58,509 nucleotides of DNA from a bacterium (lineage in GTDB: Bacteria; Vulcanimicrobiota; Xenobia; Xenobiales; JADMJV01), in the NCBI GenBank assembly GCA_030149525.1, contig JASBRJ010000135.1:1-58509 (forward strand), read 5' to 3'. The stretch's first letter is position 1. Each line of letters begins with the position of its first letter. The notes beneath the pieces were generated by a model. That model was not told where the DNA came from. It saw only the letters and a program-made list of their open reading frames with translations, and searched no databases. The position numbers were made by a program, and so were the translations under genes. Below, one piece after another: positions 1-58,509 of the stretch.

Positions 1-290
1 AGTTGTTTTTCTTCCAGGATAGTGGCGTTGGTCGTGACCTGGATAGAGAGCCTGCGGCCGGAGCGACGAGCCGCCTCCCGGGCAACCCGGCTCATGGCGA
101 CCATGGTGTCGTAGCGAAGGAAAGGCTCGCCGCCGAAGAAGCTCAGTTCCATGTCGCCTGTTCCTTGCAGCAGAAGTTTCAACCCTTTCCAGGCTGTCTC
201 GTCGGACATATGACGATTGAACTTCTTGCCCGCATAGCAATAGGAGCAGGCCAGATTACACTGATGCGTGAGGACCAAACAAACTTTCAT
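1..290 (-). CDS. Radical SAM protein, N-terminal part (runs off left edge)
   Basis: Only about 96 codons are in the window. The minus-strand frame opens at the ATG at 288-290, just behind a GGGGGAGA ribosome-binding site. Residues 11-18 read CNLACSYC, the CxxxCxxC cysteines that hold the [4Fe-4S] cluster of radical SAM enzymes. FFGGEPF at about 51-57 is the glycine-rich SAM-binding stretch, in the form common in SPASM-type and sulfatase-maturase-like members. TTNAT near residue 90 fits a later barrel strand. The family generates a 5'-deoxyadenosyl radical; members of this type often modify peptides or act as maturases, but the substrate-specifying C-terminus is missing, so no precise function is given. 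The gene is divergent from the small basic protein at 450. Confidence 0.85.
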   Translation of the reverse strand, partial: MKVCLVLTHQCNLACSYCYAGKKFNRHMSDETAWKGLKLLLQGTGDMELSFFGGEPFLRYDTMVAMSRVAREAARRSGRRLSIQVTTNATILEEKQ

Positions 291-449
291 ATCTCCCCCA
301 GTCGTAGGCGCATCGATCTTATTCCCCCCGTTTAGATAAGTTGGACCCTGGAAGTATGGTTTCCTTCGCCGAGAAATGGAAGGTTGCCCCTTGTCTGTCG
401 TCGTAGCGCCCTTTCAAGAGAACTATACTAAGGGATTGGTGTTGAACTG

Positions 450-797
450 ATGGCTCAAAGTACGAAAAAACGTTCGAGTTCCAAATCGAAGAAGAAAAAG
501 ACGACCTCCAAGTCTTCCAATAAGCCGAGCGAAACGATTCTGGAGACCAGGACGGGCGCGATCTGGGACGAGGCACTGGAGCTTGAGCTCAGACTTGAGG
601 AAAAACTCTTGAGAGATGCCATTCAGAACGCCACTCTTGCCGTGAAAGAGCTGGAGTCGGAGACCCGAAATGTTCCGTTTGAGCGCCGCAGTGGGTTGCG
701 CCTCAAAGAGAAGGCGTTGAAGGCCGAAAGAGCGTTTAACCGTTTGAGGGCTCTCCGTCAGGGAAAGCTTCTTCCGGAGGCACATCCTGATGATTGA
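450..797 (+). CDS. Small basic protein of unknown function
   Basis: I do not recognise a family. The 115-residue product starts with a disordered, very basic tract of Lys and Ser (residues 4-26), followed by a charged, probably helical segment (about 30-110) rich in Glu, Leu, Arg and Lys. No signal peptide or membrane segment is visible. The basic tail could bind nucleic acid, which is inference only. Its stop overlaps the start of the photolyase-like gene by 8 bases, so the two are probably translationally coupled and co-expressed. The ATG at 450 is the first good start after the divergent intergenic region. Confidence 0.7.
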   Translation: MAQSTKKRSSSKSKKKKTTSKSSNKPSETILETRTGAIWDEALELELRLEEKLLRDAIQNATLAVKELESETRNVPFERRSGLRLKEKALKAERAFNRLRALRQGKLLPEAHPDD

Positions 798-2022
798 AGC
801 GACTAGAGCGAAGGGTTTGGCCCAACTCGAGGAGTTCTTACCTCGGGCCGCCGACTACTATCAAAAAAATAGAAATTACGATCTTGGTCCAGAAGATCGA
901 CGGGGCGTTTCGGGTCTTTCTCCTTACATTACCCATCGACTCATTACGGAATCGGAAGTGGCCGAAGCTGTGATTGAGCAACACAGGCCCAAGGATGCCG
1001 AATCTTTTCTCCAGGAAGTCTGCTGGCGTACCTACTGGAAGGGTTGGCTTGAGGGCCGGCCCCTGGTTTACCAGGCCTGGCGACGTTTGGTCAAAGAAGA
1101 CAGCCGTCACTGGCCTCAGCGAGAGGATTTTCGAAAAGCGGTGGAGGGTAAAACCGGCATCACCTGTTTCGACGCCTGGGTTGAGGAACTCAAAGCCACC
1201 GGCTATCTTCACAACCACACCCGAATGTGGTTTGCTTCCATTTGGATTTTCACTCTCAAGCTACCGTGGTCGCTGGGCGCCCAATTTTTTATGCAACACC
1301 TTCTGGATGGAGACGTCGCCTCCAACACCTTGAGTTGGCGCTGGGTGGCCGGACTCCAGACAAAGGGGAAACACTACCTGGCCACGGCCAAAAACATCGA
1401 GAAATTCACCAAGGGTCGCTTCCGTCCCGAAGGTGTCTTAGCTGAACAGGCAACGGCTCTGAACGGGCCGCCCCATCCGCCGTATAAGTCTCCTATCAGC
1501 TTTCCCTTTCAGGCCAGTGAGCAGCTGGGCGACAAATACGCTTTACTCCTCACCGGAGACGACCTTTGTCCCGAGATCGGTGTGACCGGAGAAATGAAGC
1601 CGGAACGGATACTTTCCCTACCGGTTGACGCTCTCCAGGAGGCCGATGAATTCAGCAAGAAGGTTCTGACTTTTAAGAAAGAGGCTCTGGCTGATGCTCG
1701 TCATCGGGCTGAAGCGCATTTCGGGTGTTCCTCCGAGCAACTTGAGCCAGGTTGTGATCCAGCCGGCGCCCTGGGCGAGTTGATGAAGGCCAGAGGATTG
1801 AACGCGGTCATATACTACGAACCGTTCATCGGGCCTTGGAAAGACCTGGTGGGCCAACTCAGCACCAGAGATGTCGGGGTGAAGTTTTTCCCCTTGAGAA
1901 GGCCCTGGGACGGATTGTTGCACCCTCACGCCGGCAAGGGGTATTTCCACTTTAAGAAATACGCTTTGCCCCAGGTTGTCAGGGCCCGCGGTCGATTCGG
2001 CCCTAAGAAGGTTGTGACCTGA
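790..2022 (+). CDS. Photolyase/cryptochrome-family flavoprotein with FAD domain at the N-terminus
   Basis: The first 220 or so residues carry the helical FAD-binding domain of the DNA photolyase/cryptochrome superfamily: GLSPYI near 42-47, a WRTYW segment near 80, TGYLHNHTRMW near 137-147, then DGDVASN and SWRWVAGLQTKGKHYLA near 175-198. Normal photolyases (about 450-500 residues) place a Rossmann-like antenna domain before this one; here only about 40 residues precede it. The C-terminal half (about 240-410) starts with strand-like ALLLTGDDLCPE and later has NAVIYYEP and PWDGLLHPHAGKGYF, so it may be an antenna-like alpha/beta domain moved to the end. Repair or light-sensing activity is possible but unproven. 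It is coupled to the upstream basic protein by an 8-base overlap. Confidence 0.8.
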   Translation: MIEATRAKGLAQLEEFLPRAADYYQKNRNYDLGPEDRRGVSGLSPYITHRLITESEVAEAVIEQHRPKDAESFLQEVCWRTYWKGWLEGRPLVYQAWRRLVKEDSRHWPQREDFRKAVEGKTGITCFDAWVEELKATGYLHNHTRMWFASIWIFTLKLPWSLGAQFFMQHLLDGDVASNTLSWRWVAGLQTKGKHYLATAKNIEKFTKGRFRPEGVLAEQATALNGPPHPPYKSPISFPFQASEQLGDKYALLLTGDDLCPEIGVTGEMKPERILSLPVDALQEADEFSKKVLTFKKEALADARHRAEAHFGCSSEQLEPGCDPAGALGELMKARGLNAVIYYEPFIGPWKDLVGQLSTRDVGVKFFPLRRPWDGLLHPHAGKGYFHFKKYALPQVVRARGRFGPKKVVT

Positions 2023-2083
2023 ATTCGGAGCCGACTCAAACTTCGGCAACAGTGCGGATGCCGGCACGATAGGATTGTTTGTA

Positions 2084-2099
2084 GTTACAAAATTTTAAC
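2084..2099. promoter_or_regulatory. AT-rich near-palindrome upstream of the PilZ gene
   Basis: GTTACAAAATTTTAAC is an imperfect inverted repeat (GTTA...TAAC arms around an AAAATTTT core) in the 126-base gap before the PilZ gene and upstream of a plausible -35/-10 pair. It could be an operator or an UP-like element. No regulator can be named. Confidence 0.3.
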
Positions 2100-2109
2100 A
2101 ATTCTCCGA

Positions 2110-2139
2110 TTGACGCATGGCGTTGGGAAACTCTAGAAA
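2110..2139 (+). promoter_or_regulatory. Possible sigma70-type promoter for the PilZ-mscS pair
   Basis: TTGACG at 2110-2115 and TAGAAA at 2134-2139 are separated by 18 bases. If used, transcription would begin only a few bases before the ATG at 2149, which has no clear Shine-Dalgarno sequence, so the message could be nearly leaderless. This is a prediction by eye. Confidence 0.3.
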
Positions 2140-2148
2140 AGATGTACC

Positions 2149-2700
2149 ATGACGCCAGAATTCGCTTTGTTCAACAGTACCGAGGTTTTTTTACACGACG
2201 TCTCCCTCCCGTTCCTGAGAGTTCGCTCCGAGACACCTCTCGGTGAGGCTCCTCAAACGCTTCAACTCACCCTTCTCTCTCAGAGTTACCGGGTGACTGC
2301 TCAACCGATAAAAAGACTCCAGGACGGTTCCGTTTGGGTGCGTTTGCTGGACGGTGGAGTTTCAGGAGAAGTTTTGGAACACCGCTTTCTAGAGAGCCAA
2401 AGAGCCGGTGAAGAGAATGAAAGGCGCCACTCCGGTCGAGTGAAGACGGTGATGTCGGTGCGCTCGCCCGACCTTCCCTACGCCAGAGGAACAACTCACG
2501 ACGTCTCCCAAAGCGGCGTGCGATTGGTTACGGAAAAGCCGGTCAAGGTCGGCACGGTTCTCCGTTTGGAGATACAGGGAGCGACCGATAGTCATGATGT
2601 CCATCCGGTCTATGTCAACGGTGAAGCAGTTTGGAGCAGGCAGCAGTTGAATAGCCTTTTCCATGTGGGTGTCAAGCTTAACTTCGAACAGACGGTATAA
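2149..2700 (+). CDS. PilZ-domain protein, probable c-di-GMP receptor
   Basis: The 183-residue protein has a C-terminal PilZ domain from about residue 87. It begins with the c-di-GMP-binding ERRxxxR motif (ERRHSGR) and continues with the second binding motif as DVSQSGVRL near 120-128, matching the family's (D/N)xSxxG. The N-terminal part (about 1-85) is beta-rich and resembles the YcgR-type flanking domain seen in other PilZ proteins, though that is tentative. Such proteins bind cyclic di-GMP and pass the signal to motility, secretion or polysaccharide machinery. The stop lies 2 bases before the GTG of mscS, so the two form an operon. Confidence 0.85.
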   Translation: MTPEFALFNSTEVFLHDVSLPFLRVRSETPLGEAPQTLQLTLLSQSYRVTAQPIKRLQDGSVWVRLLDGGVSGEVLEHRFLESQRAGEENERRHSGRVKTVMSVRSPDLPYARGTTHDVSQSGVRLVTEKPVKVGTVLRLEIQGATDSHDVHPVYVNGEAVWSRQQLNSLFHVGVKLNFEQTV

Positions 2701-2702
2701 TC

Positions 2703-3578
2703 GTGGAAGCGTTGATCGTTACGGTGAAGGAGGCCATCGCGGCCTCACCGATCCCGGAGGCTGTGCAACCCTACATTCTGCTGGTCGTCCCGCTCCTGAT
2801 CAAGATAGCTTACGGGCTTCTGATTCTGTGGGTGGGAAAACACATCGCCGAATGGGTCGAGACCTTGTGTCGCAAGCTATTGGAGAAGGCGAAGGTCGAT
2901 CAGTCTCTCACTCTGTTTCTCTCTAGCCTTGCCCGCTATACGGTCATGGCCGCGGCAATCATCGCAACGCTGGAGCAGATAGGGATCAAAACGACTGGTC
3001 TGGTGGCTGTATTCGCCTCTGCCGGTCTTGCCGTGGGTCTCGCTCTTCAGGGGAGTCTTTCTAACTTTGCCGCCGGGACCATGATCCTCGGGTTCCGTCC
3101 CTTCCGAGTGGGAGACATCATCTCGGCTGGTGGCTCTTCCGGCAAAGTCGAGCAAATAGGCATCCTCACCACACAACTTCTCACCCTACAAAATGAGGTC
3201 ATTATCGTTCCCAACTCATCCATCACCGGCGGAGCGATCGAGAACTACACCGCTAAGAGTTTTCGGCGGGTGAGCACCGACATCGGGGTCGCTTACGGCG
3301 AGGATCTTGACCGCTGCGAAGAGGTCTTGCGTAAGGCGGCGGCGCGCACCAAGAACCGGGTGGAGTCGCAAGAGCCCGACGTCTTTTTGAGCGGCTTCGG
3401 AGCCTCATCGGTGGACTTCAATGTTAGAGTGTTCGCCGAGCCTCAAAACTACTGGGCGGTTATGCACGACTTACGCAAACAGGTTTACAAGGCCCTCAAC
3501 GAGGAGGGTATTGAGATACCGTTCAATCAGCTTGTGATTCACAAAGCTCCTGATGAGGAAGCGGCTACCAGCTCTTGA
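2703..3578 (+). CDS. Small-conductance mechanosensitive channel (MscS family)
   Basis: The 291-residue inner-membrane protein has the MscS layout. Three hydrophobic helices lie at about 20-45, 70-95 and 98-125; the last is the pore-lining helix, rich in alternating Ala and Gly (AGLAVGLALQG). The beta domain follows (FRPFRVGDII, then NEVIIVPNSSITGGAIENYT), with an alpha/beta cytoplasmic cage to about 275. Length is close to E. coli MscS (286). It opens under membrane tension to release solutes during hypo-osmotic shock. The start is a GTG at 2703, 2 bases after the PilZ stop. The 3' end overlaps the opposing RNase H gene by 14 bases. Confidence 0.92.
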   Translation: MEALIVTVKEAIAASPIPEAVQPYILLVVPLLIKIAYGLLILWVGKHIAEWVETLCRKLLEKAKVDQSLTLFLSSLARYTVMAAAIIATLEQIGIKTTGLVAVFASAGLAVGLALQGSLSNFAAGTMILGFRPFRVGDIISAGGSSGKVEQIGILTTQLLTLQNEVIIVPNSSITGGAIENYTAKSFRRVSTDIGVAYGEDLDRCEEVLRKAAARTKNRVESQEPDVFLSGFGASSVDFNVRVFAEPQNYWAVMHDLRKQVYKALNEEGIEIPFNQLVIHKAPDEEAATSS

Positions 3579-4602
3579 GAGCTTCTTTCATGTCTTTCTT
3601 GTCTGACTTGTTCCAGTGAACTCCGGCAAACTTTCGGGCGGTCTGAAGGACCTGCTTATGAAGCGGTTGTAGCCGCTCGCTCTTCACACCATAGTGGCCA
3701 CGAATTTGCTTGAGCATAAGATCGCGAGAGGAGTCGACGGCCACCCGAAAGTCTTTGGAGTCGCGATCCGCGTCTCCCAGGGTCTTGAGCAGGTCATGAA
3801 ATCCCTCCAAAAGGACTTGGTACTCGGCCTCGTCCAGGGTAATGACGTCGTCGAGTTCAACCACGGCCGTTCGCTCACGGTTGGGCGTGGCCAGTCGATA
3901 GCTTCCTTTGGCGCCGGTTTTGCCCGTCATCTCAGAATAGAGATAAAGTGTGTAGTGGCAATCGGAATCTTTGACCGCAGCCTTAGTCTCGCTCGGTTCT
4001 TGCGGGGAGCAAGAGACGACATCTGAACTCTGGGGAGCATCTTGACCGATGGCAAGAAAAGCTCCGTCCTTGGCGAGCACGTCGGCCCTTTCGTTCCATT
4101 TGGTTCCGACATGGGCTCGGGTCCAGCGAAAATCGATCTTCACCTTTTTGCCTCGCGCCACACACATGAGCTGATCGAAGCGCCGCCAGAGATCCTTATT
4201 CTTGTGTTTTTTCCAGCGGCCCTGGGCGCAATTCACCACATATTGGGAGTCACATACGATCATCACGCGCCCGGGAAGACTCTCTCCCTGTTGGGTGAGT
4301 TGATAGATGACCTCAAGAATGGTGAGAGCTCCGGCGATCTCGGCGCGGTTATTGCTAGTGGCGGGTTCCGAGGTGCGCCCGGGAGTGCCTCCATAGACCT
4401 CCCAGGCCGTCTCTTTGTCCAGGACGAACACGGAGGAGAAACCGATGGCGCCCCCCGGGTTCTTTATGGGGGCCGAGCCGTCGGTGTAGATCTCCCAATC
4501 GGTCAGGGACTGGAGGGATTCCCAACCGTCGGCCTGTCGGGATCTGGCTTTCTGAATCGCTTCCTGAACTGCCGTGAGTTCCGGTATGGGAGCAGAACTC
4601 AC
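3565..4602 (-). CDS. Tandem RNase H-domain protein, second domain degenerate
   Basis: I chose the GTG at 4602 because it overlaps the upstream stop in a GTGA, with AGGA 12 bases ahead; a TTG at 4638 is the alternative. The first RNase HI domain (about 36-185) is complete: D41 in YTDGS, E88 in NNRAE, D118 in VCDSQ, H164 in RAHVG and D174 in ERADVLA. It should cut RNA in RNA-DNA hybrids. A second RNase H-like fold (about 210-345) has LDEAEYQ, a VDSSRD segment and a GHYGVKSERLQPL segment like RVT_3-type domains, but its first acidic position reads LYLYSE, without Asp, so it is probably inactive and used for binding or dimerisation. It follows the M20 gene in an operon. Confidence 0.85.
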   Translation of the reverse strand: MSSAPIPELTAVQEAIQKARSRQADGWESLQSLTDWEIYTDGSAPIKNPGGAIGFSSVFVLDKETAWEVYGGTPGRTSEPATSNNRAEIAGALTILEVIYQLTQQGESLPGRVMIVCDSQYVVNCAQGRWKKHKNKDLWRRFDQLMCVARGKKVKIDFRWTRAHVGTKWNERADVLAKDGAFLAIGQDAPQSSDVVSCSPQEPSETKAAVKDSDCHYTLYLYSEMTGKTGAKGSYRLATPNRERTAVVELDDVITLDEAEYQVLLEGFHDLLKTLGDADRDSKDFRVAVDSSRDLMLKQIRGHYGVKSERLQPLHKQVLQTARKFAGVHWNKSDKKDMKEALKSW

Positions 4603-5810
4603 TTGGGACTGAGTTCCTGCCCAAGTTTCTCGACGCAACGCAAGAATAGCTCCACTCCCATGGGGAGAGCGTCTTCATCGATGGTGAACTTGGGGTGGTG
4701 ATGATTGAAACAGGCCTGGGCCTCTTCGTTGTAGGCACCTAAGAAGAGAAAGCAGCCGGGAACTTTCTGCAGATAAAACGACATGTCTTCCCCTCCTAGA
4801 GAGCGGGGGTCGGGACGTCGCTCGGGGCTGAGCATATGAAAGAAATCGTTGCAGGCTTCCTCGCACAGTGAGGCGATCTTGGCATCGTTGACCAGAGCGG
4901 GGTAGCCTTCTCTCCAAATCACGTCGGCTCTGGCTCCATGAGCGTGGGCAATACCGGCGCACAACTTGGTGAATCGCTTCTTGAAGTCCACCCGGACCTC
5001 TTCGCTGTAGGTGCGCAAAGTGCCGCCGAAGTCGGCTCGATGAGGGATCACGTTGGACGCCGTGCCGGCGTTGAACGTGGTGACGGAAAAAACAAACGGT
5101 TCTTTGGGATCGACGCTGCGGGTACAGAGTGTTTGGGCGCTGGTCACACAGTGGCAGGCCACAGTTACGGGATCGATCCCCATTTGCGGTGAGGCAGCGT
5201 GCGTTCCCACACCGGTAATACTGACTTCAAATTCGTCGCTTGCAGCTAACATGGGACCGGCGCAAAAGTTGAGATGTCCGGTAGGCAAGTGAAGCCAGAG
5301 ATGGAGCCCGAGAGCCGCATCCACCCCTTCCAAGACACCCTCTTCGATCATGGGAGCGGCCCCGCCAGGGCCTTCCTCGGCGGGCTGGAAGAGGACGCGG
5401 ACGGTTCCTCGCAGTTTGTCACGATGCTCCACCAGTTTCTTGGCCGTCCCAAGAAGAATGGCGGTGTGGCCGTCGTGACCGCAAGCGTGCATCTTGCCCT
5501 CCACCAATGAGGCGAACGGTAAACCGGTTTGCTCATGGATAGGAAGAGCATCCATGTCTGCTCTCAATAAAAGTGTCGGACCGGGCAGTCCCCCCACGAT
5601 GTCTGCCGTGACTCCTGTAATAGCGATTCCTGTTTTAGGTTCAAGGCCCAGGTCTGTGAGGTACTCAGCTACAACTTTTGCCGTACGAAACTCTTCGAAG
5701 GCGAGTTCTGGATGCTTGTGAAAATCTCGTCGGAGTTCGACGAGTTCATCTTTGAGTTGAGCGATTTCCTCGGATGGCCTGGGTTGAACATCAGCCGAGC
5801 ATGCGAACAT
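4599..5810 (-). CDS. M20-family amidohydrolase (N-acyl-amino-acid or hippurate hydrolase type)
   Basis: The product is a di-metal peptidase M20 of the amidohydrolase branch. RRDFHKHPELAF leads the domain; RADMDALP, ACGHDGHTA (metal ligands), QPAEEGPGG (catalytic Glu) and GLHLW follow in the usual order. The dimerisation insert contains GVGTHAASPQ and TASNVIP, and LGGEDMSFYLQKVPG with NHHHPKF closes the metal site. It hydrolyses N-acyl groups from amino acids or related amides; the exact substrate is unknown. I prefer the ATG at 5810, with GAAGG 7-8 bases upstream; an ATG at 5852 would add 14 residues. No signal peptide. The 3' end is coupled to the RNase H gene. Confidence 0.88.
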   Translation of the reverse strand: MFACSADVQPRPSEEIAQLKDELVELRRDFHKHPELAFEEFRTAKVVAEYLTDLGLEPKTGIAITGVTADIVGGLPGPTLLLRADMDALPIHEQTGLPFASLVEGKMHACGHDGHTAILLGTAKKLVEHRDKLRGTVRVLFQPAEEGPGGAAPMIEEGVLEGVDAALGLHLWLHLPTGHLNFCAGPMLAASDEFEVSITGVGTHAASPQMGIDPVTVACHCVTSAQTLCTRSVDPKEPFVFSVTTFNAGTASNVIPHRADFGGTLRTYSEEVRVDFKKRFTKLCAGIAHAHGARADVIWREGYPALVNDAKIASLCEEACNDFFHMLSPERRPDPRSLGGEDMSFYLQKVPGCFLFLGAYNEEAQACFNHHHPKFTIDEDALPMGVELFLRCVEKLGQELSPK

Positions 5811-5902
5811 AGGACGGCCTTCGTAGTTTCCTTCCAGGCGCCTTCTTCCCATGCTTGTAACCCCACCGTTGGGGGGGAAGGCTGTCCTTGTGGGATCATC
5901 GA

Positions 5903-6742
5903 ATGGGCCAGCATATGAACAACGACCCGGCCCAAGACAATTCAGACTCTGCGGAAGAGGACATGGTGAGAGCCACCGTTCTGGTAGTGGACGATGAGGC
6001 CAATATTGTCACACTCTTACAGACCTGGCTTGAAACCATCGGTTGTGAGGTTCAGTCGGCAAGCGACGGTGAAACCGGCTTCGAGAAGGCGCGCGAGATC
6101 AATCCCGACTTGATCCTGATGGACGGAATGATGCCCCGAATGAGTGGGTTTGACGCTTGTCGCAGGCTGAAGGAAGACGAAGCCACGCGCGATATTCCGG
6201 TGATTTTTTTGACTGTCCAGGGTGAGGTAAAGGATGTGGTCAAGGGGTTGGAGTTAGGGGCTCACGGCTATATGACCAAGCCTTTCAAGCCCCAGGAGTT
6301 GTTGGCGCGAGTCCGCTCGACTCTGAAGATAAAACAGATTCAGGATCGACTGAAGGTGCATACCCAAAAGTTGCGACAGCAGTGGAATTGGATGCACGGA
6401 GTGGTGGAGAGTCTTCCCATGGGTCTGTTGGTCTACGACCCTGAACTGGAAAAGATTGTTTATTTCAATGAGCGCCTGAAAGAGATGTTGAAGCTCGAGG
6501 AACCATCGGACTCGGTAGACTCCTTAAAAGCTCTGGTCTTTCAAAGCGAGGGTGCCGTTGTTGACGTTTGGGGTCGATCCGGTAGCTTGGATCAAAAGTT
6601 GACTCTCAGTCTCAACGGTAACTCTTTAGGTTCTTACCGAGTGCGGTTGAGAAGTTTCGAAAAGAACGGCCGGGTGGGTCGACAGATCCTGATTGAGGAG
6701 TCTGTCGACCTCGGTGAAGCCTCCACCGGAGCGGGTGATTAA
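5903..6742 (+). CDS. Response regulator with receiver and PAS-like output domain
   Basis: An N-terminal receiver domain (about 25-145) shows the acidic pair in VVDDE, the phosphorylated Asp in LILMDGMMP, the conserved Thr in IFLT and the Lys in MTKPF. A helical linker (about 150-180) leads to a PAS-like segment beginning VVESLPMGLLVYDPE and FNERLKEML, to about residue 275. No DNA-binding, GGDEF or kinase domain follows, so it probably acts through protein contacts. Starts at 5888 (TTG), 5903 or 5915 (both ATG) are all possible; 5903 has GGGA 7 bases upstream. No partner kinase is adjacent. It ends at a strong terminator. Confidence 0.85.
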   Translation: MGQHMNNDPAQDNSDSAEEDMVRATVLVVDDEANIVTLLQTWLETIGCEVQSASDGETGFEKAREINPDLILMDGMMPRMSGFDACRRLKEDEATRDIPVIFLTVQGEVKDVVKGLELGAHGYMTKPFKPQELLARVRSTLKIKQIQDRLKVHTQKLRQQWNWMHGVVESLPMGLLVYDPELEKIVYFNERLKEMLKLEEPSDSVDSLKALVFQSEGAVVDVWGRSGSLDQKLTLSLNGNSLGSYRVRLRSFEKNGRVGRQILIEESVDLGEASTGAGD

Positions 6743-6773
6743 GTCTACCACGGCCTGCAATCCCCCGCCAATG

Positions 6774-6803
6774 AAAAAAGGAGAGCGCGCGCTCTCCTTT
6801 TTT
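6774..6803. terminator. Bidirectional intrinsic terminator
   Basis: An 18-base perfect palindrome, GGAGAGCGCGCGCTCTCC, at 6780-6797 is preceded by A6 and followed by T6, so it works in both directions. It lies between the convergent response-regulator gene and the giant TPR gene. Confidence 0.9.
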
Positions 6804-6822
6804 CGTTGGCGCCCCGGACGGG

Positions 6823-9800
6823 TTAGTACCGCGGAGGTACCTCAAGCAGTTCATCCGAGAGACTGGTTCCGGCTTCGGCCAAGGCCGAGGCTTGCTCAAA
6901 CCAAACCTTGTCGTCGGAGGAGAGGCCGGCTATCGCAAGACCTTCCTTGGCGGCGGCAGCGGCCTTATCGTGCTCCTCCTGCAGAGAAAGAATCACAACC
7001 TGCTCGCGTTTGGTCTCGGGATCTTGGGGTCCGGCCTCCAGAGCCAGTTCGAGAGTCTTGGTGGCATCGGCCATTTTCTTGAGTCGACGATAAGCCCTGG
7101 TCAAGTCGAGGTAAACCTCGGGTTGCGGGTCGCTGGACAGAAGTTTGCGGAACTGCACGACAGCAAGGGTGTCCTTACCCACATGACTGTAGGCCCTGGC
7201 TAGCGACAGGAGATATTCCGGATTCTCGGTGTTCTTCTTCTGCAACTCTCTGAACAGGTCGATGAGTTTGCGAGCGTTGGCTTTGGTTCCAAATTTCTCG
7301 TAAGCCGCTTTGAGGGCCGCGATATTTTTCGGGTCCTCGGTGAGTTTGTCTTTCAGGGCGCTGAGCGCCTCTTCCGGATCGTCAGGAAGTTCCATCGGCG
7401 GAACATCGGCAGCAGGGGCAGCCGCAGCCGCTTCTTTTTCCGCTTGAGCCGCTGCTGCAGCCTCAATCTCTTCAAAATGGGCTTTGACCTTTTCGTTCTC
7501 AGGGTCAAGCTCTTTAAGGCGATTGAAGTGCTCGGCTGCAAGTTCGTCTTCCGAGGCTTCCTTGGCGGCTTGGGCAGCGCCTAGAAGAGCGGAAATCAAC
7601 ACAGGTTTCTTCTTGTCCTCGGCTAGGTCGGAGGCTTCAAGAACACCGATGGCATCGTCGAAACGGCTTTCCTCCACCGCTTTCTCAGCCTTCTTCAGTT
7701 CCAAGCTCTGAGCCAGAGCTTGCGTGGACTCGACTTCGCCAAGGGCTTGAGACGCTTTAAGATGCTCTTCGGCTTTGTCGACATCGCCCGAGTCTAAGCT
7801 GGTTTGACCGTGGGCAGCCCATACCTCGGCCGCTTTCTTTTTCGCATCCTCACTGAGGGCGTCGGTGTCCAGCATGGCCAGAAGAGCCAGAGAATCCTCG
7901 GCCCGATCCGATTGACGGCTGTGGGCGGCGTTCACCAGCAGAGTTTGTAGTTCAGCAGGATCTTCCCCAGCATCTTTGAGCCCTTCGATGATGGACGCGA
8001 GGTCGCCGCCTGCGGCCGACTCGAACTGTTTCTTGAGAAGATCTCGGCGGGTGGCCTGAACATCGGCCTTCTTGTCCTCGGAAGCCTTCTCCAACCAGTT
8101 GGCCGATTGAGCAACGGCCGCAGCCAGGTCCCCCTCTTCTTGAAGTTTGGCAACCAGGGCGCCATAGATCCGGTGACGGTCCTCCTCAGACTCCGGCCCG
8201 TCGGGAACTCCTGCTGCAGCGGCCGCCAGATCGCCGGATTCTTCGGCCTGTTTCCAGGCCGGAACTTCTGCAGCCGCGGCAGCATCGAGGATGGCCTTGG
8301 CATCTTGGTTTTCCGGTTCCCGTTGAAGAAGTTGTTCGGCGAAGGATTTCGCTTTCTCTCCGTCTTCAGAGGCCTGAGCGGCTTTTGCCTGTTCCAGAAG
8401 AAGTTCGGCAGCGAGCTTGGAAACCTCGGCGGGGGCGTCGCTCTGCGCCGCTTCTTCGTCGAGCAGGCTCAGCGCTTGGTCTGTCTGCTCGGCAATGAGG
8501 GCCGAGGCTTTCGCTTTCAGAGCATCGAGATAAACGGTTTTGTCTTCGTCTGATTTGGAAGCCACGGCTCGCGCCAGATCGAGAGCCTCCCCTGAATCCG
8601 CTCCTAGGGCGTGGTCTCTTTGTTGGCGCTGGACGCCCAGCAGGGCGTTTTGAAGTTCGGAATTGGAGGAGAACTGGCTGGTTCTCGCCTGGAGAATCTC
8701 CACTGCTTCTCCAAATTTCTGTTCGCCTGCAAGGGCCGTCGCCCGTTCTGACTCCAAAGCAACGAGCTTGCCTACCACCTGTTCGTGGTCGGGGATGTGA
8801 GATAGGAATCGATCGAGGGTGGCGATACCGGCCGCTTTGTCACCGGCTTCAATCTGGCTGTCGGCCTGGGCCAAGAAGATTCGAGCACCGGCTTCGGCTG
8901 GTCGGGCTTCCGACCCCTCCCACAGCACCATCGCTGCTTCGAAAGACTTGACCTCTTCTAGAGCTGCCAGTTGATCCTCAAGTGAGGGCTGCGTGGTCTC
9001 GTCCTCGGCAGGAGGAACCGGCGCTGCCTCGGGTGTTTCTGCAGGTCCTGCGCTTTCCTCGGCAGGCGCAGCAGCCTCTTCGGCAGGAGCCGCAGCTTCC
9101 TCGGCAGGGGCTGCAGCTTCCTCGGCAGGGGCTTCTGCTTCTTCGGCAGGAGCCGCAGCCTCCTCGGCAGGGGCAGCAGCTTCCTGGGCAGGGGCCGCAG
9201 CTTCCTCGGCAGGGGCCGCAGCTTCTTCGGCAGATGCGGTCCCTGAAACTTCGGCTTGGCCGGTGTTCTGGGTGATGTTGAGCTCAGCTTTGAGTTGACC
9301 GGCAAGCTCATCATTGTTTTGGTCGTTGGCGATCTGCAAGCCCGAGGTGAAGAGCTCCAGAGCGCGGTCGGTCTGGCCGGCACCTCTGAGGTATTGGCCG
9401 AAATGGAAGTAGACGGGGGCGTAGCCGGGCGCCTTCTGCAAAATGCTTTCGAAAAGATTCTTGGCTTCGTCGGCCTGTCCGGTCACATTGGCCAGAATAG
9501 CTTGTTGCAGAACTTCCTCGGCGGAGAAGTCGGGGTCGTCCGCTACCGGCTCTGCGGGAACTTGCTCTTCAGCCGCCGCTTCCGGCTGACTGTCGGGTTG
9601 GGTGGCCGGTTCCTCTGGGGCAGCGCTCTCCTCCGCCGCCGGGGTGGGCTCGGCGGTTGCAGGCTCGGCGAAAGGATCGTCGACAGGTTGCGGCTCCGCG
9701 GCTGCAAAAGGGTCCTCCGCAGCAGGCTCAGGAGGGGCGAACGGGTCGTCTGCCGGGGCGGCAGCCTGGAAGGGATCTTCGACCGGAGTGGACTCGGAGG

Positions 9801-12480
9801 GAGTTGTCTCTTGGGCTGCGGCCTCTGCGAAGGGGTCTTCTGCCGCCGCAGGTTCGGGAGTCGCCTCTGCCGGCCCGCCGGAGAAGGGGTCTTCTGCCTC
9901 AACGGGAGCAGCAGCCTCTTGCGATGCGGAGGCAAAGGGGTCTTCCGCAGCGGGCGCCACCGGTTCCGGTTCGGGGGCGCTGGGAGCCTCAGCAGTTGCT
10001 GGTTCAGCGAACGGATTGGATTCTGCAACGGGCTCTTCTGCCACCACAGGTTCAGGCGCAGGAGCTACGTCGGCAAAAGGGTTGCTCGGCTCGGGTTCCG
10101 TCATGGGAGGGTCTTGAGGTGCGGCTGCCGCGAACGGATCGTCGACTGGGGCCGGAGCAGGAGCCGGCTCTTGAGGGGCTGCTGCAGCGAAAGGATCTTG
10201 GACAGAGCTTGCCGGCGGCTCCTGTGGTGCGGCTGCGCTGAACGGGTCCTCTGCAGCAACGGGCTCCGGAGTGGAGGCTGCGAAAGGATCCTCCGAGGCG
10301 CTGGGCAGAGGCTCGGATGGTGCGGCGTCCTGGCCGATGAAGTCGAAGGGATCGGTCGACTCCGGCTCGGTTCGAGGGGGCGCTGCCGGGGCAGGAGTGG
10401 CCACCGGTAGGGGCGGCGCTCCTGCACTGGGGTCGTAGGGGGCAAGAGCAGCCAACGCGTCCGAGGCTTCTTTGTGACTCGGATTGATGGATAGGATGCG
10501 CTGAAAGTTGGCCTTGGCTTCGGCTTCTTGACCGGCGGCCTGCAGGGCTTTGGCGAAGCCCAGAATGCTCTCCACATTGTTTTCTTCGACCCGCACAGCG
10601 GTACGCCAAGCATCGATGGCGTCTTGGGAGCGACCCTGACGATCCAAGAGCCGAGCCTGAGTTTGCCGCAGTTCCACATGCTCGGGGTTGAGCTGGAGAG
10701 CCTTTCGGATCTCTTCCGAGGCTTTGTCCGCCATGCCGGAATCGGCCAGGGCGAGACAGTATTTGGAAATGAAGGTCATGTTGTTGCGGTTCTCTTCGAG
10801 CTTACGTTCGAAGAACTGCAGGGCACGATCGGGTTGGCCAAGTTGCATGTAGGCCTCGCCCAAGCTCACCATAGAAGGGGCGAAAGAAGGCTCCACGTCC
10901 AGCGCCTGCTGGAAGAAATCCACGGCGATGCTGGGCTTTTTCCGACTGGTGAGATAAATATGGCCCAATCCGTGGAGGGCTTCGAAGTGTCTCGGGTCCA
11001 GGCGAACCGTTTCTTGGAACGCCTCGAAAGCGTAGTCGGGCATGTCCAGAGTTTGGAAAGCATGAGCCATACGGAATCTGGCTTCCACCGACTGGGGATT
11101 GAGCTCCACCACTTTCCGATAGAGGGAGATGGCTTCGTCGAACTGTCCTTGCTCCATATGGACGTCGGCCAGAAAAAAGTTGGTTTCCAGATCGTTGGGG
11201 TTGAGTTTGATCGCCTGCTTTAGCTCGTTAGCAGCCTCTTGCGGGCGCTTCGCTTTCAGGTAGGAGCGACCAAGATTGAGGTGATACTGAGCGTCGTGAG
11301 GCTTAAGCTCGACGGCCCGTCGGTAAGCCTCAATAGCTTGCTCCGGTTGGTTAAGCTCATCTCGCATGAGCCCCAGGTTGTAGGCGGCGAAGGCATCCTT
11401 CGGATTCAGGCGAGCCGATTCTCCGTAGTGGGTCGCCGCAGCTTCGAAGTCTTTTTGACGATGGTAGGCTTGAGCCAGGCTGTAGTGAGCGTAGGCGTCC
11501 TGAGGATTGATCTCTAGAGCCTTCCTGAAGCCCGTGATGGCACGGTCGATGTCGCCCAGTTGGAGCGCTGTCGTGCCAAGTTCGTAGACCGCTTCAGACG
11601 AATCCGGATCGAGTTCGACGGCTTTCTCATAACAGTGAATGGCCAGATCCGGTCGGTACATCTGCTTACAGCATTCGGCGAGTCGAAGGTGGATGCGGGC
11701 GTCGGTGGGGTCCAGATCGAGAGCGCGCTGATATTGCTTCATGGCGCGCTTGTATTTGGTCTGCTTCATGAAGATTCGGCCCAAGGCGAAGTGATACTTA
11801 CTCACTTCCGGGTCGAGTTCAATGGCTCGCTCGACATGGCGAAGAGCAAGAGCGCTCATGTTCTCTTTTTCGTAGATCAGGCCGAGCTCGTAGTGAGAAT
11901 CGGCATAGCGAGAGTTCCCGTCGATGGCGCGCTGAAAAGACGTGATGGCGAGCTTGTTCTGCCCCAGTTGGCTGAAGATTTCACCCATCTGGTAGTGGGC
12001 TTCCCAAAGATCGGGATTGATGTCTAGAGCGCGCTTCAGGCTCTGCAGCGCCAGCTCCGGTTTTTGGAAATATTTGTAGGCGGTTCCTAGCTGGTAACGG
12101 GCAAAGGCATCTTTCGGATTGATGACGATGGGGCGCTCGAGTTGCTGGATGGCCGAGTCGAATTTTGGCTTGTAGATTGGGCGCAGTTCGGGGCTGGAGA
12201 AGTTGTTGTGCAAGTAGGGATCAAGCTCGAAAGCTTTGGCCCACTCTTGCAAGGCCAGTTGAAGTTCACCACCTTTTGCAAACAGAAATCCCCTGTGAAG
12301 ATAGCTCATGGCGTGGCGAGGCTGCAGCTTGATGGCTGTTTCATAATGCTTGACAGCCTCGGCCGTATTGCCGGCATCTTCATGGGCGAACCCCAGCCTG
12401 AAATGGGCTTCCGGGTTTTCCGGTTGTAACTTTACTAATGTTGAGTACTTTTGTACTTCTGGTGAGGTAACTTCAGCCAT
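6823..12480 (-). CDS. Giant tetratricopeptide-repeat protein with DPF/NPF-rich linker
   Basis: This 1885-residue protein fills 5.7 kb. Residues 1 to about 680 are a near-continuous array of 34-residue TPR units, many ending in the form LNP or LDP. Residues about 682-975 are disordered and rich in Pro, Ala and Glu, with twelve DPF and two NPF tripeptides, often as EDPFAAA. A short TPR-like block (about 978-1075) follows, then a 7-residue repeat region (APAEEAA, about 1080-1155), then an Ala-rich helical and TPR-like C-terminus with a final set of repeats near 1690-1860. No signal peptide or membrane helix is visible, so it is probably cytoplasmic and a scaffold. The ATG at 12480 follows AGGA 8 bases upstream. 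It is a single-gene unit ended by the terminator at 6774. Confidence 0.9.
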   Translation of the reverse strand: MAEVTSPEVQKYSTLVKLQPENPEAHFRLGFAHEDAGNTAEAVKHYETAIKLQPRHAMSYLHRGFLFAKGGELQLALQEWAKAFELDPYLHNNFSSPELRPIYKPKFDSAIQQLERPIVINPKDAFARYQLGTAYKYFQKPELALQSLKRALDINPDLWEAHYQMGEIFSQLGQNKLAITSFQRAIDGNSRYADSHYELGLIYEKENMSALALRHVERAIELDPEVSKYHFALGRIFMKQTKYKRAMKQYQRALDLDPTDARIHLRLAECCKQMYRPDLAIHCYEKAVELDPDSSEAVYELGTTALQLGDIDRAITGFRKALEINPQDAYAHYSLAQAYHRQKDFEAAATHYGESARLNPKDAFAAYNLGLMRDELNQPEQAIEAYRRAVELKPHDAQYHLNLGRSYLKAKRPQEAANELKQAIKLNPNDLETNFFLADVHMEQGQFDEAISLYRKVVELNPQSVEARFRMAHAFQTLDMPDYAFEAFQETVRLDPRHFEALHGLGHIYLTSRKKPSIAVDFFQQALDVEPSFAPSMVSLGEAYMQLGQPDRALQFFERKLEENRNNMTFISKYCLALADSGMADKASEEIRKALQLNPEHVELRQTQARLLDRQGRSQDAIDAWRTAVRVEENNVESILGFAKALQAAGQEAEAKANFQRILSINPSHKEASDALAALAPYDPSAGAPPLPVATPAPAAPPRTEPESTDPFDFIGQDAAPSEPLPSASEDPFAASTPEPVAAEDPFSAAAPQEPPASSVQDPFAAAAPQEPAPAPAPVDDPFAAAAPQDPPMTEPEPSNPFADVAPAPEPVVAEEPVAESNPFAEPATAEAPSAPEPEPVAPAAEDPFASASQEAAAPVEAEDPFSGGPAEATPEPAAAEDPFAEAAAQETTPSESTPVEDPFQAAAPADDPFAPPEPAAEDPFAAAEPQPVDDPFAEPATAEPTPAAEESAAPEEPATQPDSQPEAAAEEQVPAEPVADDPDFSAEEVLQQAILANVTGQADEAKNLFESILQKAPGYAPVYFHFGQYLRGAGQTDRALELFTSGLQIANDQNNDELAGQLKAELNITQNTGQAEVSGTASAEEAAAPAEEAAAPAQEAAAPAEEAAAPAEEAEAPAEEAAAPAEEAAAPAEEAAAPAEESAGPAETPEAAPVPPAEDETTQPSLEDQLAALEEVKSFEAAMVLWEGSEARPAEAGARIFLAQADSQIEAGDKAAGIATLDRFLSHIPDHEQVVGKLVALESERATALAGEQKFGEAVEILQARTSQFSSNSELQNALLGVQRQQRDHALGADSGEALDLARAVASKSDEDKTVYLDALKAKASALIAEQTDQALSLLDEEAAQSDAPAEVSKLAAELLLEQAKAAQASEDGEKAKSFAEQLLQREPENQDAKAILDAAAAAEVPAWKQAEESGDLAAAAAGVPDGPESEEDRHRIYGALVAKLQEEGDLAAAVAQSANWLEKASEDKKADVQATRRDLLKKQFESAAGGDLASIIEGLKDAGEDPAELQTLLVNAAHSRQSDRAEDSLALLAMLDTDALSEDAKKKAAEVWAAHGQTSLDSGDVDKAEEHLKASQALGEVESTQALAQSLELKKAEKAVEESRFDDAIGVLEASDLAEDKKKPVLISALLGAAQAAKEASEDELAAEHFNRLKELDPENEKVKAHFEEIEAAAAAQAEKEAAAAAPAADVPPMELPDDPEEALSALKDKLTEDPKNIAALKAAYEKFGTKANARKLIDLFRELQKKNTENPEYLLSLARAYSHVGKDTLAVVQFRKLLSSDPQPEVYLDLTRAYRRLKKMADATKTLELALEAGPQDPETKREQVVILSLQEEHDKAAAAAKEGLAIAGLSSDDKVWFEQASALAEAGTSLSDELLEVPPRY
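9046..9238 (-). repeat. 21-bp tandem repeat coding for APAEEAA units
   Basis: About nine in-frame 21-base units (on the plus strand approximately TCCTCGGCAGGGGCCGCAGCT) lie inside the giant TPR gene. They encode 7-residue units with occasional Gln, Glu or Ser replacements. Wobble positions vary, so the array is not brand new. Confidence 0.85.
9600..10350 (-). repeat. DPF/NPF motif-repeat region within the giant TPR gene
   Basis: Irregularly spaced (roughly 12-30 residues) DPF or NPF motifs, fourteen in total, lie in a Pro/Ala/Glu-rich linker. DNA identity between units is only partial, while the tripeptide is kept, suggesting selection on the motif rather than recent duplication. Confidence 0.75.
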
Positions 12481-12514
12481 CTAAGAGTCCTAATCAAACA
12501 CCCTTTACTGTCTC

Positions 12515-12526
12515 TAGATTAATCTA
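12515..12526. promoter_or_regulatory. 12-bp perfect palindrome between divergent genes
   Basis: TAGATTAATCTA is a perfect palindrome in the 122-base gap between the divergent giant TPR gene and the GNAT-mtnA-holA operon. It could be an operator for either side. No matching regulator is known from the window. Confidence 0.3.
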
Positions 12527-12602
12527 TGCGCAGATTTCATTCGGTTCTTACCGGTCGATATTCCAGGGGTTGGGAGGGTGCTCCTGCCCTTAACAAAGCG
12601 GC

Positions 12603-13202
12603 ATGCTTAAAGGGGAATCTCCACAAAACACCAAACCGGCGCTCATGATTTCCTTTGGTGCCGTCAATCTGTGGACGGTGGAGAAGCAAGACCTGGGTGA
12701 ACACTACCGCTGGGCCAACAACGACACAATACGACGCCTAGTAGGTGGCGCGCCCCAACCCCGGAGTTTTGCCGAACTGGAAACTTGGTATCAATCCGTC
12801 CTGAACGATCCCAAGCAGGAGATCTTTTCCATCAAGACTCCCGAGGCTCAACTGATCGGTTGGGCGCAGCTTTGCGACATCAACTTCATCAACGGGCAGG
12901 CTGATATCGGATTGGTCGTGGATGAAGCGTTCTGGGGTAGGGGAGTCGGTCATGATGCTCTGGTCGCTCTGGTGAAGTACTGTTTCGACGATCTCCGACT
13001 CCACCGAGCGGGGGCTCATATTCTTTCCATTAACCTCCCTTCGCTCCAACTTTTCAAAAAAGTAGGTTTTCAGAAGGAGGGTGTGAAGCGAGAGGCTTAC
13101 TTTACCAGTGGTCGTTTTCTCGACGTGGAATGCCTCGGACTGCTCTGTCGCGATTTTAAATGTCCCCAGGCTAAGACCGAATTGAAGGAGTTTGAAGAGT
13201 GA
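12603..13202 (+). CDS. GNAT acetyltransferase, RimJ/RimL type
   Basis: The 199-residue protein has the GNAT fold of the RimJ/RimL branch (Acetyltransf_3). The middle carries an IGWAQL strand and IGLVVDEAFWGRGVGHDAL, the acetyl-CoA pyrophosphate-binding Q/RxxGxG/A loop (here GRGVG). LFKKVGFQKEGVKRE and a FLDVECLGLL strand complete the C-terminal half. It would transfer an acetyl group from acetyl-CoA to an amine, perhaps a protein N-terminus; the substrate is unknown. Its TGA overlaps the GTG of mtnA in GTGA, so the two are coupled. An ATG at 12645 is an alternative start; neither has a good ribosome-binding site. Confidence 0.85.
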   Translation: MLKGESPQNTKPALMISFGAVNLWTVEKQDLGEHYRWANNDTIRRLVGGAPQPRSFAELETWYQSVLNDPKQEIFSIKTPEAQLIGWAQLCDINFINGQADIGLVVDEAFWGRGVGHDALVALVKYCFDDLRLHRAGAHILSINLPSLQLFKKVGFQKEGVKREAYFTSGRFLDVECLGLLCRDFKCPQAKTELKEFEE

Positions 13203-14233
13203 AACCTGTTTTATGGAAGGACAACAAAGTCCACATGGTCGACCAGCGCCGCCTCCCCACCGAGGAGATCTGGCTGACCTACGAGACTGCCGTTGCCGTT
13301 GCCGACGCCATCAAGACCATGGTGGTCAGAGGAGCGCCTGCCATCGGCGTTGCAGCCGCCTACGGACTGGCTTTGGAAGCTCTGACATTCGAAGGAACGC
13401 GCGATTCACTTCTCTCCACCCTGGAAGCCAAAGCGGCGATTCTGGAAGCTACTCGGCCCACCGCCATCAATCTGAAGTGGGCCCTGGATCGTATGTTGCG
13501 CTTTGCCCGCAAGAGTTCGCATTCCGATGTGAAAGAGCTGTGTTCGGCTCTGGTCAAAGAGGCCCAGGAGATTCACGCCGAAGACATTCGACTGTGCAGG
13601 ACGATAGGTGAGGCCGGTGCTACTCTCATTCCCCACGGAGCCAAGGTGTTGACCCACTGTAACGCCGGTGCTCTCGCCACGGGTGATTACGGAACAGCCT
13701 TGGGCGTTATTCGCTCGGCCCGTGACAAGATTTCGTATGTGTGGGTCGATGAGACTCGCCCTTTCCTCCAAGGCGCCCGTCTTACGGCCTGGGAGTTGAT
13801 GAAAGAAGAGATCCCGTGCCGGCTCATCTGCGACAACATGGCGGGCCACTTTATGCAGCGGCGGATGGTGGACGCGGTGGTTGTGGGAGCCGACAGAATT
13901 ACGGCCAACGGTGCGGTCGCTAACAAGATCGGAACCTACAATCTTGCAGTTCTCTGCCGTTTTCATGAAATACCTTTCTATGTGGCCGCTCCCTACTCAA
14001 CCGTAGACCTGAATCTTTCCGATGGAATGGATATCCCCATCGAAGAGCGAGACCGCCGAGAGGTCACCCATGTGGGTCAAACTCAAATCGCCCCGGATAA
14101 CGTTCCGGTAGCAAATCCGGCCTTCGACGTGACCCCGCCTGAACTGGTCAGTGCCATCATCACCGAGCGGGGTGTCATCAAGGCCCCCTTCGCGCCGGGA
14201 TTGGCTGAGTTAGTAGAAGCAGCGGGACGCTAA
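13199..14233 (+). CDS. mtnA: Methylthioribose-1-phosphate isomerase
   Basis: The 344-residue product matches MtnA along its whole length. MVVRGAPAIG lies near the N-terminus, then HCNAGALATGDYGTALG (containing the catalytic Cys), DETRPFLQGARLTAWEL, CDNMAGHFM and VVGADRITANGAVANKIGTY (containing the catalytic Asp). MtnA converts 5-methylthioribose 1-phosphate to methylthioribulose 1-phosphate in methionine salvage. The family also includes eIF2B-related sugar-phosphate isomerases, but the motifs favour MtnA. No other salvage genes are in the window. It starts with GTG at 13199, overlapping the GNAT stop, and holA follows after 9 bases. Confidence 0.94.
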   Translation: MKPVLWKDNKVHMVDQRRLPTEEIWLTYETAVAVADAIKTMVVRGAPAIGVAAAYGLALEALTFEGTRDSLLSTLEAKAAILEATRPTAINLKWALDRMLRFARKSSHSDVKELCSALVKEAQEIHAEDIRLCRTIGEAGATLIPHGAKVLTHCNAGALATGDYGTALGVIRSARDKISYVWVDETRPFLQGARLTAWELMKEEIPCRLICDNMAGHFMQRRMVDAVVVGADRITANGAVANKIGTYNLAVLCRFHEIPFYVAAPYSTVDLNLSDGMDIPIEERDRREVTHVGQTQIAPDNVPVANPAFDVTPPELVSAIITERGVIKAPFAPGLAELVEAAGR

Positions 14234-14242
14234 GGTCTCTCT

Positions 14243-15268
14243 GTGCCCAAGTTAAAGGTGCTGGAAGTCCTCAAGAAGGGCGTCCCCGAGTCGGTCAAAG
14301 TGGTTCTGCTGAGTGGCGATGATGAGTATCTTCACGACCTGCTTATCAAGAAACTAGAAGCTAGCTATGTGGACCCGGACTTTCGGGACTTCAATCTTCG
14401 CAGGGTCGATTGCAACCGCTCCACTTCCGCCGGGGCGCTGGCGGGGGTGTTAAGTGAATTGCCCACCCTTGTGGACTCTCGTTTGGTTGTCATACAGAGA
14501 GTGAATCAACTCCCTAAACCGGTCTCCAGCCGAGTGGCGGAGTTGTGGGAGGACTCATTGGCTCCTGGGACGGTCGTTGTCGTCACGGCCGGCGGGAAAG
14601 TTAAAGACAGCCCGCTCTGGTCTCAACTGCAACCCAAGGCTCTCCTGGTCGACTGCAAGCTAGAAGAGCGAGACGTCGACTTGCTCCTGGGTACTTTCTG
14701 CAGGAAGCGAAAGCAGAAGGTGGACAAGGCTGCTCTCACTCTCTTGAAGGAGCGGGTGGGGCTCAATCTTCGCACTTTGCTTGGCCATTTGGAAAGATGT
14801 CTTCTCTCGCTTCAGGAAGGTGAGATTCTCTCTGCTGCGGTGATCGAAGAACTGGTCCCCTTCTCCGCCGAAGTCGCCATGTGGAAAATGACCAAAGCGA
14901 TCTCCCAGCGCAATCACCGCGAGGCCCTCTCGATCCTGGATAATCAGTTGGATAGGGGGGAGCAACCCGGGCCGATTCTCAGTTATATCAACAGTTACCT
15001 GACCTCGTTGGTTCAGGTTGGTGGTCTGAGCAAGAGATACCGTTCGGCGGCCGAGGTGGCCTCCGCCATTCCTCGAAAGACCGAGTTTCAGGTGAAGAAG
15101 ACTTTGGAAGACTTAAAAACCTGGAGTTCCCGCGATCTGGAGGAAGGCTTTGAGGCTTTGACCCGAGCCGACTTCAAATGCAAAGGAGGCGAGGGGGGGG
15201 CCGATCCCCGCCTCCTTCTTCAGATGTTGGTCTTGAAGCTCTGCTCTCGTAAACGAGGCCGCCGCTAA
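14243..15268 (+). CDS. holA: DNA polymerase III delta subunit
   Basis: At 341 residues this has the size and layout of HolA. An N-terminal AAA-like domain (VVLLSGDDEYLHDLLIKKL, residues about 20-38) lacks a Walker A loop, as delta does, and the LVVIQRVNQLP and GTVVVVTAGGK strands follow. Domain II (about 150-215) has LNLRTLLGHLERCLLSL, and the C-terminal collar domain runs to the end. Delta opens the beta sliding clamp within the clamp loader. The start is a GTG at 14243. It is the last gene of the GNAT-mtnA-holA operon and converges on argS with an 11-base gap. Confidence 0.88.
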   Translation: MPKLKVLEVLKKGVPESVKVVLLSGDDEYLHDLLIKKLEASYVDPDFRDFNLRRVDCNRSTSAGALAGVLSELPTLVDSRLVVIQRVNQLPKPVSSRVAELWEDSLAPGTVVVVTAGGKVKDSPLWSQLQPKALLVDCKLEERDVDLLLGTFCRKRKQKVDKAALTLLKERVGLNLRTLLGHLERCLLSLQEGEILSAAVIEELVPFSAEVAMWKMTKAISQRNHREALSILDNQLDRGEQPGPILSYINSYLTSLVQVGGLSKRYRSAAEVASAIPRKTEFQVKKTLEDLKTWSSRDLEEGFEALTRADFKCKGGEGGADPRLLLQMLVLKLCSRKRGRR

Positions 15269-15279
15269 ACCTCTGCAGC

Positions 15280-17094
15280 CTACATTCTGTCGACGGTCTG
15301 GATGCCCAGAAGGGCAAGACCGGTCTTCAGAACATCGGCGGTTTGTCGGCAAAGGGCCAGACGGGATTTTCGGACGTCGGGATCTTCGGCTTTAAGGACA
15401 GGGCACTCATCGTAGAATTTCATCAGGGCACTCGCCGTGGCGTACAGGTGATCGGTGAGCGCGTTCATTCGCCACTCTGAGGTGAGCGATTCCAAAGTTT
15501 CCGGAAATCGGCAAAGAGTCAGGGCGAGGCGTCGCTCTGCTTCTTCCTGAAGCAGAATCTCAGCGCCTCTGTCTTCGTCTTCGGACTCTCGAAGCATCTT
15601 GGAAAGACGAGCGTAGGCGTAGAGCAGATAGGCTGCCGTATTGCCCTCTAGAGCCAGCAACTTCTCCCAGGTGAACACATAGTCGGTCTGGCGGTTCTGG
15701 CTCAAGTCGGCGTATTTGATGGCTCCTATGCCTATTCTTTCGGCAATCTCTTGTCGGGAGAGTCCTTCAGAGGCGGCCGATTCGGGGACCTTTTCAGCCG
15801 CTCTTTCCACCGCTTCTTCCATAAGCGATGAGAGCTTGACCGTTCCACCGTCTCGGGTTTTCAGCGGCTTTCGGTCCTGACCTAAGATAGAGCCGAAGGT
15901 CACATGTTGGAGCGTTACTTCCCGGCCCTTGCTGTTGGTAGCGATCCCGGTGGCTCGAGCGGCCGCAAAGAGCATCTCAAAATGGAGTGACTGACGATTG
16001 TCGGTCACGTAAATCAGCCAGTCCGCTTCCAGGTCTTTTGCCCTATGACGCATGGCGGCAAGATCGGTGGTAGCGTAAAGAAAGGCACCGTCGGATTTTT
16101 GGATGATGAAGGGAAGAGGTTCGTCTTCGGCGTTACGGAAAGCGGGTTCGCCTTTTTCGTTCTTGAGAAAGATACAGGTAGCACCGTCGTTGACGCTCAC
16201 GGAAACGGTGCCGTCTTTATCGGCGAAGTTCTCTTTGAGTTCGGACACCACTTCCTGAAGATGGGGGTTATAAAAACTTTCCCCTTTGTCGTCGGCCTCG
16301 GAAAGGGAGATCTGAAGCCTGCCGTAGTTTTCATGAAGATGGCGGCGAGACAGAGAAACGATCCTTTCCCATAAAGCTACCGCTTCAGGATCACCCTGGT
16401 GCAGCTTCACCACCGAGTCACGGGCTTTCTTTTCAAACTCGGGGTCGGAGCCGAAAAGCTCATTAGCCGCCCGATAGTTCGACTCAATGTCGGCGAGTTC
16501 AGAATTCTCAAGCTTGTCTGGGAATCGTTGATAGAAAGCGATGAGCATGCCGAATTGCGTGCCCCAGTCGCCCAGGTGGTTCTGACGGATCACTTTGTGG
16601 CCGAGGTGCTCCATCACTTTGGCGATGGCGTCCCCCAGAATCGTGCTGCGAATATGCCCTACATGCATTTCCTTGGCGATATTCGGAGAGCTGTAATCTA
16701 CCACTACGGTTTGTCGCTGCTGGGGGGGAAGCGTTTTGGGCTGGGTGAGGTGAGTCGGCTTCAGGCGCGCAATGAGAGCGTCGTCCTTGAGGTAGAGGTT
16801 CAGGAACCCTGGTCCGGCGATTTCACACTTTTCCACAAGCTCCTGGAACAGAGGATGCTGCTGCATCTTATCAAGAACCTTCCCTGCGAGCTCTCGAGGG
16901 TTGGTTTTGAGACTCTTGGCCAGTGCCATCATGGCGTTGGACTGATAATCGCCGAATTGAGGATTCTTCGCCATGGCGATATAGGGTGGGCAATCTTCGA
17001 GGGCCAAACCGGTGGCTTGGGAGATAGACTCTCCCACAAGTTGTTCCAGGGCTTCCTTGAGATTCAGAATAGAAGACGTTGCGGTGTTGCTCAT
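15280..17094 (-). CDS. argS: Arginyl-tRNA synthetase
   Basis: This class I synthetase charges tRNA-Arg. I use the ATG at 17094 (604 residues) because the longer frame from 17196 would overlap the preceding small gene. The N-terminal add-1 domain is followed by SSPNIAKEMHVGHIRSTILGD, with HVGH as the HIGH motif, then NHLGDWGTQFGMLI. FGSILGQDRKPLKTRDGGTV is the KMSK-equivalent region, of the non-canonical form usual in ArgS. The DALR anticodon-binding domain fills the last 130 or so residues (AAYLLYAYARLSKML onward). It lies 49 bases downstream of a small same-strand gene. Confidence 0.95.
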   Translation of the reverse strand: MSNTATSSILNLKEALEQLVGESISQATGLALEDCPPYIAMAKNPQFGDYQSNAMMALAKSLKTNPRELAGKVLDKMQQHPLFQELVEKCEIAGPGFLNLYLKDDALIARLKPTHLTQPKTLPPQQRQTVVVDYSSPNIAKEMHVGHIRSTILGDAIAKVMEHLGHKVIRQNHLGDWGTQFGMLIAFYQRFPDKLENSELADIESNYRAANELFGSDPEFEKKARDSVVKLHQGDPEAVALWERIVSLSRRHLHENYGRLQISLSEADDKGESFYNPHLQEVVSELKENFADKDGTVSVSVNDGATCIFLKNEKGEPAFRNAEDEPLPFIIQKSDGAFLYATTDLAAMRHRAKDLEADWLIYVTDNRQSLHFEMLFAAARATGIATNSKGREVTLQHVTFGSILGQDRKPLKTRDGGTVKLSSLMEEAVERAAEKVPESAASEGLSRQEIAERIGIGAIKYADLSQNRQTDYVFTWEKLLALEGNTAAYLLYAYARLSKMLRESEDEDRGAEILLQEEAERRLALTLCRFPETLESLTSEWRMNALTDHLYATASALMKFYDECPVLKAEDPDVRKSRLALCRQTADVLKTGLALLGIQTVDRM

Positions 17095-17143
17095 AGGCCA
17101 CCGATTTTTGATAGGAGCGGCGAATCCTCGCTCCGTCAGGCTT

Positions 17144-17377
17144 TTAGCCGGCTTCTTCTTGCAGGAGTTTGAACAGATCTGGTCCGTACTTTTCAAACAT
17201 TTGTTCGAGGGGCACGTCTCCCTGGAAAAAAAGGTTGTCTTGGAGCAGTTCCATAGACGTTATGGCATCGAACTTTAGAACGAACGCCTGAGTACCAATT
17301 TTTTCCAAACGCAGATTGCCGAGCTCCCGTAAAGCTCTTAAAAAGGCCACAGCCTCAGCTTGTCGCAATGCGTCCAC
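17144..17377 (-). CDS. Small hypothetical protein upstream of argS
   Basis: The frame encodes 77 residues from a GTG at 17377. I do not recognise a family. It has a predicted helix-strand-strand-helix pattern with a hydrophobic C-terminal helix ending LFKLLQEEAG, and neither a signal peptide nor cysteines. It precedes argS on the same strand with a 49-base gap and is divergent from the disordered-protein gene at 17478. Codon use looks ordinary, so it is probably real, but evidence is limited to frame and context. Confidence 0.55.
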   Translation of the reverse strand: MDALRQAEAVAFLRALRELGNLRLEKIGTQAFVLKFDAITSMELLQDNLFFQGDVPLEQMFEKYGPDLFKLLQEEAG

Positions 17378-17477
17378 TTAGGTCAGATTGGAGGTCTTAA
17401 CTGAAGAACCTTTTTTTAGTCCGTATCTCTTTGCAGGCCTTCCATCGGTTCTCCGCAAAATATTTCCTCCATTAGGC

Positions 17478-18017
17478 ATGAGTGACCCATCAGGCGAGAA
17501 GTCCGAGCAGACGCCGGATCCTAGCAAAAAGGATCAGGTGAATCGTGCAAAGGAAGCCCTTCGAAGAAATCTCAACAATTTTCTCAACCCTGCTTTCCAG
17601 TTGAAACCAGGGCAAGCGCCCGACCCCAACGGCGCAGCTCAGTTACGCATGGCTCAGATGGAGTTAGCCAACAGAATGCGCCTGCAGCAGAAGGACTCCA
17701 AAGCAGAGGAAAAGGATAAGTCCAAGCCCAAAAAAGCGCCACCGCCGGGCTTCGGAGCCTCCCACGGAGTTTTTCAGCTTCAGCGTCCCAATTTTGGCCA
17801 GAGCAAAAGTCCTAAGCCGAGCGCCTCGAAGCCTAGCCCATATCAGCAAATCTTTGCCGCCGCCCATCAGACCGAAGAGGAGAAGGCAGAGGTCAAGGAA
17901 GTTCGCACCGGTGATCAAGGCGAAGAGTTTTTAGAAGTGCCGGAAGAGGCCGAATTCAAGCAGAACGAAAAGCCGAAGCGCCTGAAAGGCAAGAAGTTCC
18001 GAAATCCTAGCCTATAA
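17478..18017 (+). CDS. Disordered, Lys/Glu-rich hypothetical protein
   Basis: The 179-residue product starts at the ATG at 17478 (a TTG at 17388 would add 30 atypical residues). It is low in complexity and rich in Lys, Glu, Pro, Gln and Ser, without signal peptide or membrane segment. A short helix-prone part (about 20-75: RAKEALRRNLNNFLNP and an AQLRMAQMELANRMRLQQ stretch) is the only likely structure. The C-terminus is basic (RLKGKKFRNPSL). It could bind nucleic acid or ribosomes, which is inference only. A strong terminator follows the stop by 3 bases. Confidence 0.65.
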   Translation: MSDPSGEKSEQTPDPSKKDQVNRAKEALRRNLNNFLNPAFQLKPGQAPDPNGAAQLRMAQMELANRMRLQQKDSKAEEKDKSKPKKAPPPGFGASHGVFQLQRPNFGQSKSPKPSASKPSPYQQIFAAAHQTEEEKAEVKEVRTGDQGEEFLEVPEEAEFKQNEKPKRLKGKKFRNPSL

Positions 18018-18020
18018 AAA

Positions 18021-18050
18021 GAAAAAGAGACCTCGCCGGGTCTCTTTTTC
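18021..18050. terminator. Bidirectional intrinsic terminator
   Basis: GAAAAAGAGACC (18021-18032) pairs perfectly with GGTCTCTTTTTC (18039-18050) around a 6-base loop. The A- and T-tracts make it work in both directions between the convergent genes ending at 18017 and 18066. Confidence 0.9.
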
Positions 18051-18065
18051 TTCCACCAATCTGGG

Positions 18066-18437
18066 TTAACGGTGGGTGCAGTACTCGTTGTGAGCCCGGC
18101 ACCAGTAGGCTTGATTGTTGTTGTAGCCGTAGACCTGGTGTGTGCAGTAGCTTCTGTGAGCTCCGCACCAGACAGCCGGATTGGGCGGCGGGCAGTTGTT
18201 TTGGTAGTAACCCTGATTGTAGTACGGGCGGCGGTAGTAGCCGCGGTTGACGTAGACAGGGTAAGGGTTGCGATAGCCTGGGCCGCACCACCCGTTGCCG
18301 TTACCTACGGAGACGGTGACGCCGGGCTGATATCCCCAGCCACCGCCGTTCACGGTGAATCGTACTTGAGCCTCAACCTGCTTGGTGGAACTCACTAACA
18401 GGACGAGAAAGGTGCCTATGGCTAAAATATGGCGCAT
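18066..18437 (-). CDS. Small secreted Tyr/Asn/Gly-rich protein with paired WC-YCTH repeats
   Basis: The 123-residue precursor starts with a clear signal peptide (MRHILAIGTFLVLLVSS, probable cleavage after VEA near residue 23). The mature part is rich in Gly, Tyr, Asn and Pro, and ends in two copies of a WC(G/R)AHxxYCTH unit, with another Cys in WCGPGY and one in NNCPPP. The even number of cysteines suggests disulphides or metal binding outside the cytoplasm. I do not recognise a family. It is a lone gene sharing a bidirectional terminator with its convergent neighbour. Confidence 0.75.
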   Translation of the reverse strand: MRHILAIGTFLVLLVSSTKQVEAQVRFTVNGGGWGYQPGVTVSVGNGNGWCGPGYRNPYPVYVNRGYYRRPYYNQGYYQNNCPPPNPAVWCGAHRSYCTHQVYGYNNNQAYWCRAHNEYCTHR

Positions 18438-18562
18438 CTAAAATGACTCCAGATTGTTTAGAAAACTCAAGGAACACATAATGCCCCAGGGTCTTCATTT
18501 TACCTGTGCCTTCTTTACCTGTTATGAACGAAAAGTAAACTCATGCCGAACGCCGGCAGGCC

Positions 18563-19066
18563 TTACTCTTCGTCGTCATCTTCCTCATCGTCGTCTTCTA
18601 GAACGCTCGAGAGATGTTTGCGCAGATCGCGGGCGATGGTGGCAACCTCTTTGACCATAAGATCGAAGTGGGCGGGCTGAATGAGAGAATTGGGGCAGGC
18701 CGCTTCCACGATCAAAAGAGTTTTCTCATCCCGGTCGGCCAGGGAAATTCGAGAAAGAACCAACTCTTGACCGCTGAACTTGAGTGTCTGGCTCAGATCG
18801 AGGTTCTCGGGAGGCTTTCCAATCTCGGCTTCGACGATGACGGCGTCGGACTCTCCATAGAACGCCTCGTCGACATCGGACGTGTAGATTACGGCCGATT
18901 TGCCGTCGCGCTCGATCTTGAAGATGTCTTCATCTTCATCGTAGTTGACGCTGAGTTCACCCTTTTCCTCAGTGGTGACCCATTCTCTCCAGGAGTCGAT
19001 GATGGACCCGATGGGGTGAGAATCTGCGAATTTTTGTTGCTCTTCTTTTTCTTCGGTGGTTGCCAT
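18563..19066 (-). CDS. Acidic-tailed hypothetical protein, possibly YbjN/secretion-chaperone-like
   Basis: I use the ATG at 19066 (167 residues), since a longer frame to 19201 would overlap the ABC permease gene. After a Glu/Lys-rich start comes an alpha/beta core (about 20-150). Its strand pattern (ELSVNYDEDEDIFKIER, then AVIVEAEIG, TLLIVEAACPN) and final amphipathic helix (FDLMVKEVATIARDLRKHL) recall the YbjN/type III secretion-chaperone-like fold, but this is only a resemblance. The C-terminus is nearly all acidic (EDDDEEDDDEE). No membrane or signal segment. It follows the ABC-2 exporter genes on the same strand. Confidence 0.7.
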   Translation of the reverse strand: MATTEEKEEQQKFADSHPIGSIIDSWREWVTTEEKGELSVNYDEDEDIFKIERDGKSAVIYTSDVDEAFYGESDAVIVEAEIGKPPENLDLSQTLKFSGQELVLSRISLADRDEKTLLIVEAACPNSLIQPAHFDLMVKEVATIARDLRKHLSSVLEDDDEEDDDEE

Positions 19067-19104
19067 ATCGAGCGCTTCGCTCACGGAATAAAGAGGCCCT
19101 TTCG

Positions 19105-19884
19105 TTAACTTCTCAGTCCGTGCCCCTTTTTCATAAGGTAGAGGTTGAGAGAGAACAAAACCACCATGAAGATGCCCAGAATAACCACTCCGGTGGGCCA
19201 CGCGACATCGCTTGCTCCTGCCCCTAAAAACCCGAAGCGAAGACCGTTGACCATGTAGAGGATAGGATTGAATTTGCTGACCGTGGGCCAGATACCGGGC
19301 AGGAGTTTGATGCTGTAGAAGACGCCGCCGAAATAGGTGAGGGGAGTGAGGATGAAGGTCGGCACAATGGCGATGTCATCGAATTTTCGAGCCAACATTC
19401 CGTTGGTGAATCCGGCTGTGGCAAACGTCAGGGCTGTGAGGGCGAGAAAAAGAAAAATCAGGGGGAGTGAGTGAACGGAAAGATGGGTGAAGAAGAGAGA
19501 GACCAGAAGGACGACACATCCTACCAGGATCCCGCGAGAGGCTCCACCGACCACATAGGCGCTGATGATGAGCCAATCCGGCACCGGACTGACCAGAAGT
19601 TCTTCCACCGATCTTTGAAACTTCGAACTGAAGAACGAGCTTGCCACATTGGAAAAGGAGTTCGTGATGACCGACATCATAATGAGGCCCGGAACTATGA
19701 ACTCGATGTAGCTGAACTCTCCGATTTTTTGGATCCGTTCTCCCAGAAGAACGCCAAAAACCACGAAGTAGAGGCTCATGGTTATGGCCGGTGGTAAGAG
19801 AGTTTGGGTCCAGATCCTCATGAACCGGACCACTTCTTTTCTCACGATGGTGCAGAAGGCGACCCATTTTTGCTGACTCGTCAT
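19105..19884 (-). CDS. ABC-2 type transporter permease (YadH-like)
   Basis: The 259-residue protein has six membrane helices in the ABC-2 layout. It opens with a cytoplasmic helix (RKEVVRFMRIWTQTLLPP), then helices near 30-50, 60-80, 110-135, 140-165, 172-192 and 230-250. The segment ERIQKIGEFSYIEFIVPGL and the FQRSVEELLVSPVPDW coupling helix are typical of YadH/NodJ-like exporters. With the ATPase encoded just upstream it should form an exporter; the substrate (lipid, glycan or drug) is unknown. Start and ATPase stop overlap in ATGA at 19881-19884. Confidence 0.9.
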   Translation of the reverse strand: MTSQQKWVAFCTIVRKEVVRFMRIWTQTLLPPAITMSLYFVVFGVLLGERIQKIGEFSYIEFIVPGLIMMSVITNSFSNVASSFFSSKFQRSVEELLVSPVPDWLIISAYVVGGASRGILVGCVVLLVSLFFTHLSVHSLPLIFLFLALTALTFATAGFTNGMLARKFDDIAIVPTFILTPLTYFGGVFYSIKLLPGIWPTVSKFNPILYMVNGLRFGFLGAGASDVAWPTGVVILGIFMVVLFSLNLYLMKKGHGLRS

Positions 19885-20816
19885 GCTTTGAGGGTCTCCT
19901 TCTTGCTGCTGACCAGGTCGATGAAGAGCTCCTCGATTCGGTTCGATTTATTCCGCATGCTCTCGACCATCAGCCCCTGATGAGTGAGCTTCTCGAACAC
20001 CTGGTTGATAGTTACTCCTTTATTGACTCGAACTTCCAGTCGAGTCCCGTCCTTAAGGACACAGGGCATAGCCTCTCCCAGGTCGGGGCACTCTTGGATG
20101 GCTTGAGAAAGATCGAAGACAAGAACTTGACTTTCCAGCTTGCGGAGAAAGGTGTCGATAGGTTCGGACGTCAGGAGTCGACCCTCGTCGATGATCGCGA
20201 TATTGCGGCAAAGGTTCTCCGCCTCTTCCAGATAGTGTGTGGTGAGGATAATGGTCGTGCCTCGGCTGTTCAGGTCGATGAGGAAATCCCACAGAGACCG
20301 GCGCAATTCAATATCCAAACCCGCTGTCGGCTCGTCGAGAATGAGGAGTTTGGGTTCGTTGACCAGGGCTCTGGCGAGCATCAGGCGGCGTTTCATTCCG
20401 CCGGAGAGATTCCGTCCCGGCTGATCTCTTTTCTCCCAGAGGGACAGAGAGCGGAGCAGTTTTTCTGCTCGGGTCATGGCCACGTCTCTGGGTATGCCGT
20501 AGTATCCGGCCTGAAAAACAACCGTATTGATAACCGTTTCAAAAGCGTTGAAGTTAAACTCCTGAGGCACGACTCCAAGGCTCGCCTTGACCTGGCTCAC
20601 CTCTCGGTCGAGGTCGTGTCCGTAAACGGAGACGGTCCCGGAGGTTTTCTGGACCAATCCTGTGAGGATGCCGATAAGGGTGGATTTGCCGGCACCGTTC
20701 GGGCCCAGCAGAGCGAAGAAATCTCCGTTTTCCACTTCGAGATCGACCCCCTTGAGCGCTTCCGGTCCGTTGGCGTAGGTTTTCCGAAGGTTCGATATCT
20801 GGAGTGCTTTTTGCAT
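19881..20816 (-). CDS. ABC transporter ATP-binding protein (YadG-like)
   Basis: The nucleotide-binding domain shows Walker A (GPNGAGKST), the Q-loop (VVPQEFNF), the signature [17 protein letters not shown], Walker [13 protein letters not shown] and the switch His in [11 protein letters not shown]-terminal extension of about 80 residues (from about 225) is usual in exporter ATPases such as CcmA/YadG. I prefer the ATG at 20816 (311 residues); a GTG at 20858 would add 14 residues. It energises the permease encoded by the overlapping next gene. A palindromic mobile element ends about 90 bases upstream and may influence its promoter. Confidence 0.92.
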
Positions 20817-20906
20817 ATTTATGGTGGTTATAGTTCCCAATACTCGAGACTCAAACACCTATACTCCGGAAACGGTTCTTGAGGATGGCGTGCTTTGGCA
20901 AACCAT

Positions 20907-21071
20907 TAGTGGCCTGTCAGAAAAGTTTTGTCGGTTTGAGGCCGCCTGAGAGCGGCCGTGGGCTCACCGCTTTTTCCTCACGTGCGGCCCGGCACGCCGC
21001 AGAAAAATCGGCGAGCCCACAACCGCTCTCAGACAAACTCAACTCCAAAAAACTTCATTGACAAACCACTA
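20907..21071. mobile_element. MITE-like palindromic element, copy 1
   Basis: A 165-base element begins TAGTGGCCTGTCA and ends TGACAAACCACTA, so the ends are inverted repeats bounded by TA, as for IS630/Tc1-type insertions. Almost the whole length is an inverted repeat: CTGAGAGCGG and GTGGGCTC(A/G)CCG occur in both arms, around a centre near 20989 (CGTGCGGCCCGGCACG). There is no coding capacity. The right-hand TAG, read on the minus strand, is the stop codon of the gene at 21069-21875. Copy 2 at 21946 is about the same length with a closely similar core. Confidence 0.85.
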
Positions 21072-21875
21072 GATTTTCTGGATGGCTTGGCTCAGTCGGG
21101 AGGCTTCAAGACTGAGGTCTTTGGCAAGTTTTTCCGATTGCTCGATGGCGAAACTTCCCCGGCGACCGAGGGATTCTCGTCCGATCTTTTCGGCATCCAT
21201 ACGAAGGCTCAGGACTTTCTGTTCTTGTTCTCGGAGACCCTGAAGACGCTGTTGAGTCTCTGTGCGGGCCTCACCCAGGGCCACTATTTCCGGTCTGTCG
21301 GAGGCTGAAGGCATTTCAGATCCCGCTTGATTGAGCAAGCGCTTGGCTTCGTCAAAAGCTTTCTGGCCTCGTCGATTGAGGCTTTCCGTGCGGATTTTCT
21401 CCGCTTGGAGAAGGCTTTCCAGGGAGGAGACTCGTCGGGTGAGTATGGACGCAACGGCTTTGGAGTCCTGAGAGAAAAGCTCGCCGGCCGTTGGGCCCTG
21501 CTTCTTTGGAGGTGTGGGCGGGACGGGCTCCTGGCGGGGCGGGGCAGCGGGGGGTGGGGTCGGTGCAGACTGAGTTGCCGCTTTGAAGGCGGACACTCCC
21601 ACCCCTGAGACAAGACCGAAGGCGGCTCCGGCGGCCGCGCCGATGCCGAGAGCCAGGGCGCTGGGCAAAGAGTTCGTTCCCACCGAAACCAGATGGCCGA
21701 TGGCGGCGGCGGAGAGACCTGCCAGAGTGGAGTACCCCACCGCTCGTCCTATTTCAGCCGGGGCTTGCCGGGCAAAGGTGTCGGCGAAGCTAGGAGTCGA
21801 TTCTTCCGCCTTGGCTTGACTCTGAGGAGAAACTTTGACATTGGGGGCCGTCTGGCGGCTGCTGCTAATCATCAT
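21069..21875 (-). CDS. Gly/Ala-zipper membrane protein with duplicated coiled-coil repeat
   Basis: I do not recognise a family. Residues 1-40 are polar. Residues about 47-100 are hydrophobic and rich in Gly and Ala (LALGIGAAAGAAFGLVSG), like a glycine-zipper membrane hairpin. A Pro-rich linker (about 104-128) follows, then coiled coil to the end. Two units in the coiled coil are related: AEKIRTESLNRRGQKAFDE and AEKIGRESLGRRGSFAIEQ, about 60 residues apart. No cleavable signal peptide. The gene lies between two copies of a palindromic element, and its TAG stop is supplied by copy 1; the pre-insertion site would have read TAA at the same place. Confidence 0.75.
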   Translation of the reverse strand: MMISSSRQTAPNVKVSPQSQAKAEESTPSFADTFARQAPAEIGRAVGYSTLAGLSAAAIGHLVSVGTNSLPSALALGIGAAAGAAFGLVSGVGVSAFKAATQSAPTPPPAAPPRQEPVPPTPPKKQGPTAGELFSQDSKAVASILTRRVSSLESLLQAEKIRTESLNRRGQKAFDEAKRLLNQAGSEMPSASDRPEIVALGEARTETQQRLQGLREQEQKVLSLRMDAEKIGRESLGRRGSFAIEQSEKLAKDLSLEASRLSQAIQKI

Positions 21876-21945
21876 AACGTCGACAGCCTAAACTTTGCGG
21901 GGTTGTCAGGAATTAAAAGAATGTAAACGTCTTGAAATCAGGCTC

Positions 21946-22111
21946 TAGTGGTCTGTCACGTAAAGATTTTGGGCCGAGACCGCCCCAGAGGCGGCCGTAG
22001 CCTCACCGATTTTTCCTCACGTGCGGCCAGGCACGCCGCGGAAAAACCGGTGAGGCCACAACCACCTCTGGAACGCCCTCGAATCCAAAATCTTTATGTG
22101 ACAAACCACTA
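21946..22111. mobile_element. MITE-like palindromic element, copy 2
   Basis: A 166-base element begins TAGTGGTCTGTCACGTAAAG and ends with the inverted equivalent (CTTTATGTGACAAACCACTA), with near-perfect terminal repeats of about 27 bases (including AAAGATTTTGG). The interior again folds on itself (CCAGAG, then GG(C/T)GG and CCTCACCG in both arms). It is related to copy 1 through the shared core TTTTTCCTCACGTGCGGCC. It has no coding capacity. Its right TAG is the stop codon of hrpB, so it also forms the 3' hairpin of that transcript. Confidence 0.87.
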
Positions 22112-24541
22112 GGGATTTTCCGGCCAGTCGTGCTTGGGGTAGCGGCCGCGAAGATCTTTGCGTACTTGTTGATAGCTGCCTTTCCAAAACTCCTCCAGAT
22201 TGGTGGTGATTTGGCAAGCACGACCGTTGGGAGCCAGCAGATGGCAGACCAGGTTGATCTTCCCGTTGGCCAGGGTCGGCGGCTCCCAGCCGAAGAAGTC
22301 TTGCAGTTTGCTGGCGATGTAGGGCACGCCCTCCGGTGGGTAGGTGATAGGAACCGGCTTTCGGCGCCGGGGAAGGGAAACAGTGGAGGGCAATTCCCTC
22401 TCCAGGGTTTGCTGGAGAGGATAGGGGAGAAGTCCTTTGATGTGAGTTTCCATTTCCTCAGGGCTTGAGCGGGTCCAACTAGATATGGTCTTGAGGTAGA
22501 GTAAGGCCAGATCGGTGTCGAGAGACTCTAGCTGAAGAGGAGTCTCAAGACAGGTGTTGAGCTCCTCCAGCTTGGTGGGAAACGTCTGAAACAACAGTTG
22601 AAGTCGTCGGCTCAGAGTTCGGAAGGCTTCACCCAGCATGGCGCCGCTGAGATTCTCCAGAAAAATTCTTCCGGCTCTTTCACCCGGGGTTGCCGGGCCA
22701 ACCTCTTCTTCCAAGACAAGACTGCCAAGGATGGTCTGTTTGCGGCTCTTCACGCTTGAAGTTTGCTGATCGAAAAAGAGAGTCTCCCGCTCCTGTAGAG
22801 ACTCAAAGTGAAACTCCCACACCAGTTCTGGTGGGACGATCTGATAGAGTGTGGCCGCCGAGCGGGGACCTTGGCCCCCTCGAGGCGAGGCTCCCAGCAG
22901 GACAGCTAAAGTTCCGGTCTTTTCGGGATGAGACGGAGCGAAATGAAGAGCGGGTTGGGCGGGATCCACGGCCACGGCACGATCGCCTGTGAGTTGGCAA
23001 AGGGTATCGCTGTAGGCGCACACCAAAATCTCCCCCAGAGTGGAGTCGGAGTCGGGTTGGAGGTTGGCAAGGCCGCTCTGAAGCCTTGAAAGCAGTCGTT
23101 TGTCTTGCCCTCTTGAACCCAGAAGGGTTGTCCATTGGTCCAGGCTCAGCGCTTCTTGTTGAGGAGGGCTCTGCTCCAGGGCCAAGGCCCATTGGCAGAT
23201 ATGATAAAGTGGGAGACCCCCTTTTCGAGCCCGGTAGCAGAAGTTGGCTATCCGAGGCTCCACCGGCAGGCTGAGGACCTGTCTGCCCGCCTCCGTGAGC
23301 GTCAATCGGCCGGTGAGAAGAGTTTGCTCCCGACACCATCGGGTGGCCGCCTGCAATTTTTCCGAATCGGGTGGATAGAGCCAGGGAAGATTCTCTACCT
23401 TAGGGAGAAGTCCAGCGGCGGCCAGGAACAGGACCAGGGTCTTATAGTCGGCCTGCTCTAGCTCGGGTTTGCCGAATTCCGGTCGATGAAGTTCTTCAGC
23501 CCGAGTGAAGAGGCGATGGCAGAACCCCGGCCCCACGCGTCCGGCGCGTCCCGCTCTTTGTTGGAGCGCCGAACGGGGGGCTCCCTGGGTGCGCAGGGTG
23601 ACACCAAGATCCAACTGGTCACGGATCGGCCGTCTGACCAAACCTGCGTCCAGAACGACTTTAATGCCGGGGAGAGTGACCGATGACTCAGCCAAATCGG
23701 TGGAGAGTATCCGCCGAAATCCCGCTCCCGCCGGCCTCTCAACGACCCGTCGAATCTCGGCCTCGTCCAGAGTGGAGTGGAGAATGTCCACCGGTCCCTC
23801 CAGCGGATCGCTCTGCAAAAGCAGGTCCGCCTTTCTGATGTGGGCCATTCCGGGCAGAAAGATGAGCTGTTCACCTCGCTCCTTCGCAGCCCACTCCAGG
23901 GAGCGCCTGGCCACGAGAGCCGCCAGTTTGTCTCGGCTCCCTAGAATCTGAGGGTCGATCGGTTCCCAGGAAACGGTCACGGGGTGGAGCCGTCCGTCGC
24001 TTTCGATGACCGGAAGATCAGGGGGAAGACTCTCGACGTCCAGAGTGGCCGACATCAGTAGGAGTGGGGGCGGCTCCGGGAGACTCCTCAAGTAGGCCAA
24101 AAGGAGTTCGGCCTCCCAACTCCGCTCATGAAATTCGTCAAAAACGACAAGCTCCTGTGGGCCGGGTGGACTTTCCATAAAGAGTCTCAGCGCCGTCCCG
24201 TAGGTGAGATAACCCACCTTTGTAGCCCCTTCGCTCCATTGACTCTCCAGGCGAATTTTATAACCCACGAAATCGCCCAGAAGCTCCTTTAAGGCGAGAG
24301 CCGGCAATCGCGCCGTGATGCGACGAGGTTCCAGCACCAGGACACGTTGGTAGTCCCGGGCTTCCAGCAGAGCGGAGGGCAAGAGAATGGTCTTCCCGCT
24401 CCCGGGAGGCGCCTTTAGGGCCACCATGGGAGAAGCGGTGAGCGCCTGGCAAAGGGGGGCTATGCATTCGGCTACGGGTAAACCTGCCGAGCCGAAATGC
24501 CGCTGGATCAGCCGGGTTTTAGGATTTTTTTCGACGCTCAC
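22109..24541 (-). CDS. hrpB: ATP-dependent helicase HrpB
   Basis: The 810-residue protein is a DEAH/RHA-type helicase: Walker A APPGSGKT (about 44-51), LVLEPRRI, TYGTALRL, the DEAH-box variant DEFHERS, SATLD, then ALQQRAGRAGRVGPG (motif VI). The HrpB-specific C-terminal region is complete and ends in the conserved GRYPKHDWPE segment three residues before the stop. The family is implicated in nucleic-acid metabolism and ribosome-related work, with no settled substrate. The start is a GTG at 24541, overlapping the upstream gene by 23 bases. The stop codon TAG lies inside the terminal repeat of the palindromic element at 21946-22111. Confidence 0.92.
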   Translation of the reverse strand: MSVEKNPKTRLIQRHFGSAGLPVAECIAPLCQALTASPMVALKAPPGSGKTILLPSALLEARDYQRVLVLEPRRITARLPALALKELLGDFVGYKIRLESQWSEGATKVGYLTYGTALRLFMESPPGPQELVVFDEFHERSWEAELLLAYLRSLPEPPPLLLMSATLDVESLPPDLPVIESDGRLHPVTVSWEPIDPQILGSRDKLAALVARRSLEWAAKERGEQLIFLPGMAHIRKADLLLQSDPLEGPVDILHSTLDEAEIRRVVERPAGAGFRRILSTDLAESSVTLPGIKVVLDAGLVRRPIRDQLDLGVTLRTQGAPRSALQQRAGRAGRVGPGFCHRLFTRAEELHRPEFGKPELEQADYKTLVLFLAAAGLLPKVENLPWLYPPDSEKLQAATRWCREQTLLTGRLTLTEAGRQVLSLPVEPRIANFCYRARKGGLPLYHICQWALALEQSPPQQEALSLDQWTTLLGSRGQDKRLLSRLQSGLANLQPDSDSTLGEILVCAYSDTLCQLTGDRAVAVDPAQPALHFAPSHPEKTGTLAVLLGASPRGGQGPRSAATLYQIVPPELVWEFHFESLQERETLFFDQQTSSVKSRKQTILGSLVLEEEVGPATPGERAGRIFLENLSGAMLGEAFRTLSRRLQLLFQTFPTKLEELNTCLETPLQLESLDTDLALLYLKTISSWTRSSPEEMETHIKGLLPYPLQQTLERELPSTVSLPRRRKPVPITYPPEGVPYIASKLQDFFGWEPPTLANGKINLVCHLLAPNGRACQITTNLEEFWKGSYQQVRKDLRGRYPKHDWPENP

Positions 24542-25091
24542 GTTTTTTTGAGAAGTCCGCCAGTGTTTCGGGGTGGTTTTCTCGTTTGTTTGCCACTCGG
24601 GCCATCACGAAAAGCAGATCGGAGAGACGGTTGAGATAGATGATACTGGTGGGATTGATCTCGATCTGCTCATTGAGGAGAACCGCCGTGCGCTCACATC
24701 TGCGAGCCACGGTGCGGGCTAAATGGAGAGCGGAGCCCCCCGGACCACCTCCCGGCAAGATGAACTCTTCCAGAGGAGGAAGTTCGTCCATCATGGAGTC
24801 CATGATCTCTTCCAGACGCTCCACATGCTCCGGAGCGACTCTGGGTACCTCCACGCCTTCCGGGGATGCCAGATCGGCGCCCAGGGTGAACAGCCGGTGT
24901 TGGATCTCTTCCAGGAAACCGATACACTCCTTGTCCGTCAGGTGGGCCGAAGCCATGCCGAGAATGGAGTTCAGCTCGTCCACTTCCCCGTAGGCACTGA
25001 CTCTCAGTGAGCCTTTGCTGACCCTTTGTCCGCCTACCAGCGCCGTGTGGCCCTTGTCTCCGGTTTTGGTTACAACTTTAGAAATTCGCAT
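24519..25091 (-). CDS. ATP:cob(I)alamin adenosyltransferase, PduO type
   Basis: The 190-residue protein has the PduO/MMAB trimeric fold. The N-terminal KVVTKTGDKGHTALVGGQRVSK is the ATP-binding loop, followed by AYGEVDELNS, then LPGGGPGGSALHLARTVARRCER and IYLNRLSDLLFVMAR, the helices that form the cobalamin-binding active site. It attaches the 5'-deoxyadenosyl group of ATP to reduced corrinoid, giving adenosylcobalamin. No B12-dependent enzyme is in the window. The C-terminus is basic (KKRERRKKS). It is followed by hrpB with a 23-base overlap and preceded by the double PilZ gene. Confidence 0.93.
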   Translation of the reverse strand: MRISKVVTKTGDKGHTALVGGQRVSKGSLRVSAYGEVDELNSILGMASAHLTDKECIGFLEEIQHRLFTLGADLASPEGVEVPRVAPEHVERLEEIMDSMMDELPPLEEFILPGGGPGGSALHLARTVARRCERTAVLLNEQIEINPTSIIYLNRLSDLLFVMARVANKRENHPETLADFSKKRERRKKS

Positions 25092-25134
25092 GGCCTGCGG
25101 TTCCCAGTCGGGACCAATGGTCCTTGCTGGGAAA

Positions 25135-25881
25135 CTATTCGGTCCAAAAGTCTTTGCTCAATTTGACCATGTATTTTCTCAACAGCTTAAGAGACTCTTC
25201 GTCTTTTTCCGTGAATCTGACTCGCTGCTCATAAAGTCCCGATTCGCCCATCTCGCAAGAGAGAACTTCGGCTTTGAAGTGAACGCCCTCCATCCCGAAA
25301 CCGGATATGTCGAGACCCCAGATGTCGCCTACCTCGGCCGGGCGATTAATCTTGATAAAGGCTCCGCCGAGGCTCAAGTTTCTCAACTCCCCAACAGAGC
25401 GGTCGGCGTCTCCTCGGGCCACCACATCGAGCTTCCCTTCGGCACGATAGAAGAGGCGTCGCTCTCTCACGTCGGAGCTGCCCCGCTCGCTGAAAAAATA
25501 GGCCACCCAGGAGCTCTTCATGCGATCTCTCGACTCTACGAAACGAGCACCGGCGAGCATCTCAAGCGTTTTGCTATTCTTACGTCTCCACACGACCTCG
25601 CAGTCTAGAGTGTTCACGGAGTATCCCGGCAGAGGATGGGGGAATTTGATTTTGATCCTCTCTCCAACCTTAAGAGCGCCGGGATAGGCGAGCCTGACTC
25701 CGCCCATGGAGTAGTCGATAACATAGGCTAACGCCTTATTTTCGCCCTGCAGAAGGTCGACTTTGTGGCGACAGTTGAAGCGGAGTGTTTTTCGTCGCTC
25801 GTTGAAAGTCCAGTCTGCATCCACGCCCCGAACCATTGAGCGAAGACCATGAGTGAGGTCGGTAGCAAATTTCTTGAGCAT
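25135..25881 (-). CDS. Double PilZ-domain protein
   Basis: Two PilZ domains lie in tandem over 248 residues. The first (about 28-115) has NERRKTLRF and VIDYSMGGVRLAYPG; the second (about 135-230) has RERRLFYR and LRNLSLGGAFIKI. Both keep an arginine motif and the (D/N)xSxxG motif needed for c-di-GMP binding, though only the first has the fuller RxxxR spacing (RRKTLR). No membrane segment. It is likely a c-di-GMP receptor that binds two ligands or dimerises internally. It is the first gene of the PilZ-adenosyltransferase-hrpB run, 43 bases upstream of the adenosyltransferase. Confidence 0.85.
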   Translation of the reverse strand: MLKKFATDLTHGLRSMVRGVDADWTFNERRKTLRFNCRHKVDLLQGENKALAYVIDYSMGGVRLAYPGALKVGERIKIKFPHPLPGYSVNTLDCEVVWRRKNSKTLEMLAGARFVESRDRMKSSWVAYFFSERGSSDVRERRLFYRAEGKLDVVARGDADRSVGELRNLSLGGAFIKINRPAEVGDIWGLDISGFGMEGVHFKAEVLSCEMGESGLYEQRVRFTEKDEESLKLLRKYMVKLSKDFWTE

Positions 25882-25914
25882 AAGGATCGCTTCGCGTGAG
25901 CCGGTTTGATGCCT

Positions 25915-26313
25915 TTATACAGCAAGAAAGACATCATTGATGACGAGAAGAGAGAGGCCGATGGTGAGCAGGTAGGTGAGAGTTGCCCCTACCACCCGGG
26001 TGGCGTTAGGCCGATGGAGCGGATGAGCTACCAGACCCAGGACATGAAAGCAACGGCCGGCCACCACAGCGGGGTAGAGCCAGATCGACCACTTCTGGGA
26101 GGCGTACATGCCGGAGAGAAGCATCAAAGCGATCAGAGTGGGGTGCCATTCCGCACAGTTGGAAAAGGCCGTTCTCAACCGGTAGAGGGGGTGAGCCGGG
26201 TCGTCCGGGCAGCCTGCCGAGATTCGGTATTTTCTGCGAAAGAAGCTCACCACGCACCCTAGAAGAGCCTGCAGGAGAGCCAAAACAGCAACACAAAAGA
26301 CGGCGATTTTCAT
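25915..26313 (-). CDS. MAPEG-family membrane protein
   Basis: The 132-residue protein has four membrane helices and the MAPEG (membrane-associated eicosanoid and glutathione metabolism) marks: a basic loop after helix 1 (FFRRKYRISAG), the N/ExxP-like helix 2 motif (FSNCAEWHPTLIALML) and AGRCFHVLGL in helix 3, close to the family's AARxxHxxG. Bacterial members resemble YecN. Glutathione-dependent chemistry is known for some relatives, but the role here is unknown. It is divergent from the kinase at 26367 with 53 bases between starts. Confidence 0.85.
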   Translation of the reverse strand: MKIAVFCVAVLALLQALLGCVVSFFRRKYRISAGCPDDPAHPLYRLRTAFSNCAEWHPTLIALMLLSGMYASQKWSIWLYPAVVAGRCFHVLGLVAHPLHRPNATRVVGATLTYLLTIGLSLLVINDVFLAV

Positions 26314-26366
26314 AAGGGGCAGTACGCCAGAGAGGTTGCATCGCCTCCGTAGCTAAGATTTCGCCT

Positions 26367-27332
26367 ATGCCAGGACGCACCGTCGGTACCCGATTCGACG
26401 ATAGATTTCGCCTGCTCAGTGTGCTGGGCCAGGGGGCCATGGGGCATGTCTACGAAGTGAGCGACGAGAGGTTGCAAGGGGTTCGCTGGGCACTCAAGGA
26501 GCTTGACCTCGGCGTGGTTCTTGAGAAAGAGAAGAATGAGGCCATCGCCCTCTTCAGGCAAGAGATCGATATTCTCTCTCAACTCGATCATCCGGGATGT
26601 CCTCGGGTCATTCATGACTTCACCACCGACAAAGGGGCCCCGGCTTTTGTTATGACTCGAGTGGAAGGGCTCCCTCTGGATATTCTGCTGGAGGAGATCG
26701 ACAGACCCCTCACCGTGCACGAGACTTTGCCCATCCTTTTGCAGGTCTGTCATGTTTTGGAGCATCTCCATTCCCAGAAGCCACCCGTGGTCTTTCGGGA
26801 CCTCAAGCCCTCCAATATTATGTTGACCGACCACGGAACCGTGATTCTCATCGACTTCGGTATCGCTCGGCGCTATGACCCGAAAAAGAAGAAAGACACT
26901 CAGGAGCTTGGAACTCCGGGGTTCTGTTCACCGGAGCAATACGGTCGAGGTCAGACCACGCCCCGTTCGGATATTTACGCTCTGGCCACCATGGCTTACT
27001 TTCTGTTAACCAGGGCTGATGTCCAATCCTACGCCTTCAAGTTTCCCCCTTTGAGTGAGTACGAGAATCTCAGCGGGGACTGGGTTGAAGAGTTGGGAAC
27101 TCTTTTTCTGTCGATGCTGGAACTCAAGCCCCAGGACCGACCCCAAAGCGTGGAGGCGGTGCGCAAGAAACTTCTCAAGATTTTTAAAGAGCTCAAACCG
27201 ACCCGCGACAGAGCCACCAATATTCTTCGTCCTTGTCTTCGGGCTCTCACCGAACAGCCAATCGAACCGACGAAACAGTTGAAGGTCTTTGACTCGAAGT
27301 TTTTCAAACGATGGTTTCGAACATTTTTTTGA
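26367..27332 (+). CDS. Ser/Thr protein kinase, Hanks type
   Basis: A single kinase domain (about 10-270): glycine loop LGQGAMGHVYEV, VAIK-type Lys in WALKELDL, catalytic loop FRDLKPSNIM (the usual His is Phe, a known variant), DFG in IDFGIAR and the activation segment GTPGFCSPEQY. After it comes a basic 45-residue tail ending FKRWFRTFF, with no transmembrane helix or PASTA repeats, so it is a soluble or peripherally membrane-bound kinase. It phosphorylates Ser/Thr on unknown targets. The next gene, the PcrA-like helicase, starts 36 bases downstream, so they may be co-transcribed. Confidence 0.92.
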   Translation: MPGRTVGTRFDDRFRLLSVLGQGAMGHVYEVSDERLQGVRWALKELDLGVVLEKEKNEAIALFRQEIDILSQLDHPGCPRVIHDFTTDKGAPAFVMTRVEGLPLDILLEEIDRPLTVHETLPILLQVCHVLEHLHSQKPPVVFRDLKPSNIMLTDHGTVILIDFGIARRYDPKKKKDTQELGTPGFCSPEQYGRGQTTPRSDIYALATMAYFLLTRADVQSYAFKFPPLSEYENLSGDWVEELGTLFLSMLELKPQDRPQSVEAVRKKLLKIFKELKPTRDRATNILRPCLRALTEQPIEPTKQLKVFDSKFFKRWFRTFF

Positions 27333-27368
27333 GACAGGTTTTCTCTAGTTGACTGCTAACACGAAGGG

Positions 27369-29864
27369 ATGAGCGCTATCTCCTGTGACCCTTTCATCGA
27401 AGGCTTGAACCCGCCCCAGCAAGAGGCGGTCTTAACCACCGAAGGCCCCTTACTTCTGCTGGCTGGAGCCGGTTCGGGGAAAACCAGAGTTTTGACCCGG
27501 AGAGTGGCCTACCTTTTGGCCAGCGGGAAGGCTCGTCGCCACGAAATGCTCATCGTGACCTTCACTAACAAGGCGGCTCGGGAGATGGCCGAGCGAATTG
27601 AAGGTCTCTGTGGGCCCGGACGTTTCCCCGAACTGGGAACATTCCACTCCGTCTGTGCTCGCTGGTTGAGGCGTTACGGCCACACCATCGGTCTGGACTC
27701 TTCCTTCACCATCTACGACTCCTCTGAACAAGCTGTTCTCATGAAGGAAGTCCTGTTGGATATGAATCTCGACACCACGAGATTCAAGCCAAGAGGTTTT
27801 CTGTCTGTCATTTCAGGATGGAAGAATAAACTGATATCTCCCCGGCAGGCCATGGATAACGCCCGCTACAGCATCGAAAAAGACCAAGCTAAGGCCTACC
27901 TGCGCTATCAGGAGAAACTTGTGGCCAATCGGGCTCTAGATTTCGACGATATTCTCGGCAAAGCCGTTGAGATGCTCACCGAGGACAGCGAGTTACGGGA
28001 GAGATTTCAGCACCGGCTGAAGTATCTCTCCGTCGACGAGTATCAAGACGTCAATCCGGTTCAGTACGAGTTGATCCGACTTTTAGCTCCTCCTCACAAT
28101 AACGTTTGCGCCGTGGGGGACGACGACCAGAGTATTTACGCTTTCCGTGGTGCCGACATCAGCATCCTCCTGCGTTTTGAGGAGGACTTCCCCGACGCTC
28201 GCTTGATCCGGCTAGAGCAAAACTACCGTTCCACCGAGTATATTCTCGAGGCGGCCAATAAAGTCGTGGCCCACAATCAGGGACGCAAAAGAAAAACTTT
28301 ATGGACGGCTCAGAAGGGCGGTCATCGACTGGAATTTCATCGAGCCGTGGATGGCCGGGATGAAGCTCGCTACATCGCCAAGACCATCAACGATCTGCGC
28401 TACGATCCCGGAAAGCCCAGGCCACTCACCGATTTCGTACTTCTGTATCGAACCAACGCTCAGTCACGGCTTCTGGAGGAGGCTATGATTCAAGCCGGCC
28501 TTCCTTATCAGATCATCGGCGGGCTTCGCTTTTTTGAACGAAAAGAGATCAAGGACATTTTGAGCTATTTCCGGGTTCTGCAGAATCCGTCCGATACGGT
28601 ATCCCTACGGCGGATCATCAACGAGCCCACTCGAGGTATCGGTGCCAAGTCGATTGAGAAGCTGATGGATCTCGCGGAAGAATCCCAGATGCCCCTGTTC
28701 TATGCGCTGGAAAGAGCGGAGGAGGCCGGTTTACGAGGAAAGGCCGCTCACGGGGCGGTGAAAATGTTCGAATGGATGCATCCCCTGGCCCAAGTGATGG
28801 CCAGTGCGGATCCCCTACCCATCTCGGATCTTCTGGCTCGCGTGTTGGAGTTTTCGGGTTATGAAGCGGCATTGGTGAAAGAGAATACGGTGGAATCGCT
28901 GGCCCGTCTGGAGAACCTTGAAGAGTTGGCCAACGTCACCGGGGAATTCGATAAGAGCAAAGAGTCCGGCGCCTTTTCCATCTCCGAGTTGGAAGACAAT
29001 GAAGCTCCCCTGGAAAGTTTTCTCGTGGAGGTGTCGTTACTCTCGGACCAGGACCGTTCGGAGGAAGTGAAGGAACAGGTGACTCTGATGACTCTCCACT
29101 CGGCCAAGGGTCTGGAGTTTCCCGTAGTCTTTCTGGCCGGTATGGAAGAGGAAACATTTCCTCACAGCCGTTCCATGAACAATCCCGACGAAATGGAAGA
29201 GGAACGAAGGCTCTGCTACGTGGGGATGACCCGAGCTAAGGAGCGTTTGTTCCTCACAGCGGCCAACACGCGAACCGTTCACGGCAACACCATGGTGAAA
29301 AAGGTTTCTCGATTCATCACCGAGGTGCCTGAAGAACTCTTCAACAGCAAGCCTCAAACCGAGTTGTTGGGCCATCCTGGAGTGGGCGGACGACACGGGA
29401 CTAGAAGCTCCAATGCGTGGGAGGAGGATGGTCCGGCTATCGGCTCCTCTTCCTGGAAGGGATGGGGCAAAACAGCACCCTCTCGAGCACGACCGAGCGT
29501 GGGGGGAGCACCTCAGAAGGGCTCCGATCTGAGCGTGGGCGATACGGTCGAGCATAAGGTCTTCGGAAAGGGGAAGGTCACCGATGTTGGGGGGACCGGT
29601 GATATCATTACCGTTGATTTTATTAACGGGTCGGTTCGAAAGTTGAAGAGCAACTTCTTGCGCAAAGTGGCCACTGCAGGCGCTGGGGAAAAAAAAGACG
29701 CGGCTGCTGAACAAAGCTCCGACTTTCAATCAGGTGATCGGGTGCGTCACTCCCGTTGGGGGGTAGGCACGGTGCGAAGTGTTGTGGACCAGACTTTGAC
29801 TGTCGTTTTCCCCGGTATCACTATCTCAGTCCCTCAAGGGGACGCCTCCTTGAGCCGGGCCTGA
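27369..29864 (+). CDS. UvrD/PcrA-type DNA helicase with duplicated C-terminal Tudor-like domain
   Basis: This superfamily 1A 3'-5' helicase is 831 residues long (PcrA is about 730). It has the Q motif LNPPQQEAV, Walker A AGAGSGKT, FTNKAAREM, VDEYQDVN, VGDDDQSIYAFRGA, EQNYRST, MTLHSAKGLEFP and CYVGMTRA in order. The C-terminal tail holds two similar small beta domains: SVGDTVEHKVFGKGKV (about 719-770) and SGDRVRHSRWGVGTV (about 787-831). The second matches the usual single RNA-polymerase-binding tail. It acts in repair, replication-fork and transcription-conflict resolution. It follows the kinase gene after 36 bases. Confidence 0.93.
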   Translation: MSAISCDPFIEGLNPPQQEAVLTTEGPLLLLAGAGSGKTRVLTRRVAYLLASGKARRHEMLIVTFTNKAAREMAERIEGLCGPGRFPELGTFHSVCARWLRRYGHTIGLDSSFTIYDSSEQAVLMKEVLLDMNLDTTRFKPRGFLSVISGWKNKLISPRQAMDNARYSIEKDQAKAYLRYQEKLVANRALDFDDILGKAVEMLTEDSELRERFQHRLKYLSVDEYQDVNPVQYELIRLLAPPHNNVCAVGDDDQSIYAFRGADISILLRFEEDFPDARLIRLEQNYRSTEYILEAANKVVAHNQGRKRKTLWTAQKGGHRLEFHRAVDGRDEARYIAKTINDLRYDPGKPRPLTDFVLLYRTNAQSRLLEEAMIQAGLPYQIIGGLRFFERKEIKDILSYFRVLQNPSDTVSLRRIINEPTRGIGAKSIEKLMDLAEESQMPLFYALERAEEAGLRGKAAHGAVKMFEWMHPLAQVMASADPLPISDLLARVLEFSGYEAALVKENTVESLARLENLEELANVTGEFDKSKESGAFSISELEDNEAPLESFLVEVSLLSDQDRSEEVKEQVTLMTLHSAKGLEFPVVFLAGMEEETFPHSRSMNNPDEMEEERRLCYVGMTRAKERLFLTAANTRTVHGNTMVKKVSRFITEVPEELFNSKPQTELLGHPGVGGRHGTRSSNAWEEDGPAIGSSSWKGWGKTAPSRARPSVGGAPQKGSDLSVGDTVEHKVFGKGKVTDVGGTGDIITVDFINGSVRKLKSNFLRKVATAGAGEKKDAAAEQSSDFQSGDRVRHSRWGVGTVRSVVDQTLTVVFPGITISVPQGDASLSRA

Positions 29865-29946
29865 GACAGTTTCTCAACCTTTCATAATCGTTTCTTGAAA
29901 CCCAAGGGAGGAGCATCCCGGGTCGGTTCCCGAACGCAAGCTACCT

Positions 29947-31215
29947 ATGAAAACTGTAGCAATGTTGTTGGCCGGTGGTGAGGGAAGTCGCCTGACAGTC
30001 CTTTCGGAGCAGAGAGCAAAGCCTGCTGTTCCTTTCGCCGGAAAGTTTCGAATTATTGATTTTACCCTCTCCAACTGCGTTCATAGTGGGATCGGTACGG
30101 TGGGTGTTCTGACCCAATACCGCCCTCACAGTCTGAACGAGCATATCGGCATCGGTAAGCCTTGGGGTTTGGACCGTTCACGCGGCGGAGTTCGTTTGCT
30201 GCCCCCCTATCACGGCAGGGGCCATCAAAGATGGTTTGCCGGGACCGCAGATGCCATCTACCAGAACCTCGGATTCATCAGCGACCATCGGGCCGATTCC
30301 GTCCTCATCCTCTCCGGTGACCACATCTACAAGATGGACTACCGCGAGATGATTCGCGCCCACGAAGAGCGAGGCGCCGACCTCACCGTGGCCGTCATGG
30401 AGGTCCCCATCGAAGAAGCTTACCGTTTCGGGATCATGAAAGTGGACGAAGACGGTCGGATCGTGGAGTTCGCGGAGAAGCCGAAGGACCAGAGCAAGGG
30501 CAATCTCGCCTCCCTGGGGATCTATGTTTTCTCGGCGAGCGTCTTGGACAGAGTCTTGAGGCGTGAAAATGAGAATCATACCGATCTGGATTTCGGAAAG
30601 CATGTCATACCTTCGATGCTGGCCGACGGCAGTCGGGTGATCTCTTACCGTTTCAGTGGATACTGGGTCGATGTGGGAACGGTCGACTCCTATCTCAACA
30701 CCAATTTAGAACTGGTGGGCAATCGGGCGGCACTCGACCTCTACGATGAAAAATGGCCTATTCTGACTCAGTCGGAAGAGAGACCCGCCGTCAAGATCGG
30801 TCCCCAGGGTAAAGTGACCGATGCTCTCGTTTCTAACGGTTGTGTGGTTAAAGGACTGGTGAAGAATTCCGTTCTCTCTCCCGGAGTCTACGTCTCTCCC
30901 GGTGCCATCATCGAAAACTCCGTCGTCATGAACGATGTTTGGGTCGGTCCCGGAGCCCACATCAACAACATGGTGATCGACAAGCAGGTGCGAGTCGGAC
31001 CCGGTTGTGTCTTAGGGCAGGGCGATCCCGCTGTCCCTAATGAGAAGATGCCGGACAAATTGAGCGCCGGTATCAGCGTTATCGGCAAAGGAGCCATCAT
31101 CCCGCCCGGTTGTAAAATCGGACTCAATGTCTTAGTCGACTCTGAAGTGGAAGAGAGCGACTTTAATGAAGAGCTGGTGGTGGCCGACGGACAGACAGTG
31201 GAGCGTGCGAAATGA
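29947..31215 (+). CDS. glgC: Glucose-1-phosphate adenylyltransferase, catalytic type
   Basis: The 422-residue enzyme makes ADP-glucose from glucose 1-phosphate and ATP for glycogen synthesis. The N-terminal nucleotidyltransferase domain keeps the catalytic signature [10 protein letters not shown] with R15, RAKP with K25, [14 protein letters not shown] and [12 protein letters not shown] left-handed beta helix (hexapeptide repeats from about residue 290: [17 protein letters not shown]) forms the regulatory and oligomerisation domain. Length and layout match bacterial GlgC. Its TGA overlaps the next ATG in ATGA (31212), so it is coupled to a second, degenerate homologue. Confidence 0.93.
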
Positions 31216-32477
31216 GTTCAGCTTTTGCTTTGATTATGGCCGGAGGGCCAAGCCCCGGATTGTCGGTGCTCACGGAGGTGCGCGCCGCGCCGGCTATCCC
31301 GTTCGGGGGTAAGTATCGTCTTATTGATTTTGCACTTTCTAACTGTGTGAATTCGGGAGTCTTCAACGTGGCGGTTCTCACCCAGTATCGGCCTCACAGC
31401 CTGAGTGAACATCTCGGCACCGGTGCCCCTTGGGACTTAGACTTGATGAAGGGTGGTCTCCGTGTGCTGCACCCGTTTCAGGGAGGCCGCTTTGGTGATT
31501 GGCAAAGAGGCACGGCGGATGCTGTGCGGCGTAACCTTGAGTTTGTGGGAGAGCAATCGGAAAACAACGTTCTAGTCCTGGCAGGCGATCATGTCTACAC
31601 CATGGACTATGGTCCTATGATCCGTCGCCACGAGGATTCGGGAGCCGATCTGACCGTCGCTTGTAGACGAGTGAGTCCCCATGAAACTCATCGTTTTGGG
31701 ATGATCGTCAAGGGATCCGATGATCGTATCACCGGTTTTGAAGAGAAACCGAAGCGCACCCGCCAGACCCTCGCCTCCATGGGAGTCTATGTTTTCAAGA
31801 GGAGTGCCCTGCTGGATATTCTCAGCGATGAGTCTCACACCGATTTCGGTCGAGATGTTCTGCCCGCTATGATTGAAGGCGGCAAAGATGTTCGTGCTTA
31901 CAACTTCCCCGGATACTGGAGTGATATCGGAACGGTACAAGCGTATTGGGAGGCCAATATGGGGCTGCTGTCCGAGGATCCGGCCCTCGATCTTTACAAT
32001 CCGGATGCCCGGGTTCACACGCGAAGCCAGGAGTCCGGCCCCGTGAATATCGGTCGAGAAGCTCAGGTGGAAGGCAATCTGCTGAGCAACGGCTGTATCG
32101 TTGAGGGGACGGTGCAAAATTCCATCATTAGCCCCGGAGTGAAGATCGCCGCCGGTGCCGTGGTGACCAACAGCATCATCCTTCACGGAACGGTCATCGA
32201 GGCGGGTGCCGTCGTCGATAAGTGCATTATCGATAAGCAGTGTCACATCGGAGCCGAAGCGAAAGTAGGCGATGGAGACGACAACACTCCCAACCAGGCT
32301 TTGCCCCGGGCTCTCAACACCGGCTTGACCATTGTAGGTCGCGATTCGGAGATCCCCAAAGGGGTGATACTGGGGCGCAACGTCACAGTCCATTCGGGAA
32401 CACGTGCCGCAGACCCGGCTTTCAAGAAAAAGAAGAAAGTGATCAAGAGCGGTTCCGTGGTGGGAAAACCGGAGTAA
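31212..32477 (+). CDS. GlgC paralogue, probably a non-catalytic (GlgD-like) subunit
   Basis: At 421 residues it aligns end to end with the upstream GlgC ([46 protein letters not shown], then hexapeptide repeats). The ATP-handling loop has decayed: where GlgC has GGEGSRL and RAKP, this has GGPSPGL and RAAP, so both the catalytic Arg and Lys are lost (G16 and A26). Plant large subunits and Firmicutes GlgD proteins have lost the same kind of residues and act as regulatory partners. The ATGA overlap with glgC supports equal production. I infer a heteromer; the role is not shown. Confidence 0.85.
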
Positions 32478-32580
32478 AGAGCCTCCACATGTGTTCTTTA
32501 CCCTCGGAAGGGTTCAGGTCTCTATCGCCGAACCGAAATTTTGTCGGGCCGCACTCTGTGAGCCCGAGGGAGGTTAAGTT

Positions 32581-33147
32581 ATGAGAAAAATGATTGCCGG
32601 ATTGGCTCTGGGCCTTACCCTGGCAGCGGGTGGAATGGCCAACGCCGAGTGCATCGGCTGTGATCAGTATGATGTCAAACTCAGCGTCAACGGGAATCCT
32701 TTCTACGGCAAATGGGCCATCGTCGACGATCGTCCGTATGTCGGAGTGGAAGCTCTCTCCGATGCTCTCGGTTTGCCCCGTAAGCACAACTACAAAGCTT
32801 GGAATATCAATCGCCAAGGAATGAACGCCGGAGACCCTCTGATGCTGATGGCTCAGACTCCGAACGGTAAGGTCAACACCATCCGTTTTGCCGGCGTGAC
32901 CATGGTCGACCTCTATGGCGTGGCGGCGGCTCTCGACCTGCCGGTGCACCATAATTTCCGGAACAAGACTTTCCAACTCGGAAGTGACTACAACGGCGAA
33001 GAGATGATCGGAGCCTGGTACCGTTACATGGCCCGTACTCGTGGTTGGAGGGAAACCTACGACGTGGAGCGAGTCCGAAAAGAGAACAGAAAACGCAAGC
33101 ATGATCGTGAATCCGACGATCTTCCCTGGGAACGACGCGACATCTAA
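32581..33147 (+). CDS. Secreted protein with stalk-like (copper amine oxidase N-terminal-like) domain
   Basis: The 188-residue precursor has a signal peptide (MRKMIAGLALGLTLAAGGMANA, cleavage after about 22). The mature part starts ECIGCDQ and contains two short segments of the type seen in 'stalk' or copper-amine-oxidase-N-like domains: DRPYVGVEALSDALGLP and the GVTMVDLYGVAAALDLPVHH part. The C-terminus is highly charged (RVRKENRKRKHDRESDD). The function is unknown; an envelope or extracellular location is likely. It has a strong GGGAGG ribosome-binding site 8 bases before the ATG and a strong terminator, and it is preceded by a 103-base gap after the glgC pair. Confidence 0.75.
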   Translation: MRKMIAGLALGLTLAAGGMANAECIGCDQYDVKLSVNGNPFYGKWAIVDDRPYVGVEALSDALGLPRKHNYKAWNINRQGMNAGDPLMLMAQTPNGKVNTIRFAGVTMVDLYGVAAALDLPVHHNFRNKTFQLGSDYNGEEMIGAWYRYMARTRGWRETYDVERVRKENRKRKHDRESDDLPWERRDI

Positions 33148-33158
33148 TCTCTAATGAG

Positions 33159-33190
33159 AAAAAGTCCGGCCTCAAAGCCGGACTTTTTTT
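33159..33190 (+). terminator. Intrinsic terminator after the secreted-protein gene
   Basis: AAAGTCCGGC (33161-33170) pairs with GCCGGACTTT (33177-33186) around a 6-base loop (CTCAAA), and T7 ends at 33190. It lies 12 bases after the stop at 33147. Confidence 0.92.
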
Positions 33191-33213
33191 CATGTCCGGA
33201 GGCTGTCTGATAG

Positions 33214-35577
<2,364 letters not shown>

Positions 35578-35595
35578 ACTAGGAAGAGGTCATCC

Positions 35596-36705
35596 ATGAC
35601 AACAGCGCAAGCCCAAAAGAGAGTTTACAATTTTTCCGCCGGACCGGCCGTTTTGCCGGTACCCGTGCTTAAGGAAGTTCAAGAGGAGATGATGTGTCTG
35701 CCCGGAGCAGGTGCTTCCATCCTGGAAATCTCTCACCGGTCGAAGAATTTCGAAGAGATCATCGAGTCGGCTCGGCAGAATATTCGCGACCTCCTGGATC
35801 TTCCCGAGGGCTATCATGTTCTGTTTCTTCAAGGTGGAGCCAGTACCCAGTTCTCGATGATTCCCATGAACTTTCATAGTCCGAACAGTCAAGCCCACTA
35901 CGTTCGCTGTGGCGCCTGGTCGGTGAAGGCTATCAAGGAAGCCAAGAGAGTCGGGCCGGTCAATGTGATCTGGGACGGTGAGCCCCACGGATATAAAACC
36001 ATGCCCACCCAAGAGGTTTTTGAGGGCGTGAAGTCCGGCTCCTATGTGCACATGACCTCCAATGAAACCATCGAAGGCGTCGAGTTTCCCTACGACCCCA
36101 AAACAACCGGTGTTCCCCTGGTCTGTGATGCTTCTTCCGATTTTCTCCATCGTAAGCTTGATGTGAAGAACTACTCGTTGCTCTACGCAGGTGCCCAGAA
36201 AAATGTGGGTCCGGCAGGGGCAACCATTGTTGTGATGAGCGACGAGTTTCTCCAGAAGCAAGTGGGCGAGAATCTTCCCACCATGCTCGATTATAAGATG
36301 ATGGCGAAGAAGGAGAGCATGTACAATACGCCTCCTGCCTTCAGTATTTACGTGATCGAGAAAGTGACTCGTTGGCTCAAAGAGGATGTTGGTGGACTGG
36401 ATGCCATCTACGAGCGAAACCTTGCCAAGGCGAAGGTTCTCTATGATGTGATCGATCAGAGCGAGGGCTTCTACCGCGGTCACGCAGCGCCAGAGTATCG
36501 CTCACTTATGAATGTGACCTTCCGGTTGCCGTCTGAGGACTTGGAAAAGACTTTCCTGGCGGAATCGGCCAAAAACGACTTCTCGGGTCTGAAGGGCCAC
36601 CGGGACGTGGGCGGCTTGAGAGCCTCCATCTACAACGCGTTCCCCGCCGACGGCGTGGATGCCCTGGCCGACTTCATGAAAGACTTCCAAAAGAGGAACG
36701 GCTAA
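35596..36705 (+). CDS. serC: Phosphoserine aminotransferase
   Basis: SerC converts 3-phosphohydroxypyruvate and glutamate to phosphoserine in serine synthesis (and serves vitamin B6 synthesis in some bacteria). The 369-residue class V aminotransferase starts YNFSAGPAVLP and has SHRSKNFEEI, FLQGGASTQFSMIPMN, VCDASSDFLHRKLD and YAGAQKNVGPAG, which holds the PLP-binding Lys. The C-terminal SIYNAFPADGVDALADFM matches the family's end. The ATG at 35596 follows AGGAAGAGG. It lies 18 bases after ligA and converges on the RNase Z-like gene, the two stops overlapping in CTAA. Confidence 0.96.
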   Translation: MTTAQAQKRVYNFSAGPAVLPVPVLKEVQEEMMCLPGAGASILEISHRSKNFEEIIESARQNIRDLLDLPEGYHVLFLQGGASTQFSMIPMNFHSPNSQAHYVRCGAWSVKAIKEAKRVGPVNVIWDGEPHGYKTMPTQEVFEGVKSGSYVHMTSNETIEGVEFPYDPKTTGVPLVCDASSDFLHRKLDVKNYSLLYAGAQKNVGPAGATIVVMSDEFLQKQVGENLPTMLDYKMMAKKESMYNTPPAFSIYVIEKVTRWLKEDVGGLDAIYERNLAKAKVLYDVIDQSEGFYRGHAAPEYRSLMNVTFRLPSEDLEKTFLAESAKNDFSGLKGHRDVGGLRASIYNAFPADGVDALADFMKDFQKRNG

Positions 36706-37706
36706 GCGTTTTTCTTCCTGGTGAGTAGGCGGGCCGAGGGGAATATCTCCTGAACTTCCTGGAGGTGTTTCTCCGGTCCGTTTTCCATGTGTCTTCGGCT
36801 GAGATGAAAGAGATGAAGCTCACCGACTTTTGCTGCAGAGGCAAGGTGGGCCACCTGGGTCGTGGTCATGTGAAGATTTTGTCGGGCCAGATCCGATTCT
36901 GAGGCAAGATAGGCGGACTCGCAGATCAGGTGGTCGACCTCGGCGAAGAACGCCTGAAGCTCGTCTACCAGGGGTAGCTCGAGTTTGCTATCCGTGAGGT
37001 AGCCCAGGCTGCGTCTCTCCGGCGGCTGAAGAAGCCTTTCGGCAAGCCAAACGCGTTCTCTCATTATACCGTCCACGAGCATCTGAAAGTCGGGTTCGGA
37101 GATCAGTCTCTTAACCCAGGGCCCAGGCCTGAGGCCTAGACTTTCCGCTATCTCGGGGGAGAACTTGGGTGGAAATTGTTTTTCGAGCTTGTAACAGTAG
37201 CAGGGAACCCCGTGGTCTACGGGCTGCCAGAAAAGGGAGAGTCCCTCATCCATCCGGTGGGGAAAACCGACTATCTCTTCCATCGGTTCCGTTTTAAACT
37301 GGTGGTGACAGCGGAAGCTGGCTCCGGAGAGTCTCTGATCCGGTGAATTCGGGAGATCGAAAGCTTGGATGATAAAAGGGGAACCGCTGGTGAGATTCCA
37401 AGCATATCCCTGAAGGCGATGTCCGATAATTGCGGTTGTGCCGGGAGGACCGAAGACAGTTAGGGGAAGGTCGGAAAAGAGCCGAACCCGCAGGAGATGA
37501 TCGAAGCCGATCAAGTGATCGATATGGAGATGAGATAGACAGAGCCAACGCACACGTTGCAGGTCGCGAGTTTTCAATCCGGTAAGAGTTCCGCAGTCGA
37601 ACAGAATCAAATCTCGATGGTTTGAGACTGTGACCAGGAGCGCCGGGTCGTGGAACGGGCCTCCCGCAGCGTTGAAGTCAAATACTATGCTTTTTGAACT
37701 GGTCAT
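36702..37706 (-). CDS. Ribonuclease Z-like metallo-beta-lactamase-fold hydrolase
   Basis: The 334-residue protein (ATG at 37706) has the beta-lactamase fold with FDCGTL, LSHLHIDHLIGFDHLL (HxHxDH zinc motif), YLTDSK, ICESAYL and HLSRRH as further metal-binding segments, in the order found in RNase Z/ElaC relatives. It may process tRNA 3' ends or another phosphodiester; an insert between residues about 135 and 210 (DLPNSPDQ to PGPWVKRLISE) is unlike short RNase Z. The start codon abuts the start of the opposite TPR gene, forming CATATG. A TTG at 37754 would extend it into that gene. Confidence 0.8.
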   Translation of the reverse strand: MTSSKSIVFDFNAAGGPFHDPALLVTVSNHRDLILFDCGTLTGLKTRDLQRVRWLCLSHLHIDHLIGFDHLLRVRLFSDLPLTVFGPPGTTAIIGHRLQGYAWNLTSGSPFIIQAFDLPNSPDQRLSGASFRCHHQFKTEPMEEIVGFPHRMDEGLSLFWQPVDHGVPCYCYKLEKQFPPKFSPEIAESLGLRPGPWVKRLISEPDFQMLVDGIMRERVWLAERLLQPPERRSLGYLTDSKLELPLVDELQAFFAEVDHLICESAYLASESDLARQNLHMTTTQVAHLASAAKVGELHLFHLSRRHMENGPEKHLQEVQEIFPSARLLTRKKNA

Positions 37707-38807
37707 ATGATGCTGGGTAACCCACCTTCTAAAACGATAGCCTACGACTGGCAATCGCTAGCACGGGCGATGAGCAAGGCGTACTTGTCCGGGGATTTTG
37801 CCAAGGCCGAAGATCTGGCCTGGGAAGGCTTGTCCAAGGCGAAGCTCATGGGCGAGTTCGAACCGCGCCTGGCAATCTCCCTTTCCAATCTTGCCGTCAT
37901 TCAACGCATGCGCGGTCAAAGAGACCGCGCAGAAGACCTTTCCAACATCGCGCTTCGAATACTTCAGGCGGTGGACTCGCGTGGCCAACTGATGGTTAAG
38001 GCGCTTATCAACTCGGCTTGTTTTTATCATGATCAGGGACGTTGGGGGGAAGCCCGTCGCCTCTATTCGAGGGCTCTGACTTTGCTGGAGAAGGCGGCAT
38101 CGGAAGACCTGCTTGCCGAAGCTCTCTGTTTGTATGCTCGGCTTTGCTCCGATCAGTCGAAGTACTCCCAAGCAGAGACGCTGTTAAAGAGAGTGGGCTC
38201 ACTGAGCCGTCTGGAGCCGGAACAGCAACTCCTGTTTTCTCTCACTTATGCGGTCAACTCCATAAGGCAGCAGCGGCTCGGGCGAGCCGAACAACTCCTG
38301 GCGGAGTGCGATGAGGTTCTCCTCAAAGGACAAACCTTGCAACTTATGTGGAAGAGTTCTCTTCTGTCGGTGAGGGGAGAGCTTCTGGCCGCCCAATATG
38401 AGGCGAGTCGAAACGTTTCCGGTTCGGTGGAATCGGACATTGTGGCTCGCCGGCGGGCGGTCACGGAGGCTTACGAGCACGCTCTTGATATCCGGGAGCA
38501 AACTCTCGGTCCGTTTCACCCTGCCTGTGCCGACGTACTCCGGAAGATGGCCGAGTTTGAATTCTTACTCAGCGACTACGAGAACTGTGAAAAAAACCTC
38601 AGAAAGGCTCTCAGCATCTCCCTGTCTTCTCGAGGGCCCTATCATCTTGAGACCAATCGCCTGCTGGAACTTTCTGCGATGGTGTTGCGGGCCACCAATC
38701 GTCACGATGAGGCCGAGTCGGTAGAAGAGCGGAGTCGTCAGGTGGAGAAACGCGTTCGGGAGATCGCTCGGGAAACTTACGTCGTTTGGGGCGAGCAAGA
38801 AGTCTAA
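37707..38807 (+). CDS. TPR-repeat protein (kinesin-light-chain-like repeats)
   Basis: The 366-residue protein is helical throughout, with TPR units from about residue 20 to 350. Long spacings such as REQTLGPFHPACADVLRKMA and LSSRGPYHLETNRLLELSA resemble the 42-residue kinesin-light-chain-like TPR_10/12 type. No signal peptide or membrane helix, so a cytoplasmic protein-binding role is inferred. The frame starts at ATG 37707 (MMLGNPP), with an ATG at 37770 as an alternative; neither has a good ribosome-binding site. It is head to head with the RNase Z-like gene, with no base between the two start codons. Confidence 0.75.
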   Translation: MMLGNPPSKTIAYDWQSLARAMSKAYLSGDFAKAEDLAWEGLSKAKLMGEFEPRLAISLSNLAVIQRMRGQRDRAEDLSNIALRILQAVDSRGQLMVKALINSACFYHDQGRWGEARRLYSRALTLLEKAASEDLLAEALCLYARLCSDQSKYSQAETLLKRVGSLSRLEPEQQLLFSLTYAVNSIRQQRLGRAEQLLAECDEVLLKGQTLQLMWKSSLLSVRGELLAAQYEASRNVSGSVESDIVARRRAVTEAYEHALDIREQTLGPFHPACADVLRKMAEFEFLLSDYENCEKNLRKALSISLSSRGPYHLETNRLLELSAMVLRATNRHDEAESVEERSRQVEKRVREIARETYVVWGEQEV

Positions 38808-38823
38808 CTGCCGAAAACCGCCT

Positions 38824-39207
38824 TCACCGTTCTCCCAACTGCTTCAACTCTTTGTCGGGATAACAGACCTCGTAGAAGAGGTGCCATTTCCCCTGCCGCT
38901 CGCCACTCTTCTCTTCCACAAGATTGAGGGGGCCCAGAAGCTTGTTCCAAAAGAATCGGGCCTTGGAACTCATGGGGTCGGACGGATATTCGATATGGTA
39001 GCGAACCGGTCTTGTGCCATAAACGAGAACGTTAAAAAGAGAAATTTTGCTGGAACCGTTGAGTTGCAGGCCCACCTGCAGACCCGGCCCGTTCATCTCG
39101 GCAACAAAAGCCTGACCGAAAGGACTTGAGCTACCCTCTCCGTTTTTCTCCACGGTTTCCTTGAGTCGTTCGACGAGTTGCGCCTCGAGCTTGGTGAGGG
39201 CTCTCAA
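38824..39207 (-). CDS. Hypothetical protein downstream of rph
   Basis: The 127-residue product has an N-terminal helix (LEAQLVERLKETVEKN), a beta-rich middle (VGLQLNGSSKISLFNVLVYG, VRYHIEYPSD) and a helix-plus-strand end (FFWNKLLGPLN, WHLFYEVCYPD). I do not recognise a family. The start is a TTG at 39207 with GGAG 6 bases upstream, one base after the rph stop, so it is probably coupled to rph. No signal peptide. It converges on the TPR gene with a 16-base gap. Confidence 0.65.
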   Translation of the reverse strand: MRALTKLEAQLVERLKETVEKNGEGSSSPFGQAFVAEMNGPGLQVGLQLNGSSKISLFNVLVYGTRPVRYHIEYPSDPMSSKARFFWNKLLGPLNLVEEKSGERQGKWHLFYEVCYPDKELKQLGER

Positions 39208-39208
39208 G

Positions 39209-39952
39209 TTAGGCTCCGACTGTTTGCCACGCCACCCCGGCTTGACTTAAGGCATCTCGCTGGAGAGCGAAAATCTGTTGAAGCGCTTCCCAGCCGGCGT
39301 CCAGGATTTTGTCCAGTTCGGCTCGGGTAAAGGGGGCGCCTTCGGCTGTTCCCTGAACTTCGATAAGCCCACCCGAGGAGGTCATGACCAGGTTCAAGTC
39401 CGTCTCCGCAGCGCTATCCTCAGAGTAGTCAAGATCAGTGAGAACCTCTCCGTCGACGATGCCGAGGCTTACAGCTGCTACCTGATCGGTGAAGGGGAAC
39501 TCTTGAATCTTTCCCTCTTTTCTCAAGCGGTGACAGGCCAGGGCCAGGGCCACCCAACCACCGGTAATGGAGGCGGTGCGAGTGCCGGCGTCGGCGATGA
39601 TAACGTCGCAGTCAAGCGTCAGACTGCGGGGGCCGAGCTTCTTCAGGTCGGTGACACCTCGGAGGGAGCGGCCGATCAAACGCTGGATTTCGTGGGTGCG
39701 CCCGTTAGACCGGTTGAAATCCCGCCGACTCCGGGAGTGTGTCGACGCAGGCAGCATAGAGTATTCGGCTTTGACCCACCCTGTGTTGGGGTCCGACATC
39801 CAGCTTGGTTGGCGTTCTTCAAGAGTCGCCGCGCAGAGCACTCGGGTCACTCCAGAGTGAATCATCACGGAACCGTACGCGTGGGGCAGGTAGTCGGTTT
39901 CGAATTTCCATTGTCGGAGCTGGTGGGGGGCCCGGTCGTCACTTCTTTTCAT
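39209..39952 (-). CDS. rph: Ribonuclease PH
   Basis: RNase PH trims the 3' ends of tRNA precursors phosphorolytically. The ATG at 39952 gives 247 residues, the usual length (a longer frame to 40048 has a poor N-terminus). Motifs: GSVMIHSGVTRVLCAAT, RSRRDFNRSNGRTHEIQRLIGRSLR, LTLDCDVIIADAGTRTASITGGW, AAVSLGIVDG and LDYSEDSAAETDLNLVMT, which contains the catalytic Asp region. It probably shares a transcript with the small gene directly downstream. It is divergent from the 40051 gene with about 98 bases between. Confidence 0.95.
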   Translation of the reverse strand: MKRSDDRAPHQLRQWKFETDYLPHAYGSVMIHSGVTRVLCAATLEERQPSWMSDPNTGWVKAEYSMLPASTHSRSRRDFNRSNGRTHEIQRLIGRSLRGVTDLKKLGPRSLTLDCDVIIADAGTRTASITGGWVALALACHRLRKEGKIQEFPFTDQVAAVSLGIVDGEVLTDLDYSEDSAAETDLNLVMTSSGGLIEVQGTAEGAPFTRAELDKILDAGWEALQQIFALQRDALSQAGVAWQTVGA

Positions 39953-40050
39953 AAGGCTTGTTTTCCTCAGTCGAGATGGGCGGACCTCTCGACCTGCACG
40001 ACATGGTCTGAGAACCAGGGATTCCACAGCCAAAACACCAACAGTCACTT

Positions 40051-40314
40051 ATGCCGATGAAGCTATCAGATGAGCGCCTGAAAAGAGAAATGGGAGAACT
40101 GACCACCGATCTGGTGGCTCTCTTCGAAGCCAAGTATCCCCGATTCTACAACGCCCTGAAGAATCTGCCTGAAGAGAAATTGATCGAACTCATGATCGAG
40201 CTCTGCGACGTCTTCGACCTCCACAAGGAGCTGACCGCCGAGGTGGCTGCACGATATAAAGAGCATCGTCTGTACTCGGGCTCTCTGGAGGATCGCGATT
40301 GGCCGGAAAATTAG
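40051..40314 (+). CDS. Small helical hypothetical protein upstream of cutA
   Basis: The frame encodes 87 residues, predicted mostly helical and acidic, with no cysteines-rich motif, signal peptide or membrane segment (ELTTDLVALFEAKYPRFYNAL, KLIELMIELCDVFDLHKEL). I do not recognise a family. It overlaps the TTG start of cutA by 16 bases, and a GGAGG inside it serves as the cutA ribosome-binding site, so the two are co-translated. It is the first gene after the rph divergent promoter region. Confidence 0.65.
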   Translation: MPMKLSDERLKREMGELTTDLVALFEAKYPRFYNALKNLPEEKLIELMIELCDVFDLHKELTAEVAARYKEHRLYSGSLEDRDWPEN

Positions 40315-40646
40315 AAGTCCAGGACGGGGGAGAGTGCCTGGTCACTCTCATCACCTGTCCCACTGAAGAGTCGGCCAAGCAGCTCGCCTCCGAGCTTGTG
40401 GGGCAAGAAGCGGCGGCCTGTGTCAATATGATTGGCGGAGTCCGCTCCGTTTATCGATGGCAGCGTAAGATATGCGACGACCAGGAAACTCTTCTCGTAG
40501 TCAAGACTCGTGAGTCGAAGCGAACTCAAGTTGCCGAAATAGTCTCTAGTCATCATCCCTACGACGAACCTGAGTTGATTTTTCTCCCCATACACTCAGG
40601 CAGCAAGAGCTACCTCCAGTGGGTGCTCGACCAAACCTCTTTTTGA
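40299..40646 (+). CDS. cutA: CutA-family divalent-ion tolerance protein
   Basis: The 115-residue product matches CutA: VTLITCPTEESAKQLASELV, ACVNMIGGVRSVYRWQRKI, ETLLVVKTRESK and HPYDEPELIFLPI are the four core segments in order. It forms a trimer of ferredoxin-like folds; a link to copper tolerance is known in E. coli, but its molecular role is debated. The TTG at 40299 follows a GGAGG by about 7 bases, inside the upstream gene. Confidence 0.93.
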   Translation: MAGKLEVQDGGECLVTLITCPTEESAKQLASELVGQEAAACVNMIGGVRSVYRWQRKICDDQETLLVVKTRESKRTQVAEIVSSHHPYDEPELIFLPIHSGSKSYLQWVLDQTSF

Positions 40647-40689
40647 GACGGGCATCGGTCCAAAAAAACTTCCACATCGGCCGCTTCTC

Positions 40690-40712
40690 AGGAGGGTAAG
40701 ATGGGTCGATAG
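40690..40712 (+). other. Possible three-codon ORF with strong Shine-Dalgarno
   Basis: AGGAGG (40690-40695) is followed 5 bases later by ATG GGT CGA TAG (40701-40712), then a GCACG-AA-CGTGC hairpin at 40712-40723. It lies in the 113-base leader of the ferredoxin gene. It could be a minimal leader ORF, a spent ribosome-binding site, or chance. Confidence 0.25.
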
Positions 40713-40759
40713 CACGAACGTGCCCGAAAAGGATCTGAGGACAATTTGAGGAGGAAGAG

Positions 40760-41002
40760 ATGACCTATATAATTACGCAACCGTGTATCGGTGTGAAAGA
40801 TGCGGCCTGTGTCGAGGTTTGTCCGGTAGACTGCATTCACTCAAACGATGATGCTGAGATGTACTACATCGACCCGGAAGAGTGCATCGACTGTGGTGCT
40901 TGTCTCCCAGTTTGTCCGGTGGAAGCGATCTTTCCCGACGACGATATCCCGGACGGACAAGAGAAGTTTCTGGAAATTAACGCTAAATTTTTCCAAGACT
41001 GA
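40760..41002 (+). CDS. Ferredoxin, 7Fe type
   Basis: This is an 80-residue electron carrier. The first cluster site is CIGVKDAACVEVCPVDCIH (a C-x7-C-x3-C-P spacing, typical of a [3Fe-4S] cluster); the second is CIDCGACLPVCPVEAI, a standard [4Fe-4S] motif. The opening TYIITQPC and the length match the FdxA-like 7Fe ferredoxins of aerobes. Partner enzymes are not in the window. It has a strong GAGGAGGAAGAG ribosome-binding site before the ATG at 40760 and a terminator after the stop. Confidence 0.95.
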   Translation: MTYIITQPCIGVKDAACVEVCPVDCIHSNDDAEMYYIDPEECIDCGACLPVCPVEAIFPDDDIPDGQEKFLEINAKFFQD

Positions 41003-41027
41003 CCCGTTCAGCTTCCAAACTGTAGGT

Positions 41028-41053
41028 AGCCCCGCCCAAGTCGGGGCTTCTTT
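41028..41053 (+). terminator. Intrinsic terminator after ferredoxin
   Basis: AGCCCCG (41028-41034) pairs with CGGGGCT (41042-41048) around a 7-base loop, followed by the T-rich TCTTTC. Confidence 0.8.
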
Positions 41054-41114
41054 CATTGCGGAGAAAACTTCCTTTTTCACCAGAGTAATGGGATTTCGTC
41101 CAGAATAAAAAGGG

Positions 41115-42284
41115 GTGTTAAGATGGATATCCAGTCTCATACTTCCCTTGGCGGCGGTGTATCTTGTCACCGGACACCCCCTCCTGATCCAACCCGCTTT
41201 CCTGAGTTTCACAAGTTCGGAGATTCTCACCCTCCACGGCGCCCTGCTTCTCCTAACAGCCGTCCTTAGCGTCTTATTTTCCCGCTCTCGAGCCGTCGGC
41301 GTCGGTTTGCTCACTTTCCTTTTTTCTCTCGCCCTCCCTCGGATGATGGAAATGGGCTACGATGCCTCTACCGCAAGTCTCGCCTATCTCGCATCCGGTC
41401 TCTGCTTAGTGGCCGGGCCGGAAAAGAAGCTCTTCAAATTTACAACCGTTGTTTGGTTGGGATTGTCCTCGCTCTTTGCCGGTGGTCTTCTGACGGTGGG
41501 AGAGATGTATGGACGAACCTGGACCAACTGGGCCATCTTGGCCTCGGTGGTTCTATGGGGAGGTGTGACTTTGGCCTTGCGGGCCAGAAAGTCCAAGGGG
41601 TCGTCTGAGAGTCTGATGACCTGTGCTCTTGTGGGCGCGTCCTTCGCCGGCTGGACCTTCGGTCAGGGGGAGCCGTCCTTGAGTGACTCAGGATTTCAGG
41701 TTCTCTGCTTGATCGCGACCTTGCCCAGCCTGGCCAGTGTCATCGAGCACAGTTTTCGCCTGGCCTACATCGATGAACTTACGGAGATTCCCGGGCGACG
41801 CGCTCTGGTTGAGTCCATGCAAGACCCAAGTCAAGTTTTCACTCTGGCAATGCTCGACGTCGATCATTTCAAAAAGTTCAACGATACTCATGGACACGAA
41901 GTCGGTGACCATGTGTTGAGAATGGTCGCCGCCCGTCTTTCAACGGTTGGGGTCGGTGGAACGGCGTATCGCTACGGAGGAGAGGAATTCACGGTGGTGT
42001 TTCCGGGCAAAACCTCCGACGAAGTAGGACCGGAGCTAGAACGACTGAGGGCTCTGGTTGAAGCCTCACCGCTGGTGTTGCGGGGAGCCGACCGGCCCAA
42101 GAAAAAACCCAAAAATCCGAAGCGTTCCCGCAAGAAGAATCAGCCCTCGGTGAGCGTCACTATCTCTATCGGGTGTGCTACTCGGCGCCGGGAAGAGCAC
42201 TGGGAGAAGGTTATGAAGAGAGCCGACCAGGCTCTGTATCAGGCCAAGGAGGAGGGGCGGAATCGGGTCTGTGAGGCCTCCTAA
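41115..42284 (+). CDS. Membrane-anchored diguanylate cyclase (GGDEF)
   Basis: The 389-residue protein has about seven hydrophobic helices in residues 1-210 and a GGDEF domain from about 215. Key marks are DELTEIPGRRAL, LDVDHFKKFNDTHGH and the active GGEEF (about 288-292), so it should make cyclic di-GMP from two GTP. Between GGEEF and the last strand (VSVTISIGCA) sits a very basic insert, PKKKPKNPKRSRKKNQ, about 16 residues long. The RxxD inhibitory site is not obvious. The start is a GTG at 41115 with GGGG just before; the N-terminus is uncertain. Confidence 0.9.
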   Translation: MLRWISSLILPLAAVYLVTGHPLLIQPAFLSFTSSEILTLHGALLLLTAVLSVLFSRSRAVGVGLLTFLFSLALPRMMEMGYDASTASLAYLASGLCLVAGPEKKLFKFTTVVWLGLSSLFAGGLLTVGEMYGRTWTNWAILASVVLWGGVTLALRARKSKGSSESLMTCALVGASFAGWTFGQGEPSLSDSGFQVLCLIATLPSLASVIEHSFRLAYIDELTEIPGRRALVESMQDPSQVFTLAMLDVDHFKKFNDTHGHEVGDHVLRMVAARLSTVGVGGTAYRYGGEEFTVVFPGKTSDEVGPELERLRALVEASPLVLRGADRPKKKPKNPKRSRKKNQPSVSVTISIGCATRRREEHWEKVMKRADQALYQAKEEGRNRVCEAS

Positions 42285-42305
42285 AGGACGACTCTAACAT
42301 CTCAT

Positions 42306-42337
42306 AAAAAAAGAGCCGAATTTTTCGGCTCTTTTTT
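42306..42337. terminator. Bidirectional intrinsic terminator
   Basis: AAAAGAGCCGAA (42309-42320) pairs with TTCGGCTCTTTT (42324-42335) around a 3-base loop, with A- and T-tracts on the two sides. It lies between the convergent GGDEF gene and the gene ending at 42351. Confidence 0.9.
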
Positions 42338-42350
42338 GTGTTGCTGCACC

Positions 42351-42869
42351 TCAGCGTGAGGCGTAGACTGTTTTAAACCATTTCTGGGCAAGCATCTTTG
42401 GAAGCTTGGACTTCTTGACAGGCTTGGAGGCCGCCACGGGTACGGGTGTTGGGGCGTCGTAGGGGGCCTGCCTGGTCGAGGTAGGCCGTGAGCGTTGTTG
42501 TTGGGGTTTGCCGGAGTTGGTCCAGACCTCGAGTGAGTAAATCCGCCACCCGTCGGGGGAGAGGACAAATCGAACCGTCCCCGCCTGATCGCCGGTTGGT
42601 GAGAGGAGCTCAGTGAGAATTTGGCGGGCGCCTTCGGCTCGACTGGAACCCAATCGGACTCGTTGAGTTGCCGTGCCGAGACCTTGACGAAGATTCCGCA
42701 GGAAGGCGGCCTCTCCCAGGCGTTCGCACTGTTTTCTGACGAGCTGCTCTAGTTCGGGGTGTAGCCACTCCCTCACAGCTCCGAACCGCTCTGTTGCCAG
42801 GGCCCGGAAAAAACCGGTAAAGGCCTCGCAGAGCGTATGTTTGTGGGCAAGAATTGTGCCTCTACTCAT
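42351..42869 (-). CDS. Hypothetical protein, possibly NTF2-like, with Pro-rich linker
   Basis: The ATG at 42869 has an excellent GGAGGTGGA before it (172 residues). The first 110 residues (helix-rich, then VRFVLSPDGWRIYSLEVW) look like an NTF2/SnoaL-type cone fold with a final DGW(R)I strand, but this is a weak call. A Pro/Gln/Ser/Ala-rich linker (about 118-152) leads to a basic C-terminus (KKSKLPKMLAQKWFKTV). No signal peptide. It is separated from mfd by a 141-base gap with a motif shared with the 21.9-kb region. Confidence 0.6.
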   Translation of the reverse strand: MSRGTILAHKHTLCEAFTGFFRALATERFGAVREWLHPELEQLVRKQCERLGEAAFLRNLRQGLGTATQRVRLGSSRAEGARQILTELLSPTGDQAGTVRFVLSPDGWRIYSLEVWTNSGKPQQQRSRPTSTRQAPYDAPTPVPVAASKPVKKSKLPKMLAQKWFKTVYASR

Positions 42870-43010
42870 TCCACCTCCAAGGAGTGGTGTCAAAGACTGC
42901 TGAGATGAAATTTCAGCTTTTTTTCATCATGCAGTCACAAGAGCAAACTATTTCAGATTTGCAACCAAAATATTAACAGAATGTAAACATGAGGTTGAGA
43001 AGGCCCATGT

Positions 43011-46000
43011 TCATCCCTGTTGGCGGTCACCATCCTGCCACCTTTGAAGTTGATCGAGGATGACTCGAACTTTTTCCAGCAGAACACCGGCGGGAGGGTA
43101 CTCCGGCTTGCCTGCAGCCACTCCGAAGAGCCCCTCCATAATGAGCGCGGAGTTCTCGTGTTTAGCCTTCCACTTGGTAGCCACCCACAGCTTGTGTTTG
43201 CGGTTCAAGTTCAGTTCCGGGTAGAAGGGGAGAAGGATAGTCAAGCGACCTTCTTTGGCCCGAATAGAGGGTATGGTCAGGTCCCGTGCTCTCAGCTTGA
43301 GATCCACAATGGAGAGCAGGTTACTGGTTTCCTCAGGAAGCTGTCCGAAGCGGTCGACAAGCTCCTCTCGTACGCTCTCCAACGCTTCGAAGGTTTGGGC
43401 GTTGGCGATCTTTTTGTAGAGCGCCACCTTCTGCTCGCCGTCGGGAACATAGTCGTCGGGGAGGTTAGCCGGAACAGGGAGTTCGATGACGATCGGTTGA
43501 TCGCTTACCTCGAACTGGGGACCCTCACCGCGAAGTTCAGCCACGGCATCTTTGAGCATACGACAATAGAGGTCGAATCCTACCGCTGCGATGCTTCCTG
43601 ATTGCTCGGCTCCCAGAATGTCGCCCGCTCCACGAATTTCAAGGTCTCGCAGAGCGATCTGGTACCCCGCACCCAGTTGGGTGAAGTCTCTGATGGTTTC
43701 CAGGCGAAGTTGAGCCTCGTCGGTGAGCGCTCGCGCCGGGGGGTAGAGGAGGTAGCAGTAGGCCTGTCGGGCAGAGCGACCCACTCGACCTCTCATCTGG
43801 TAGAGCTGAGCCAGCCCGAAATGGTGAGCGTTGTTGATGATGATGGTGTTGGCGTTGGGAATGTCTAAGCCGCTCTCGATGATGGTGGTACACACCAGAA
43901 CGTCGTATTCTCCTTCCAGAAAGTCCATCATCACCTTTTCCAGGGCTTCTTCGCCCATCTGTCCGTGCCCCACGGCGACACGGACCGACGGAAGCATGCG
44001 GGAGATGTCGGCGGCCACTCGTTCGATGCCCTCCACTCGGTTGTGGACGAAATAAACCTGGCCTTCTCGTTGCATCTCTCTGGTGATGGCTCCGCGGAGA
44101 ATATCGGGATGATGTTCGAACAGATAGGTCTTGATGGGAACCCGGTCCTCCGGCGGGGTCTCAATAACGGACATGTCACGGATGGAGGTTAGCGCCATAT
44201 TCAGGGTTCGGGGGATGGGAGTGGCAGAAAGGGTGAGAATGTCCACGTTTTTGCGGAGCCCCTTGATCTTCTCTTTCTGTTTCACGCCGAAGCGCTGCTC
44301 TTCATCCACCACCAGCAAACCCAGAGAGCGGAACTTGATGTCTTTGGAGAGCAGGCGGTGGGTGCCGATCACGATATCCACTTCGCCCGAGGCCAGGCCT
44401 TCTATGGTGAGTTTGCTTTCGGCTTTGCTCCTGAATCGACTGAGTTCCCGAACCTTCACAGGGAAGGCGGCCAGTCGTTCTGCGAAGGTTTCGTAGTGTT
44501 GGTGGGCGAGAACTGTCGTGGGAACCAGAACGGCCACCTGGCGGCCCTCCGAGACAGCCTTGAAGGCGGCCCGAATGGCGACCTCCGTCTTTCCGTAGCC
44601 CACATCTCCACAAACCAGGCGATCCATGGGGCGAGGACGCTCCATGTCTTCCTTGACTTCCTGAATGACCCGAAGTTGGTCCTCGGTTTCCTCGTAGGGG
44701 AAGGCGTCTTCCATCTCGTGTTGCCAGGGGGTGTCCGGTCCGCAGGCGTGGCCCACAGAGGCCTCGCGCTGAGCGTACAGCTTGAGAAGTTCCTCAGCCA
44801 ACTGCTCGGCGTCTTTGGCTACCTTTTTTCGTGTGCGAGCCCACTCCTGGCCGCCCATTTTGGAGAGCTTGGCAGAGCGTCCCTCCACCCCTTTGTAGGG
44901 TTGTAGTAAGTCCAGTTGCTCCACCGGGACGAAGAGACTGTCTCCCTTGGCGTATTCTACGGTGAGAAAGTCTTTATCGAATCCGGCTATCTTGAGAGTC
45001 TTCACTCCGCCATAACGACCCAGTCCGTGTTGCAGGTGGACCACCATATCGCCCACGTTCAGCTCTTCCAAGCGGATAAGAGAGGCGCGCTCCGTCTTGC
45101 GATGGCTTTTGCGTCGACGGATCGCCCCTGTGATCTCACGATCGGTGAGAATGTCGATGGGGGCGACGTTGTCGGTCGCCGGTAGATGGAAACCCTCGGC
45201 CAAAGGGCTGTTGAGCAGTGCTACTCCGGAACCGGGGGCGAAGTTGGGCGAAAGCAGGGAGTGCTCAACCAACAACTCTTCCAGACGTGCCGATTGCCGG
45301 CTCATAAGAAGGATGTTGCGCCCGGATTTGACCCACTCGGGGAGGCGACCCATCATGCCCTCGACTCGATCGGGAAAGACTCTTTGGGGTTGGAAAGGTA
45401 TTTCGACTCTTCGAACCCCTTCCGAGGCTGCGCGGCTCTCCGCATCCTCCCAGGTCGTGAAGGAGAGTTGCCGGAACGGCGTCAGCAGGGCCAGAAAGTC
45501 GCCCCATTCACCATGCCAGCCTTCATGAGACCATTCCAGGGTCTGTAACCTAAGTTGGGCCGGCTCTTCCAGGCAGACCAGGCTTCCTCTGGGGAAGAAA
45601 TCAACCAGGTAGGAACCTTCGTCCTCGTGGGAGATGGGGCTGACGGAAAACTCTTGAATCTCGGCCACGGAACGCTGGGTGTCGAGGTTGAAGTGGCGAA
45701 TCGATTCCACCTCGTCGCCGAAGAGTTCGACCCGCACCGGCTGACCGGTGATAGGATAAATATCCAGGATGTCGCCCCGGGCGGAGAACTCTCCCCGTCG
45801 CTCCACCATGTTGGTTCGATGGTACCCTTCGGAGATCAACATCTCCAACATGGTGTCCCGGTCGGTGCTCTCCCCGCGTTTGACGACCCAGCGGCTTTGC
45901 TCGAGGGCCTGACGGCTCATGGTTTTTTGCAACAGAGCTTTGACGGGTGCCACCACCAGCAGGGGTTCTTGGCTTCCGGCAGCCTGCAGTCGCTCAAGGG

Positions 46001-46358
46001 CTTCTAACTGCATGGGATCGACCGGGCGGGCTTCTTCGGCCGAGGTCCGCTCTTCCCGGAAAGGGAAATAGATAAGGTTCTTGTCGAGCCCCATGGCCCG
46101 TAGGTCTTCGACCAGGACCTCGGCACCGTCGCTTGACGGGGTGACCCAGAGTGAGGGACCCGCCTCCGGTTGTGCCTGCATATTGCGAAGGGCGGACCAG
46201 ACCGGCCCCCGGGCCGACCGAATGACCCCTTCGACGATGAAACGTTCGGAATCTTTGATTCCTTCTTTGAGCTGTTGAATATCTTGACGCTGGAGGAGAA
46301 GTTCCAGAAGTCGAACCATGGGTGCACTCAGACCCTGGGGAATAATCGCTGTGGACAT
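43011..46358 (-). CDS. mfd: Transcription-repair coupling factor
   Basis: Mfd removes stalled RNA polymerase and recruits UvrA. The protein has the UvrB-like N-terminal module, the RNA-polymerase-interacting domain (VGDMVVHLQHGLGRYGGV, then LTVEYAKGDSLFVPVEQL), then translocase motifs GDVGYGKTEVAIRAAF (Walker A), VPTTVLA, IGTHRLL, DEEQRFGVKQKEK (DEEQ), SATPIPRTLNMAL, QMRGRVGRS and a TRCF C-terminal domain (about 990-1090). 1115 residues is near normal. The ATG at 46358 is preferred over the GTG two codons upstream. It is divergent from the GGDEF gene at 46458. Confidence 0.97.
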   Translation of the reverse strand: MSTAIIPQGLSAPMVRLLELLLQRQDIQQLKEGIKDSERFIVEGVIRSARGPVWSALRNMQAQPEAGPSLWVTPSSDGAEVLVEDLRAMGLDKNLIYFPFREERTSAEEARPVDPMQLEALERLQAAGSQEPLLVVAPVKALLQKTMSRQALEQSRWVVKRGESTDRDTMLEMLISEGYHRTNMVERRGEFSARGDILDIYPITGQPVRVELFGDEVESIRHFNLDTQRSVAEIQEFSVSPISHEDEGSYLVDFFPRGSLVCLEEPAQLRLQTLEWSHEGWHGEWGDFLALLTPFRQLSFTTWEDAESRAASEGVRRVEIPFQPQRVFPDRVEGMMGRLPEWVKSGRNILLMSRQSARLEELLVEHSLLSPNFAPGSGVALLNSPLAEGFHLPATDNVAPIDILTDREITGAIRRRKSHRKTERASLIRLEELNVGDMVVHLQHGLGRYGGVKTLKIAGFDKDFLTVEYAKGDSLFVPVEQLDLLQPYKGVEGRSAKLSKMGGQEWARTRKKVAKDAEQLAEELLKLYAQREASVGHACGPDTPWQHEMEDAFPYEETEDQLRVIQEVKEDMERPRPMDRLVCGDVGYGKTEVAIRAAFKAVSEGRQVAVLVPTTVLAHQHYETFAERLAAFPVKVRELSRFRSKAESKLTIEGLASGEVDIVIGTHRLLSKDIKFRSLGLLVVDEEQRFGVKQKEKIKGLRKNVDILTLSATPIPRTLNMALTSIRDMSVIETPPEDRVPIKTYLFEHHPDILRGAITREMQREGQVYFVHNRVEGIERVAADISRMLPSVRVAVGHGQMGEEALEKVMMDFLEGEYDVLVCTTIIESGLDIPNANTIIINNAHHFGLAQLYQMRGRVGRSARQAYCYLLYPPARALTDEAQLRLETIRDFTQLGAGYQIALRDLEIRGAGDILGAEQSGSIAAVGFDLYCRMLKDAVAELRGEGPQFEVSDQPIVIELPVPANLPDDYVPDGEQKVALYKKIANAQTFEALESVREELVDRFGQLPEETSNLLSIVDLKLRARDLTIPSIRAKEGRLTILLPFYPELNLNRKHKLWVATKWKAKHENSALIMEGLFGVAAGKPEYPPAGVLLEKVRVILDQLQRWQDGDRQQG

Positions 46359-46457
46359 AAGCACAGCCTACTCGACCGGCATCACTCCTCCTTTTGTTCC
46401 ACCAACTTTACCTGTTCAGCAGAGGATACAGAAGGGGCTTTTAAGAACCCAGGGTCG

Positions 46458-48329
46458 ATGGGACAAACCGGACCTGGAGAGGAAAAAGAAAGCCATAAAG
46501 GCCTGCGCTTTTTCCTGGTGGGTGTGCGTGTTATTGGCGTCATTTCGGCCTTTTTGGTCTCCCAATTTCACAGCGACCCGCTTTTTTTTCCGACAGAACT
46601 CACCGCGTACCGGTGGGCTCTGCTTGGTCTTGTGCTTTTTTACCATCTCGTTGCCGGGGTTTTGGTCAGCCTGATCAACAACAAACTGATGTCCTCGCTT
46701 TTGATAGCCGCCGATGTGACTATCGGTTTGGGTTGCACCTACCTGTACGGTGAGGGGTACTTCCTTTTGGCCTTCGCCTTACCGGTCCTCAGTATCTGCG
46801 CGACCTTCGGTGTGACGGCGGCTTTAGTAGCCGGGGTCATGGGGCTGATGTTCTACGGCATCATTTATGCCCGGCCCCTTTTGGATAAAGCCGTCGACAA
46901 GCAGATCAGCTCCGATGTTCTCACACTCAAGCTTTCCCTCACCGGGATTCAGGCGGCCATAAGTCTTCTCATGACATGGCTTTTCTCCATCGCGGTGAGC
47001 GAAGGGCGCAAGGCGAAAATCGTTAAGAGTGAAGCGAAGAAAGAGGCGGATCTTCTCTACCAACAGCTCTCCGAGCGGACCGAGAACGTAGAGCTTGTCT
47101 ACGCTGAGATGACCGATCAGGAAGCTCAGGTGAAGAAGCTTGCCAAAGAGGTCGCCCATCTCGAGCATGAGTTACAAGAGGCCTACAAAGATGTGGCTAA
47201 GGCTCGCATGGATCTCACCAAGCGAGAAGACCAGGCCGAAGAGAAAGTGTCTCGCATCAGTGATGAGTTGGTTCGAGAACGACAGATGCTCGAAGAGCAG
47301 GCCCAACGAGTCGAGCGAGAACTTGATCATCGAAATCGAACTTTAGAGGGCTTTCGCCAACTGCTGGGCTCCCTGGTGCTGGAAGAAACCTTGTTGGCCC
47401 TGGTCTACTATCTCCAGGCCAGGGTGCCCAGTGCCGTTTGCGTCGTTTTCATGAAAGAAGATGTCCAGGGGGTGAGTTATCTCTACCCGGAAGTGGCTGA
47501 TGCCGAGGACACCGATTTCTTCCGCGAACTGGCTATCCCGGCGGGAGAGACGTCGGTGGGCTTTGTTGCCGCGACGGGCAATCCTGTTCTCATCGCTAAC
47601 GGTCGTACCGAGATAAACGGTCATCCCGTTGAGGTGTTGGAGAATCAGGGTCTGAGCGCCATCATTCTTCCTCTGATCAACCCCGCCGACGGTCAGGTTA
47701 TGGGCGTGGTCTACTTGGGTCGGGCACAGGCCAACGCTTTCACCACCGAGGATCTGGATCTGGTGGAGGAGTTCCTGGATCTTGCCGGTCTTGCCGTAGC
47801 CCGCTGTCTGGAATTTCGGCTCCGGGCCGGAGGCGGTCTACACGATATGGTCACCGGGTTACATAACGGAATGTATCTGGCCGAACGGATGGAGGAAGAG
47901 GTCCGAAGGGGCAGGCGTTACACCTATCCCGTGTCTCTGCTTTTGGTGGATGTGGATAATTTTACCCCCATGGCTGAGCGACTGGATCCTGAAGTTCTGG
48001 ACAATGTCCTTCGCCAGTTGGCGGGCTTATTACTGGAAGCGATTCGCGATACCGACGTCGCCGCCCGTATTGAGGGTGATGATTTTGGGATTCTTCTGGT
48101 TCATTCCGACCGGGACAGCGCCGTACCGATCGGGGAGAGAATTCGGCAGGAGGTTGCCGACACCACTTTCGGGACTCCCGGACAGCCTTTGCGCCTCACG
48201 GTTTCCGTGGGAGTGGCGGGTGTGCCTCACGATGCGTCCGACGCACAACGCCTCAAAGAGGCTGCCTTCGGAGCCATTGCCGAAGCCCGAGCCAACGGTG
48301 GGAATCGGGTCGCGACCTTTCCTCGTTGA
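46458..48329 (+). CDS. Membrane GAF-GGDEF protein with degenerate EGDDF site
   Basis: I use the ATG at 46458 (AGGG just upstream) because the frame further left lies over mfd's start. The 623 residues comprise about six membrane helices (20-185), a long coiled coil (about 190-300), a GAF-like sensor (about 305-450) and a GGDEF domain (about 465-620). The signature motif reads EGDDF (about 538-542), with the first Gly replaced by Glu and the fourth residue Asp, and the DNF site precedes it, so cyclase activity may be weak or lost and GTP- or c-di-GMP-binding may remain. It is divergent from mfd. Confidence 0.85.
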   Translation: MGQTGPGEEKESHKGLRFFLVGVRVIGVISAFLVSQFHSDPLFFPTELTAYRWALLGLVLFYHLVAGVLVSLINNKLMSSLLIAADVTIGLGCTYLYGEGYFLLAFALPVLSICATFGVTAALVAGVMGLMFYGIIYARPLLDKAVDKQISSDVLTLKLSLTGIQAAISLLMTWLFSIAVSEGRKAKIVKSEAKKEADLLYQQLSERTENVELVYAEMTDQEAQVKKLAKEVAHLEHELQEAYKDVAKARMDLTKREDQAEEKVSRISDELVRERQMLEEQAQRVERELDHRNRTLEGFRQLLGSLVLEETLLALVYYLQARVPSAVCVVFMKEDVQGVSYLYPEVADAEDTDFFRELAIPAGETSVGFVAATGNPVLIANGRTEINGHPVEVLENQGLSAIILPLINPADGQVMGVVYLGRAQANAFTTEDLDLVEEFLDLAGLAVARCLEFRLRAGGGLHDMVTGLHNGMYLAERMEEEVRRGRRYTYPVSLLLVDVDNFTPMAERLDPEVLDNVLRQLAGLLLEAIRDTDVAARIEGDDFGILLVHSDRDSAVPIGERIRQEVADTTFGTPGQPLRLTVSVGVAGVPHDASDAQRLKEAAFGAIAEARANGGNRVATFPR

Positions 48330-48380
48330 GTGGAGCCCTAAAAGAGGAGACTGTTTCCTCTATGGAGCAACATCTGAAAC

Positions 48381-49289
48381 ATGATATCGCTCTCTTCCAT
48401 TGAACCCGCGATGCTCAATCCTCGGCCCAACCTCCTTGCCGGGCATGAGTCTGTGATTCTGCGCCCTAACCGTCCGTGGGATCAGCCTGACATCAAGATT
48501 AATCCAAAATTCTGGCTGAAGCTCTATCTCGAGGGGCTGACGCTACACAGCAGAAGCTTCGCTCTGGCCGCTCGAGCCGACAACGTGCTCGATCTCGGTT
48601 GTGGGAGCGGTTGGTTCTCCATTGCCTTGGCCAAACGGAGGCCGGACGTTCGGATAGAAGCCCTGGACACGGATACTCGTCTACTGGATTGGGGGCGCCA
48701 GTACATGGACCAAATGGCTTCCGAGGGGAAATCCCTGGGCCGAATCCGCTTTGCCGAACAGGACGTCGATGAGTTCCCCTGGCACAAGTATGAAGAGCAG
48801 TTCGATCTTGTCCATGCCGGATTCATACTCTCTCGTGTGAAAAAGCCGGAAGAGGCTCTGAGCGGCATCTACAAAGTGCTCAAGCCCGGTGGCTGGGTGA
48901 TCTACCATGACGTGACCGACGCTCCGCCTCGCAACTTGAATCGCTTTTCCAGAGTGCAGCATTTCTTCGAGAAGTGGAAGAACGTTTCCAGCGATCCCTG
49001 GTCTTGGCGTCGACATTGGGAGCGCCGGTATCGTTTTGATATGGCAAGGCTGAAGGCCCGCGCCGGAGAGCCGGACGAGAAAGATGTGATACGGCGTTTC
49101 GAAGAGCTTTTCGCCATGCGTTTTCATGAACGACGGCGAGCCTTTTTGGATATTTTTCTGAGAGAAAAGAGAACCCGGATGTCGACCTATGGCCCTCTTA
49201 TACCGGCCGTCAAGCTTTGCGACGACGTTATGTGCAAAACGAACCTTTTGGTGGGGGCGGTGAGGTACGTCCTGGGTCAAAAGAGGTGA
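48381..49289 (+). CDS. SAM-dependent methyltransferase
   Basis: The 302-residue protein has the class I methyltransferase core: VLDLGCGSGWFSIALAKR (motif I), IEALDTDTRLLDWGRQ (motif II acid), FAEQDVDEFPW, FDLVHAGFILSRVKKPEEAL and VLKPGGWVIYHDVTD. The C-terminal third (about 195-300) is basic and helical with no known fold. The substrate is unknown (lipid, small molecule or protein). An ATG at 48411 is an alternative start. It is followed after 4 bases by a GNAT gene and preceded by the GGDEF gene, so a small operon is likely. Confidence 0.85.
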   Translation: MISLSSIEPAMLNPRPNLLAGHESVILRPNRPWDQPDIKINPKFWLKLYLEGLTLHSRSFALAARADNVLDLGCGSGWFSIALAKRRPDVRIEALDTDTRLLDWGRQYMDQMASEGKSLGRIRFAEQDVDEFPWHKYEEQFDLVHAGFILSRVKKPEEALSGIYKVLKPGGWVIYHDVTDAPPRNLNRFSRVQHFFEKWKNVSSDPWSWRRHWERRYRFDMARLKARAGEPDEKDVIRRFEELFAMRFHERRRAFLDIFLREKRTRMSTYGPLIPAVKLCDDVMCKTNLLVGAVRYVLGQKR

Positions 49290-49293
49290 GCTC

Positions 49294-49803
49294 ATGGTTC
49301 ACCTAGCGCCCTTGGGCCAAGACGATTCCAGCATACTCTACGGGTGGCTCAGCGACCGCACTTACCGATTGGACAGCGGGGGATTCGCTTTCGTCAGCCC
49401 ACGGCAACATGAGAGCTGGTTTGAGAACCTTCAAAAGGGGAGTGACAGCGCCCTTGCGCTTGCCGTCAGACGGACAGAAGACGAGAAGTTGGTCGGCCTT
49501 GTTCAGCTGGTCAACATCAATCGCACCTATCGAAACGCGGAATTGCGAATCCGACTAGCGCCGGCGCTGGGAGGTAAAGGATACGGCACTCAGGCCTCAC
49601 GCTTGCTGTGTGAGCATGCTTTCAAAGATCTCAATCTTCATCGAGTGTATCTCTATGTACGGGCCTCCAACGGGCGAGCTATCCGGTGCTACGAAAAGGT
49701 GGGCTTTCAGCAAGAGGGACGTTTACGCCAACACTGCTTCGTGGATGGGGAGTATGACGACTTTACCGTCATGGGGCTCCTGGCCTCGGAGCTTACTCTT
49801 TAA
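49294..49803 (+). CDS. GNAT acetyltransferase, RimL-like
   Basis: This is a 169-residue N-acetyltransferase. LVGLVQLVNINRTYRNAELRI forms the core beta strands, LAPALGGKGYGTQASRLL the acetyl-CoA-binding loop (GGKGYG), LNLHRVYLYVRASNGRAIRCYEKVGF the C-terminal core, and FVDGEYDDFTVMGLL the final strand. The fold matches RimL/PseH/SpeG-like enzymes. Its place between a methyltransferase and the surface-glycan genes suggests a small-molecule or sugar substrate, but this is inference. AGAGGTGAGCTC precedes the ATG. The 3' end overlaps the opposing ligase gene by 11 bases. Confidence 0.87.
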   Translation: MVHLAPLGQDDSSILYGWLSDRTYRLDSGGFAFVSPRQHESWFENLQKGSDSALALAVRRTEDEKLVGLVQLVNINRTYRNAELRIRLAPALGGKGYGTQASRLLCEHAFKDLNLHRVYLYVRASNGRAIRCYEKVGFQQEGRLRQHCFVDGEYDDFTVMGLLASELTL

Positions 49804-51943
49804 CCCCCTCGGGAAGAGGGAAGAGCGGGTCGAGACGGTGCGCTTCTCGGAGATAGTATAAAGCTTCTTCGTTGCGGCCTTGATAATAGAGGCTCACACC
49901 CAAACCATGAAGCCCTCGGGGGCCCTTTTGGCCTTCCAGGATGAAGCGATAAAGGGGCTCGGTCTCCTTGGGATACCGGTAGGGGGTCAAGGTGTCCGCT
50001 ATGAGAAAAAAGAGTTGTGCCAGTTGAGTCCTTAACTTATCTGCGTGGCCTTTGTGGGCGAGTTTGAACTGTTCCAGGGGGTACTGGCGCAGAGCGGCCC
50101 CGGCCCACCGGCTGAAGGCTTCGCGGTCCCCCTGAGAGGCCGCGATGGTGATCAGTCCGTGGTAGATAAGAGGTCGATTAAAGGGGTCGAGGCTAAGAGC
50201 TTTCTCAAAGTTTTTCCGGGCCTCATCAACGCGGCCCCTCTGATAAAAGAAGTCGCCCGCAAGCTGGTAAGATTGGGCGTTGTGAGGGGCCGATTTGAGC
50301 ACACGGTCGACCAGCGGTTCCAACAGATCGAGCAACCGCTCCCTAGCCTTCTGGTCTTCCGACTGGCCGGAGAGAAAAAGACCCGTTTCCAGGCCCTTTA
50401 GAGCCGGCTTGGACCAGTGGGGGAGCGCGTGGGAAATGCGGAGAGAATTCTCCATAAGAAGTTGGTCGTCGTAGCTTGCTCGAGCTGATTCAAAATCTCG
50501 CTGAAGAAGCCCCACGTAGAGCAGCGGAAAGATGGCTAAAGCAAGGGCGTAGGTGGGCCTAAACGGTTTGGCCCGGGTGGGGTCTTCGGGGGCGGGTCCG
50601 TGGAGCACCGCGCCAACAAAGGCAAGTGTTATCCACACATAAGCGAACTGGTAGGTGACGTCCACCTGGGCTTGCACGAGGCCTGCTCCAAATCCCACCA
50701 GGGCAAAAGACTGCGTTATAGATAAGGTTCGTTGGCCGGCGACGCGTCGTGCCAGTGCGGCCAGGCCTAGGAGAAAGAGCGTCGCTCCAACCCAACCCAA
50801 TTCGGAGGCCAGTTCCAAAAAGCTGTTATGGGGCGAGTCACTGTAATAATAATAGTGTTTCTGATGTTGAGGGTAGTAGTCTGAGAAGCCATCTGGCCCC
50901 GTACCGAGAATCGGATGATCGTTTGCAATATCCAAGGCCGCTTCCCAGAACTCTAGTCGAGATTTTGTGGAGTTGTCGAACTGAACCAGATTGTCCATCC
51001 TGGATTTGGCATTGTGGCCGAGGTCGGTGGCCGTCTTGGAATGACCCACCATCAGAACCACGAGACCAGCCAGTGCCATGGCTTGCAGGCATCGCAATTG
51101 AGGTGATTTGGACCGCCGAAAAAACGCACATTCAAAGAAGGCAGGAAGCTGAGTGGCCACAGCCCAGCAGGCGATGAAACCCGGGCCGCCCAGTTGGTCG
51201 CGAAGGGATAGCAGAAGAGCGGCTAGTCCCAAGAGAGTCAGTGCCCAGGCCAAAACTCGTTTCCACCCGACGGATTGGGCCAAAAGTGTGACAATCCCGA
51301 GGGTTGTAAGGGTAAGGATCCAACAGGCTCGAGAATAGGTGAGAGCGAGGCTTGCCAAAGTCAGTCCGCAGGTAATAAGTGAAACGGGAAGATACCTTTT
51401 GTCTCCCAGAAGTAGATCCTGGAGCAGCAAGGGGAGCAACAAAAGAAGCCAGTTCGAATAAACGTTGGCTAAAAGGAAGGGGCCTGTGACGCGAATGACA
51501 TCGTCATTGAAGACCATGGGCAAAAGTGAGAGCACAGCGACACCGGTGACCGGCCCGTGAAAGAGTCCGAGCTTTCTCTTCATGCAGAAATTGCGCGGAT
51601 AGAGCTTAACTGTACAAAGAAAAATAAGCACCGCAGCCAGCCACGTCTGAGAAAAGAGAAGGGCATCGAATAGCTTGCCGCCGGCAGCGCTTGATAGAAA
51701 GACCCAGGTGAGAAACAGGCAGGTGGTCACGGACAGCGGATTGAGCCGAGGCTTGGCCGGCAGGCTTGCCACAAAAGCTGAAATCGCTAGGACCAGAAGC
51801 AGGGTACGATTGGAGTCAAAGAGCCCCGGCTTCAAGAGAACAAGAGGATTGGAATCGGAAAAGTCGAGATAAAGACCCACCATGGCTATCAGGGGCAGGC
51901 ACCACAGAAGCAGAAGAAAAGCTTCGGAAATCCGACGACTCAT
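49793..51943 (-). CDS. O-antigen-ligase/polymerase-family membrane protein with C-terminal TPRs
   Basis: The 716-residue protein has about 12 membrane helices over residues 5-480 and a Wzy_C/WaaL-type periplasmic loop (residues about 320-395: SRLEFWEAALDIANDHPILGTGPDG, then YSDSPHNSFLELASELGWVG) with conserved Arg and His. About 560-715 hold TPR units (SYQLAGDFFYQRGRVDEARKNFEKALSLDPFN; GLGVSLYYQGRNEEALYYL). Members of this family transfer glycan from undecaprenyl diphosphate to lipid A or another acceptor, or polymerise repeat units. Standard WaaL lacks the TPR tail. It anchors the glycan locus. Confidence 0.9.
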   Translation of the reverse strand: MSRRISEAFLLLLWCLPLIAMVGLYLDFSDSNPLVLLKPGLFDSNRTLLLVLAISAFVASLPAKPRLNPLSVTTCLFLTWVFLSSAAGGKLFDALLFSQTWLAAVLIFLCTVKLYPRNFCMKRKLGLFHGPVTGVAVLSLLPMVFNDDVIRVTGPFLLANVYSNWLLLLLPLLLQDLLLGDKRYLPVSLITCGLTLASLALTYSRACWILTLTTLGIVTLLAQSVGWKRVLAWALTLLGLAALLLSLRDQLGGPGFIACWAVATQLPAFFECAFFRRSKSPQLRCLQAMALAGLVVLMVGHSKTATDLGHNAKSRMDNLVQFDNSTKSRLEFWEAALDIANDHPILGTGPDGFSDYYPQHQKHYYYYSDSPHNSFLELASELGWVGATLFLLGLAALARRVAGQRTLSITQSFALVGFGAGLVQAQVDVTYQFAYVWITLAFVGAVLHGPAPEDPTRAKPFRPTYALALAIFPLLYVGLLQRDFESARASYDDQLLMENSLRISHALPHWSKPALKGLETGLFLSGQSEDQKARERLLDLLEPLVDRVLKSAPHNAQSYQLAGDFFYQRGRVDEARKNFEKALSLDPFNRPLIYHGLITIAASQGDREAFSRWAGAALRQYPLEQFKLAHKGHADKLRTQLAQLFFLIADTLTPYRYPKETEPLYRFILEGQKGPRGLHGLGVSLYYQGRNEEALYYLREAHRLDPLFPLPEGVKE

Positions 51944-52003
51944 GAGGGCTGCGGGAACAGCCTGCTAGAGGAGAAGAATCTTGGACCACAAATCGCTGAA
52001 GCC

Positions 52004-52663
52004 ATGTTTGATACGGATTATCATCGAGTAGAGCAACTCCTCCTAGCAAACCAAAGAGAGCTGCCCTGGTTTCGGTTCCGGACTCAAAGATTTTTGAAAC
52101 GATTCTTCGATCTCTCCGTCGGTAGCTTTTTGCTGGTAGTGTCTTTGCCGGTCATGGCAATCACGGCTCTAGCGGTCAAAATGACCAGTCCCGGGCCCGC
52201 TCTTTTTATCCAAACTCGCCTTAAGCACGGGGCAAAACCGTTCCGAATGTTGAAGTTTCGGACCATGACCGATAGTCCGTCTCACGAACTGAAAGAGGTG
52301 ACCGGAAGCGACCCGCGTTTGACCTCCATTGGAGCTTTCTTACGAGCTTCAAGACTCGATGAACTTCCCCAACTCGTGCATGTGCTCCGAGGAGAGATGA
52401 GTCTCGTGGGCCCTCGACCGGACGTACCGCAGAACCTCTCCAGATATACCGATTCCCAATTGCTCCGTTTTGCCATGCCCCAGGGGTGTACAACCTGGGG
52501 CGTCATCCGCGGGGGGCTGCTCAACGATTGGAGCACTCGACAAGACATGAATGCCGAATATGTTTGGAAGTGGTCCTTTGGCCTCGACCTCAAGATTCTG
52601 ATCAAGACAGTTTATGTTCTGTTGGCCCAGAAAGGAACCGAGCCGGAGTCGGCGGAGAATTGA
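52004..52663 (+). CDS. Undecaprenyl-phosphate sugar transferase (initiating glycosyltransferase)
   Basis: The 219-residue protein is a PF02397-type bacterial sugar transferase with one membrane helix (about 35-60: LSVGSFLLVVSLPVMAITALAVKMTS). Marks are KRFFDLSVG, GPALFIQTR, FRMLKFRTM, RLTSIGAFLRASRLDELPQLVHVLRGEMSLVGPRPD (the catalytic Asp-Glu pair) and a C-terminal WSTRQDMNAEYV. It transfers a sugar 1-phosphate to undecaprenyl phosphate, the first step of glycan assembly. The short form lacks the multi-spanning N-terminal domain of WbaP. Its stop overlaps the WbqC-like start by TTGA. Confidence 0.93.
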   Translation: MFDTDYHRVEQLLLANQRELPWFRFRTQRFLKRFFDLSVGSFLLVVSLPVMAITALAVKMTSPGPALFIQTRLKHGAKPFRMLKFRTMTDSPSHELKEVTGSDPRLTSIGAFLRASRLDELPQLVHVLRGEMSLVGPRPDVPQNLSRYTDSQLLRFAMPQGCTTWGVIRGGLLNDWSTRQDMNAEYVWKWSFGLDLKILIKTVYVLLAQKGTEPESAEN

Positions 52664-53334
52664 GAGTCACTATTCATCAGCCCCAGTACCTTCCGTATTT
52701 GGGATTTTTTCATAAGGTGAAGCGTTGCGATGTTTTTATCGCGCTCGACGATGTTCAGTTCCAAAAGAACGGACTGCAGAATCGTAATAAGATAAAGAAC
52801 GCCAACGGCTGGCAATGGTTAACAGTCCCGGTCAAGCATCGCCTGGAGCAATCCATCAACGAGGTGGAGATCAACGCCCGGCAGAGGTGGGGTCAGAAGC
52901 ATTGGAACGCTCTCAAGACGAACTATTCCAAGGCCGAATATTTCTCCCCTTATGCGACCGAACTCGAGGCACTCTTGACCTCGTCCTGGAGCAAGCTCTG
53001 CCCTCTGAATATGGCGTTGACCGAGTGGGCCTTCAAGCATCTCGCTCTCACCCCGAAAATCGTCTATTCCTCGGAGCTTGATGTTGGGGGAGAGAGCACC
53101 GACCGCCTGGTGAATCTTTGCAAGGCCGTAGGGGGAGATTGCTATCTTTCCGGTCCGGGCGGCAAGCGGTACTTGCGGGAGGAAGCGTTCCCCCAGGCAG
53201 GTTTGACTCTGGAGTATCAGCAGTTCGAACACCCCACCTATCCGCAGATGTTTCCTAAAAGCGACTTCGTCCCTTACATGTCGATTGTGGACGCCTTATT
53301 CTGCTGTGGGCCGGAGGCCAGGCACTTGCTCTGA
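52660..53334 (+). CDS. WbqC-like protein
   Basis: The TTG at 52660 overlaps the upstream stop (TTGA). The 224-residue product begins RVTIHQPQYLPYLGFFHKV, the conserved opening of the WbqC family (PF08889), with FIALDDVQFQKNGLQNRNKIK and LTVPVKHRL following. Near the end is YLSGPGGKRYLREEAF, then FPKSDFVPYMSIVDALFCCG, typical of the family. WbqC-like proteins are encoded in O-antigen and capsule loci; their reaction is not settled. A longer frame to the left would overlap the sugar transferase, so it is rejected. It converges on the PIG-L gene with a 6-base gap. Confidence 0.9.
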   Translation: MRVTIHQPQYLPYLGFFHKVKRCDVFIALDDVQFQKNGLQNRNKIKNANGWQWLTVPVKHRLEQSINEVEINARQRWGQKHWNALKTNYSKAEYFSPYATELEALLTSSWSKLCPLNMALTEWAFKHLALTPKIVYSSELDVGGESTDRLVNLCKAVGGDCYLSGPGGKRYLREEAFPQAGLTLEYQQFEHPTYPQMFPKSDFVPYMSIVDALFCCGPEARHLL

Positions 53335-53340
53335 CCTTGC

Positions 53341-53973
53341 TCAGTAGATGGTGCGAATGAGTTCGAACGCCTCGGCATAAAGGCAGCCTATCTGAGCGCC
53401 GCGCACCCGAGCCAGCCCTTTGATGAAGCCGTCGTCGATGTAGCTTCGAAACTGCTGAGATTTATATTCGGCGATAGCCGCACATTTCTTGAGAACATGT
53501 TTTTCCTCCAGGCGGAAAAACGCGGTCGAGCTGAACTCGATGCTGTCCCAGGGGAGATCGTAGCCGAGGCAGGTGTAGTGCTTGAAGGCTCTGAGGCCTT
53601 CGGCGTAGATGGCGTGATGATCCTGATGAAGAGCGTATTTGCAGGGCATAAAGACCACGTCGGGATCGATTCGAGTGCGCAGCTGGACCAGTTCTTCCAG
53701 AATATCTTGACGGTGCTGGTTGAACTTCCGCACAGGATAGTCTCGAACAATAAGATTCTCAAGTTTAATGCCTAGTTTCTTGGTGGCCGCCACAACTTCA
53801 TGGCGAAGAGCGTCGCGTGGGAAGCCCTCCGGGACGCTCTCTTCGCAGGCGCTGAAAGCCACATAAGTGATTTCCGCCCCGGTATCGAGGTAGCGAGCCA
53901 GCGTGCCGCCGCAGCCCAATTCTCCATCATCGGTGTGGGGAGCCAGCACCAGTACTTTCTCTGCGTTGACCAT
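53341..53973 (-). CDS. PIG-L family N-deacetylase
   Basis: The 210-residue protein has the LmbE/PIG-L marks: VLVLAPHTDDGELGCGGTLARY (AHPDDE-like, with HTDDGE) and CKYALHQDHHAIYAEGL, the second metal-binding cluster (HQDHH). Known members remove the N-acetyl group from GlcNAc-type sugars such as GlcNAc-PI or bacillithiol and mycothiol intermediates. The ATG at 53973 follows GGGAG; a longer frame would run into the opposite-strand acyltransferase. It lies 20 bases downstream of the LpxD-like gene on the same strand, so the two are probably co-transcribed. Confidence 0.93.
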   Translation of the reverse strand: MVNAEKVLVLAPHTDDGELGCGGTLARYLDTGAEITYVAFSACEESVPEGFPRDALRHEVVAATKKLGIKLENLIVRDYPVRKFNQHRQDILEELVQLRTRIDPDVVFMPCKYALHQDHHAIYAEGLRAFKHYTCLGYDLPWDSIEFSSTAFFRLEEKHVLKKCAAIAEYKSQQFRSYIDDGFIKGLARVRGAQIGCLYAEAFELIRTIY

Positions 53974-53993
53974 GATCTTTACTCCCAAATACC

Positions 53994-54965
53994 CTATTGA
54001 AGGGTGGCTTGTTGGTGCAATCTCTTGAGAAAACCTCGTCTGCCGGCTAAGCTGCGGATCTCCTCGGCTGGTGAGCCCGCCCAGGTTTCTCCATCGGGAA
54101 CGTCCTTCATGACGACGCCGCCGAAGCCGACAACCACGTCGTTGCCGACCTTGGTTTTCTCTTTCACAATCGTATTCACAGCCAGCCAACACCTGTCACC
54201 AACTTGGGAGCCACCGCACAGAACGACTCCGGCCGTAAGCAGGGTGTCTTTGCCAACCTCGCAGTTGTGGCCGATGTGGCAGTAATGATCGAGTTTTGCG
54301 CCCCGTCTTATTCGAGTGGTTCCCAGGGTGGCTCGATCCACGTTGCAGAAGGGATAGATCTCCACGTCGTCTTCCAGGAGGACGTTACCGATATGTTCAA
54401 ACTTCTCACAACGACCGTCTTCTGCGCGGACAAACCCGAATCCGTCGGACCCGATGATCACATGCTCATGGATGATGACCCTGTCCTTGAGCACACTTCC
54501 ATGCTTGATACAGGAGTTGGAGCCGATGTGGCAGTCCTGTCCTATCTCCACCTTCTCAATGATGGCAAAGGCTCCCACACTTACGTTGGAACCGATCACC
54601 GCTTCCTGGTGCACCAAGGCGGTGGGATGGATTCCGGCGGAGCGCGGTGGCTTGAACAACCGGGACACGGCGCGTGCAAATTGTCGCTTGGGGTTGTCGA
54701 CAGCGATAAAGCAGGTTGTTGGCAGCAGGGATTCGGGCGGCACGAGTTGAGGATCGCAGAAAATCACCGAGACGCCACTGTTCATCAGTCTCTGCTCTTT
54801 GTCGGGAAGGCTACTTCTGATCCAGCTCAAAGCTCCCTTACAGTCGTCTAGGATGGAGGCGGCTCGATGAAAAGTTGCCGAGGTATTGCCTGAAACCTTC
54901 GCCCCGTCCGTGAGACCAGCTAAATCCTTGAGGCCGTACCCGACCGGGTCTGAGGCGTGCTGCAT
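53994..54965 (-). CDS. LpxD-like hexapeptide-repeat N-acyltransferase
   Basis: The 323-residue protein has an N-terminal alpha/beta segment (about 25-110, with CFIAVDNPKRQFARAVSRLF) like the uridine-binding LpxD domain, then left-handed beta-helix hexapeptides (GIHPTALVHQEAVIGSNVSVG to GRRG). It carries IIGSDGFGFV, NVDRATLGTTRI and KLDHYCHIGHNCEVG, aligned with LpxD's SDGFGY and IAHN (catalytic His). LpxD itself adds an acyl chain to the 2-amino group of UDP-3-acyl-glucosamine. The WAGSPAEEI end is more like sugar O- or N-acyltransferases. With the PIG-L gene next to it, it may acylate a freed amine in glycan synthesis; this is inference. Confidence 0.87.
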   Translation of the reverse strand: MQHASDPVGYGLKDLAGLTDGAKVSGNTSATFHRAASILDDCKGALSWIRSSLPDKEQRLMNSGVSVIFCDPQLVPPESLLPTTCFIAVDNPKRQFARAVSRLFKPPRSAGIHPTALVHQEAVIGSNVSVGAFAIIEKVEIGQDCHIGSNSCIKHGSVLKDRVIIHEHVIIGSDGFGFVRAEDGRCEKFEHIGNVLLEDDVEIYPFCNVDRATLGTTRIRRGAKLDHYCHIGHNCEVGKDTLLTAGVVLCGGSQVGDRCWLAVNTIVKEKTKVGNDVVVGFGGVVMKDVPDGETWAGSPAEEIRSLAGRRGFLKRLHQQATLQ

Positions 54966-55041
54966 TCTGAGATTTTATCTTAAGCGCCACAGTGAAGCAA
55001 ACAGAGTACCAAAGTCTTAACTCAAGAAAATGGGAGAGTCG

Positions 55042-56106
55042 ATGAAAAACGTATTAACCGTTGTGGGAGCGCGCCCTCAGTTCATAAAGGCTGCCATGAT
55101 CAGTCGGCAGATGCGAAATTCGAACCGGCTCAAGGAGATCATCGTTCACACCGGTCAACATTATGACGCGAATATGAGCGAAGTTTTCTTTCAGGAATTA
55201 GGGATTCCGCAACCGGATTTCCACTTAGGAATCTCCGGCGGCGGACACGGAGAAATGACCGGTAAGATGATGTGTGAACTGGAGCCGCTGTTCAGTCGCG
55301 TCCAACCGGACCTCGTGCTGGTTTACGGAGACACAAATTCGACGCTGGCGGCGGCTCTGGTGGCCTGCAAACTGCACATACCGGTCGCTCATGTGGAGGG
55401 AGGGTTGAGAAACCACGACCTCTCCATACCCGAAGAGGTCAATCGGGTGGTGACCGACCGCGTGAGTCGCCTGGTCTTCTATCCCACCGACCGGGCTCTT
55501 GAGAATCTTCTCGCTGAGGGCTTTGAAGGTTTCGGCTGCCGCTTGGTGAGGACGGGGGATCTGATGTACGATGCGGCCCTCTGTTTTCGCCCACCGGCTG
55601 GTCGACCTGCGCAAAGTTACGTCCTTTTAACTCTCCACCGGGCCTCAAACACAGAGCCCGAGAGCCTACCGGAAATCGTCTCTGCGCTCAATGAGATCGC
55701 TTGTGAAGGGAAACTGATTTTTCCAGTTCATCCAAGGACCAGGGGAGCTCTGTCTCGCCAGGGTCTCACTCTTCATCCCAACATCGAGCAACTGGAGCCG
55801 GTGGGATACCTTGAGATGCTGAGCCTTTTGGACGGCTGTGAAAAAGTGATCACCGACAGTGGGGGGCTGCAGAAAGAGGCCTACGCCTATGGAAAGACGG
55901 GGCTGGTTCTCATGGAACACACTCCGTGGGAGGAACTGGTGGAGGAGCAATATCTCCGTACAACCGCCATCAAGCAAACGGCGATTCTCGAGAATTGGCG
56001 GAAAGTGAGCGGGCTCAAACCTTCAGGGCGACTTCTTTATGGGGACGGGAACTCGGCCCGAATGGTGATTCAGGCGCTGGAGGAGTTCTTATCCTCCTCG
56101 CTTTGA
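55042..56106 (+). CDS. wecB: UDP-N-acetylglucosamine 2-epimerase (non-hydrolysing)
   Basis: The 354-residue enzyme interconverts UDP-GlcNAc and UDP-ManNAc. Marks are VVGARPQFIKAAMISRQM, VHTGQHYDANMSEVFFQEL, VYGDTNSTLAAALVAC, VAHVEGGLRNHDLSIPEEVNRVVTD, VLLTLHRASNTE and ITDSGGLQKEAYAYGKTGLVL, which contains the allosteric and active-site residues. I prefer the ATG at 55042, with GGGAG 5 bases upstream; an ATG at 55030 is an alternative. It is divergent from the LpxD-like gene, and its 3' end overlaps the opposing glycosyltransferase gene by 18 bases. Confidence 0.93.
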   Translation: MKNVLTVVGARPQFIKAAMISRQMRNSNRLKEIIVHTGQHYDANMSEVFFQELGIPQPDFHLGISGGGHGEMTGKMMCELEPLFSRVQPDLVLVYGDTNSTLAAALVACKLHIPVAHVEGGLRNHDLSIPEEVNRVVTDRVSRLVFYPTDRALENLLAEGFEGFGCRLVRTGDLMYDAALCFRPPAGRPAQSYVLLTLHRASNTEPESLPEIVSALNEIACEGKLIFPVHPRTRGALSRQGLTLHPNIEQLEPVGYLEMLSLLDGCEKVITDSGGLQKEAYAYGKTGLVLMEHTPWEELVEEQYLRTTAIKQTAILENWRKVSGLKPSGRLLYGDGNSARMVIQALEEFLSSSL

Positions 56107-57321
56107 GGACCACTTTTTTGCCGTTTCTAGAACGGCTCTCTCGAACTTGGAGCAGATGGCGGAAATGGTGTGGTGTTCGGCAATGAACTGCTGTCCACGT
56201 TGCCCCATGGCCTGTCGTTCTTCAGGACCGGCTCTCATGAGCTGAACCAGGCCGTCGGCGATCTCCTCCGGTTCGCCGGGAGTGACGCTCACTCCGGCCT
56301 TGGCTTGCTCCACCGGGTTGTTGACGGCGCCGCAGGCAAACAGGACGGGCCGACCGGAGGCCAGGTAGTCGAAGAGCTTGTTGGCACTGAGGCCGAATTT
56401 GTGAAGCTTCACCCTTGGGGTGCTGTAGATCAGGGCGTCGTGACGGGAAAGGATTCCCGGTACTTCAGATTTTGGGACCTGCTCCTTGAAGGTGACGTTG
56501 GAGAGGTTGAGCTCCCTGGCAATGCCTTCAAGACGCTCGCGATCCGGGCCACCTCCCTGGAGAATAATTTCGATAGGCTCCGAGCGTTGCTGCAAGATCC
56601 GGGCCGCTTGGAGAACAAATTCTAACCGATACTGGCGACTGATGGAACCGAGATAGATAGCCCGAAACGGACCGTCGAGAGGCTCGCGGGCTACTATCTC
56701 CATCCCGCTTCCGTTAGGGACCCAGAAGATGTTATCCGGGTCGGCCCCGAGCTCTTCTATGTGGGACATGGAGTTGGGGAGCAAAGTTACGATCCCGTCG
56801 GAGTATCTGTAGACGAATTTTTCGATAACCTCAAACAGAAGGTAGGCCGGATGGTATCGGGAGAGAGGATATTCCAGCAGCGCTTCGGGCCAAATGTCCC
56901 GTATTTCCGTGAGGGCGGGAAGACGCCAGTAACGGGAGAGCATCCAGGTAGCAAGCGGAGTGAGCGGGTGAACCGAGGAGCCCACTATCAGATCCGGCTT
57001 GGGGACCGAATGGGTCGTCCAGAAGAGGGCCGAGATGAGAAAGTTGAAAAAGAAGCTTATCATATTGAGCCCCCGGCGGGGACCGTTGCCATGATAGAAC
57101 GTTGTTCGAATCCAGACCCAACGGACCCCGTCCACGTATTCCACCACAGGCCGCCAGCCTTCGTGAACTCGATACTCGGAACCGTCGGAATGGGAGCGAC
57201 TGGTGGCCCACACCGTAACATCGTAGCCTCGCGAGTTCAGTTCTTGAGCCAGATCGTAGTGACGGGTGCCTCCACCCTGCTTCGGTTGAACTGCGTAGTG
57301 ATTGACCAGCCAGATATTCAC
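56089..57321 (-). CDS. Glycosyltransferase family 4, WbuB-like
   Basis: The 410-residue GT4 enzyme opens IWLVNHYAVQPKQGGGTRHYDLAQEL, typical of the WbuB-like group, with a DLIVGSSVHPLTPLATWML segment and EIRDIWPEALLEY. The C-terminal GT-B domain shows AIYLGSISRQYRLEFVLQAARIL, IILQGGGPDRERLEGIAREL and a nucleotide-sugar-binding segment SANKLFDYLASGRPVLF. WbuB-type enzymes transfer N-acetyl-L-fucosamine-like amino sugars, but the sugar here is unknown. One hydrophobic helix near 88-105 may associate it with the membrane. It overlaps wecB tail to tail by 18 bases. Confidence 0.92.
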   Translation of the reverse strand: MNIWLVNHYAVQPKQGGGTRHYDLAQELNSRGYDVTVWATSRSHSDGSEYRVHEGWRPVVEYVDGVRWVWIRTTFYHGNGPRRGLNMISFFFNFLISALFWTTHSVPKPDLIVGSSVHPLTPLATWMLSRYWRLPALTEIRDIWPEALLEYPLSRYHPAYLLFEVIEKFVYRYSDGIVTLLPNSMSHIEELGADPDNIFWVPNGSGMEIVAREPLDGPFRAIYLGSISRQYRLEFVLQAARILQQRSEPIEIILQGGGPDRERLEGIARELNLSNVTFKEQVPKSEVPGILSRHDALIYSTPRVKLHKFGLSANKLFDYLASGRPVLFACGAVNNPVEQAKAGVSVTPGEPEEIADGLVQLMRAGPEERQAMGQRGQQFIAEHHTISAICSKFERAVLETAKKWSSKRGG

Positions 57322-57365
57322 AACAACCGTTTACGAAAAAGAGACGGGGGGACCTCCCGCAAATC

Positions 57366-58509
57366 TCAAGCCAGACTGTCCAGCATCGATTGGCGTAATT
57401 CCCATAACGGGCGGCTCAAACCGACCCAGTAGGAAGCGGGTCGCTCCAGGGTTTTGTATTTGAGGGGCAGGCTTTCAAGCGATTTCCGTGAGCGGTCGCG
57501 AGCCTCTTTCAAAGAGGGGAGGTCGCGTCTCACCCGACCCTCCTCGATCACTTTTTCCAAGAGGGGGGTCACCTTGGCTGGGCGCATTTCTTGCCACCTG
57601 TTTTGGGAGACCGAGAAGGTGGTGAGTTTTTCCCCGTCACGAGGTGGACTTTCGTTGCTAAGGCAGACGACGTCACCTATGGGAGTTTCGTTCTCGTCGA
57701 GGAGGCGATAGGTTTGTTTCTTCCCTGGGACTGTAGTCTTGATGGGGTTGGAAGAAACTTTGATGCGAGGTTCCATCTTCTGAGGATTTGGCCCGGCGGC
57801 GGCCAACTTATACACTCCACCCAGAGCCGGTTCATCTTTGCAAGTGACAAGATTAGTGCCCACGCCCCAGATGTCGATGCGGGCACCGTCTGCCAGCAGT
57901 CGGGCGACTTGATACTCGTCCAGATCGTTTGAGGCCACGATCTTTGTCTCTGTAAAGCCGGCATCGTCCAACATCTTTCGCGCACTCCTGGAGAGGGCTC
58001 CAAGATCGCCTGAGTCCAGTCGAATGCCGGCGAGGGTGTGCCCGCCCTCTCGAAGCTCATTCCCTATCTGGATGGCGTTTGGAACCCCCGAACCGAGTGT
58101 GTCGTAGGTGTCCACCAGGAGGGTACAGGTGGTGGGAAAGTTGTGGGCATAAGCTCGAAAGGCGTCGATCTCACTGGGGAAGGACATAATCCAAGAGTGG
58201 GCGTGGGTCCCCTTAACGGGAATGCCGTACATGGATCCCGCAAGAGTATTGCTGGTGGCGTGACATCCACCCAAAAAGGCAGCCCTTGAGGCCGCGAGCG
58301 CGCCGTCGATCCCCTGGGCCCGGCGCAGGCCAAATTCGAGTACGGTGCCACCCGAGGCGGCCTCCACCACCCTTGCTGCCTTGGTGGCCACCAGGGTTTG
58401 AAAGTTGATGATGTTGAGTAAGGCAGACTCGATTAATTGAGCCTGGGGAAGGGGGGCCTCAACTCTCAGGAGCGGTTCACCTGGAAAGACCAGAGTCCCC
58501 TCGGCCACC
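57366..58509 (-). CDS. pncB: Nicotinate phosphoribosyltransferase, C-terminal part (runs off right edge)
   Basis: About 381 residues are in the window and the N-terminus is cut off (the GTG at the very edge is an internal Val codon). The visible segment has LPQAQLIESALLNIINFQTLVATKAAR, LEFGLRRAQGIDGALAASRAAFLGG, GTHAHSWIMSF, LVDTYDTL, GIRLDSGDLG and VASNDLDEY, then IDIWGVGTNLVTCKDEPALGGVYKL, all characteristic of the PncB family (type with a long C-terminus). It makes nicotinate mononucleotide from nicotinate and PRPP for NAD salvage. It is 44 bases upstream of the glycosyltransferase gene on the same strand, but not functionally linked by sequence. Confidence 0.94.
   Translation of the reverse strand, partial: VAEGTLVFPGEPLLRVEAPLPQAQLIESALLNIINFQTLVATKAARVVEAASGGTVLEFGLRRAQGIDGALAASRAAFLGGCHATSNTLAGSMYGIPVKGTHAHSWIMSFPSEIDAFRAYAHNFPTTCTLLVDTYDTLGSGVPNAIQIGNELREGGHTLAGIRLDSGDLGALSRSARKMLDDAGFTETKIVASNDLDEYQVARLLADGARIDIWGVGTNLVTCKDEPALGGVYKLAAAGPNPQKMEPRIKVSSNPIKTTVPGKKQTYRLLDENETPIGDVVCLSNESPPRDGEKLTTFSVSQNRWQEMRPAKVTPLLEKVIEEGRVRRDLPSLKEARDRSRKSLESLPLKYKTLERPASYWVGLSRPLWELRQSMLDSLA

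Follow-up and report, generated by a model that had tools for sequence, protein, structure and literature searches.

A PIG-L deacetylase and an LpxD-like acyltransferase as a candidate acyl-swap module in a bacterial glycan locus

Does a PIG-L-type deacetylase encoded next to an LpxD-like acyltransferase replace the N-acetyl group of a glycan amino sugar by another acyl group, or does one of the two proteins serve lipid A or thiol synthesis instead? The question is raised by a glycan cassette in a 58,509-nucleotide stretch of bacterial DNA (contig JASBRJ010000135.1; the whole stretch is referred to as the window), for which a preliminary description had proposed deacetylation followed by re-acylation. 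All seven glycan genes that it had placed in 49793-57321 were found at their positions, and a GNAT gene abutting the ligase gene is possibly a further member of the cassette:

49294..49803, plus strand: GNAT N-acetyltransferase (Pfam Acetyltransf_3, 72.3 bits)
49793..51943, minus strand: WaaL/Wzy_C-type O-ligase with C-terminal TPR repeats, 716 aa (Pfam Wzy_C, 68.9 bits, and TPRs)
52004..52663, plus strand: initiating phosphoglycosyl transferase, Bac_transf, 219 aa (Pfam PF02397, 173.8 bits)
52663..53337, plus strand: WbqC-family protein, 223 aa (Pfam PF08889, 267.6 bits)
53341..53973, minus strand: PIG-L/LmbE deacetylase, 210 aa (Pfam PF02585, 66.6 bits)
53994..54965, minus strand: predicted LpxD-like left-handed beta-helix N-acyltransferase with an LpxD-type N-domain, 323 aa (NF002060, 221 bits)
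55030..56106, plus strand: non-hydrolysing UDP-GlcNAc 2-epimerase, WecB type (TIGR00236, 246.8 bits)
56089..57321, minus strand: GT4 glycosyltransferase, WcaI/WbuB-like (Pfam PF13579, 64.3 bits; PF00534, 53.1 bits)

The seven genes lie on both strands and do not constitute one operon. The initiating transferase and WbqC genes form a plus-strand pair and the PIG-L and LpxD-like genes a minus-strand pair, in which the PIG-L ATG follows the LpxD-like stop after 20 bases, as had been described; the epimerase gene is divergent from the LpxD-like gene. The PIG-L protein probably starts at the ATG of 53973, which is preceded by GGGAG, rather than at the GTG at 54192, and WbqC was taken as ~223 aa from 52663, a longer ORF from 52486 being set aside. 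The epimerase exceeds the TIGR00236 cut-off for WecB (210.15 bits), whereas the initiating transferase scores below the cut-off of TIGR03025 (215.7 bits) and the GT4 protein below that of NF007640 (73.7 bits). In profile searches, the ligase weakly matched exosortase-type and TfpM O-glycosylation ligases, and the resemblance of the GNAT protein to SpeG and PseH in NCBIfam was likewise weak. An Rfam search of the window revealed no RNA.

The deacetylase belongs to the PIG-L/LmbE superfamily: its PF02585 domain carries the PHxDD and HxxH motifs as PHTDDGE (H13, D15, D16) and HQDH (H116, H119), and these metal/catalytic motifs are invariant in an alignment with homologues from Chitinophagaceae and Ignavibacterium. 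Like the window gene, the genes for many of its nearest homologues lie in glycan loci.

The LpxD-like protein exceeds the cut-off of the NCBIfam LpxD subfamily model NF002060 (207 bits) and remains below that of the LpxD equivalog TIGR01853 (205.7 versus 242.5 bits). A search of the genome with the LpxD N-domain profile PF04613 gave no match, which is misleading, since NF002060 detects a diverged N-domain both in the window protein and in a protein on C13. The top 25 Foldseek matches of the window protein's AlphaFold model, a weak one (pLDDT 63, pTM 0.40), are all LpxD. A residue table against E. coli LpxD, with residue roles taken from PMC6286764, confirmed the catalytic-His segment that had been claimed: H239 and G257 of E. 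coli correspond to the catalytic H233 and the oxyanion G251, and D226 is present as well, while Q236, an acyl contact, is replaced by H230 and H276 by K270. The C-terminal end differs from LpxD, as had also been noted. Across 15 LpxD-like sequences, the catalytic His and oxyanion Gly are kept in all and the Asp that contacts the acyl hydroxyl in LpxD in 13; the second His (E. coli H276) occurs in none, K, R, G or Y taking its place, whereas all 16 sampled canonical LpxDs, E. coli LpxD and the genome's own LpxD possess it. The equivalent of H276 contacts the alpha-phosphate in C. trachomatis LpxD, and the other phosphate-contacting residue, Tyr47, is not kept in the LpxD-like set either; with both changed, a UDP-sugar substrate is not assured.

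In a tree, the LpxD-like proteins form a clade (support 100/99) apart from canonical LpxD, represented by E. coli LpxD, the genome's own LpxD and LpxDs of the window's phylum. Its members come from Bacteroidota/Ignavibacteriota, Gemmatimonadota, Pseudomonadota, one Euryarchaeota MAG and the window's phylum. At E <= 1e-70, searching the phylum or family of the Gemmatimonad and Curvibacter hosts yielded no more members, and the corresponding search around the Ignavibacterium host a single further one (G428). The best matches within the window's phylum were discarded as relatives; those inspected are canonical LpxDs beside Skp/LpxC.

The preliminary description had named two findings that would speak against its proposal: the LpxD-like protein being the only LpxD, acting in lipid A, and the PIG-L protein acting on an unrelated thiol precursor. 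The separate lipid A set that it had suggested looking for is present, with LpxB on contig C7 and the other three, LpxD, LpxC and LpxA, in one cluster on contig C225 (bamA-skp-lpxD-lpxC-lpxA), a neighbourhood that the window gene does not share. The C225 LpxD is short, ~213-217 aa, and devoid of the N-domain, so the window protein, with its NF002060 score above the cut-off, might act as a second LpxD that perhaps compensates for it. This is very improbable: the short LpxD retains the catalytic His, the oxyanion Gly and the second His in its customary cluster; a short LpxD in a cluster of that type is likewise encoded by G005, a family relative, and none of the five family relatives encodes a protein close to the window's (best E 1e-11 to 1e-15). 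A lipid A role was rejected on the separate gene set, the tree position outside all canonical LpxDs and the glycan context. That the PIG-L protein acts in low-molecular-weight thiol synthesis, with the LpxD-like gene an incidental neighbour, is scarcely credible. BshB1 is its best NCBIfam match, but at 61.1 bits against a cut-off of 182.5 (BshB2: 40.8 against 195; models TIGR04001/TIGR04000) it does not qualify as a BshB bacillithiol deacetylase, and its homologues occur in glycan loci and recur beside LpxD-like genes; the thiol role was rejected on these grounds.

The evidence for a joint function comes from other genomes. In 13 loci collected via the LpxD-like protein sequence alone, a sugar-deacetylase gene lies within ~5.3 kb in 10 and is directly adjacent in seven; the linkage between the acyltransferase and a sugar deacetylase is thus recurrent. 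Five of these loci encode a PIG-L protein of the window's subfamily (L044, L045, L084, L089, L102); in five others, a CE4-type (NodB/CE4) deacetylase, assigned by profile and fold searches, is encoded directly upstream (L042, L043, L046, L129, L131). No deacetylase is found nearby in the remaining three (L127, L128, L130), of which L127 and L128 are near-copies. PIG-L and CE4 are unrelated folds, and the linkage of one acyltransferase clade to both gives good genomic support for deacetylation followed by re-acylation; the logic put forward in the preliminary description thus gains support from relatives in other phyla. In Chitinophagales, a PIG-L gene is present in 6/9 genomes with an LpxD-like gene versus 34/290 without (Fisher p = 2.5e-4, or p = 0.006 once the two alignment-seeding genomes are excluded), and five of the six pairs span 1.5-5.2 kb. 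Glycan genes tend to cluster in general, and proximity in all these loci is inflated accordingly. WecB accompanies the pair in the window, at L044 and at L080, and lies two genes beyond PIG-L at L102. A 3-hydroxyacyl donor would fit L044, where 7 bases separate the end of a MaoC-type hydratase gene from the LpxD-like gene that follows it.

PIG-L homologues are commoner than the LpxD-like gene (40 versus 9 of 299 genomes) and often occur in its absence; PIG-L thus does not serve this partner exclusively. The two enzymes might act at different positions, PIG-L freeing the amine of one sugar and the LpxD-like protein acylating the 3- or 4-amino group of another, like the LbH enzymes PglD, WlbB and QdtC; the lost phosphate contacts would fit, as would the Gfo/Idh oxidoreductase encoded nearby at L044, L084 and L089 and the further hexapeptide transferase at L044, both as in 3-amino sugar pathways. 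We consider this unlikely: the window cassette has neither an aminotransferase nor a Gfo/Idh gene, the window protein has an LpxD-type N-domain that PglD-type enzymes lack, and such a division of labour would not predict linkage to two unrelated deacetylases. Still more doubtful is that WbqC, alone or jointly, re-modifies the amine exposed by PIG-L, with the LpxD-like protein as a second, alternative acyltransferase. In six Chitinophagales loci, WbqC lies directly 3' of a homologous PIG-L gene, and in the window the two genes converge; there, however, they occupy opposite strands, and PIG-L pairs with the LpxD-like gene. WbqC was not found near the CE4-type loci, and no relevant paper on its activity was found in the open-licence literature.

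The reading that we prefer, with a probability of about 0.6, is that the PIG-L and LpxD-like proteins catalyse consecutive steps on one amino sugar, which is then built into a glycan and ligated. PIG-L would N-deacetylate a HexNAc, the substrate probably being UDP-GlcNAc, or else UDP-ManNAc supplied by the adjacent WecB; an LpxD-like trimer would N-acylate the freed amine, with an acyl thioester as donor that plausibly carries a short 3-hydroxyacyl group. The initiating transferase and GT4 protein may then use this modified sugar to assemble a short lipid-linked glycan, which the ligase would transfer to an acceptor. We infer action on the same nitrogen, as well as the sugar (GlcN or ManN), the donor and acyl group, the stage (nucleotide sugar or lipid-linked) and the acceptor. 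Open-licence literature searches on WbqC, LpxD-like proteins and PIG-L with re-acylation found no matching pathway, in agreement with the preliminary description. Whether the LpxD-like clade, together with PIG-L or CE4, provides a previously undescribed route for swapping acyl groups on glycan amino sugars, convergent with LpxC/LpxD, is evenly balanced in our judgement; three unrelated deacetylases would then serve the LpxD fold, and surface glycans would receive N-(3-hydroxy)acyl hexosamines.

Database models score LpxD-like proteins as LpxD, here above the NCBIfam cut-off, so glycan acyl-swap enzymes could pass for lipid A enzymes. Should the module prove real, its signature, an LpxD-like protein in which His replaces Gln236 and the second His is missing, encoded beside PIG-L or CE4, would flag surface glycans with unusual N-acyl groups, and the deacetylate/re-acylate logic of lipid A would have been assembled again from other deacetylases.

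Known systems resemble the module in part. NodB, a CE4 deacetylase, and NodA, an N-acyltransferase, make lipochitooligosaccharide signals by a logic shared with the five CE4-paired loci; NodA, whose substrates are chitin oligomers, does not resemble LpxD. WbmS of a Bordetella O-antigen locus (PDB 3hft), a protein of putative function with a polysaccharide-deacetylase fold, turned up in the fold search with the CE4-type partner, although as a weak match (rank 48, E 0.053), and WbmS is not encoded in the window. In the biosynthesis of teicoplanin and A40926, a PIG-L-fold deacetylase (Tei2/Dbv21) bares a glucosamine amine that an acyltransferase (Tei11/Dbv8) then N-acylates (PMC4101496, PMC8987122), the same order of steps as proposed here; their substrate, however, is antibiotic-bound GlcNAc, epimerase, initiating transferase and ligase are absent, and no LpxD likeness of Tei11/Dbv8 is described in these two papers. 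In the LpxC and LpxD steps of the Raetz pathway to lipid A, a UDP-HexNAc is first deacetylated and then N-acylated by an LpxD-fold enzyme, as proposed here, and LpxD and the LpxD-like protein have the catalytic His, the oxyanion Gly and the Asp in common (PMC6286764). The module differs in that the LpxD-like protein is partnered by PIG-L or CE4, unrelated to LpxC, has no LpxA partner, belongs to a separate clade, lacks the second His and is encoded in a glycan cassette.

The preliminary description named seven genes at 49793-57321 (WaaL/TPR ligase, initiating transferase, WbqC, PIG-L, LpxD-like protein, WecB and GT4), and all seven assignments agree with ours. On one flank lie genes for a GGDEF protein, a methyltransferase and a GNAT protein, on the other a nicotinate phosphoribosyltransferase gene. 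GC content is even throughout the cassette (0.53-0.57) and close to that of the window (0.557); composition therefore shows no sign of recent transfer. Two adjacent genes are central:

53994-54965, minus strand: LpxD-like protein, 323 aa, putative N-acyltransferase
53341-53973, minus strand: PIG-L protein, putative sugar deacetylase, with the motifs PHTDDGE and HQDH

The reported 20-base gap between them was reproduced, counting from the LpxD-like stop codon to the PIG-L start, an ATG at 53973 preceded by GGGAG. Elsewhere, the window encodes an 1885-aa TPR-repeat protein in one gene (6823-12480) and a tandem pair of GlgC-like nucleotidyltransferases with C-terminal hexapeptide domains (29947-32477).

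The best reading of the pair, which has good genomic support, is deacetylation by PIG-L followed by re-acylation by the LpxD-like enzyme. As LpxC and LpxD do in turn, PIG-L would strip a HexNAc of its N-acetyl group and the LpxD-like enzyme would attach a different acyl group; the ManNAc stereochemistry would come from WecB, acting earlier than these two enzymes or alongside them. A short glycan incorporating the modified sugar would then be made by the initiating transferase and GT4, and the WaaL/TPR ligase would join it to an acceptor, perhaps lipid A core or protein.

The LpxD-like protein could instead be the lipid A LpxD, a role that we reject in view of a separate lipid A set in the genome and a separate position in the tree. 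The check for such a set proposed earlier located LpxC, a short LpxD and LpxA on contig C225 of the 8.27 Mb genome, together with BamA, Skp/OmpH-like proteins and a Gfo/Idh protein, and LpxB on contig C7. Among five family relatives (G001-G005), the window protein has matches only at E 1e-11 to 1e-15; G005 also has a short LpxD, in a cluster of the same kind. Trees that also included the genome's own LpxD, E. coli LpxD and LpxDs from the phylum set all LpxD-like proteins apart (support 100/99), and the window protein scores above the LpxD subfamily model NF002060 and below the LpxD equivalog.

The lipid A LpxD of the genome (C225, about 7131-7739) lacks the N-terminal uridine-binding domain, as does that of a family relative (L135, 6250-7035); in the order relative G006 (L136) the protein is longer. 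Between the genes for LpxD and LpxC is one that encodes a conserved, roughly 600-aa protein. A second LpxD-family protein (contig C13, about 1495-2397) has the LpxD-type N-domain and lacks the catalytic His (VGPRAK replaces IAHN) and the oxyanion Gly; taken with the short LpxD, this looks as if substrate binding and catalysis had been separated.

Residues of 15 LpxD-like proteins compared with E. coli LpxD (roles from PMC6286764); numbering: E. coli, window protein
Catalytic H239, H233: kept in 15/15
Oxyanion G257, G251: kept in 15/15
Acyl-hydroxyl Asp D232, D226: Asp 13/15, Gly 1, Asn 1
Q236, H230: His 14/15, versus mostly Gln in LpxD
H276, K270: His 0/15, versus 16/16 phylum LpxDs
Uracil-stacking F41, W48: Trp/Phe in 15/15
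Y47: not retained

The catalytic residues and stacking aromatic are kept and H276 and Y47 are changed, a pattern that points to proteins predicted to retain LpxD chemistry and base stacking, with altered pyrophosphate recognition. Some members have a shortened C-terminal helix or lack it. An AlphaFold model (pLDDT 63, N-domain better) finds only LpxD among its best 25 PDB matches, with TM-scores that are low because this helix is poorly modelled.

When 84,980 species genomes were searched with the window protein, five relatives were recovered, in Gemmatimonadaceae (L042), Curvibacter (L043), Chitinophagaceae (L044), Ignavibacterium (L045) and a Euryarchaeota MAG (L046). A PIG-L of the window's subfamily lies two genes downstream in L044 (53% identity, WecB between) and one gene downstream in L045 (49%). 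WecB is found with the pair in the window and at L044 and L080; at L102 it is more distant. At L044, 7 bases separate the end of a MaoC-type hydratase gene from the LpxD-like gene that follows it; from this neighbour in one locus and the retained Asp, we infer a 3-hydroxyacyl donor. L042, L043 and L046 have a gene for a polysaccharide-deacetylase-like protein immediately upstream; the only PDB entries that its profile matched, weakly (best E 0.005), were CE4-type ones or their relatives, and a fold search ranked PplD, IcaB and chitin deacetylases best, with WbmS lower.

In 10 of the 13 loci that were identified by way of the acyltransferase and lie outside the L079 seed (L042-L046, L131, L127, L128, L102, L129, L130, L089, L084), a deacetylase occurs within about 5.3 kb, in 7 as the immediate neighbour; none is near at L130 or at L127 and L128, which are near-copies of each other. 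Of 299 Chitinophagales genomes, 40 carry a member of the PIG-L subfamily (E <= 1e-60), 9 a member of the LpxD-like clade (E <= 1e-65) and six both (Fisher p = 2.5e-4; p = 0.006 without two alignment-seeding genomes). Five of these six pairs lie within 1.5-5.2 kb; random placement would give about 0.02, an expectation that is too low because glycan genes cluster.

Since a WbqC-family gene directly follows homologous PIG-L on the same strand in six Chitinophagales loci (L091, L094, L104, L105, L111, L113), WbqC may also act on the amine exposed by PIG-L, hinting at a joint role for this uncharacterised protein. In other Chitinophagales loci (L085, L086, L088, L090, L092), homologous PIG-L is followed by glycosyltransferase and HisH/HisF-like genes; a HisH-like gene also lies near the CE4/LpxD-like pair in L042 and L043, the latter with a WbpG-like PP-loop protein. 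These neighbours suggest a link to sugar amidine formation.

Deacetylation followed by acylation is the logic of LpxC/LpxD, and likewise of NodB/NodA. In teicoplanin and A40926 synthesis, the PIG-L-type Tei2/Dbv21 and then Tei11/Dbv8 follow it too (PMC4101496, PMC8987122). As this logic is known and no description of LpxD-like enzymes within glycan loci was found in the open-licence papers searched, the window would represent, with good genomic support, a new form of a known logic.
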